Shown here in pieces: positions 1-38,892 of a stretch of DNA of 38,892 bases (its first letter is position 1; the number at the start of each line of letters is the position of its first letter). The notes beneath the pieces were generated by a model that saw nothing but the letters and a program-made list of their open reading frames with translations, ran no database searches and was not told the DNA's origin. The position numbers were made by a program, and so were the translations under genes. Source of the stretch: Chamaesiphon sp. 336R_metabinner_41 (GTDB lineage: Bacteria; Cyanobacteriota; Cyanobacteriia; Cyanobacteriales; Chamaesiphonaceae). Location: assembly GCA_025359915.1 (NCBI GenBank), contig JANYDE010000069.1, positions 1 through 38,892 on the forward strand, read 5' to 3'.

Positions 1-132
1 TCTGACTGGGGGCGGGATCTGTTTGCTGATGTTCGGTCAATTGTCAATACTGGCAAACGACAAGGTTTATCCGCTTTTGAATCCATTCTTAATGCCTTAA
101 ACCCCTTGGAATCCTTGTTTCCTCTGAGTTGA
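1..132 (+). pseudogene. C-terminal end of a transposase, probably IS66 type (cut by window edge)
   Basis: An open frame runs in from the left edge and ends at a TGA at 130-132, giving 43 residues that start SDWGRDLFADVRSIVNTGKR. This resembles the C-terminus of cyanobacterial IS66-type transposases, which end in a W-G-x-D-x-F-x-x-V-R-S-x-V segment followed by KRQGLSAF. That family assignment is from memory of the motif. The catalytic part lies outside the window, so whether the gene is complete cannot be seen. No terminal inverted repeat could be identified in 133-267, which is otherwise AT-rich and empty. Confidence 0.5.
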
Positions 133-267
133 GCAATTACAAATAAAGTTACACTAGCTGATTCATGCAATCAATATCCTCACACTAAAAACAAGTAGAT
201 AAATTCATTTTCTACCTATAAGGATTTTAGAATTCCAGTAAAATAATTTAGGATTTTGCAACTCAAC

Positions 268-837
268 TTAATCGAGAATGTTGTTTTGTCCAGCTTCTTC
301 AAGCCACTTTTTCACAGTTCCATTCCTCGCGGTAGAAACCTGAGGACGATTTGATTCCTTAGCTGCTTTATTCCAATCTTCTGCCTCAATTGCTTTTTTA
401 AAATTTGGAAATTTGAGCACCAAGCCTTCAGTTCCCAAGTTAAAAGCCATATCTAGCAAAGCAAACCTTGCGGTTAAAGGGTAGCTGTTAAATTTAGGAA
501 ATTTAAGTACTAGCTGACTTTTGAACTCCTCAATACGGGTGTCCAAAAGATTGTTAATCAAATCTATTGGAAGATCTAGCTTAGTAAATGGTTTGTATTT
601 AGCAGCTATTTGTCCTTTGGGTTGTCTTTTTACAGATTCAAAATCAGCTTTAATCTCATCCTTAGTAGCTAGTTGGTTAGTAAGACGATTAACAAAAGAA
701 AGTTTCTGAGATTCCGCGACATTAGATAACTTATTACCAACACCAACTGTCACATATCCCTCGGTATCTAGATACATATGAGAGATCTCATTTTCACTGA
801 TTTTAATTTCTTTCTTGAAGTCATCCCATGTTGCCAT
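268..837 (-). CDS. T4-type lysozyme-like protein (GH24 fold)
   Basis: 189 residues. The N-terminus matches the active-site hairpin of phage T4 lysozyme: Glu15, then Asp24 in LDTEGYVTVGVGN, then Thr30, with the same spacing as T4 Glu11-Asp20-Thr26. The rest is helical with a W-K-A repeat near the C-terminus, as in the family, which cleaves the N-acetylmuramic acid to N-acetylglucosamine bond of peptidoglycan. No signal peptide or membrane segment is visible, so export would need a holin or lysis, or the protein could act as an injected effector. No holin or phage structural genes are nearby; the neighbour on the left is a transposase tail. The ATG start is supported by the close spacing to the catalytic Glu. 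It could be a phage remnant or a cargo gene. Confidence 0.75.
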   Translation of the reverse strand: MATWDDFKKEIKISENEISHMYLDTEGYVTVGVGNKLSNVAESQKLSFVNRLTNQLATKDEIKADFESVKRQPKGQIAAKYKPFTKLDLPIDLINNLLDTRIEEFKSQLVLKFPKFNSYPLTARFALLDMAFNLGTEGLVLKFPNFKKAIEAEDWNKAAKESNRPQVSTARNGTVKKWLEEAGQNNILD

Positions 838-993
838 AGCATATTATCCTTGTGATGTAAATTTTCACATTCTAGAGAGAAATACAGATCTGTGATACAA
901 TTCGTGGTGAAAAAATCACGGTGAAAGCCTGTAAATAACCTTACCAAGCTAGCTATTAAACATGTAGCAAATTGATATCAACTATCAACTAAC

Positions 994-2316
994 TCAATAA
1001 CTATCTGTTGGATTGACTAATCTCAGTAACTTCTGCTTGATTTGATTGTCAAACACTTCCCATTTCATCTTAGAAAATTCAGAATTGTCATTAAACCCAC
1101 ATAAGAACCCGACTGGAATCTCAAATCCGCCAGCAGTGAATCTACCGCCACCGAAGAAACGTCCCTCACTATTTTTCCCGAATGCTTCCTTGATGAATTC
1201 ATCAGGATCGAGGGTTAATTTGGACGTGCGGAGCGATCCAATCACTAATTCGACTTCATCATCCTCATCGCGAACGATGCCGTATACAACCGCCGTATGG
1301 ACGTTTTCCTCTGTCACGAGAAAATCCGCCGCTTGGGGAATCGCATCTCTGTCTTCATAGCGCAGATAGCCCACTCCGGCAATCGAGAAATTATTTTGCA
1401 CAACACGATTGGTGAGCGAGCGTTGGATCACCTCCATTACTCGTTTCGATCGATATACTTGCAGGATAGCATTGAGCAATTGAGCATCATAAAAGCGGCT
1501 GAGATATCCCGCCGCCAAAAAGTCCTCTTCTTGCGCCTGCATCAAGCGATTGGTATCAGAGCGTAAGCCATGCATCAGTGCGGTAGCACATTTAACATGT
1601 TCGGCAATGCTGCTGTCGAGTTTGAGCAATCCAGCTTGCAGATATTGAGTCAGAATTGTAGCTGTAGCACGGGTTGAGGGGCGAATATCTACAAATTCAG
1701 CATTGAGATCTTCTTGGAGACTATGATGATCGATAATTACGGTAATCGGAATACCAGCTTTGCGAACAATATCTAATAATTGACAGGTGGTACCTTGGTT
1801 ATCGATCAGTACACACCCTTGATAATGAGCTAAATCTTTGTCTTTGAGATTTGCACCAGAAATCTTCTTCGTCGGTAATCCCGTCAGTTTGACGAGAGCG
1901 ATATTTTCTTGGTGACTGAGGGCACCTGCATAGACCAAATCGCAAGTAATGTTATACTGCTTGGCAATAAGTTGGTATGCCCAGGCTCCAGAGAGCGCGT
2001 CAGGATCGGGAAAGTCTTGTAACAAGACGATCTGGCGATCCCCACGATGTCGTTCTAGTGTCGCTTTGAGTGCGGCTACGCGAATATCCTCTGAGGGCAG
2101 ATCGTACCGATACTCCAAGGAAGCAACTCCGTTAATTACTGGTACGGCAATCTGTGCAGGGATAGATATCGCTTGGCCATGCTCACGATCTAGTCTAACT
2201 TCTGCATGTTCGTCATCTGAATCTGTTGGCGTTGTCATTTCGAGCATTCCACGCATAGAACTGGTATCCATGTTTGAAGCTTTACCGTTGAGAGGCTTAA
2301 TCGAATTTGAAGACAT
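994..2316 (-). CDS. DHH-family phosphoesterase (NrnA/RecJ-like)
   Basis: 440 residues. Motifs of the DHH superfamily are visible in order: DFPDPDALSGAWA at 101-113 (metal-binding Asp104 and Asp106), a middle IDNQG motif (Asp172), and IIDHH at 194-198. The C-terminal DHHA1 part carries the glycine-rich substrate loop FFGGGRFTAGGFEIP. Members are Mn-dependent phosphodiesterases or phosphatases acting on short oligonucleotides or pAp. The first roughly 55 residues are polar and probably disordered; a later start at the in-frame Met near residue 16 or 27 is possible. Cytoplasmic, no membrane segment. It is followed on the same strand upstream by a PHP phosphoesterase with a 283-bp gap, so probably not one transcript. 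The gap 2317-2599 contains no gene that I can see. Confidence 0.85.
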   Translation of the reverse strand: MSSNSIKPLNGKASNMDTSSMRGMLEMTTPTDSDDEHAEVRLDREHGQAISIPAQIAVPVINGVASLEYRYDLPSEDIRVAALKATLERHRGDRQIVLLQDFPDPDALSGAWAYQLIAKQYNITCDLVYAGALSHQENIALVKLTGLPTKKISGANLKDKDLAHYQGCVLIDNQGTTCQLLDIVRKAGIPITVIIDHHSLQEDLNAEFVDIRPSTRATATILTQYLQAGLLKLDSSIAEHVKCATALMHGLRSDTNRLMQAQEEDFLAAGYLSRFYDAQLLNAILQVYRSKRVMEVIQRSLTNRVVQNNFSIAGVGYLRYEDRDAIPQAADFLVTEENVHTAVVYGIVRDEDDEVELVIGSLRTSKLTLDPDEFIKEAFGKNSEGRFFGGGRFTAGGFEIPVGFLCGFNDNSEFSKMKWEVFDNQIKQKLLRLVNPTDSY

Positions 2317-2599
2317 CTATTATCACACAAGGTAGTGCAGGAAACGGGAAGTCCTAGCACTTTTTGTGTTGCTCGGTACGACAATCTCCCGTGGGTATAA
2401 TATCCCTGATAAACCATCATAAACAACTGCGATCGGATTGGCAATTAGCGATTTTACTTAACCCTAGATACTATTCATCACTATCTTTTACTACCAACAG
2501 TTCTAGTCATTTAGTAGCTTCCTTTAGAAATTGCTAATTTCAGCATTTAACCGCGTCAGTATCTAAATCGAGGAATGTAACATAAGACACTGATTACGC

Positions 2600-3265
2600 T
2601 TACAATCTCTGTAACAAGTTTAATCCGTGTGTGTCAGTTCCACATGTATGCAACAAATTGTAACTCCTGCCCAATCGTTTGATTGTTTCTGTCTGTTCAA
2701 AACTAGGAATCCAGGGATTGGGATTGTTGTATGCATAATAAGTCTCTACGCCATCAATTCCCAATGATACGGCCGTAGGAATCAACTCTTCAGGCGATCG
2801 ACGATACCGAGATGGATGCGCTAATACAATGATCGCACCAGCTTTGTGGAGTGCGGCAATTACCCGTTCGGCACGGGCATCGACACCTCTGGGTTCGCGT
2901 CCGGTCAGATATGGGGCTAAACTCGGCTCTAAGGGGTTGAACCCATAGCCGAGAATGTGAACATCGACAGGGGGAAGATATGCGGTGATTTCTATTCCCG
3001 TCCACAGGTGAATAGAGTCTATTGATTGCTGTTCCAACCATTGAGCTGCACGATAGTAGCCTTCAACACTGTGATGATCGGTGATCGCCATTCCCTGCAA
3101 TCCAATCTCCACGGCTTGTGTCATCAGATCTTCTGGGATGAGTTTCCCGTCAGAGCAATTGGTATGCATGTGGAAGTTATAATGCTTCGGACAACTATCA
3201 GCCTGAATGTTGGTGAATACTTGGCGCAATAAGGTTGTGTTTTGGGCTGAGTTCTGGTTCTTCAT
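2600..3265 (-). CDS. PHP-domain phosphoesterase
   Basis: 221 residues. The PHP metal-binding signatures are all present: HMHTNCSDG (His32, His34, Asp39), ITDHHS (Asp63, His64, His65), AHPSRYRR in the middle, and CGTDTHG near the end. The family hydrolyses phosphoesters with a tri-metal centre. This compact single-domain form resembles TrpH/YciV-type enzymes (5'-3' exonuclease or nucleoside 3',5'-bisphosphate phosphatase), but the substrate cannot be set from sequence. No signal peptide. The first 25 residues are variable, and the alternative start is Met33, which would remove the first motif His32, so the upstream ATG is preferred. The gene ends a few residues after the last motif, short but normal for the type. 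Confidence 0.85.
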   Translation of the reverse strand: MKNQNSAQNTTLLRQVFTNIQADSCPKHYNFHMHTNCSDGKLIPEDLMTQAVEIGLQGMAITDHHSVEGYYRAAQWLEQQSIDSIHLWTGIEITAYLPPVDVHILGYGFNPLEPSLAPYLTGREPRGVDARAERVIAALHKAGAIIVLAHPSRYRRSPEELIPTAVSLGIDGVETYYAYNNPNPWIPSFEQTETIKRLGRSYNLLHTCGTDTHGLNLLQRL

Positions 3266-3406
3266 AGCTTTGGGTATGCAAGTCTATCTTTTAAGATTAC
3301 CTCAATCGTTGTAAAACTTTATGAGAATAGGGGCTAGTACTCTCTCAGGATTTGAAAGGTCGTGAGTAGTATCTTCTTTATTGTAGCCGTCTACAGCCGA
3401 TAGCGC

Positions 3407-3484
3407 GATTCTCCAAAGGAGAGGCTATTGCTCTTGGCGTTAGGCTGCCGTAGGCACGGGCAAACGCTCCGCTACCGCCAACGA
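3407..3484. repeat. Dispersed repeat family A, copy 1
   Basis: About 78 bp beginning GATTCTCCAAAGGAGAGGCT and ending AACGCTCCGCTACCGCCAAC. Similar copies are at 11409-11480 (opposite orientation) and 18429-18484 (shorter, middle missing). Each contains the small palindrome CTCC-GGAG followed by a GC-rich second half. All three are outside core genes. It lies in the 3266-3752 gap, in which I see no other gene. Confidence 0.8.
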
Positions 3485-3654
3485 TCCTTCGCAATGAGGA
3501 TAGGCATTAACGCCACATATATTGTTTCTGATAAAAGTGTGTCGATTTTCGATCCATTATCAAAAAGTTTAATGATATTTTAAGATTTCTCACAGATTTG
3601 AACGATCCCCAGATTGCTAATTTATGATATATGAGTGCCCAAAATCTGGACACA

Positions 3655-3710
3655 AGCGAAAAGTGTGGTCTTGGGGTTCCCCCTGCGAGAGCACTTTTTC
3701 AAGACAGATC
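3655..3710. repeat. Inverted repeat arm, left of the small membrane gene
   Basis: A 56-bp segment (GCGAAAAGTGTGGTCTTGGG through AAGACAGATC) recurs in inverse orientation at 4075-4134 with only a handful of mismatches. The two arms face each other across the 95-aa gene. A naive long ORF would translate this arm as the N-terminus of that gene. Confidence 0.85.
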
Positions 3711-3752
3711 CAAGCAAGTTCTTTTAGCCATCAGGCGGGTGAGGTTACGATC

Positions 3753-4040
3753 GTGTCATCAAAACTACTGCGTTCTTTATCTCTGGCGGTGCTATTGAGT
3801 TTCTTCGCACCCATGCTGTTGATGTCTGGCTCTCTAGCTAGTACTTGGTTATTGACTTGCATTCCTGGCTTAGGCTCGATCGGTCAAATTCCTACTAATA
3901 TGTTGTTAGACTTTCTTGACACCTTCGGCGGTGGCTGCGCCATTCAGGGCATGTTAACTATCGGCTTAGTCTGCGGCTTCGTCGGCGCACTCTTTGATAT
4001 CTATGTCTTTTATAGCTTTCGGATGCAGAAGGGAAATTAA
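3753..4040 (+). CDS. Small two-helix membrane protein of unknown function
   Basis: I do not recognise a named family. From the GTG at 3753 the product is 95 residues with two hydrophobic segments: about residues 8-27 (a leucine/alanine-rich first helix, which could be an uncleaved or cleaved signal) and about residues 66-88. Between them lies a loop with two cysteines (LLTCIPG and GGGCAIQG) that could form a disulphide outside the membrane. An open frame extends upstream to an ATG at 3624, but that 43-residue extension is made of the 3655-3710 inverted repeat, so the GTG is preferred; GAGG lies about 10 nt before it. The gene is boxed by two inverted repeat arms. Probably an inner-membrane or thylakoid protein; function unknown. 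Confidence 0.6.
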   Translation: MSSKLLRSLSLAVLLSFFAPMLLMSGSLASTWLLTCIPGLGSIGQIPTNMLLDFLDTFGGGCAIQGMLTIGLVCGFVGALFDIYVFYSFRMQKGN

Positions 4041-4074
4041 GTTTGGTGGTTTAGTGGTTTAGTTTTTAGCAGGA

Positions 4075-4134
4075 TCTCCAATCTGTCTTGAAAAGGTACT
4101 CTCGCATGGGAAACCCCAAGACCGCACTTTTCGC
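4075..4134. repeat. Inverted repeat arm, right of the small membrane gene
   Basis: Reverse complement of 3655-3710 with few mismatches. It sits just before the ubiD promoter region. A short run of CTCCCAT units follows it at 4135-4150. Confidence 0.85.
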
Positions 4135-4188
4135 TCCCATCTCCCATCTCTTCTACAATAGAGACATAACTTTACAAAGGGCGATCGC

Positions 4189-5697
4189 ATGGCGGGGGAC
4201 TTTAGAGAATTTTTAGACGTGCTCGAAAAACGGGGACAACTGCGACGGATTAAGACGCAGGTAAACTCGGACTTAGAAATTGCTGAAATCGCCAATCGGA
4301 TGTTGGAATGTGGCGGCCCAGGGTTATTATTTGAGAATGTCAAAGGTGCGAAATATCCGGTAGCCGTGAATATCATGGGCACAGTAGAACGGATCTGCTG
4401 GGCGATGAATATGGAGCAACCCGAAGAATTAGAAGGTTTGGGGCGTAAATTGGCGATGCTCCAGCAACCCAAACCGCCGAAGAAGATCTCGCAAGCCGTA
4501 GAGTTTGGCAAAGTATTATTTGATGTCCTCAAGGCGAAAACCAGTCGAGATTACTTCCCACCCTGTCAACAGGTAGTTGTGAAGGGAGATGACCTAGACT
4601 TAAATAGTCTGCCTTTAATCCGTCCTTATGCAGGCGATGCTGGGAAGATTGTCACCTTGGGATTGGTGATTACCAAAGATTGTGAAACGGGTACGCCGAA
4701 TGTTGGGGTATATCGGCTTCAGTTGCAGTCTAATAATACGATGACGGTGCAGTGGTTATCGGTACGGGGTGGAGCACGTCATTTGCGGAAAGCCGCCGAG
4801 CATGGTAAAAAATTAGAAATTGCGATCGCTTTAGGGGTACATCCCCTGATTATCATGGCAGCAGCTACGCCGATTCCGATGGATTTATCGGAGTGGTTAT
4901 TTGCAGGTATCTATGGTGGGAAGGGCGTAAAATTAGCGAAGTGTAAAACGATCGATCTGGAAGTACCTGCGGACTCAGAATTTGTGCTCGAAGGCACGAT
5001 TACACCTGGGGAGGAGATGATTGATGGGCCATTTGGCGATCATATGGGTTACTATAACCAGTCCAAATCATGCCCATTGATTCGATTCAATTGCATGACT
5101 CATCGCAAAGATCCGATTTATCTTACCACCTTTAGCGGTCGTCCACCCAAAGAAGAAGCGATGATGGCGATCGCGCTCAACCGGATTTATACACCAATTC
5201 TCCGCCAACAGGTACCAGAAATTGTAGACTTCTTCCTTCCAATGGAAGCATTGAGCTATAAAGCGGCGATTATCTCGATCGATAAAGCGTATCCTGGACA
5301 AGCTAGACGAGCAGCCTTAGCCTTCTGGAGTGCTTTACCCCAATTTACCTATACTAAATTCGTGATCATCGTAGATAAGGATATCAATATCCGCGACCCG
5401 CGCCAAGTTGTCTGGGCGATTAGCTCCAAAGTCGATCCTCAGCGGGATGTATTTATTATCCCCGATACCCCATTTGATAAACTCGACTTTGCTACCCCGA
5501 AGGTGGGTTTAGGCAGTCGGATGGGCATCGATGCGACTACCAAGGTTTATCCCGAAACCGATGATGTCTGGGGCGAACAATTGGAATCCGATCCTGATAT
5601 GGCGGCGTTGGTAGACAGACGTTGGGCTGAGTATGGGTTAGCAGATATTAATCTAGATGAAGTCAATGCTAATTTGTTTGGTTATGATATGCATTAA
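4189..5697 (+). CDS. ubiD: UbiD-family prenyl-FMN-dependent decarboxylase
   Basis: 502 residues, the usual UbiD length. It opens MAGDFREFLDVLEKRGQLRRI and contains the conserved GPFGDHMGYY block, GRPPKEEAMM, and a C-terminal GLGSRMGIDATTK segment, all typical of 3-octaprenyl-4-hydroxybenzoate carboxy-lyase-like proteins. UbiD enzymes use prenylated FMN made by UbiX to decarboxylate aromatic or unsaturated acids. In cyanobacteria the homologue has been linked to plastoquinone synthesis from 4-hydroxybenzoate; assignment of that role here is by homology. The start ATG overlaps a HIP1 octamer GCGATCGC (4183-4190). Cytoplasmic; stands alone, converging on rnz. Confidence 0.92.
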   Translation: MAGDFREFLDVLEKRGQLRRIKTQVNSDLEIAEIANRMLECGGPGLLFENVKGAKYPVAVNIMGTVERICWAMNMEQPEELEGLGRKLAMLQQPKPPKKISQAVEFGKVLFDVLKAKTSRDYFPPCQQVVVKGDDLDLNSLPLIRPYAGDAGKIVTLGLVITKDCETGTPNVGVYRLQLQSNNTMTVQWLSVRGGARHLRKAAEHGKKLEIAIALGVHPLIIMAAATPIPMDLSEWLFAGIYGGKGVKLAKCKTIDLEVPADSEFVLEGTITPGEEMIDGPFGDHMGYYNQSKSCPLIRFNCMTHRKDPIYLTTFSGRPPKEEAMMAIALNRIYTPILRQQVPEIVDFFLPMEALSYKAAIISIDKAYPGQARRAALAFWSALPQFTYTKFVIIVDKDINIRDPRQVVWAISSKVDPQRDVFIIPDTPFDKLDFATPKVGLGSRMGIDATTKVYPETDDVWGEQLESDPDMAALVDRRWAEYGLADINLDEVNANLFGYDMH

Positions 5698-5774
5698 TCA
5701 GCGAACTATTCTTTACCTGCGACTAAAGTCGCTTGAGTTACATAGCAATTGCCAAGGCGGTTAGGACAGATCAG

Positions 5775-5803
5775 ATCCCCGACTTCTCCGAGAAGTCGGG
5801 GAT
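5775..5803. terminator. 13-bp perfect stem-loop between converging ubiD and rnz
   Basis: ATCCCCGACTTCT - CCG - AGAAGTCGGGGAT. It lies between the converging 3' ends of ubiD and rnz, so it could terminate either transcript, though there is no T-run. A related stem (AGAAACCCGACTTTT...) sits downstream of apcE at 29268-29300, so it may also be a dispersed REP-like palindrome. Confidence 0.5.
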
Positions 5804-5896
5804 TTAGCTTCACAAACGTGCTAGCATTCTTGGCGACTGCTATAAGTAGCTTTTTGATCTTTGAATCCCCCCGTCTCCCCGTCTCCCGATTTATTA

Positions 5897-6832
5897 TTAA
5901 TTGACTCGCCGCGATATTTCATGAGTCATCAGATCGTATGCCATTTTGGTATTGGGAAAAATCGCTCTTGCAGCTTGTAATAAATTGTCCAAACCGATCG
6001 CATTTCCAGGCGCGTAACGGGGACTAAAATGAGTTAGAATCAGTTCCTTCGCTCCTGCTCCTAGAGCCACTTGAGCAGCCATTGTCGAAGTCGAATGCAG
6101 CCTATCAAATGCCATGTCTGCATCTTGATGAGCAAATGTCGATTCATGAATCAAGACATCCGCATCTTCAGCTAATTCGACAGAGTTGTCGCAATAAACT
6201 GTGTCCGTACAATAGACGAACTTTCTGCCGATTTCCGTCTCTCCACACAAATCTTGACCATTAATAATTCTACCGTCAGGTAACGTTACGATCTCACCAT
6301 TCTTTAGCTTGCCATAAATCGGCCCAGACGGAATTCCCAATTGCTTCGCTTTTTCTAGGTCAAATTTACCAGATCGATCGGTTTCACTGACACGATAGCC
6401 GTATGCTGGCACTTTATGCTTGAGTGGGATACAAGTTACAGTAAAATCAGCTTCACGATGAACGATACCAGGCTCGATCGTGTGTACCTTAATCGGGTAA
6501 TTTAGATGAGTGTAGGAGTACTTTTGACAAGCACGAAGATATTCCTCCAATCCCTTAGGACCATAAATATCAATTCGATCTGGGCTACCCGCCATCCCGT
6601 ATGTCGCCAACAACCCAATCAATCCAAAAATATGATCGCCATGTAAATGTGTGACAAAAATTCGCCGAATCTGACTGATTTTGACATCACAGCGTAATAA
6701 TTGATGTTGGGTGGCTTCACCGCAATCAAATAGCCACACTTCTGCCCGCTGTGGAAGATTGAGTGCGATACTAGAAACATTGCGTGCCCTAGTGGGGACA
6801 CCTGACGATGTGCCGAGGAAGGTAATTTGCAC
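5897..6832 (-). CDS. rnz: Ribonuclease Z (tRNA 3' endonuclease)
   Basis: Metallo-beta-lactamase fold. From the GTG at 6832 the protein is 311 residues, starting VQITFLGTSSGVPT, which is where cyanobacterial RNase Z proteins normally begin; the longer frame from the ATG at 6880 adds 16 proline-rich residues that look non-native. The zinc motif THLHGDH is at residues 61-67, followed by LLATYG, the flexible-arm region, HESTF and LTHFSPRY near the C-terminus. The enzyme cuts the 3' trailer from tRNA precursors lacking CCA. The tRNA-Leu gene in this window lacks an encoded CCA, which fits. Divergent from exbD; the shared 5' region 6833-7005 has no gene. Confidence 0.93.
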   Translation of the reverse strand: MQITFLGTSSGVPTRARNVSSIALNLPQRAEVWLFDCGEATQHQLLRCDVKISQIRRIFVTHLHGDHIFGLIGLLATYGMAGSPDRIDIYGPKGLEEYLRACQKYSYTHLNYPIKVHTIEPGIVHREADFTVTCIPLKHKVPAYGYRVSETDRSGKFDLEKAKQLGIPSGPIYGKLKNGEIVTLPDGRIINGQDLCGETEIGRKFVYCTDTVYCDNSVELAEDADVLIHESTFAHQDADMAFDRLHSTSTMAAQVALGAGAKELILTHFSPRYAPGNAIGLDNLLQAARAIFPNTKMAYDLMTHEISRRVN

Positions 6833-7005
6833 AGGAAGGGGGGAGGGGGAGTTCGGAGCTGGAAGCGAGAAAATTCTCACTGTATCTCAAAAAAGTAGAG
6901 AGTGGTGTAGATTGCTCTATCTTTGAATTAGTATTTAATTATAGAGGATGATACTTACGTTTAAGCTTTTTATCTCCCCCCTCCGCCCTCCGAACGCCCC
7001 CCTTT

Positions 7006-7662
7006 ATGAAGATAAATCCTGGTAACATTAACGAAGAGCCAAGAATCGAGCTAGTACCGCTGATTGATGTGATCTTTTGCATTTTGACATTTTTCTTATT
7101 AGCAGGGCTACAGGTAGCTAGACAGCAGGCAATCAACGTAGATATTCCCAAGGCTAGCAGTGGTGCGCCAGCGGCAAGAGAATTGCTGATGGTAAGTCTC
7201 AATGATGCTGGACAACTATTTCTCGAACAGCAGCCGATGTTAGTGCCAGGGCAATTAATCGAAGCTGTCAAACAGTATCGTCAAGCGCGTCCGAATAGCT
7301 CGATCGTCTTATATGCGTCTAAACAAGTCAGCTACAATAAAGTTGTCGAAGTCCTCGATGCCCTCAGAGGTGTTGCTGGAGATCGAGTAGCATTAGCAAC
7401 TCTACCCTCAAATACTGCCGCGCCTACGCCCCCAATCCTCAATAATCCCCCTGGTTATAGCAATCCCGATAGTCCCGCCCCAACCGTAAATCCCTACAAT
7501 CCTCAAGGCGTAATTCCTAGTGTTCCTCAACCGAACAATGGGTTAGTCAATCCCGTGCCAGGTTCATTCGGACAGCCTGTCCCAGTCAATCCTGCTCCGC
7601 TGACACAGCCAGTTCCAGTGCCAGCTCCAGTTCCTACCGTGGTTCCAAGCAAATCACCGTGA
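7006..7662 (+). CDS. exbD: ExbD/TolR-type energy-transducing membrane protein
   Basis: 218 residues. The N-terminus has the ExbD signature RIELVPLIDVIFCILTFFLL: a single membrane helix with the essential Asp at residue 21 that carries protons with an ExbB/TolQ partner. The periplasmic domain follows to about residue 145, then a long Pro/Asn/Val-rich tail (NPPGYSNP...PVPAPVPTVV) likely spanning the periplasm or disordered. ExbB is not in the window. The last codons and the TGA (7660-7662) coincide with the right end of a TnpB-type element, so the original C-terminus may have been longer. Energises TonB-dependent uptake or cell-envelope motion. Confidence 0.88.
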   Translation: MKINPGNINEEPRIELVPLIDVIFCILTFFLLAGLQVARQQAINVDIPKASSGAPAARELLMVSLNDAGQLFLEQQPMLVPGQLIEAVKQYRQARPNSSIVLYASKQVSYNKVVEVLDALRGVAGDRVALATLPSNTAAPTPPILNNPPGYSNPDSPAPTVNPYNPQGVIPSVPQPNNGLVNPVPGSFGQPVPVNPAPLTQPVPVPAPVPTVVPSKSP

Positions 7663-7700
7663 ACTACCCGCCCTCAACTGGAGTACCAGTATGAGGGGGG
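7659..7700 (-). mobile_element. Right end hairpin of the TnpB element (omega-RNA region)
   Basis: Just past the tnpB stop, on the minus strand, lies an imperfect hairpin (7667-7700) with ACTGG-TACT-CCAGT at its tip flanked by CCCTCA and TGAGGG, followed by GTAGTTCAC. This matches the form of IS605-family right ends, which also encode the 3' part of the TnpB guide RNA. It directly abuts and partly overlaps the exbD stop codon. Confidence 0.6.
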
Positions 7701-8332
7701 CTTCCAGCTTCGAGGGGAATCGCATCTGACAAGACCGAAATCTTTCCAGGTTGACTTACATTCCCTCCACTGGCAGCAGCACTAGTTCCTAATGCCTGTT
7801 TTGTCTCGCTTATATGCGGAGGAAACCTCCGCACATCGAGCCGCAAAAACCGCAAGGCTTCATCTCTGATGTTTTTTGCCGCATTGATGTCTCGATCGTT
7901 ACGACCATGACACTTGGGGCAATCCCAATGACGCACGTTCAAGGGCATTTCCGATACTTTGTGGAGACAATTATTGCAAGTCTTGGAGCTAGGGAAAAAG
8001 CGATCTATCTCGATGTAGATTTTGCCTAACTTCTCAGCTTTGTACTGGAGCATTGTTCCAAACATTCCCCATCCAGCATCGCTAATAGCTTTAGCTAGAC
8101 AGTGATTGCGTACCATGCCTTTGACGTTCAGATTTTCTACTGCAATGACTTGGTTTTTGTCTACTATCTTGCGGGATAGTTTGTGCAGAAAATCTTCGCG
8201 TACTCTTTTTATCTTTGAATGAACTCTGGCGACTAATCTTTTAGCTTTATCTCTGGTGCTACTTCCCTTCTGCTTGCGACTGAGTTTTTGCTGTTTACGC
8301 CTTAGGTTGCGACTATGTTGACAGCCATACAT
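7664..8332 (-). pseudogene. tnpB: Internally deleted TnpB (IS200/IS605-type OrfB)
   Basis: About 222 residues against roughly 400 for intact TnpB. The C-terminal half is well preserved: LRRKQQKLSRKQKGS, the RuvC-II Glu in VIAVENLNVKGM, the Cys4 zinc finger (CNNC...CPKC) and the RuvC-III Asp in DRDINAAKNI. The first RuvC Asp and the N-terminal wedge/recognition region are absent. The start MYGCQ looks like the authentic TnpB N-terminus, so the defect is probably an internal deletion between that start and LRRKQQ, not a simple 5' truncation. Without RuvC-I the nuclease should be inactive. No tnpA is nearby. It lies between exbD and the DegT gene. Confidence 0.85.
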
Positions 8333-8366
8333 CCTAGTCAATCTAATCTCAAGTTGATACGGGGCT

Positions 8367-9503
8367 TCAACTTCCTACCGCATCTTTTAAGGCATATGCG
8401 ACTCGTTGCTGTTCTTCAATTGTCAATTCGGGAAACATGGGGATTGAGAGTACCTGGTTGCTGACTAGTTCGGTGACTGGAAAGCTGCCGAGGGGAAGAT
8501 GGAGATCTTGATATACTTCCTGTAGATGCAAAGGTAGCGGGTAATAGATCATCGAAATTACGCCAGCTTCTTGGAGACTAGCACGAACTCGATCTCGATA
8601 AGCGGCGGCATCAACTCCCGCAGGTGCAATTAAGCGAATCGTGTATTGATTCCAGGCTGATTCACCGCCTGGATTTGGTTGAGGAAGAATAATCCCAGGA
8701 ATATTGGCTAGCAACTCATGATAGCGTGTTGCGACTGTTGCTCTTTGCTGATTCCATCGATCGAGATATTGAAGTTTGATCTGTAAAACAGCGGCTTGTA
8801 TTGCATCGAGACGACTATTTACGCCGATCGCTTCATGATAATATCGTTGACGACTACCATGTTCGCGATACATTCGTAAATCCGCTGCCAGCATAGGATC
8901 GTTGACGGTAATCGCCCCACCATCACCACAAGCACCGAGATTTTTGGTGGGGAAGAAGCTAAAACACCCAAAATGTCCGATGCTCCCAACTTGTTTCCCG
9001 TTCCATTTTGCACCCGTGGCTTGAGCGCAATCTTCAATCACAATTAAATTATGTTGCGTGGCAATTGACATGAGCTTCGTCATATCCACCGGATTGCCAA
9101 ATAAATGCACGGGCATAATCGCCTTCGTGCGGGGGGTAATTGCCGCAGCTAGTTGACTGAGATCGAGATTGAAAGTCGTGGGATCGATATCGACAAATAC
9201 TGGTTTGGCACCTACTTCGCTGATAGTTTCTGCCGTAGCAATGAAGGTAAAGGGCGTGGTAATCACTTCATCCCCCGCACCGATCTTCATCGCTCTCAAG
9301 GCTAAATACAGGGCATCTGTGCCAGAATTGCAACCGATGCAATCCGTGGTACCAACATAGTTGGCAAATTGTTGCTCGAAGTTCCCAACGACTGAGCCGC
9401 CAATATAAGCACCACTAGCTAAAACTTCTAATACCGCTGCACTGACATCAGCACCTATCGCTTGATACTGCCGTTTGAGGTCAAGAGGGGGGATGTTCGT
9501 CAC
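8367..9503 (-). CDS. DegT/DnrJ/EryC1/StrS-family PLP aminotransferase
   Basis: 378 residues from a GTG start. Hallmarks of sugar aminotransferases: GCNSGTDAL (cofactor phosphate binding), TTPFTF, VIEDCAQATG, and the internal aldimine Lys187 in FSFFPTKNLGACGDGG; the C-terminal part has MYREHGSR and the YHEAIGVNSRLDAIQAA block. The family transaminates keto sugars for lipopolysaccharide, capsule or glycoconjugate synthesis. No sugar-nucleotide partner genes are adjacent, so the substrate is open. The 3' end abuts the deleted TnpB element, but the reading frame looks complete. It follows the HAD gene on the same strand, separated by a 20-bp inverted repeat. Confidence 0.88.
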   Translation of the reverse strand: MTNIPPLDLKRQYQAIGADVSAAVLEVLASGAYIGGSVVGNFEQQFANYVGTTDCIGCNSGTDALYLALRAMKIGAGDEVITTPFTFIATAETISEVGAKPVFVDIDPTTFNLDLSQLAAAITPRTKAIMPVHLFGNPVDMTKLMSIATQHNLIVIEDCAQATGAKWNGKQVGSIGHFGCFSFFPTKNLGACGDGGAITVNDPMLAADLRMYREHGSRQRYYHEAIGVNSRLDAIQAAVLQIKLQYLDRWNQQRATVATRYHELLANIPGIILPQPNPGGESAWNQYTIRLIAPAGVDAAAYRDRVRASLQEAGVISMIYYPLPLHLQEVYQDLHLPLGSFPVTELVSNQVLSIPMFPELTIEEQQRVAYALKDAVGS

Positions 9504-9640
9504 AACGTTCTAGGGGTTAGGGTTAAGGAATTAGGGGTTAAGGGACGATCCTGATGGGGATATTAAATCTCAATCACCTCAATTTCCAATTAATTGTAGC
9601 GGAATAGTTAAGCAGATCGATCGAAATCTCCAAAAAGCGT

Positions 9641-9695
9641 CTGCACCAAAGACAGTATTTGCCTGATAGACGGGTAAATACTGTCTTTGGTGCAG
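9641..9695. terminator. 20-bp perfect inverted repeat between the HAD and DegT genes
   Basis: Left arm CTGCACCAAAGACAGTATTT (9641-9660) and right arm AAATACTGTCTTTGGTGCAG (9676-9695) are exact reverse complements across a 15-nt loop. Pairing extends outward (AAGC/GCTT) with a small bulge. It lies just past the 3' end of the HAD gene and upstream of the DegT gene, both on the minus strand. Best guess is a strong terminator or attenuator; there is no U-run, so a dispersed palindromic element is also possible. Confidence 0.6.
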
Positions 9696-9730
9696 CTTTG
9701 CGGGAAGAATGAAAACCAACAGTTCGATGG

Positions 9731-10399
9731 CTAAATCGCAAAAGGAGTTGTCTGGGGGGGATAAAACCGCGCCAAGGCATTAATTAAGGCTAGCGGTTTA
9801 GTAATTAATAAATCTGGCTGTCGATCCATCAAAGCGGTAGGAGCATTGAATCCCCAGCCAACAGAAACAACTCTAATCGCGATCGATCTAGCTGCTTGAA
9901 TATCACGAATTTCATCGCCGATATAAATTACATCAGATTTAGAACAATGATACTGCTTAATTAATCGACCGATCGCTTTTCCCTTTCCAAAAGTAGAAGC
10001 ACCAGTCACAAACTCAAATAGGTGTTCGATCTGATTTTGATGTAATAACGATCGAATATTTGCCTCAGCATTGGAACTGACAATTCCCAATCGATAACCC
10101 TGAAGTTTGAGCGTATTTAATAGTTCGATGACACCAGGGAACAATTTAACATTTCGGACTTCGGCTGGAAATTCTTCTTTAACCCGTTTTACTAAGAATG
10201 GGAGCTTCCACAATGCAACTTTTGAGAATCTGATAATTTCCCACGAACTCAGATATTTCAGATTTGCTAACTGATCGTCACTAATCTGTGGATAGCCAAA
10301 TTCAGGTGCCAATCGATTGCAAATTCGCATCAATGCACCCAAGGTATCCGCGAGAGTACCATCAAAGTCAAAAATGATGAGCTTAGAGTTGTTTTGCAT
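9731..10399 (-). CDS. HAD-superfamily phosphatase (Gph-like)
   Basis: 222 residues. HAD motif I IIFDFDGTLADT (Asp11 nucleophile, Asp13), motif II VSSNAE, a Lys in GKGKAIGRL, and motif IV YIGDEIRDIQAA are all visible, with a helical cap domain between motifs I and II. The arrangement is that of phosphoglycolate phosphatase-type (subclass IA) enzymes; the true substrate is unknown. Cytoplasmic. It starts 35 bp downstream of the queG stop on the same strand, so the two may be cotranscribed. Confidence 0.85.
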   Translation of the reverse strand: MQNNSKLIIFDFDGTLADTLGALMRICNRLAPEFGYPQISDDQLANLKYLSSWEIIRFSKVALWKLPFLVKRVKEEFPAEVRNVKLFPGVIELLNTLKLQGYRLGIVSSNAEANIRSLLHQNQIEHLFEFVTGASTFGKGKAIGRLIKQYHCSKSDVIYIGDEIRDIQAARSIAIRVVSVGWGFNAPTALMDRQPDLLITKPLALINALARFYPPQTTPFAI

Positions 10400-10434
10400 G
10401 TGTGGGAAGCCGAGGCTGGTTTTAAAATTGTAAT

Positions 10435-11388
10435 CTAATTTACGATCGATTGGGATCCTAAATTATGAAGATTTGCCAGCGCATTGCGCCGCCACATCCC
10501 TGGCTTAATTCTACGCAATGCCGATGCTCTGAAGCTGCGATCCCACACCTCGTCAGTGAGCGATCCCAAGTCGCTTAATTTGTGACTGAGATTACTTGGA
10601 GTCGGCTCAAAATCAGCTACATCTGTAGGTTGAGCAAATCTTTGATTCCACGGACAGACATCTTGACAAATATCACAACCTGCTACCCATCCTTGTAAGT
10701 TATTTGCGATTTCTGGTGGTAAGATCGGCGCACGATTCTCGATCGTATGATAAGCAATACATCGATTGGCATCGACAACAAAAGGCTGTGTAATTGCCCC
10801 TGTCGGACAAGCAGAAATGCACCGCGTACATGTGCCACAATGTTGGAGATGTGGATCGCTAGGAGTTAATTCTAAGTTAGTGACAATCTCACCTAAAAAT
10901 ACCCACGAACCATATTGACGATTGATGACATTTCCATGCTTCCCAATCCACCCAATTCCCGCCGCTTGTGCCCAGAATTTATCTTGAATTGGGCCTGTAT
11001 CGACATAATGACGTGCTTCTACACCCTCAAATTCTTGGCTCAACCAATTTGTGAGTTGCTTGAGCTTTTTGGACAAGACTTTGTGATAATCTCGCCCCCA
11101 AGCATAGCGGGCAATCTTGGCATATTCTGGACTATCTGGACGCTGATGTGGGGTGTAATAATTGAGCGCGACAGCAATTACGGTTTTGGCTGAAGGCATG
11201 ACTCGATAAATATCCTGACGACGCGGATCGGACATCCATGCCATTTCTGCCTGATAGCCCAATGATAACCACTCTTGCAGATGTGTTGCAGCGGCTTGGT
11301 TGGTATTTGGGTCAATTGAGGCAACACCAACGGCATGGAAGCCAATCTCGCGGGCACGATCTTCGATTTGTTGGATGAGATCGTTCAT
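10435..11388 (-). CDS. queG: Epoxyqueuosine reductase
   Basis: 317 residues, normal length. QueG carries out the last step of queuosine synthesis in tRNA, reducing epoxyqueuosine with cobalamin and two [4Fe-4S] clusters. Visible are the DUF1730 N-terminal domain, the VDTGP motif (about 129-133), the first ferredoxin-like cluster [16 protein letters not shown] (Cys184, 187, 190, 194) and the second [10 protein letters not shown] (Cys238, 241, 245). ATG start. Like the class II ribonucleotide reductase further on, it requires a cobamide, suggesting the organism makes or imports one. It leads the pair queG-HAD. Confidence 0.95.
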
Positions 11389-11408
11389 GATTAAATTAGT
11401 TGATAGTT

Positions 11409-11480
11409 GTTGGCGGTAGCGGAGCGTTTGCTGTGCCTACGGCAGGCTAGCACCAACAGCAATAGCCTCTCCGGAGGAGA
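11409..11480. repeat. Dispersed repeat family A, copy 2 (inverted)
   Basis: GTTGGCGGTAGCGGAGCGTT through CTCTCCGGAGGAGA, the reverse complement of the unit at 3407-3484. It fills most of the gap between queG and the DUF2805 gene. Confidence 0.8.
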
Positions 11481-11537
11481 ATAGTTAATAGCTAGGAATT
11501 GAATCTTCTATCACCTAAATTTAATGGCGACGATAGT

Positions 11538-11792
11538 CTAGCTTTTCTGATTTTGAGATTTAAAACGTCCAGCAATGAAGTCGCGACGAGTGGCATGTTT
11601 GGTGGTTCTGCCAGTGACTCGTTTGCGCCACATGCGGAAGCTAGAGGCTTTCATTTCTCGGCGCATGAGGGCGATGACTTGCTTCTCCAGTAAGCCAAAT
11701 TGCAATTCGATCGATTCAAATGTAGTCCGATCTTCCCATGCCATTTCCAATACTCGATCGATCGTTTCTGAATCTAAATCAGGCAATTCCAT
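11538..11792 (-). CDS. DUF2805 / TIGR03643 small basic protein
   Basis: 84 residues, beginning MELPDLDSETIDRVLEMAWE and continuing through a helix-turn-helix-like stretch (FESIELQFGLLEKQVIALMR) to a very basic tail (RMWRKRVTGRTTKHATRR). This matches a conserved short family found in cyanobacteria and other bacteria, known only as a domain of unknown function. Its predicted helices and charge suggest nucleic-acid binding, which is inference. It starts 9 bp after the stop of the GHL10 gene on the same strand, so cotranscription is likely. Confidence 0.8.
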   Translation of the reverse strand: MELPDLDSETIDRVLEMAWEDRTTFESIELQFGLLEKQVIALMRREMKASSFRMWRKRVTGRTTKHATRRDFIAGRFKSQNQKS

Positions 11793-11801
11793 TATTACTT
11801 A

Positions 11802-13058
11802 TTACTTATTACTTATAATCATAGATCGATCGACAGATTTGGCAAACACTTGTCTAAATCCATTCTTGCGAACTGCCTCTGATTGATTTGTCAATTTCCA
11901 GAGCGTTTCGTAGAAAAAGAAAGAAACTCCCGCCAAGCCCTCTTTGCGAACAGCGGCGATTTGGGCTTGAATTTGCTTCATCGGGATGGCTTTTGGTTTG
12001 ACACCAGTGAGAATTCCGATGCCCACGGGAATATGTTGGCTGGCTAATTTTACTTCTGGCTTTTGAAGTTCGCCGACAAAAGTTGACAATTTATCCCGAT
12101 ATACTTGAATTAGTAATTCTTCAACTAAACCTTGACGTTCCCATTTTGCCCAATCTTGCAGAAAGAAGCTTTTGGCAAAGCTTTGGGGATTAGGTGAAAT
12201 TGAAACAATCGCCGTTGAATTTGTCGCTTTAATTGCCGTAAATAACTCGGACATCAAAGCAGTGATTTTATCAGCACGCCAATTAATCCATTCTTCATTT
12301 TTATAATCTTGCGGGGGTAATTTACCTTGATGTTCGCTCTTGTATAGATCGACAGTAAATTTATCGTATCCAAATTCAGACGGTAAGCCAAAGTGATCGT
12401 CAAATTGAATCCCATCGACATCATATTTATCGATGACTTCTACGACTAAATCGATGATAAATTTTTTAACTTCGGGCTTGAAGGGATTGAGCCAGACACG
12501 CGGATCTTTACCTTCTTTCCAAGTCGTAACGCCATCTTGCTTTTGAGTGAGCCAATCAGGATGAAGCTTGGCAAAATCCGAGCCAGCCGGATCGGTAGTT
12601 CCAGGTAGCATAAATCCAAATTCAAACCAGGGAATTACAGCGATTTTTTGTTTATGTCCTTGAACTACCATTTCTTGAAGCACATCGCGGCCTTCCAATC
12701 CTTCCTCTGCACTCAATTTCCGATTAATTAATATTCCTGCCGATTTCTTGGGCATGAAACTACTCCCAACTATTTTCTTGGCAACTTTACTAGGATAAGT
12801 TGTATAGCCCCAATTCCAAACTACTGGATAAATAGTATTAAAATTTAACTTATGTAGATCTTTAATCGCTGTCGCTAATCGATCGCGGGTAAATAAAACA
12901 TCGCTGTCAACATTAGTAATCCACACACCTCTAATTTCTCTAATTGGTTTATTGGGTAAGGATTGAGACAAAGATATCGTCGGAATTGTGATTGCGAATA
13001 TTAATCCGATCGCAATAAATAATCCAAACCAAAATTTACGATTCAATATTTTAGTCAT
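11802..13058 (-). CDS. Secreted glycoside-hydrolase-like protein (GHL10 / DUF187)
   Basis: 418 residues. An N-terminal signal peptide is clear: basic MTKILNRK, a hydrophobic core to about residue 28, then a likely cleavage after LSQS. The mature protein begins IREIRGVWITNVDSDVLF, the hallmark of the GHL10 TIM-barrel family, followed by LNFNTIYPVVWNWGY, VIPWFEFGF, DPRVWLNPFKPEV and VDGIQFDDHFGLP, where the Asp-Asp pair is the candidate acidic site. The family is thought to act on polysaccharides or envelope glycans. It is in the periplasm or outside. The gene follows a methyltransferase by 80 bp; a second secreted TIM-barrel protein is encoded divergently at 13917. Confidence 0.88.
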   Translation of the reverse strand: MTKILNRKFWFGLFIAIGLIFAITIPTISLSQSLPNKPIREIRGVWITNVDSDVLFTRDRLATAIKDLHKLNFNTIYPVVWNWGYTTYPSKVAKKIVGSSFMPKKSAGILINRKLSAEEGLEGRDVLQEMVVQGHKQKIAVIPWFEFGFMLPGTTDPAGSDFAKLHPDWLTQKQDGVTTWKEGKDPRVWLNPFKPEVKKFIIDLVVEVIDKYDVDGIQFDDHFGLPSEFGYDKFTVDLYKSEHQGKLPPQDYKNEEWINWRADKITALMSELFTAIKATNSTAIVSISPNPQSFAKSFFLQDWAKWERQGLVEELLIQVYRDKLSTFVGELQKPEVKLASQHIPVGIGILTGVKPKAIPMKQIQAQIAAVRKEGLAGVSFFFYETLWKLTNQSEAVRKNGFRQVFAKSVDRSMIISNK

Positions 13059-13138
13059 TAATACAGTGTTTTGCGGCTGTGAGGTAGAGGGACGATTGGC
13101 GATTGGATTAAACTTTTATTTAATAGTTATTGCAATAA

Positions 13139-13831
13139 TTACTCGCCCGCAGTATTTTTTGAACCAATGGATAGTCTCTTTCGTTCGATCGTCCAATGAA
13201 GTTCGGAAGATTGAGATAATTTGACTTGAGTTAAGCCAACTCGATCGATCAGCGATTGAACTTCAGCTAGCGTAAGTGCTGCTTTGAGTGAATCGTGAAA
13301 TAACTGTTGTTGATGAACATCATAATCCTTACCAATTTTAGCAACTAAACCATTGACAATATTATCATTCTCTGGTCTAATTAGATCGCGAATTAAGATT
13401 GCACCACCTGGTCTAACTAAGCGTTTTATCTCCTCAAAAAAGGACAAAGGATCCGGCAGATGATGAACTAAACTATTGGAGATTAACATGTCGAACTCTA
13501 AATCGGGATAAGGCATCCGTTTAGAATCTACCCGCTCTAATCGAATCCGCTGATTTAATCGAGCCTCCTCCACATTACGTTGACCGATAATCAGCATCGA
13601 TTGTGCCAAATCTACCCCAGTAATTAAATATTGAGGTCGTTGTTGACACATAATAATAGGAATTCGTGCCGTTCCGGTACCGACATCCAAAATTTTGATA
13701 GCATGAGGATCTAGCTCGATCGCATCTGTCGAAAATCCGGTATTAACTGATACAAAGTCCATTGCATCATACGCTGTTGCTTCTAGCCATGTATCCATTA
13801 CTTCTGGCTCTAAGATTCTGTTCATGGGCAT
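13139..13831 (-). CDS. Class I SAM-dependent methyltransferase
   Basis: 230 residues. Motif I ILDVGTGTARIPI (48-60) binds S-adenosylmethionine; ITGVDLAQSML is motif post-I, and LVHHLPDPLSFFEEIKRLVRPGGAILIRDL covers motifs II-III of the Methyltransf_11 type. The substrate cannot be inferred; a small molecule is more likely than RNA given the family. ATG starts at codon 1 and codon 3 are both possible. It precedes the GHL10 gene on the same strand and is divergent from the spherulin-4-like gene with an 85-bp gap. Confidence 0.85.
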   Translation of the reverse strand: MPMNRILEPEVMDTWLEATAYDAMDFVSVNTGFSTDAIELDPHAIKILDVGTGTARIPIIMCQQRPQYLITGVDLAQSMLIIGQRNVEEARLNQRIRLERVDSKRMPYPDLEFDMLISNSLVHHLPDPLSFFEEIKRLVRPGGAILIRDLIRPENDNIVNGLVAKIGKDYDVHQQQLFHDSLKAALTLAEVQSLIDRVGLTQVKLSQSSELHWTIERKRLSIGSKNTAGE

Positions 13832-13916
13832 CTAAACTTATCGGCTAACTTTATTTTACTCTCTTCCCGCACTCAGATTATAAACTAATATTTTCTCTGC
13901 CCTATTTGGATATTAA

Positions 13917-14783
13917 ATGGTTTTAAAAAACGTGATAGTTTCAAACTTACATTGGATATTAACAACTTTTCTAATTAGTAATTGCTTGCTGAGCGATTCA
14001 ACTCTAGCAGTAACCAATCGGGAAATTTTGAATCAAAAATTGAGACATCCTAAACTTCAAATTTTGCTCCCATTATATATCTATCCTAATTGGTATGACA
14101 AGCATAACTATGCCTGGAAACAAGTAATAATTGCTGCTAAAAAAGTATCGATTGTGGCAATTATCAATCCAAATAATGGGCCAAATAATGCTCCACCAAA
14201 TTCAGATTATCAACAGGGAATCAAAGATTTACGTCAAGCAGGGATAAAAATCGTGGGCTACGTTCCAAGTAACTATACAAAACGAGAGATTCAAGCTGTC
14301 AAAGCTGATATCGATCTCTATACAAAACATTTTCAAGTTGATGGTATCTTTATCGATGAGGCAACTAGCAGCTCAGAAACATCAAAATACTATCAACAAC
14401 TATATCAATATATTAAATCCAAATCGAGATCACAAAATGTCATCATTAATCCAGGTGTAAATGTGGACGAAAGTTATATTAGTCAGCGAACGGCTGATGT
14501 CGTCGTTACCTTTGAAAATTATCAGAAAGATTGGTATAGTTATCATCCAGCAGGATACAACAAAAACTACCCATCCCAAAATTTTGCAGCACTAGTACAC
14601 ACCACAGCTAATCGAAAGCTGATGAAAAATACACTCGATCGAGCAATCAAACACAAGTTTGGTTACATCTATATAACTAACGATAGTACCAACACCCCAA
14701 ATCACAATCCCTGGGATACCCTACCAGAATACTGGCAAGCAGAAGTTAACTATATTCAGCAACTAAATACCGACAACTATTAA
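13917..14783 (+). CDS. Spherulin-4-like secreted protein (putative glycosidase fold)
   Basis: 288 residues. A hydrophobic N-terminus (residues about 10-31, ending DSTLAVTN) reads as a signal peptide. The body begins LQILLPLYIYPNWY and has VAIINPNNGP, IKIVGYVPSNYTKR, DGIFIDEAT and VIINPGV, which is the pattern of the spherulation-specific family 4, related to GH114-type TIM barrels. The Asp-Glu of FIDEAT are the candidate catalytic acids by analogy. The gene is notably AT-rich and Asn/Lys-rich compared with its neighbours, possibly from transfer. Divergent from the methyltransferase; converges on the kinase-like gene. Confidence 0.8.
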   Translation: MVLKNVIVSNLHWILTTFLISNCLLSDSTLAVTNREILNQKLRHPKLQILLPLYIYPNWYDKHNYAWKQVIIAAKKVSIVAIINPNNGPNNAPPNSDYQQGIKDLRQAGIKIVGYVPSNYTKREIQAVKADIDLYTKHFQVDGIFIDEATSSSETSKYYQQLYQYIKSKSRSQNVIINPGVNVDESYISQRTADVVVTFENYQKDWYSYHPAGYNKNYPSQNFAALVHTTANRKLMKNTLDRAIKHKFGYIYITNDSTNTPNHNPWDTLPEYWQAEVNYIQQLNTDNY

Positions 14784-14802
14784 TTATCAATTATCAATTA
14801 AT

Positions 14803-16374
14803 TTAAGGGTGTGTAGAACCGTCAGGCATCGTCGCTCCAGTCAAGATTGTACCGTCTAATTTGGCACCAAGTAAGATAGCCCGACGGAGATTAGTATAGG
14901 ACAGATCGGCATTGCTCAAATCTGCACCAGTGAGATTAGCATTAGTCAAATCTACCTGCTGAACTTCTGCAAACTTGAGATCTGCATTCGAGAGATTGGC
15001 ATCGCGCAACCAAGCTCCTTTTAACTTAGCATAGACTAATTTTGCATTACTGAGATTTGCACCAGTGAGATTAGTACCGATCAATTTAGTGCCATAAAGA
15101 GCCGCTTGATTGAGATTTGCTTTACTAAAGTTAGCCCCACTCAAATCAGCGTCCCGAAAAATTGCCAGTGAGAGATTTGCCTGAGAAAAATTAGCTCCGT
15201 TGAGAGTAGCTTGAGGAACGATCGCGCCTGATAGTTCTGCTTTAACAAAGTTCTGATAATTAAGGTTACAATTAGGACATCGTTTCTCTTTCATCAATTG
15301 ACCTCGATCAGATGCTGCAAAGTCAGCCTTTTGGGCGATAGCCTGATTTTTGACAATTTGGGCGGGACTAAGTTCCCCATCATCTGGAAATACGAATTGA
15401 CGTACAAGTAAGGCTAAACCAAATAATAAACTAACTCCAAGTCCCCATTGCACCCACTTGATTTTCTTCTTAGGTTCTGGGATATTATCAAAGCTCATTT
15501 TGAGATCTTGTAGAGCTTGATTAGGGCTGGGACGATGACGCTCGATTGGAATCAGATTATTCGCATCAATCTGCCGCTGTTGACGATTTGGTTCGACCAT
15601 TATTTCTAACGAGTTAATTAGTTGTGGATCGGTATTTGCCGGTAATAAATGTTGAAATTGTAATCGACAAGTATCATCGAATAAATGTTGTGCTTCCGAA
15701 GTAGGGGTACCAGTAAGCAGACAGATTAGGGATACACCCAGGCTATAGATATCGGAAGTTGGCGTGAGATCTAGATTGAATAACTGTTCTGGTGATATAA
15801 ATCCAGGAGTGCCCATGCTAGCATGAGGATCTTTGGATGAATGTAGTCCAAAATCGACTAAGTATATCATCAATTTTGGTTCGCTATTGAAGATAATATT
15901 CTCTGGTTTGATATTTTGGTGAATGACGAGAGGTGTTGACTTATGAAGATCTCCGAGAATATTTAATACCGCATCAGCTACCAATCTAATATCTGATTGC
16001 GGAAGATCGCCTAGTTCAGCTAACGAAACACCCGATTGATATTCCCTGACAACACAAAATCCCGTCGGCGTAGCAAAAGAATTCAGATAATGGGGAATAT
16101 TAAGATGGTTGAGCTGTTGTAAGCGTTCGATTTCTGGTAAATAATCGCCATAATCGAAGGAAGATGAATGTCCCTCAATCCTTCGCCACTCCTTGATTAC
16201 AACTAGTCTATCTAACTTAATATCTATACCCAGATAGCTGATCCTACCGATATCATTATGCTCAGACAATTTCTCATATACCTGATAGCCATAGATTTTC
16301 AAATCGGGCAAATTATTCCTTGTGACTTGAATCGCTGATGTTGAGAGAGAGAGAGAACTGTCTGGCTCATTCAT
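14803..16374 (-). CDS. Kinase-like protein with membrane helix and pentapeptide repeats (probable pseudokinase)
   Basis: 523 residues. Residues about 28-285 form a eukaryotic-type Ser/Thr kinase domain: VVIKEW (Lys61), IHQNIKPENII (151-161), LVDFGLH (172-178), GTPGFISPEQL, and DIYSLGV. Two features are off: no GxGxxG loop is visible before Lys61, and the catalytic HRD Asp is Asn154 (codon AAT). A CPNC pair at 366-369 follows a single membrane helix (about 307-329), then a pentapeptide-repeat beta helix (A(D/N)LSxAN type) from about 380 to 515. Such kinase-pentapeptide fusions are common in cyanobacteria, where most keep the Asp. It is likely membrane-anchored with regulatory or scaffolding function. 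ATG start. Confidence 0.88.
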   Translation of the reverse strand: MNEPDSSLSLSTSAIQVTRNNLPDLKIYGYQVYEKLSEHNDIGRISYLGIDIKLDRLVVIKEWRRIEGHSSSFDYGDYLPEIERLQQLNHLNIPHYLNSFATPTGFCVVREYQSGVSLAELGDLPQSDIRLVADAVLNILGDLHKSTPLVIHQNIKPENIIFNSEPKLMIYLVDFGLHSSKDPHASMGTPGFISPEQLFNLDLTPTSDIYSLGVSLICLLTGTPTSEAQHLFDDTCRLQFQHLLPANTDPQLINSLEIMVEPNRQQRQIDANNLIPIERHRPSPNQALQDLKMSFDNIPEPKKKIKWVQWGLGVSLLFGLALLVRQFVFPDDGELSPAQIVKNQAIAQKADFAASDRGQLMKEKRCPNCNLNYQNFVKAELSGAIVPQATLNGANFSQANLSLAIFRDADLSGANFSKANLNQAALYGTKLIGTNLTGANLSNAKLVYAKLKGAWLRDANLSNADLKFAEVQQVDLTNANLTGADLSNADLSYTNLRRAILLGAKLDGTILTGATMPDGSTHP

Positions 16375-16581
16375 GGCAAGATCGTGGTTGGAGCTAATGA
16401 TAATCTTTCCACTCTAGTCGATTATTTATCCCTACGGCTTCCATCATCCGGCGGAATTCTTAAAATTAGGGAATAGGGTATTGGGATGGCGACTAGTTAA
16501 AAAAATTATATCTTTAACTATTTTCCATCCCAATATCTAAATCTTATCCCCTAATCCCTAATCCCTACCCCCTAATCCCTA

Positions 16582-18309
16582 ATGCTACTGTCTCTCCATA
16601 TTCAAAATTTTACCCTCATTGATGAGTTGGAACTGATATTTGGAGCGGGATTGAATGTTTTAACTGGGGAAACTGGGGCGGGGAAATCGATTATTCTGGA
16701 TGCGATCGATCTAGTATTAGGTGGTAAGGCTACAGCGCGGATGATTCGCACGGGGATGGAGAAGGCGACAATCGAGGGTACATTCGATCTTGGCGATCAA
16801 GTGAGACAATGGTTGATTGATCGCGAGTTTGACTTAGCTGATGATACCGTAGTTTGCAGTAGGGAATTGAGTCTCCATGGTAATAGTTTGCGATCAAGGA
16901 TGCGCGTCAATGGGGCGATTTGCAATCGTCAACTTACCCAGGAATTGCGCGAACTCCTGATTGAGATTACCGCCCAAGGGCAAACAGTCCAACTCACCAA
17001 TACCACCCACCAACGAGAACTACTCGACTTGTATGGGGGGACAACCCTGATCCAGCAACGGGAAAGCATCGCGATTGCTCATACAGCTTACCAACAAGTT
17101 TATCAGGTGTGGCTCGATCGACAACAAAACGAACAGCAACGACTCCAACGACTCGACTTACTCGAATATCAAGCCACAGAACTCTCCGAAGCCAGCCTGA
17201 CTACCCCCGACGAAATCATCGATCTCGAAACCGAACGCCAACGCCTGAGCCACGTCGTCGATCTCCAACAGCAGAGCTACGCAGTTTACCAACTACTCTA
17301 CCAAAATGATACAGGTGGAGCGATCGCGGCTGCCGATCTATTAGGCAAAGCCGAATCTACACTCATCGATATGGTAGACATCGATCCCAGCCTCCAATCC
17401 ACCCTCGATCTCGTCAGCCTCGCCCTCGCCCAAATCACCGAAGCTGGGCGCGAAATCAATTATTATGGAGACGCACTCGAAGCCGATCCCGATCGACTCC
17501 TCGAAATCGAAGACCGAATCCGCACGCTCAAGCTAATTTGCCGCAAATATGGCCCTAGCCTAACAGAAGCGATCAAATACGAGCAATCTATTCAAACCGA
17601 ACTAACCCAGCTCACGGGGGCAGGAACATCCCTAGAGGAGCTAGTACAGCAAGCCACCGATCTCCAAATCAAACTAACTCAGGCTTGCCAAACATTAACC
17701 ACCCTCCGCCAACAAGCCGCCATCAATCTCGAACAACACCTGATCCGCGAACTCAAACCCCTGGCGATGGATAAAGTCCAATTCCAAGTCCAAATCTCGC
17801 CCCAAACACCCACATCCATCGGCGCAGACAGCATCGCCTTCCACTTCAGCCCCAATCCAGGCGAACCGCTCCAATCCCTCGCCGCCACAGCATCCGGTGG
17901 TGAAATGAGCCGCTTCCTCCTCGCTCTCAAAGCCTGCTTCTCCAATAATGGCGGTGCAGGTACCCTGATCTTCGATGAAATTGATGCCGGAGTATCAGGA
18001 AAAGTCGCCCAATCAATTGCAGGAAAACTCCACATCCTCAGTCAATCTCAGCAAGTTCTCTGCGTCACCCACCAACCGCTAATCGCCGCAATGGCAGATC
18101 GACATTTTCGAGTTGCCAAAGAAACAATTGGTCAAGATAATGAACGGACAATCGTCCGCATTGAGGAGCTGCATTCTCAGCAACAACGTCGCGATGAAAT
18201 TGCTCAAATTGCCGGAGGACAATCAGCGCAGGAAGCTATCTCTTTTGCTACGTCTTTATTATCGCAGGCAAAGACAAGCAAGAAAGCAGTTAAACAGATC
18301 AAGAAGTAA
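16582..18309 (+). CDS. recN: DNA repair protein RecN
   Basis: 575 residues, full length. SMC-like ATPase: Walker A GETGAGKS (29-36), a long glutamine-rich coiled-coil in the middle, the ABC signature ASGGEMSRFLLAL and Walker B TLIFDEIDAGVSG, then the D-loop and VTHQPLIAAMAD. RecN gathers double-strand-break ends and promotes RecA-dependent repair. The N-terminus MLLSLHIQNFTLIDELELIF fixes the start. The ATG directly follows a run of CCTAATCCCTAATCC-like units (16546-16583), so the promoter and any ribosome site are embedded in low-complexity DNA. It stands alone; cytoplasmic. Confidence 0.95.
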   Translation: MLLSLHIQNFTLIDELELIFGAGLNVLTGETGAGKSIILDAIDLVLGGKATARMIRTGMEKATIEGTFDLGDQVRQWLIDREFDLADDTVVCSRELSLHGNSLRSRMRVNGAICNRQLTQELRELLIEITAQGQTVQLTNTTHQRELLDLYGGTTLIQQRESIAIAHTAYQQVYQVWLDRQQNEQQRLQRLDLLEYQATELSEASLTTPDEIIDLETERQRLSHVVDLQQQSYAVYQLLYQNDTGGAIAAADLLGKAESTLIDMVDIDPSLQSTLDLVSLALAQITEAGREINYYGDALEADPDRLLEIEDRIRTLKLICRKYGPSLTEAIKYEQSIQTELTQLTGAGTSLEELVQQATDLQIKLTQACQTLTTLRQQAAINLEQHLIRELKPLAMDKVQFQVQISPQTPTSIGADSIAFHFSPNPGEPLQSLAATASGGEMSRFLLALKACFSNNGGAGTLIFDEIDAGVSGKVAQSIAGKLHILSQSQQVLCVTHQPLIAAMADRHFRVAKETIGQDNERTIVRIEELHSQQQRRDEIAQIAGGQSAQEAISFATSLLSQAKTSKKAVKQIKK

Positions 18310-18403
18310 GACTTCAAATAGATGACGGCATCAGAACTAATTTGTATTTATAGTATTAGCAGATTATCTATTTTGCCAACTACGCTACCACCAAAACCCC
18401 TAG

Positions 18404-20749
<2,346 letters not shown>

Positions 20750-20872
20750 GATTGTCAACGAATTATCTATTTTCCATTTACCAATTTAGATAAGTAACTC
20801 AAGTTGCTACCTACAACTCAAGCGGCTAAAGTCGCCGCTAGTGATGCAAAGTCCGCCTGTCTTGATTCGCTT

Positions 20873-20935
20873 GTCGTGGAAAGGTACTCTACTTGCGGAG
20901 TTCCTCCAGTCGGGTTCCCCTATCGGTAGCAACTT
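20873..20935. repeat. Dispersed repeat family B, intergenic copy
   Basis: In the icd to PPOX gap. The reverse complement contains GGGGAACCCGACTGGAGGAA followed by CTCCGCAAG. A related segment (GGAAACCCGACCGGACGAAC then TCCGCAAG) occurs inside the second intein at about 25198-25245. The rest of 20750-20979 shows no gene. Confidence 0.6.
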
Positions 20936-20979
20936 GGGTTAATTAGTTCGATCGATTTCTGCACCAGACGAACAAGGAA

Positions 20980-21573
20980 TTAGGGATTAATAGAACGAAT
21001 CATCCATTCTCCATCCACTAACTCATACAAATAGCAGTTCTGTGGTTCACCGCGCAACTCTAAATGAGTGACAGATCTAACCTCCAACAATAATAGACAG
21101 AAATTCGCCGACGGCTGATGTGCGTCAGGTTGTGGTGGATTAAAATCCTGCGGATCATCGCTTCTATTCGCCCCAGGAGTGCCCCAATCGAACTGAATGC
21201 GCCCAGAGTCAGACATCTGTTCCCATGCGGCTTGACGAGCCTGAGAGTAGCTAGTATTGCTAGATGCTGCGGTGACTAACTCTAGTATTCCACCTAGTCG
21301 AAACTGTTCCCGCGTCTTGGGAAAATACCAGCAAGCCTCCGCCCAGGGTGAAGCGTCTGCGAGTAAGTTTATGGCTTTAGAGGAACGAATATCCGTCACA
21401 AGCTTAATCTTACTCTCAGGTTCCAGCCAACCGCGAAATACCAGAGTTCGATTTTGCGGACGAAGATTGCTGTCGATTGTCGCTAATTGAACATAACGCG
21501 CATTGGGTAAACTGCGATTGCGATGTAATGCTCGTGCTATGCTCGATCGCCAAGGTGGAAGACTGGAATTCAA
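20980..21573 (-). CDS. PPOX-type FMN flavoprotein (Alr4036-like pyridoxamine 5'-phosphate oxidase family)
   Basis: 197 residues, TTG start. SLPPWRSSIARALHRNRSLPNARYVQLATI and RTLVFRG are typical of the cyanobacterial branch of the split-barrel FMN family; SSKAINLLADASPWAEACWYFPKTREQFRLGG follows. The C-terminal half ends with GEWMIRSINP. Related proteins bind FMN, some oxidise pyridoxamine phosphate, but for this branch the activity is not established. Cytoplasmic. Divergent from nrdJ with a 165-bp shared upstream region. Confidence 0.85.
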   Translation of the reverse strand: MNSSLPPWRSSIARALHRNRSLPNARYVQLATIDSNLRPQNRTLVFRGWLEPESKIKLVTDIRSSKAINLLADASPWAEACWYFPKTREQFRLGGILELVTAASSNTSYSQARQAAWEQMSDSGRIQFDWGTPGANRSDDPQDFNPPQPDAHQPSANFCLLLLEVRSVTHLELRGEPQNCYLYELVDGEWMIRSINP

Positions 21574-21675
21574 AATAAAGTCTATTAAGTTTGCAACCTT
21601 ATTTTAACTCGGAGTTCCGCCATTAGAGGGGGATCTAATCCCTGTAACTAGCGTAGATTGAGGGTTTTGACAACG

Positions 21676-21705
21676 TTGATTTATGCCGTGCGGATGCTTT
21701 ATATT
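21676..21705 (+). promoter_or_regulatory. Possible promoter of the nrdJ locus
   Basis: TTGATT (21676-21681) and TATATT (21700-21705) are separated by 18 bp and lie 34 bp before the nrdJ ATG. This is a moderate sigma70-type match. No cobalamin riboswitch (B12 box) was recognised between 21574 and 21738. Confidence 0.35.
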
Positions 21706-21738
21706 ACTAACTCGTTCAGCAATTAGCATAGCTCACTC

Positions 21739-24174
21739 ATGGTTAGAGAACTTAGCCGAGTTCATCAGGAATCTGGCTCCAGCGAGGAGATTTCGCCCCA
21801 GACACAACAGTTCGACTCCGCTCACTACAAGCAATTAGACTTTCCCGCCAGCGCACCGACGGCAAATCCGGTATTTTTTAGAACATATAGCCGCTTCACC
21901 GCTACCGGACGCGAAACATGGCAAGATGTCTGTACTCGTACCCTTGCAGGCTTGGTCAAGTTAGGTAAGTTAACTGACGAGGAGGCTGATGTAATTGATC
22001 GAATGCAGCGTCAGGTAAAGGCGATGCCTTCAGGGCGTTGGTTATGGGTGGGCGGTAGCGAATGGCTGGAGCAACCGCAGAATTTTTCGGGCGCATACAA
22101 TTGCACCAGTACTAATGTCTGTGATTGGGCGGCTTTTGCGCTGATGATGGATTTGGCGATGATGGGTTGTGGTACGGGGGGAATTCTCGAACCCAATTTA
22201 ATCGGCAATTTACCCGCGATTAAAAATCAACTAACTGTTACAACTATTAGCGAAATTGGTAAGGTGCCGATCGCTAATCGGCAAGAATTAAGCACTGTTG
22301 AAATCGCTGGTAATAATGCAACTATTCGAGTCGGTGATAGTCGTCAAGGCTGGGTTAATTCCTATAAGGTTTTATTAGAATTATCTACTGATGATCGCTT
22401 TGATGGTGAAGTGCAAGTATCGATCGATCTCAGCAATGTCCGTCCGGCTGGCGAACCACTCAAAGGCTTTGGTGGTGTCGCAAATCCGGTTAGACTTTTA
22501 GAACTATATGGACGTTGTGCAGGGATATTAAATAAGGCAATTGGGAGACAATTAAACTCGGTTGAATGTTGTCTGTTAATTGATGAAGCGGCAGTAACTA
22601 TCGTCGCAGGAAATATTCGCAGATGCTTGCCTGCTGGTGCTTTGGTGCATTCAGCGGCAGGATTAGTACCAATTGAAAAGATTCGGATTGGCGATCGAGT
22701 TTTAACTAGTAAAGGATTTTATCCTGTTACTAATTTCTTCGATCAAGGCGAACAATCACTGTGTCGGATTAAGACTCAAGATAGTTATTTTGAATGTACC
22801 GCCGATCATAAAGTTGCTGTCCTTACGGATATCTATGGTAACTATGAGATGGTGAAAACCAAATATCTCAAACCAAACGATCGATTGGTGTTCGTTCCTC
22901 AATCTATTCCTGGTACCGCAACCGAATTACCAGAATTTAAAGGTAAATTAGCTCCCCATTCCAAGCGGATTACTATCCCAGCACTTACCCCTGAAGTTGC
23001 TTACTTCTTTGGGTATTTACATGGAGATGGTTCTGTTGCTAGTGACGGCTGGCGCGTCAGATTCCGAGTTGCCAAACATCAACAGCAAATCCTCGAAAAA
23101 TTAATTAGTGTCGGTGAGCTATTTGGTCTAGATACTCATACACTGAGAACGCCAGAACAATGTCAAGCAAAAGCTTTTGAACTCCAGTTCAATTCCAACG
23201 CCCTCAATCAATACCTGTCTCAATTCAAGCAACCTTTCACCAGCATTTCAGTTCCCGATTGTATTTTATTGGGTACCAAAGATATTCGCGAAGCTTATCT
23301 TGCAGGTTTAGCTGATGCTGATGGTTGTTACAGTCAAGCTGTATTAGTTGCATCTGTTCATTCAGATTTCTTACGCCAAATTCAGACGATGTATGCCTCT
23401 TTAGGTATCACAACCCGTCTATGTTCATCCATTCGGAAACGGAATGGTAAATGGGAAGGTGAATTAGTCACAGTTGGCGCACGAGCATTTGATGATACCG
23501 CATCAATATTTAACCAACATTCAGTTATATTTGCCGACAATCATAAAGAACGTCCTAAATCTTTCAAAGACCACGGATTTCCAAAAGAAATGGTCAAACC
23601 GTTGGTAAATACTTATCAATATGGTTGGAGCAATCATCAAGAACAGATGATCGTACCTACGCTGAAGGAATTTATTCCTGAAGCAACCGATCTAATTCCA
23701 GTTAAAGTTGAATCAGTTGAAATGGATGTGAGAATATCACATACTTATGATATTGAAGTAGCTAGCATTCATGAATTCGTCTGTGAAGGAATTCTGGTTT
23801 CAAATAGTGCCGGAATGCGCCAATTTAATTCAGATGATACATTGGGTGCAACTGCCAAAGATAATCTATGGCAGCAAGACGAAAATGGTAACTGGAGAAT
23901 CGACCCAGAACGCGATGCTTTACGGATGAGTAATCATACTCGTGTTTTCCATAAAAAGCCTACCTTAGAAGAGTGTGTTGCCGCTGTACAGAAGCAATAC
24001 TATTCAGGTGAAGGCGCGATTCAATGGGCTGGTGAAGCTGTCGCTCGATCGAATGCCGATCTTTTAGATACACCAGCAAAGAAACAGCAATTCATCGATC
24101 TTTATGGTCAGTCTCAAGAATTAGCAAAAGGATATTTACGTGAGTTATTAATTGCACATAAAAATCATGAATAG
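21739..24174 (+). CDS. nrdJ: Adenosylcobalamin-dependent ribonucleotide reductase, N-terminal part, with intein 1
   Basis: 811 residues as translated: extein 1-295, intein 296-689, extein 690-811. Class II reductases make deoxyribonucleotides using a cobalamin-generated thiyl radical. Recognisable extein blocks are FFRTYSRFT, SGRWLWVGG, GAYNCTSTN (redox Cys), MMDLAMMGCGTGGI, AAVTIVAGNIRR joined to SAGMRQF, and the ALRMSNHTRVFHKKPTLEE region. The frame ends at TAG (24172-24174) after LLIAHKNHE, well before the active-site NPCGE block, which resumes at 24385. It could make the first chain of a two-part enzyme, as in the NrdJa/NrdJb pair known in Pseudomonas aeruginosa, or be disrupted by an insertion. 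The start ATG is the first in frame. Confidence 0.9.
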   Translation: MVRELSRVHQESGSSEEISPQTQQFDSAHYKQLDFPASAPTANPVFFRTYSRFTATGRETWQDVCTRTLAGLVKLGKLTDEEADVIDRMQRQVKAMPSGRWLWVGGSEWLEQPQNFSGAYNCTSTNVCDWAAFALMMDLAMMGCGTGGILEPNLIGNLPAIKNQLTVTTISEIGKVPIANRQELSTVEIAGNNATIRVGDSRQGWVNSYKVLLELSTDDRFDGEVQVSIDLSNVRPAGEPLKGFGGVANPVRLLELYGRCAGILNKAIGRQLNSVECCLLIDEAAVTIVAGNIRRCLPAGALVHSAAGLVPIEKIRIGDRVLTSKGFYPVTNFFDQGEQSLCRIKTQDSYFECTADHKVAVLTDIYGNYEMVKTKYLKPNDRLVFVPQSIPGTATELPEFKGKLAPHSKRITIPALTPEVAYFFGYLHGDGSVASDGWRVRFRVAKHQQQILEKLISVGELFGLDTHTLRTPEQCQAKAFELQFNSNALNQYLSQFKQPFTSISVPDCILLGTKDIREAYLAGLADADGCYSQAVLVASVHSDFLRQIQTMYASLGITTRLCSSIRKRNGKWEGELVTVGARAFDDTASIFNQHSVIFADNHKERPKSFKDHGFPKEMVKPLVNTYQYGWSNHQEQMIVPTLKEFIPEATDLIPVKVESVEMDVRISHTYDIEVASIHEFVCEGILVSNSAGMRQFNSDDTLGATAKDNLWQQDENGNWRIDPERDALRMSNHTRVFHKKPTLEECVAAVQKQYYSGEGAIQWAGEAVARSNADLLDTPAKKQQFIDLYGQSQELAKGYLRELLIAHKNHE
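22624..23805 (+). mobile_element. Intein 1 in nrdJ (LAGLIDADG homing-endonuclease type, 394 aa)
   Basis: Begins with Cys1 (CLPAGALVHSAAGLVPIEKI), has splicing block B FECTADHKVAV, two LAGLIDADG motifs (VAYFFGYLHGDGS and AYLAGLADADG), block F TYDIEVASIHEFV and ends GILVSN before a Ser +1 extein residue. The penultimate residue is Ser rather than the usual His. The boundaries are exact because removing it restores NIRR-SAGMRQF, a normal reductase sequence. Looks splicing- and homing-competent apart from the changed penultimate residue. Confidence 0.93.
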
Positions 24175-24403
24175 AGAATAAGTGTAAAATAAAATACATA
24201 ATTTATTAGCAATCATGGCTATAGTACATAAGTTCTTATTCAAAATGAGTGAATGTAGCTAGCTGTGGTGCTTTAATTTGTGTTAGCATACTTGACTAGT
24301 GGTCTATTCCGGTTAGTCGAGTATTAATATACATTTGACTAGCTGTTTCTGTAGACTGGTCAACTGTTTGTTATGGCATAATCGATGACATTTACTATAA
24401 GTA
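24172..24403. other. Interruption dividing nrdJ into two frames: possible 232-bp insertion
   Basis: Between LLIAHKNHE and ETKNITTQDIELELEHRM lies noncoding DNA bounded by the 5-bp direct repeat ATGAA (24167-24171 and 24404-24408). Joining the flanks at this repeat restores one reading frame. Inside are nested inverted repeats: CTTGACTAGTGGTCT with AGACTGGTCAACTG, and GTTAGTCGAGTA with TACATTTGACTAGC (24288-24370). I could not make it fit a group I or II intron (no usable exon-T/terminal-G or GTGYG...AY ends; the best group I option creates a stop). It may be a small mobile element or a real gene boundary with its own expression signals. Confidence 0.5.
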
Positions 24404-26865
24404 ATGAAACGAAAAATATTACTACCCAAGACATCGAACTCGAACTAGAGCATCGAATGTCTAGGTTTGGACTAAATCCGTGTGGTAGATAACTTTGCCT
24501 CACGTTAAAAACTCCGCAAAATCGGTGAAAGCTGAGAAATGGTTATTAATATTTAGTTATTAATCAACCTGCTAATACCGAGGTAACTAGAGAAACTAAC
24601 AAGTCTCTAACACCGTAGAGCGTAGAGGGTGAAACTGGTATACACCAGAATATAAACCTCCAAGAGTGCGGAGCACTTACTGTGTAAATTAAGTGAAAAT
24701 GTACGCCGAACTACAGAAAATTCAGAATCTGTAGAGCTAGAGGATAAAAAGCCTTTAGGATAACAAACTTGGAAATTCTCGGCACTAATTTTCACTGTGT
24801 TAGTGGTGATACATTACTAATTACTCGCGATAGCTTATCGAAGATCGAAGATGTAATTGGTCAAGAAATTGAAATTTGGAATGGTAAAAACTGGAGCAAA
24901 GTAATTCCCTTTCAAACCAATACCAATCAAAAACTGTACCGCGTTCAATTTAGCGACGGTACATATCTAGATGCGACTGAATATCACCGTTTCTTTGTCA
25001 AGGATCGCTTCGGCAAAGAATACAAAGAAGTCTTGACGAAAGACTTGATGGATACTAGCCGTTATCATATTCATACCGAACCATTTCAAATTCAGTATGA
25101 AGGTGGATCGGATATTGATTCAAGTTATGCTTATACTTTGGGTGTGGCTGTTGGCGATGGTACAGTTGACCAAAAGAATCGTGCCTCCTTGGGTTCGTTC
25201 CATGGTCGGGAAACCCGACCGGACGAACTCCGCAAGATTCGGCTATGTGAAGGTAAATCTAATCTCGTTGTTGCTGGTCATAAATCGCCAGAACGTAACT
25301 ATGATTATTTACCTGCGTTTACTGACGTTACAGAGTTAGATTTCTCGGCAGAATTCCTCAAAGCACTGAAGACTAGTCCTGAAGCTTTAGATATTATTGC
25401 TGGCTGGAATCGTCAAGCAATTCTCCACTTTATTGCGGGGCTAGCTGATACCGATGGTTCTAATACTCAGAGTAATGGCATTCGGATTTATATGTCCGAT
25501 CGATCTCGCGCATACCGTTGTCAATTACTATTGGCTAAATGCGGGATTCGTTGTTCTCTAAATCTGATGTCCCGTAAAGGTGCGGTAACTAATTATGGAG
25601 TCAGAAGTCAAGATCTCTACTATCTCCAAATTACTAACTGTGCTGAAATTCCTTGTCAGCGGTTAGATGTTAGCAAAAGTACCGAGCCAGTAAGTAAGGG
25701 GAAATGGCAAGTAATTCGCGGTGTCGAAGAACTCCCTGGATTGCATGATACTTTCTGTTTTAACGAGCCAGAATTCCATAAAGGCGTATTTGGAGCTACC
25801 TTAGCTGGTAACTGCAACCTTGCAGAAATTCATTTGAATCAACTAGATCCAAATAACCATCAAGAACAGAAAGATGCTTTTACTGCTAGTGCATTAGCAG
25901 TCGCCGCATTACTCAATCACAAATTCCAAGAACCACGTTATCAGTATAGTCGAGAATTAGACCCAATCGTTGGCGTTTCCTTCACAGGTTTGTTTGATTT
26001 CTTCGTTCATGCTTTTGGCTCCGAATGGTTGCAATGGTGGGCTGAAGGTCGCCCTGCAACTGCTGCGGGAATTGCTTATAAGCAACAAGAACATGAATAT
26101 CTCAACACCTGGCGCGAAGTTGTCGAAGCCACTGTGTGGGATTACTGTGACAAACATGGAATTAAACGTCCTAATCGTTGCACCACCGTTCAGCCATCTG
26201 GTACCAAATCTCTGCTGACTGGTGCCTCTCCGGGCTGGCACGCCCCCAAAGCACAACGTTTTATCCGCCGGATCACTTTCCGCAAGGATGACCCTGTAGC
26301 CCTCGCCTGCATCGACTACGGGTACAGCGTGATTCCGTCGCAGTCTGATAAGGATGAAAATGGCAATCTCTTGAATGATGCTTACGATCCGCGTTGTACG
26401 GAATGGTTAATTGAGATTCCGGTAGCTGTTTCCTGGGCTGACTTACCAGGTGCGGATTCGATCGAAATCGCTCAATTTAGCGCACTGTCGCAGATGGATT
26501 TCTACATGGGAGTTCAGCAGCATTATGTCCGCCATAATACCAGTGCGACGATCGAACTGCGCGAGCATGAGGTAGATGAGCTGGGTAAGCGGATTTTTGA
26601 AGCGATTCGGGATGATGAGGGTTATATCTCTGCGGCTCTATTAGCGCGGTTTGACGATCATCAAACGTTCCCTCGTTTGCCGTTTGAACCGATCGACAAG
26701 GCTACTTTTGATGAGATGATGATTGGCGTGATCCAACGCCGCCAAACAGATGAATTCCACACTGCTTTAAGTCGTTATGACATGGGCAGTGCTACAGAAG
26801 AAATTGGTCCGGCTGGTTGTGATTCTGATAAATGTCTATTACCTGAAGCAAAACCTACTAATTAA
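24385..26865 (+). CDS. nrdJ: Ribonucleotide reductase C-terminal part, interrupted by a group I intron and intein 2
   Basis: Exon 1 is 24385-24486 (from ATG: MTFTISNETKNITTQDIELE..., ending SRFGLNPCG); exon 2 is 24772-26865. Splicing gives NPCG-EILGTNFH, i.e. the class II catalytic motif with the radical Cys and Glu. Removing intein 2 (24796-25812) gives NFH-CNLAEIHLNQLDP. The rest shows YQYSRELDPIVGVSFTGLFDFF, TVQPSGTKSLLTGASPGWH (substrate phosphate binding), and the C-terminal redox pair CDSDKC. Extein total is about 392 residues, which with the N-terminal part makes about 809, close to normal NrdJ length. A conventional annotation would start at the TTG 24769 and miss exon 1. Translation start at 24385 is inferred; there is no clear ribosome site. 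The stop codon overlaps the end of a MITE-like element. Confidence 0.82.
24487..24771 (+). ncRNA. Group I self-splicing intron (IA-like) inside the nrdJ catalytic motif
   Basis: 285 nt, no ORF. The 5' exon ends in T and the intron ends in G (24771), as required. Hand-folded helices in canonical order: P1 exon CGTGTGGT with GCCTCACG (24497-24504), giving the U-G splice-site wobble and one mismatch; P3 CTCCGC (24512-24517) with GCGGAG (24668-24673); P4 TCGGT/ACCGA (24522, 24577); P5 AGC/GCT capped by a GGTTATTAAT stem; P6 GGT/ACC with P6a TAGAGA/TCTCTA; P7 GCGTA/TACGC (24620, 24702); P7.1 GAGG/CCTC and P7.2 CTGGT/ACCAG; P8 CACTTA/TAAGTG; P9 CTACAG/CTGTAG; P9.1 CTAGAGG/CCTTTAG. The P7.1/P7.2 pair suggests subgroup IA. 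Excision restores NPCGEILG in frame. Confidence 0.9.
24796..25812 (+). mobile_element. Intein 2 in nrdJ (LAGLIDADG type, 339 aa)
   Basis: Starts with Cys1 in CVSGDTLLITRDSLSKIEDV, block B is YLDATEYHRFFV, and the endonuclease motifs are YTLGVAVGDGTV and HFIAGLADTDGSN. It ends GATLAGN before a Cys +1 extein residue; the penultimate residue is Gly, not His. Excision joins GTNFH to CNLAEIHLNQLDP. It sits only 24 bp after the group I intron. Between residues about 130 and 153 it carries a stretch (FHGRETRPDELRKIRLCEG) encoded by a copy of dispersed repeat B. Confidence 0.93.
25191..25245 (+). repeat. Dispersed repeat B copy inserted in frame within intein 2
   Basis: GGTCGGGAAACCCGACC palindrome followed by GGACGAACTCCGCAAG. 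It matches the reverse complement of the intergenic unit at 20873-20935 (GGAACCCGACTGGAGGAACT then CCGCAAG). It is translated without a frameshift and lies just after the first endonuclease motif. Confidence 0.55.
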
Positions 26866-27093
26866 CGTGAGTTCGGGTTAAGCAGAACAGAGCAAATTGC
26901 TCTGCACTTGTAACTCATAACTCAGCAGTTGACTTTGCCACTGCTGTTCAAAAACTTGACAGAAATCATCGACGGAGCAAAATAGTTCTTCTACACTAGG
27001 CATAAGGCAATCCAGGTTGGTTGGTTAGTTGGTACTTCCAGACTACCTGTTTTGCCCCTTTTTTGCTTTTTCCTTATCCCGAACTCACGTTAA
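26862..27093. mobile_element. 232-bp MITE-like element with IS982-type remnant, overlapping the nrdJ stop
   Basis: Terminal inverted repeats TTAACGTGAGTTCGGGTTAAG (26862-26882, shown for its first 20 bases as TTAACGTGAGTTCGGGTTAA) and its complement at 27073-27093 differ at one position. The left end contains the nrdJ TAA. Inside, on the minus strand, is a 41-codon ORF resembling the N-terminus of IS982-family transposases. It looks like a deletion derivative that could be moved by a full-length relative in trans. Confidence 0.7.
26878..27003 (-). pseudogene. Remnant N-terminus of an IS982-family transposase
   Basis: 41 residues from ATG 27003: MPSVEELFCSVDDFCQVFEQ, then QWQSQLL and an unrelated tail, stop at 26878-26880. 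FCxVDDFCQxFxxxWxxQLL is the conserved opening of IS982-type transposases as I remember them. All catalytic DDE residues are missing. Contained in the MITE-like element. Confidence 0.55.
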
Positions 27094-27117
27094 AATATGC
27101 TCTCATACCACATAATA

Positions 27118-28116
27118 TTAAACCAGTCCCAATTCCCGTTTGAGCAGATCGATCGATCTCAGTCCAATATAGCTTTCACTTTCGACGACTTGGGGAATGC
27201 GAATCAAATCGTCATCAGCAGCTTCGATCGCTTTGTAAACGATCGCGAGGCTGGCTTTGTCGCTGATAATGGTATGAGCGCGGCGGATGATGGCGTTGAG
27301 TTTATAGTTGTCGTTGGTTTGACAAGTCATCACCAATAAATCTTCACCCCGCATACTATGCACCATCATTTCCGCGACGGAGAGAATTCCGGCACTCAGG
27401 CTGATAATGCCGACATAACTATTTTTTGGTAGTGTTTTCACAAGGGCTAATTCTTTTTCATAGTCTTGTAAATCAACGGGAATGACGCGGATAGAGCGAG
27501 ATTTTACCACTGTACTGGCGGTTAATTGTGCTTCGACAGCAGCGATAAAATAGCGGGTGGTAACGACTGTCGCTGCATGAGATTTAGCTAATTCGGCTTC
27601 CAATTTTTCCAAGGCGACGAGCTGCACGGGAATTCCGAGGGATTGCTGCAGTTCTTGCAGCATCAGTTCTCCTGCACCAATTTCGATTTGGGGGACTGTC
27701 AGGAAAACTCTGGCACTACACCGCCATCGCCAATCGATTTCGGTCAATAATAATTCCCGCGATTGAGTCAGGGAGTAGCCTTGAGCGAGGAGCGTATTCA
27801 GACTTTGAGAGACTAGATCGATCGCCGAGAGATTGGGATCGATGCTAGAGTTGGCGAGGAGATGATTGCTTTCATGTCCCAATGACTTGACATAGATGCC
27901 TGAACCTGGAACGGATTCAACGATGCCAGTAGCTTCTAACTGATTGTATACTTTGCCGATCGTGTTCCGATGCAATCCGGTCTGCATCGCCAATTGACGA
28001 GTACTTGGCAATCGATGTCCAGGCGAAAATTGGCGAGATGCGATCGCAAACAACATTTGATCATACAGTTGTTTGGATACAGGAATTTCACTATCAGTTT
28101 GAATGTGGAATTGCAT
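27118..28116 (-). CDS. GntR-family transcriptional regulator
   Basis: 332 residues. The N-terminal winged helix-turn-helix (about 10-78) reads VSKQLYDQMLFAIASRQFSP, RLPSTRQLAMQTGLHRNTI, YNQLEATGIVESVPGSGIYV, a textbook GntR DNA-binding domain (YhcF/YtrA-like). The C-terminal 240 residues are not an aminotransferase (MocR) domain; they contain LTVPQIEIGAGELMLQELQQ and NSYVGIISLSAGILSV, suggesting a periplasmic-binding-like alpha/beta ligand domain, which is inference. The target is unknown; it lies just downstream of nrdJ in convergent orientation. ATG start. Confidence 0.85.
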   Translation of the reverse strand: MQFHIQTDSEIPVSKQLYDQMLFAIASRQFSPGHRLPSTRQLAMQTGLHRNTIGKVYNQLEATGIVESVPGSGIYVKSLGHESNHLLANSSIDPNLSAIDLVSQSLNTLLAQGYSLTQSRELLLTEIDWRWRCSARVFLTVPQIEIGAGELMLQELQQSLGIPVQLVALEKLEAELAKSHAATVVTTRYFIAAVEAQLTASTVVKSRSIRVIPVDLQDYEKELALVKTLPKNSYVGIISLSAGILSVAEMMVHSMRGEDLLVMTCQTNDNYKLNAIIRRAHTIISDKASLAIVYKAIEAADDDLIRIPQVVESESYIGLRSIDLLKRELGLV

Positions 28117-28122
28117 GTGGTT

Positions 28123-28190
28123 CAGTTGACAGTTGATAGTTGATAGTTGACAGCTAACTTTTACCCTTTACCCTTTACCCTTTACCCTTT
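28123..28190. repeat. Short tandem repeats upstream of the GntR gene
   Basis: Two low-complexity tracts: AGTTGATA/AGTTGACA units (28123-28152) and four perfect ACCCTTT heptamers (28163-28190). Heptamer tandem repeats are typical of many cyanobacterial genomes. Confidence 0.8.
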
Positions 28191-28200
28191 CCCCTTATCC

Positions 28201-28977
28201 CTAACTTCTTTGTCTGCGGACTTCATACAGCATCAACGCTGCGGCTGTTGCGACGTTTAATGATTCTACTCGGACTGACATCGGAATTCTCACTTGAAGA
28301 TCGGCTAATACAGCTAAATCTTCACTCAATCCCGCGCCCTCATTCCCCAGTAAAATCAGCGTTGGGGTGGTTAAATCGACATCCCAGTAGCTGGTTTTGG
28401 TATGGGAAGTAGTCGAAACTACCTGTACTCCCTGTTGCTTGTAACTGGTGACTAATTCATGGAGATTGTCGCTCACACCCATCGCTAGTCGAAACCATTG
28501 CCCAGCCGAGGCGCGAAGTACTTTGGGATTGTCCAAATCGACGCTATCGCTACTAATCCACAACCCATCGACACCTACGGCTGCGGCGGTGCGAATCATC
28601 GTCCCCAGATTACCAGGATCTTGAATAGTCGATAAAACGATCGTTAAGTTTGCCGGAATCTGTGGCTGTTTTTGTGCCAATCTTGGTGCAATAGCGACGA
28701 TACCATCTGGATTTACAGTAGTAGCGATCGATCTAATTACTTCATCGCTGACTAATTCTAGTCTATCGCAGTTGTCCGAAACGATCGACCACAACTCAGG
28801 ATGATGTTCTTGCCATTTGACGGTACAACAAACAGTCGTCAATGGGTAACGAACGACGCAGGCTTCCTCAATCAGATGGGTTCCTTCCAACAAAAACGAT
28901 TGCGTTTCCCGCCGCTCCTTGGCAGTTTGGAGTTTCTTAAATTGTTTGACGAGGGGACTTTGAGTACTAGTTAACAT
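28201..28977 (-). CDS. TrmH/SpoU-family RNA 2'-O-methyltransferase
   Basis: 258 residues. An N-terminal substrate-binding domain (STQSPLVKQFKKLQTAKERR, FLLEGTHLIEEA) is followed by the SPOUT knot domain: motif 1 LSTIQDPGNLGTMIRTAAAVG, motif 2 LLGNEGAGLS, and motif 3 IPMSVRVESLNVATAAALMLYE. These enzymes methylate the ribose of tRNA or 23S rRNA. The N-terminal domain resembles the RlmB/TsnR-like group; the exact nucleotide is undetermined. ATG start. Its 5' side faces the tRNA-Leu gene on the same strand. Confidence 0.9.
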   Translation of the reverse strand: MLTSTQSPLVKQFKKLQTAKERRETQSFLLEGTHLIEEACVVRYPLTTVCCTVKWQEHHPELWSIVSDNCDRLELVSDEVIRSIATTVNPDGIVAIAPRLAQKQPQIPANLTIVLSTIQDPGNLGTMIRTAAAVGVDGLWISSDSVDLDNPKVLRASAGQWFRLAMGVSDNLHELVTSYKQQGVQVVSTTSHTKTSYWDVDLTTPTLILLGNEGAGLSEDLAVLADLQVRIPMSVRVESLNVATAAALMLYEVRRQRS

Positions 28978-29061
28978 TGGTAACGCGATCGAGATACTAT
29001 AAAACAGTAAACAGCAACGATCGATCGTTACTGTTTACTTAAACTGTTAATTTAAAATATA

Positions 29062-29146
29062 TGCGCGACCCGAGACTCGAACTCGGAAGTCCTTGCGAAC
29101 ACTAGAACCTGAATCTAGCGCGTCTACCAATTCCGCCAGTCACGCA
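29062..29146 (-). tRNA. tRNA-Leu (anticodon CAG)
   Basis: 85 nt. Acceptor stem TGCGTGA pairs with TCGCGCA; the D arm has GGCGGAATTGGTAGACGC; the anticodon stem-loop is CTAGA-TTCAGGT-TCTAG, giving CAG; there is a long variable arm (TGTTCGCAAGGACT) as in class II tRNAs; the T arm has GAGTTCGAGTCTC. CCA is not encoded. No intron in the anticodon loop. Confidence 0.96.
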
Positions 29147-29267
29147 AATGGATCTTGTTGTTCGATCCGTCACTTATTATCAGCTATCTAACTAGTTTTT
29201 GTCAAGTAAATGAAAAAGGATAGGTGCAATTAATTTCTCACCTACCCTTCAATCATGATGCTAGGCT

Positions 29268-29300
29268 AGAAACCCGACTTTTTGGAAAAGTCGGGTTTCT
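29268..29300. terminator. 15-bp perfect stem-loop downstream of apcE
   Basis: AGAAACCCGACTTTT - TGG - AAAAGTCGGGTTTCT. It begins 9 bp beyond the apcE stop on the minus strand, so a transcription terminator or mRNA-stabilising 3' hairpin is likely. Similar core (GACTT...AAGTC) to the stem at 5775-5803. Confidence 0.65.
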
Positions 29301-29308
29301 GTCTCAAT

Positions 29309-32611
<3,303 letters not shown>

Positions 32612-33089
32612 TTAGATCTTAAATCTCCCAACCGAATATTTTGTTAAGCCTAATCGAGTCGGTTCAAGGTTTTAGCCTATCCCCTGCGAGGATTTAAAGT
32701 CTGGGGATCGGTTGTCAATCTTTATCAGATCTTCAGCCAAACATCAGTCTCGCTCGGATCATCTCCCCAGAGGGCGATGGCGAACTTAATTTATCACTCA
32801 CTAACTCGATCGAAGTTTGAATAATATAGGTCTATCGAGGTGTTTAGTCCCGTTTTCCCTATCGATGAAAATTGTCGCTAGCAAAACCAGGACAGCTTTC
32901 AGATTAAAACGTTTCGCCCGTCTGTAGCTTGTTTATGAAGAAGTGTGTAGAAATTAAATTTTAGAATGACCTGTTCAAAGATCCTAGAGGATTAGGGGAC
33001 GAAGATTAGAAAAAAGATAAGTTTTGTTACAGAGCGGGGAGTGTGGGGACTGGGGGACTGGGTAAAATTTCTCAATTGCTATTCACTAA

Positions 33090-33452
33090 TCACTCATCCC
33101 TGGTGATTAGTTCGTATCCAGCCGTGGAGGGAGAAACGACGGAGATAAAAATTAGAGGTTCGGTGCTGTTGTTGAATACTCCGTGTACAGAGCCAGTTGG
33201 GGCAATAACTACATCACCTTTGACGATCGATTTCGTAGTTCCAGCTCGATCCAAATAATATTCTCCCTGTCCGGCTAAAATAGTCCAGGTATCTTGTCCG
33301 TGTGGATGCAGGTGTGCGGGGATTTCTTGTTGGGGTTGAATATACCAAGCCACAATTGTCGATACTGGGGATTCTGTAATGACAACGCGAATCGGCTCCC
33401 CATCACTTGGTTGGAAAAATTCAGAGCTATGGAAAATTCTATCGATGTCCAT
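33090..33452 (-). CDS. Cupin-domain protein
   Basis: 120 residues, a single small beta-barrel. Cupin motif 1 is seen as EIPAHLHPHGQDTWTILAGQG (His47, His49, His51 as possible metal ligands; the usual Glu is replaced by Gln/Asp) and motif 2 as APTGSVHGVFN. Such monocupins bind a metal and may act as isomerases, dioxygenases or sensors; no substrate is suggested by context. ATG start. Divergent from miaE across a tandem heptamer repeat. Confidence 0.82.
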   Translation of the reverse strand: MDIDRIFHSSEFFQPSDGEPIRVVITESPVSTIVAWYIQPQQEIPAHLHPHGQDTWTILAGQGEYYLDRAGTTKSIVKGDVVIAPTGSVHGVFNNSTEPLIFISVVSPSTAGYELITRDE

Positions 33453-33549
33453 CTTGCGGCAATTTGTTCACTAACAAATTAATATAGTTAGACAGTAGTC
33501 GGTTATGTCGAAGGTTGCAGTCAAACTCAATACCAAATTTGGCGTTGCT

Positions 33550-33625
33550 CTCCCATCTCCCATCTCCCATCTCCCATCTCCCATCTCCCATCTCCCATCT
33601 CCCATCTCCCATCTCCCATCTCCCA
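33550..33625. repeat. Heptanucleotide tandem repeat (CTCCCAT), about 10.9 copies
   Basis: Ten perfect CTCCCAT units from 33550 to 33619 and a last CTCCCAC. It ends one base before the first ATG of the miaE frame. The number of copies is likely to vary by slippage. Two shorter relatives are at 4135-4150. Confidence 0.95.
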
Positions 33626-33650
33626 CATGACTGCTACCGCCACAACGACG

Positions 33651-34226
33651 ATGAATATTTTGTGTCAACCAACCTCAGATGCTTGGCTGGAACAAACGTT
33701 GGGCAATATGGATACAATCTTGCTCGATCATTCTCACTGCGAACGCAAAGCTGTCGGAACTGCGGTGAATATCATGTTTCGTTACCCATCCAATCATAAA
33801 CTAGTCCGCCAGTTGACAGCGATCGCCCAAGAAGAATTGGAGCATTTTGAGCAAGTCAATCAAATCCTCGAACAGCGCGGTATTCCGCTCAAAGCACTGA
33901 GTGCGCCACCTTATGGCAAAGAATTGATGAGTCAAATTCGCCATCAAGAACCACATCGCCTATTAGATACACTGCTAATTTCTGGCTTAATCGAAGCACG
34001 TTCCCACGAAAGACTAGGATTGCTCGGCGCACATCTCCCCGACAAAAAGTTAGCCGCCTTCTACCGGAGTTTAATGGCTTCCGAAGCTCGTCACTTCGGG
34101 ATTTATTGGCTATTGGCGGATACTTATTCGGAACGCGCAATTGTCCAATCTCGGCTAGCAGAACTTGCAATCGTCGAAAGTCAGATTCTTTCTACTCTCC
34201 ATCCCGAACCCAGAATTCACAGCTAA
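33651..34226 (+). CDS. miaE: tRNA-(ms2io6A37) hydroxylase, MiaE-like
   Basis: 191 residues from Met at 33651; the ATG at 33627 adds MTATATTT straight out of the repeat and is less likely. Ferritin-like diiron fold with carboxylate/His ligands, numbered from the longer form: Glu39 (HCERKAV), Glu70 and His73 (EELEHFEQ), Glu123 (EARSHERL), Glu153 and His156 (SEARHF). MiaE uses O2 to hydroxylate the isopentenyl group of modified A37 in tRNAs reading U-starting codons. Cytoplasmic. Followed after 22 bp by a GNAT gene on the same strand, so likely cotranscribed. Confidence 0.9.
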
Positions 34227-34248
34227 CAACTAAAGCACTAACTTAACG

Positions 34249-34752
34249 ATGCACGAACAATATGGGAATTGTACAGTTCGATCGTGGCAATCGGACGATC
34301 GACAAGCGGCGGCGGACGTAATTAAGAATGTGTTGGCTGAATATGGATTGGGTTGGGAGCCGGATGGTGCCGATCGAGATGTGTTAGAAGTAGAGGAATA
34401 TTATCTCGCGCGTGGTGGCGAATTTTGGGTAATTGAAAATGAGGGTGGAATCATCGGTACGAGTGCCTATTATCCCGACTCAAATCGCGGTAACAAGGCG
34501 GTAGAAATCCGTAAGATGTACTTGTTGCCAAAAGCAAGAGGACAGGGCTTAGGCCGGTATTTATTAGGAGAATTAGAACGATCGATCCTTGCACATGGCT
34601 ATCAGGAAATCTGGATCGAAACTGCTAGTGTTTTAACCGCTGCGGTGAAGCTATATGAGGCGAATGGATATCAACCAAAAACAGGCGTAGAAACAGCTAG
34701 ATGCGATCGAATCTATAGCAAAGATCTGTATATAAAATACATTATGGATTGA
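34249..34752 (+). CDS. GNAT-family N-acetyltransferase
   Basis: 167 residues. Acetyl-CoA binding motif A is clear: VEIRKMYLLPKARGQGLGRYLLGELE (with the QGLGRYL loop at about residues 100-106), followed by motif B-like IWIETASVLTAAVKLYEANGY. The N-terminal part TVRSWQSDDRQAAADVIKNV is the usual first strand-helix. Substrate unknown. Only 22 bp after miaE. Confidence 0.85.
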   Translation: MHEQYGNCTVRSWQSDDRQAAADVIKNVLAEYGLGWEPDGADRDVLEVEEYYLARGGEFWVIENEGGIIGTSAYYPDSNRGNKAVEIRKMYLLPKARGQGLGRYLLGELERSILAHGYQEIWIETASVLTAAVKLYEANGYQPKTGVETARCDRIYSKDLYIKYIMD

Positions 34753-34865
34753 AACGTACTGTGCAATGCTCGATCGGGAGAAGCCGCTCGATCGGTTAGA
34801 ATCTAAATTGGTGAGCAGTTACTGCTAAAACTGGTACCGAATAACTGTTAACTGTTAAAATCTGC

Positions 34866-35870
34866 ATGGCGATACTACTGGGCGATCTCGAACAACAACT
34901 AGCGACACTTCAAGCGACAGCACTAGACGCGATCGCTCAAACTCAGACACTGGAAGCATTAGAACAACTCCGTGTCGATTATCTTGGCAAAAAAGGCGAA
35001 GTATCCAAAATATTAGGCGGGATGGGTAAACTATCAGCAGAAGAACGCCCAGCAATTGGTGCGGCGGCGAATGTAGTCAAAAATGCGATTCAGGAACAAC
35101 TAGATCGATCGAAAGCCGATCTTCAAGCTGCCCAAATTCAAGCACAATTAGCAGCAGAAACGATCGATGTCACGATGCCAGGAGCATATCATCCTCAGGG
35201 CAGAATTCATCCCATCAATGCGACGATCGATCGAGTTATCGATATCTTCGTCGGGCTAGGCTACACTGTAGCCACAGGGCCAGAAATGGAGACAGATTAT
35301 TATAATTTTGAAGCCCTAAATACCCCGCCAGATCATCCCGCACGGGATATGCAGGATACATTCTATTTGCCAGATGGCAATCTCCTGCGCACTCATACCT
35401 CCTCCGTGCAAATCCACTACATGGAGGAAAACGAACCGCCAATTCGGATTATCTCACCTGGACGTTGTTATCGTCGCGATACCGTCGATGCGACGCACTC
35501 CGCAGTATTTCACCAAATCGAAATCTTAGCAATTGCACCCGATTTGACATTTACCGATCTCAAAGGCACCATCAAAGAATTTCTCACCCAAGCTTTTGGG
35601 ATGGAGCTACCAATTCGATTCCGTGCTAGTTACTTTCCATTCACCGAGCCTTCCGCCGAAGTAGACGTTCAATGGCAAGGCAGATGGCTGGAAATCATGG
35701 GTTGTGGGATGGTAGATCCCAATGTCCTCAAAAAAGTCGGTCACGATCCAGAAGTATACAGTGGATTCGCCGCTGGCTTTGGGGTAGAACGCCTTGCAAT
35801 GGTGCTCCACCAAATCGATGACATTCGCAAGCTTTATGGTAGCGATCTGCGCTTCCTTAAGCAATTTTAG
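34866..35870 (+). CDS. pheS: Phenylalanyl-tRNA synthetase alpha subunit
   Basis: 334 residues, normal length. The N-terminal coiled-coil that contacts tRNA (about 1-90) is followed by a class II catalytic core: [43 protein letters not shown] (motif 1/2 area), [30 protein letters not shown], and [10 protein letters not shown] plus [12 protein letters not shown] (motif 3). It attaches phenylalanine to tRNA-Phe with PheT, which is not in this window. The ATG at 34866 gives the normal N-terminus. Confidence 0.97.
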
Positions 35871-35920
35871 GGGATAGGGAATAGGGAATTAAATTTTCTC
35901 CCCATACTTCCTAGGTTCCC

Positions 35921-36085
35921 TTATCTCATCGATTGTAAGCACAGATTTTTCTGACAGTCGGCAGGAATTGTACTCTCAGTAGAAACAATGACAGGTTCTG
36001 CTGGGGGTGGTTCAGCACAAACTTTTAGTGCTGTAGGTACGATGGCGAAAGCAGCAATTAATCCACAGCTCAAAAACTTACGCAT
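35921..36085 (-). CDS. Small secreted protein with cysteines, unknown function
   Basis: 54 residues from ATG 36083-36085 to TAA 35921-35923, too short for routine calling. The N-terminus MRKFLSCGLIAAFAIVPTAL is a convincing signal peptide with a likely cleavage near KVCAEP (or lipoprotein-like processing at Cys7, less likely). The mature part is proline-rich (EPPPAEPVIVSTEST) and ends with a Cys pair: ADCQKNLCLQSMR. No family recognised. It sits alone between pheS and recG; the rest of the 35871-36200 gap is empty. Confidence 0.55.
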   Translation of the reverse strand: MRKFLSCGLIAAFAIVPTALKVCAEPPPAEPVIVSTESTIPADCQKNLCLQSMR

Positions 36086-36200
36086 AATAAAGACCAAAAT
36101 CGGGTTGTCTTCATAATCTAACTAGTAATTTCACTACATAGTGTGAACTAAATCACCCGTGATAATATCTAGTTGGAAATAATAAAATATACAGTCCTTG

Positions 36201-38711
36201 TTAAGTTAAGATACTCCCCCCCATCAGTTTATGAAAGCGATAATCCAGCTCCGCCTTTAACAGTGGCGATTGACTCAGATCCTGATCCCGTAAAATCACT
36301 TTTTCTGCGGCATTTCGCGCGATCGATAGTACCTCTCCATCCTCTGCTAAACTGGCAAGGGCAAAGTCTGCCATTCCCGATTGACGGGTGCCTAAAACCT
36401 GCCCTGGACCGCGTAATTGCATATCCATCTCGGAGATCCAAAATCCATCTTGGGACTGTTCTAGCACCTGTAGACGCTGCTTTGCATCGCTAGAATTGCT
36501 ACTGCTCATCAGGAGACAGTAAGAGCGATGTTCGCCCCGCCCGACGCGCCCGCGCAGTTGGTGGATTTGGGACAATCCAAAGCGTTCGGCGTTTTCAATT
36601 AACATGACGGTGGCGTTGGGTACGTCTACGCCGACTTCGATGACGGTGGTGGAGACGATGATTTGGGTGATGTTATCGCGGAATGCTCCCAGCGCGGCAT
36701 CTTTATCAGCCGAAGTCATTCGCCCGTGGAGTAAGCCGACTTGATATTGGGGGAATACTTCGGTGGCTAGGCGTTCGTGTTCTTCGGTGGCGGCGCGGAG
36801 ATCGAGTTTTTCGGATTCTTCGACGAGGGGGAGGACGATGTATACTTGTCGCCCTTGGGCAATTTCGCGATTCATCAAATCGTAGACTTGACTGCGCTGG
36901 CGGCTATTGACGGCGTTGGTTTGAATTGGTTGTCTGCCTGCGGGGAGTTCATCAATCTGGCTTACGTCCAAATCGCCGTGGAGAGTGAGGGCGAGGGTAC
37001 GGGGGATGGGAGTCGCTGTCATGGTGAGGACGTGAGGCTGGGAGCCTTTTTGCTGCAATTTAGCTCGTTGGAATACGCCGAAACGATGTTGTTCGTCGAT
37101 GACGACTAAGCCGAGGTTGCGAAAGTTTACCTTATCTTGAATTAAAGCATGGGTGCCGACGGCGATCGAGAGTTCTCCTGTCTCCAACTGGCTATATATT
37201 TGTCTCCGTTTGGCTGTTTTGGTTGAGCCTGTCAGGAGTTCGACGGGGATGTGGAGTAGGTTGAACCAGCCGACTAGTTTGCGATAGTGTTGCTCGGCGA
37301 GGACTTCGGTGGGAGCCATTAATGCTGTCTGATAACCTGACTGAATTGCGGCGAGAATTGCCATGACTGCAACGACGGTTTTACCGGAACCAACATCGCC
37401 TTGAACTAAGCGATTCATCGGTGCTGGTTGTTGGATATCGTGGAGGATTTCACCGACGACTCGCTGTTGAGCATTAGTGAGTTGAAATGGTAGTATTTCT
37501 TTAAATCGATCGATTAATACGCCCGTCGGTTTGATGATTGCTTGAGTATGAATCTGACGCAATGAACTTCTCTGTTGCAAGAAGCCTAATTGCAAATAGA
37601 AGAACTCGTCGAAAATTAGTCTACGGCGTGCAGCTCCTTTGGTGTCGCTATCTTCAGGGAAATGGATATTCTGAATCGAGGTGGCTAATTCCATCAATCC
37701 ATACTGTTCGCTGATAATTTGGGGTAACGGATCTTTTAATTTTCCGGCTGCAGGTAAAACTGTCATTACAGCTTCGCGGACGATATCCGCAGATACGCCT
37801 TCAATTAATGGATAAACTGGCAATACTCGCCCAATTTTGAGAGAGGAAATACTGGCTTCACTATCTGCTAATACTTCGAGTTCGGGGTTGTCTAAATTGA
37901 TGCCATATTTACCCTGCTTGACTAATCCTGATGCGGCAATCCAACTACCGATTGGATATTTGCGTTTGAGAGATTCTTGCCAACCGCGATTACTATAACG
38001 AGTTCCAGCATAAAAGCGACTGATTTTCAGACTTCCAGTTTCATCTTTGATTGTGATTTCGAGGACGTTGAGTTTTTTATTTTTGGGACTGGTAAAGAAG
38101 TTAATTTTTCTAATAATCCCAACTAGGGTTACGGTGGTACCTGGTTCTAGTTCGATAATATTTATTTGTTTGGCATAGTCAATATGATCGCGGGGATAGT
38201 AATATAGAACATCCTTGACAGTTAGTAATCCTAATCTTGCTAAAATTTCAGCTTTGCGAATACCTAATTGAGGAATATCTCGTAGATACAAACCGAGTGT
38301 TAACTTAGTATCTGCTTGAATAGTCGGAATTGTGGCTGGAGAAATCTTAGGAACTGCTGGAGATTCAGCAGAGGTAATATTAGTCGGCGATTCACTCGCT
38401 CTTGCTAACTTAATTGGTTCCCGATAATTGTCCTGACTGGCGACTTGTTGAGCGATTATTAAAAATTGACTGGCTTTCGCGATTAATAACTTGCGATCGA
38501 GTAAGGTAAGATCTTGATACTTGGCAAATTCAAATGCTAATTCTCGCCAATGTTGACGATCGTTTGAACTCGCATGTGTCGGTGGTTTCCCAAAACTCAA
38601 GCACAAAAATTCACCAAAGCGATACTGTTGCCCCATTAGGTCAGTGTAACCGTATTGCGCTTCGATCGCTAATGCTTTTTGAATTCTTTGCCAGTCTGGT
38701 TCGTCGGACAT
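36201..38711 (-). CDS. recG: ATP-dependent DNA helicase RecG
   Basis: 836 residues, longer than the roughly 690 of E. coli because of an extra N-terminal region of about 140 residues, as is usual in cyanobacteria. After it come the wedge/OB domain (LGIRKAEILARLGLLTVKDVLYYYPRDH, then the OB strands VTLVGIIRKI), Walker A GDVGSGKT (438-445), DEQH (539-542), TMTATPIPRTLALT, and helicase motifs IV-VI ending STTVIEVGVDVPNATVM, QLRGRVGRG. RecG reverses stalled forks and processes R-loops and Holliday junctions. Converges towards the small secreted gene. ATG start. Confidence 0.96.
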   Translation of the reverse strand: MSDEPDWQRIQKALAIEAQYGYTDLMGQQYRFGEFLCLSFGKPPTHASSNDRQHWRELAFEFAKYQDLTLLDRKLLIAKASQFLIIAQQVASQDNYREPIKLARASESPTNITSAESPAVPKISPATIPTIQADTKLTLGLYLRDIPQLGIRKAEILARLGLLTVKDVLYYYPRDHIDYAKQINIIELEPGTTVTLVGIIRKINFFTSPKNKKLNVLEITIKDETGSLKISRFYAGTRYSNRGWQESLKRKYPIGSWIAASGLVKQGKYGINLDNPELEVLADSEASISSLKIGRVLPVYPLIEGVSADIVREAVMTVLPAAGKLKDPLPQIISEQYGLMELATSIQNIHFPEDSDTKGAARRRLIFDEFFYLQLGFLQQRSSLRQIHTQAIIKPTGVLIDRFKEILPFQLTNAQQRVVGEILHDIQQPAPMNRLVQGDVGSGKTVVAVMAILAAIQSGYQTALMAPTEVLAEQHYRKLVGWFNLLHIPVELLTGSTKTAKRRQIYSQLETGELSIAVGTHALIQDKVNFRNLGLVVIDEQHRFGVFQRAKLQQKGSQPHVLTMTATPIPRTLALTLHGDLDVSQIDELPAGRQPIQTNAVNSRQRSQVYDLMNREIAQGRQVYIVLPLVEESEKLDLRAATEEHERLATEVFPQYQVGLLHGRMTSADKDAALGAFRDNITQIIVSTTVIEVGVDVPNATVMLIENAERFGLSQIHQLRGRVGRGEHRSYCLLMSSSNSSDAKQRLQVLEQSQDGFWISEMDMQLRGPGQVLGTRQSGMADFALASLAEDGEVLSIARNAAEKVILRDQDLSQSPLLKAELDYRFHKLMGGSILT

Positions 38712-38892
38712 TAATTAGTGGTTTAGTGGTTTAGTTTAAGGTGGGCAATGCCAGCCCTTTCAACGTGTATAAATACCTAGTGCTGAACTCATGATTTCAT
38801 CAGGGGTTGTGGTTTTCCAGGCATCGAGCAGTAGAAACATGTCGATGCTTGAAATTAACAATTAAAGGCGGTCGTTTCTTCTTTTCGCCTCT
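38712..38892. other. Window end, no confident gene
   Basis: Past the recG start there is a run of TTTAGTGGT units (38713-38732), similar to 4044-4062, then mixed sequence. On the minus strand a 26-codon ORF (MFLLLDAWKTTTPDEIMSSA...) and an open frame entering from the right edge are visible, but neither is recognisable. Confidence 0.4.

Follow-up and report, generated by a model that had tools for sequence, protein, structure and literature searches.

The nrdJ gene in a 38,892-nt stretch of Chamaesiphon DNA (referred to here as the window) is divided by two inteins, a group I intron, and a stop codon followed by a noncoding spacer, raising the question of how one ribonucleotide reductase could be obtained from such a locus. 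The answer that we consider probable from comparison of the sequences is gene fission: NrdJ would be made as two polypeptides, with the cut upstream of its radical Cys, that reassemble into one enzyme, and the split and the adjoining intron would have been passed between species as a recombination tract. The layout, its conservation, the selection acting on it, the intron fold, and the exchange of alleles were read from the sequence.

Reductase identity and layout of the locus

The window is part of a 4.23-Mb Chamaesiphon draft genome of 169 contigs, whose closest named relatives are Chamaesiphon sp. 341R_metabat_111, GL140_3_metabinner_129, CAN_BIN30, and C. polymorphus CCALA 037. Two nrdJ open reading frames were listed by the program (21739-24174 and 24769-26865). 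The TTG at 24769 is a mechanical ORF start only, and the real start of the second gene was put at ATG 24385. Both ORFs match TIGR02505 (adenosylcobalamin-dependent ribonucleoside-triphosphate reductase, RTPR/NrdJ; monomeric-type class II), with a joint score of 673.5 bits with in-frame neighbors and 372.7 bits for ORF2 alone, the curated cutoff of 340.05 bits being the criterion for family membership. NrdJ is not encoded as one continuous polypeptide, since two ORFs with a stop and a spacer are kept in three species. The features, all on the forward strand, are as follows.

21739..22623, +: NrdJ-N extein part 1, 295 codons, TIGR02505 positions 17-280
22102-22104: Cys codon in NrdJ-N, probably that of the first active-site Cys as judged by alignment
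22624..23805, +: intein 1, 394 aa, LAGLIDADG, at NIRR/SAGM
23806..24171, +: NrdJ-N extein part 2, 122 codons, terminating in GYLRELLIAHKNHE, homologous to intact relatives through query residue 407
24172..24384, +: spacer between the genes, 213 nt, opened by stop TAG 24172-24174
near 24195-24283, 24288-24324, and about 24324-24373: spacer hairpins
24385..24486, +: NrdJ-C exon 1, putative new start ATG, MTFTISNETKNITTQDIELELEHRMSRFGLNPCG
24481-24483, +: radical Cys codon, in NrdJ-C exon 1
24487..24771, +: group I intron, 285 nt, IA-like with P7.1, without ORF
24512-24518/24667-24673 and 24522-24526/24577-24581: intron P3 and P4
24620-24624/24702-24706, 24674-24678/24691-24695, and 24711-24717/24728-24734: intron P7, P8, and P9
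24772..24795, +: NrdJ-C exon 2 extein EILGTNFH, placed by alignment to intact relatives and to NPCGE of 1L1L
24772-24774, +: catalytic Glu codon, in NrdJ-C exon 2
24796..25812, +: intein 2, 339 aa, LAGLIDADG, at NFH/C, immediately 5' of the second active-site Cys
25813..26865, +: NrdJ-C main extein, 350 codons plus stop, with the C-terminal Cys pair GCDSDKC, TIGR02505 positions 387-724

The spliced extein contains NPCGE, NFHC, and GCDSDKC, corresponding to the radical Cys-Gly-Glu motif, the partner Cys, and the C-terminal Cys pair, respectively. NPCGE of the window aligns to NPCGE of 1L1L, the Lactobacillus leichmannii RTPR, the residue correspondence being based on this alignment and on general knowledge of the enzyme. 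A Pfam scan of ten window proteins revealed no obvious mobile element. The neighboring gene (18422-20749) encodes a monomeric isocitrate dehydrogenase.

The group I intron and the two inteins

The intron separates Gly from the catalytic Glu in NPCG/E. Its boundaries (24487/24771) were set by P1 (GUGUGGU pairing with GCCUCAC, with a U.G pair at the splice site) and by the terminal G, and they recur in dozens of relatives. The Rfam group I model gave no match to the intron at the gathering threshold or at E ≤ 10. We took this result as a limit of the model, and covariation in 19 introns was used in its place. The introns that other cyanobacteria have at this codon share P1, P3, P4, P5, P6, P7, P7.1, P8, and P9; 96.8% of the cells form standard pairs in this fold, and 32 of the 54 pairs changed on both sides. 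None of 500 shuffles was as good, and slid controls dropped to 30 to 48%. The group I features, namely, a P3-to-P9 core with covariation, a U preceding the 5' splice site, and a 3'-terminal G, are thus all present.

Group I introns were found at this codon in 38 of the 81 nrdJ loci. Some copies carry endonuclease ORFs of the HNH, PD-(D/E)XK-like, or GIY-YIG type (L082, L093, L129), the PD-(D/E)XK-like label being our own reading of a sequence with a weak NUMOD3 match. These ORFs, of three nuclease types at one site, make the related introns look mobile. In L046, L048, and L075, exactly this codon holds a group I intron that is visibly different and has classical core sequences, pointing to reuse of the site or to intron replacement.

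Intein 1, whose insertion site is common to many relatives, extends from C to VSN followed by S and matches the Pfam LAGLIDADG_3, Hom_end, and Intein_splicing models. Intein 2 extends from C to AGN followed by C and matches TIGR01445 and LAGLIDADG_3. Each contains two LAGLIDADG-type motifs. Both therefore combine a nucleophile at the start, an Asn at the end followed by Ser or Cys, and splicing and LAGLIDADG motifs. In comparison to that of Chamaesiphon genome G005, intein 2 of the window has a 16-residue in-frame insertion (25185-25235) with a short palindrome, GGTCGGGAAACCCGACC (25204-25220).

These assignments agree with an earlier note on this DNA, which had described a class II NrdJ with intact active-site Cys and Glu and C-terminal cysteines, two inteins, and an IA-like group I intron: the TIGR02505 match and the kept residues, the splicing and LAGLIDADG models, and P1, the terminal G, and covariation, respectively, bear it out, and all parts lie where it placed them, the limits of both inteins and of the intron being exact. 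Its view that combining inteins with a group I intron is unusual was not supported by the survey. Intein 303 and the intron occur together in 7 of the 81 loci, the intron and intein 445 in 5, and three inteins in 4. No other nrdJ gene among the 81 is as interrupted as that of the window, which does not make its mix different in kind; combinations of inteins and group I introns at these positions are ordinary among cyanobacteria. A group I intron has also been published for the ribonucleotide reductase gene of Nostoc punctiforme PCC 73102 (Meng 2007, as cited in PMC12702839 and PMC3984707), so that the group II introns of Trichodesmium, chosen for comparison in the earlier note, are not the nearest case. 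The Nostoc and window introns are alike in being group I introns of a cyanobacterial ribonucleotide reductase gene; the title of Meng 2007 indicates that the Nostoc intron carries an insertion sequence, whereas the window intron has no ORF. Further insertions of ~2.5 kb, with stops in the frames checked, were seen near nrdJ query residues 114-152 in L084, L113, and L134.

The conserved break upstream of the radical cysteine

The same break was found in three Chamaesiphon genomes, those of the window, G005 (L034/L071), and C. polymorphus CCALA 037 (G003, L035/L073), and in no other locus examined. The contigs of G004 and G008 terminate close to this region. In all three split genomes, ORF1 has GYLRELL(I/V)AxK near its end and stops at the same aligned codon. 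The second ORF starts with MTFTISNET, identical in the three species, with ELELEHRMSRFGLNPCG further on. Its ATG lies 0 to 1 codon after an in-frame stop in each case, indicating that the second ORF cannot extend upstream. A degenerate motif coding for MTFTISNET was present in exactly 3 of 11 family genomes, namely, those of the three split species, and the ATG motif was found in no viral contig. An assembly error was ruled out as the origin of the break, since the stop at 24172-24174 and the noncoding sequence 24172-24384 are common to the two other species. What the earlier note had called a frame break is consequently a real two-ORF layout with a stop and a gap (of about 230 bp in its estimate), shared by three species, and is better described as a conserved gene fission with its own ATG and a structured spacer.

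The cut maps to query residues 407-421, upstream of radical Cys 436 and about 25 residues before it. Intact relatives are continuous through this loop (YAEGKADEWFANNHPNLDKIEVEHRL), and the NrdJ proteins of L139, L140, and L148 lack it, or most of it, between AGEA and RYGLNPC. The absence of most of the loop in L140 and L148 indicates that the site tolerates change. In an AlphaFold model of the intact G006 protein, which is weak (mean pLDDT of 57) and from which only local secondary structure was taken, the loop falls between helices 408-415 and 421-427. In the same loop, the nrdJ gene of G022 (L051, about 3330-3345) has a one-base frame change, through either an error of sequencing or, possibly, a break of independent origin. 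The nrdJ gene of Chamaesiphon GL140_3 (G002; L070, 6843-6845) has an in-frame TGA (CATTGAATT) versus a Gly codon in relatives, which could be an assembly error of the metagenome-assembled genome.

The spacer is AU-rich and noncoding in the three species and has diverged in sequence and in length (213 nt in the window, 142 nt in C. polymorphus, and 179 nt in G005). These lengths put the ORFs in different relative frames, all with stops, so that plain readthrough cannot join the halves; a single frameshift was ruled out on the same grounds. In all three species the spacer folds better than shuffled sequences, with z scores of -3.8 (window), -7.2 (142 nt), and -6.0 (179 nt). The stems differ, with two to three hairpins in the window genome and G005 and one 25-bp inverted repeat (G-U allowed) in C. 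polymorphus. A GTAAAATA motif near the 5' end is common to the split species. The spacer was ruled out as a repeated insertion element, since it is single copy in the genome, and a promoter scan of the spacer returned nothing above chance. Structure beyond chance might hint at an RNA role other than that of a spacer; the sequence may protect mRNA, pace translation, or be a scar.

One such role would be that of a second intron, removed from the RNA to give one continuous NrdJ. This proposal would suit a spacer that is structured in three species, shares a motif close to its 5' end, and sits in a gene rich in splicing elements. We nonetheless consider it improbable, because the spacer has no Rfam match, conservation resumes exactly at the ATG following the stop, and after removal MTFTISNETK, an addition of about 10 residues present in no intact relative, would still be encoded. 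Furthermore, known self-splicing introns are longer than the 142 nt of C. polymorphus. The halves might otherwise be joined by ribosomes bypassing or shifting across the structured spacer, as for gene 60 of phage T4, and the ATG at 24385 in the window indeed has no clear Shine-Dalgarno sequence before it. However, the gaps of 142 to 213 nt exceed the 50-nt gap bypassed in gene 60, the frames vary by species, and no conserved pair of take-off and landing codons was seen, making this the least credible of the alternatives.

With stops and four interruptions in one gene, nrdJ could also be a decaying pseudogene in a cell relying on another reductase. The evidence makes this very improbable. Between the split species, dN/dS was 0.03 to 0.08 for the ORF1 extein and 0.03 to 0.04 for ORF2, revealing strong purifying selection on both halves, the active-site residues are kept, and the layout is identical in three species. 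A comparison of the window with G005 shows almost no synonymous change over the initial 17 NrdJ-C codons, indicating that part of the conservation may be at the RNA level or reflect recent exchange. The window genome contains a single RTPR locus. The earlier note had called for a search for another reductase (nrdAB), and this search, performed with PF02867, PF00268, and PF13597 in the window genome, G003, G005, and G006, gave no match, with positive search controls, and hence no class I or III gene, with the proviso that a gene could be missed in a 169-contig draft. NrdJ function has thus probably been retained.

According to the fission reading, the locus would be transcribed into one or two messages, and the group I intron would be removed from the NrdJ-C RNA by splicing. 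We infer that NrdJ-N is translated from 21739 and NrdJ-C separately from ATG 24385, that inteins 1 and 2 are excised by protein splicing, and that the two products associate, unjoined, to rebuild one catalytic barrel. NrdJ-C would supply the radical Cys, the catalytic Glu, the partner Cys, and the C-terminal Cys pair. The cut would lie in a variable loop between two helices; NrdJ-C would have gained the short leader MTFTISNETK, and a hairpin-rich untranslated spacer would separate the genes. The split and adjoining intron would then have travelled between Chamaesiphon species, most likely by co-conversion alongside a homing intein or intron.

Exchange between species and known split enzymes

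Phylogenetic analyses were performed for the tract, which begins at intein 1 and extends slightly beyond the intron, and for the flanks outside it. The flank tree paired the window with G002 (100/100) and C. polymorphus with G006 (95/95), both partners being intact, and rejected a clade of split alleles (p = 0.0002). In the tract tree with the loop columns included, the split alleles grouped together (100/100) and the flank pairings were rejected. Since the loop columns overstate the split clade, the tree was rerun without them. The pairings of the window with G002 (p = 0.0014) and of C. polymorphus with G006 (p = 0.047) were again rejected, in a tree that was poorly resolved and contained no positive split clade (p = 0.39 to 0.44 for holding the split alleles together). 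Third-position identities in the N-flank, tract, and C-flank were 82, 68, and 85% for the window and G002, 80, 60, and 77% for C. polymorphus and G006, and 64, 78, and 64% for the window and G005. Triplet site counts, loop columns included, were 218:59 versus 20:71 (Fisher p = 3e-22). The significant conflict between the flank and tract trees, with split alleles beside intact sister species, indicates that the tract is exchanged between Chamaesiphon species.

Homing co-conversion was probably the driver, a natural one for a tract with LAGLIDADG intein sites at its bounds and the intron inside; ordinary recombination may have acted instead. In a variant of the fission reading, the split would be ancestral in the genus, with G002, G006, and G007 regaining intact alleles through recombination. 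The same conflict between flanks and tract would be expected, and its direction is compatible with gain or restoration. This variant is unlikely, though clearly less so than the alternatives to fission, since other members of the family and order as a rule carry intact alleles and since homing elements bias conversion toward the element-bearing allele. With acquisition of the split by exchange retained as the preferred reading, a broader proposal can be put forward tentatively, its chances being close to even: a free-living bacterium may make its only reductase from two polypeptides cut in the core, one needing protein splicing and the other both RNA and protein splicing, and the fission may have spread as a passenger of homing co-conversion, a broken essential gene being inherited horizontally. 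If so, an essential radical enzyme of a cell, rather than a phage, would be split inside its catalytic core, and a route would be visible by which homing elements may make one gene two and carry that state across species. C. polymorphus CCALA 037 and a close intact relative would provide a natural before-and-after pair for the tolerance of fission and the role of the intron and inteins.

The closest cellular parallel is NrdJa/NrdJb of Pseudomonas aeruginosa, a split B12-dependent class II reductase of which both parts are needed in vivo and which, as a proteobacterial split, was called the only one in a nonviral organism (PMC4520616). Both systems encode such a reductase by two neighboring genes. 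The catalytic machinery is whole in NrdJa and only the C-terminal cysteine part is separate, whereas the Chamaesiphon cut is not near the C terminus but precedes the radical Cys (residues 407-421 versus 436), in an enzyme of the RTPR subfamily with a structured spacer, an intron, and inteins. In phage Aeh1, NrdA-a/NrdA-b are genes in pieces, split by the homing endonuclease gene mobE, that form an active enzyme (reviewed in PMC2988022). As in Chamaesiphon, where assembly would have to follow, a reductase is split in a functionally critical region in connection with homing elements. Aeh1 differs in being a phage with a class I enzyme whose gap still holds the endonuclease gene; the gap of the free-living cyanobacterium is noncoding in all three species. 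Together, the Aeh1 and Pseudomonas enzymes indicate that assembly of split halves is possible. Thermus phage phiYS40 also has a split nrdJ, nrdJ-a/nrdJ-b, with a short gap of 12 nt (PMC3653736). The spacer recalls the IC-UTS between genes 43A and 43B of T4-like phages (PMC2988022), where an essential enzyme is likewise split by untranslated intercistronic sequence and not by a gene, in a different enzyme and host, the likeness being one of layout. The mention in a 2018 paper of "split ribonucleotide reductase enzymes" in lichen Nostoc (PMC5987646), which may simply reflect intron-interrupted genes, lowers our certainty on priority. The parts described by the earlier note are real, and the mixture of inteins and intron in which it saw novelty is mostly known; the part of interest, which it missed, is a conserved fission that cuts the catalytic core of the only reductase detected, shared with C. 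polymorphus on a tract moved between species.
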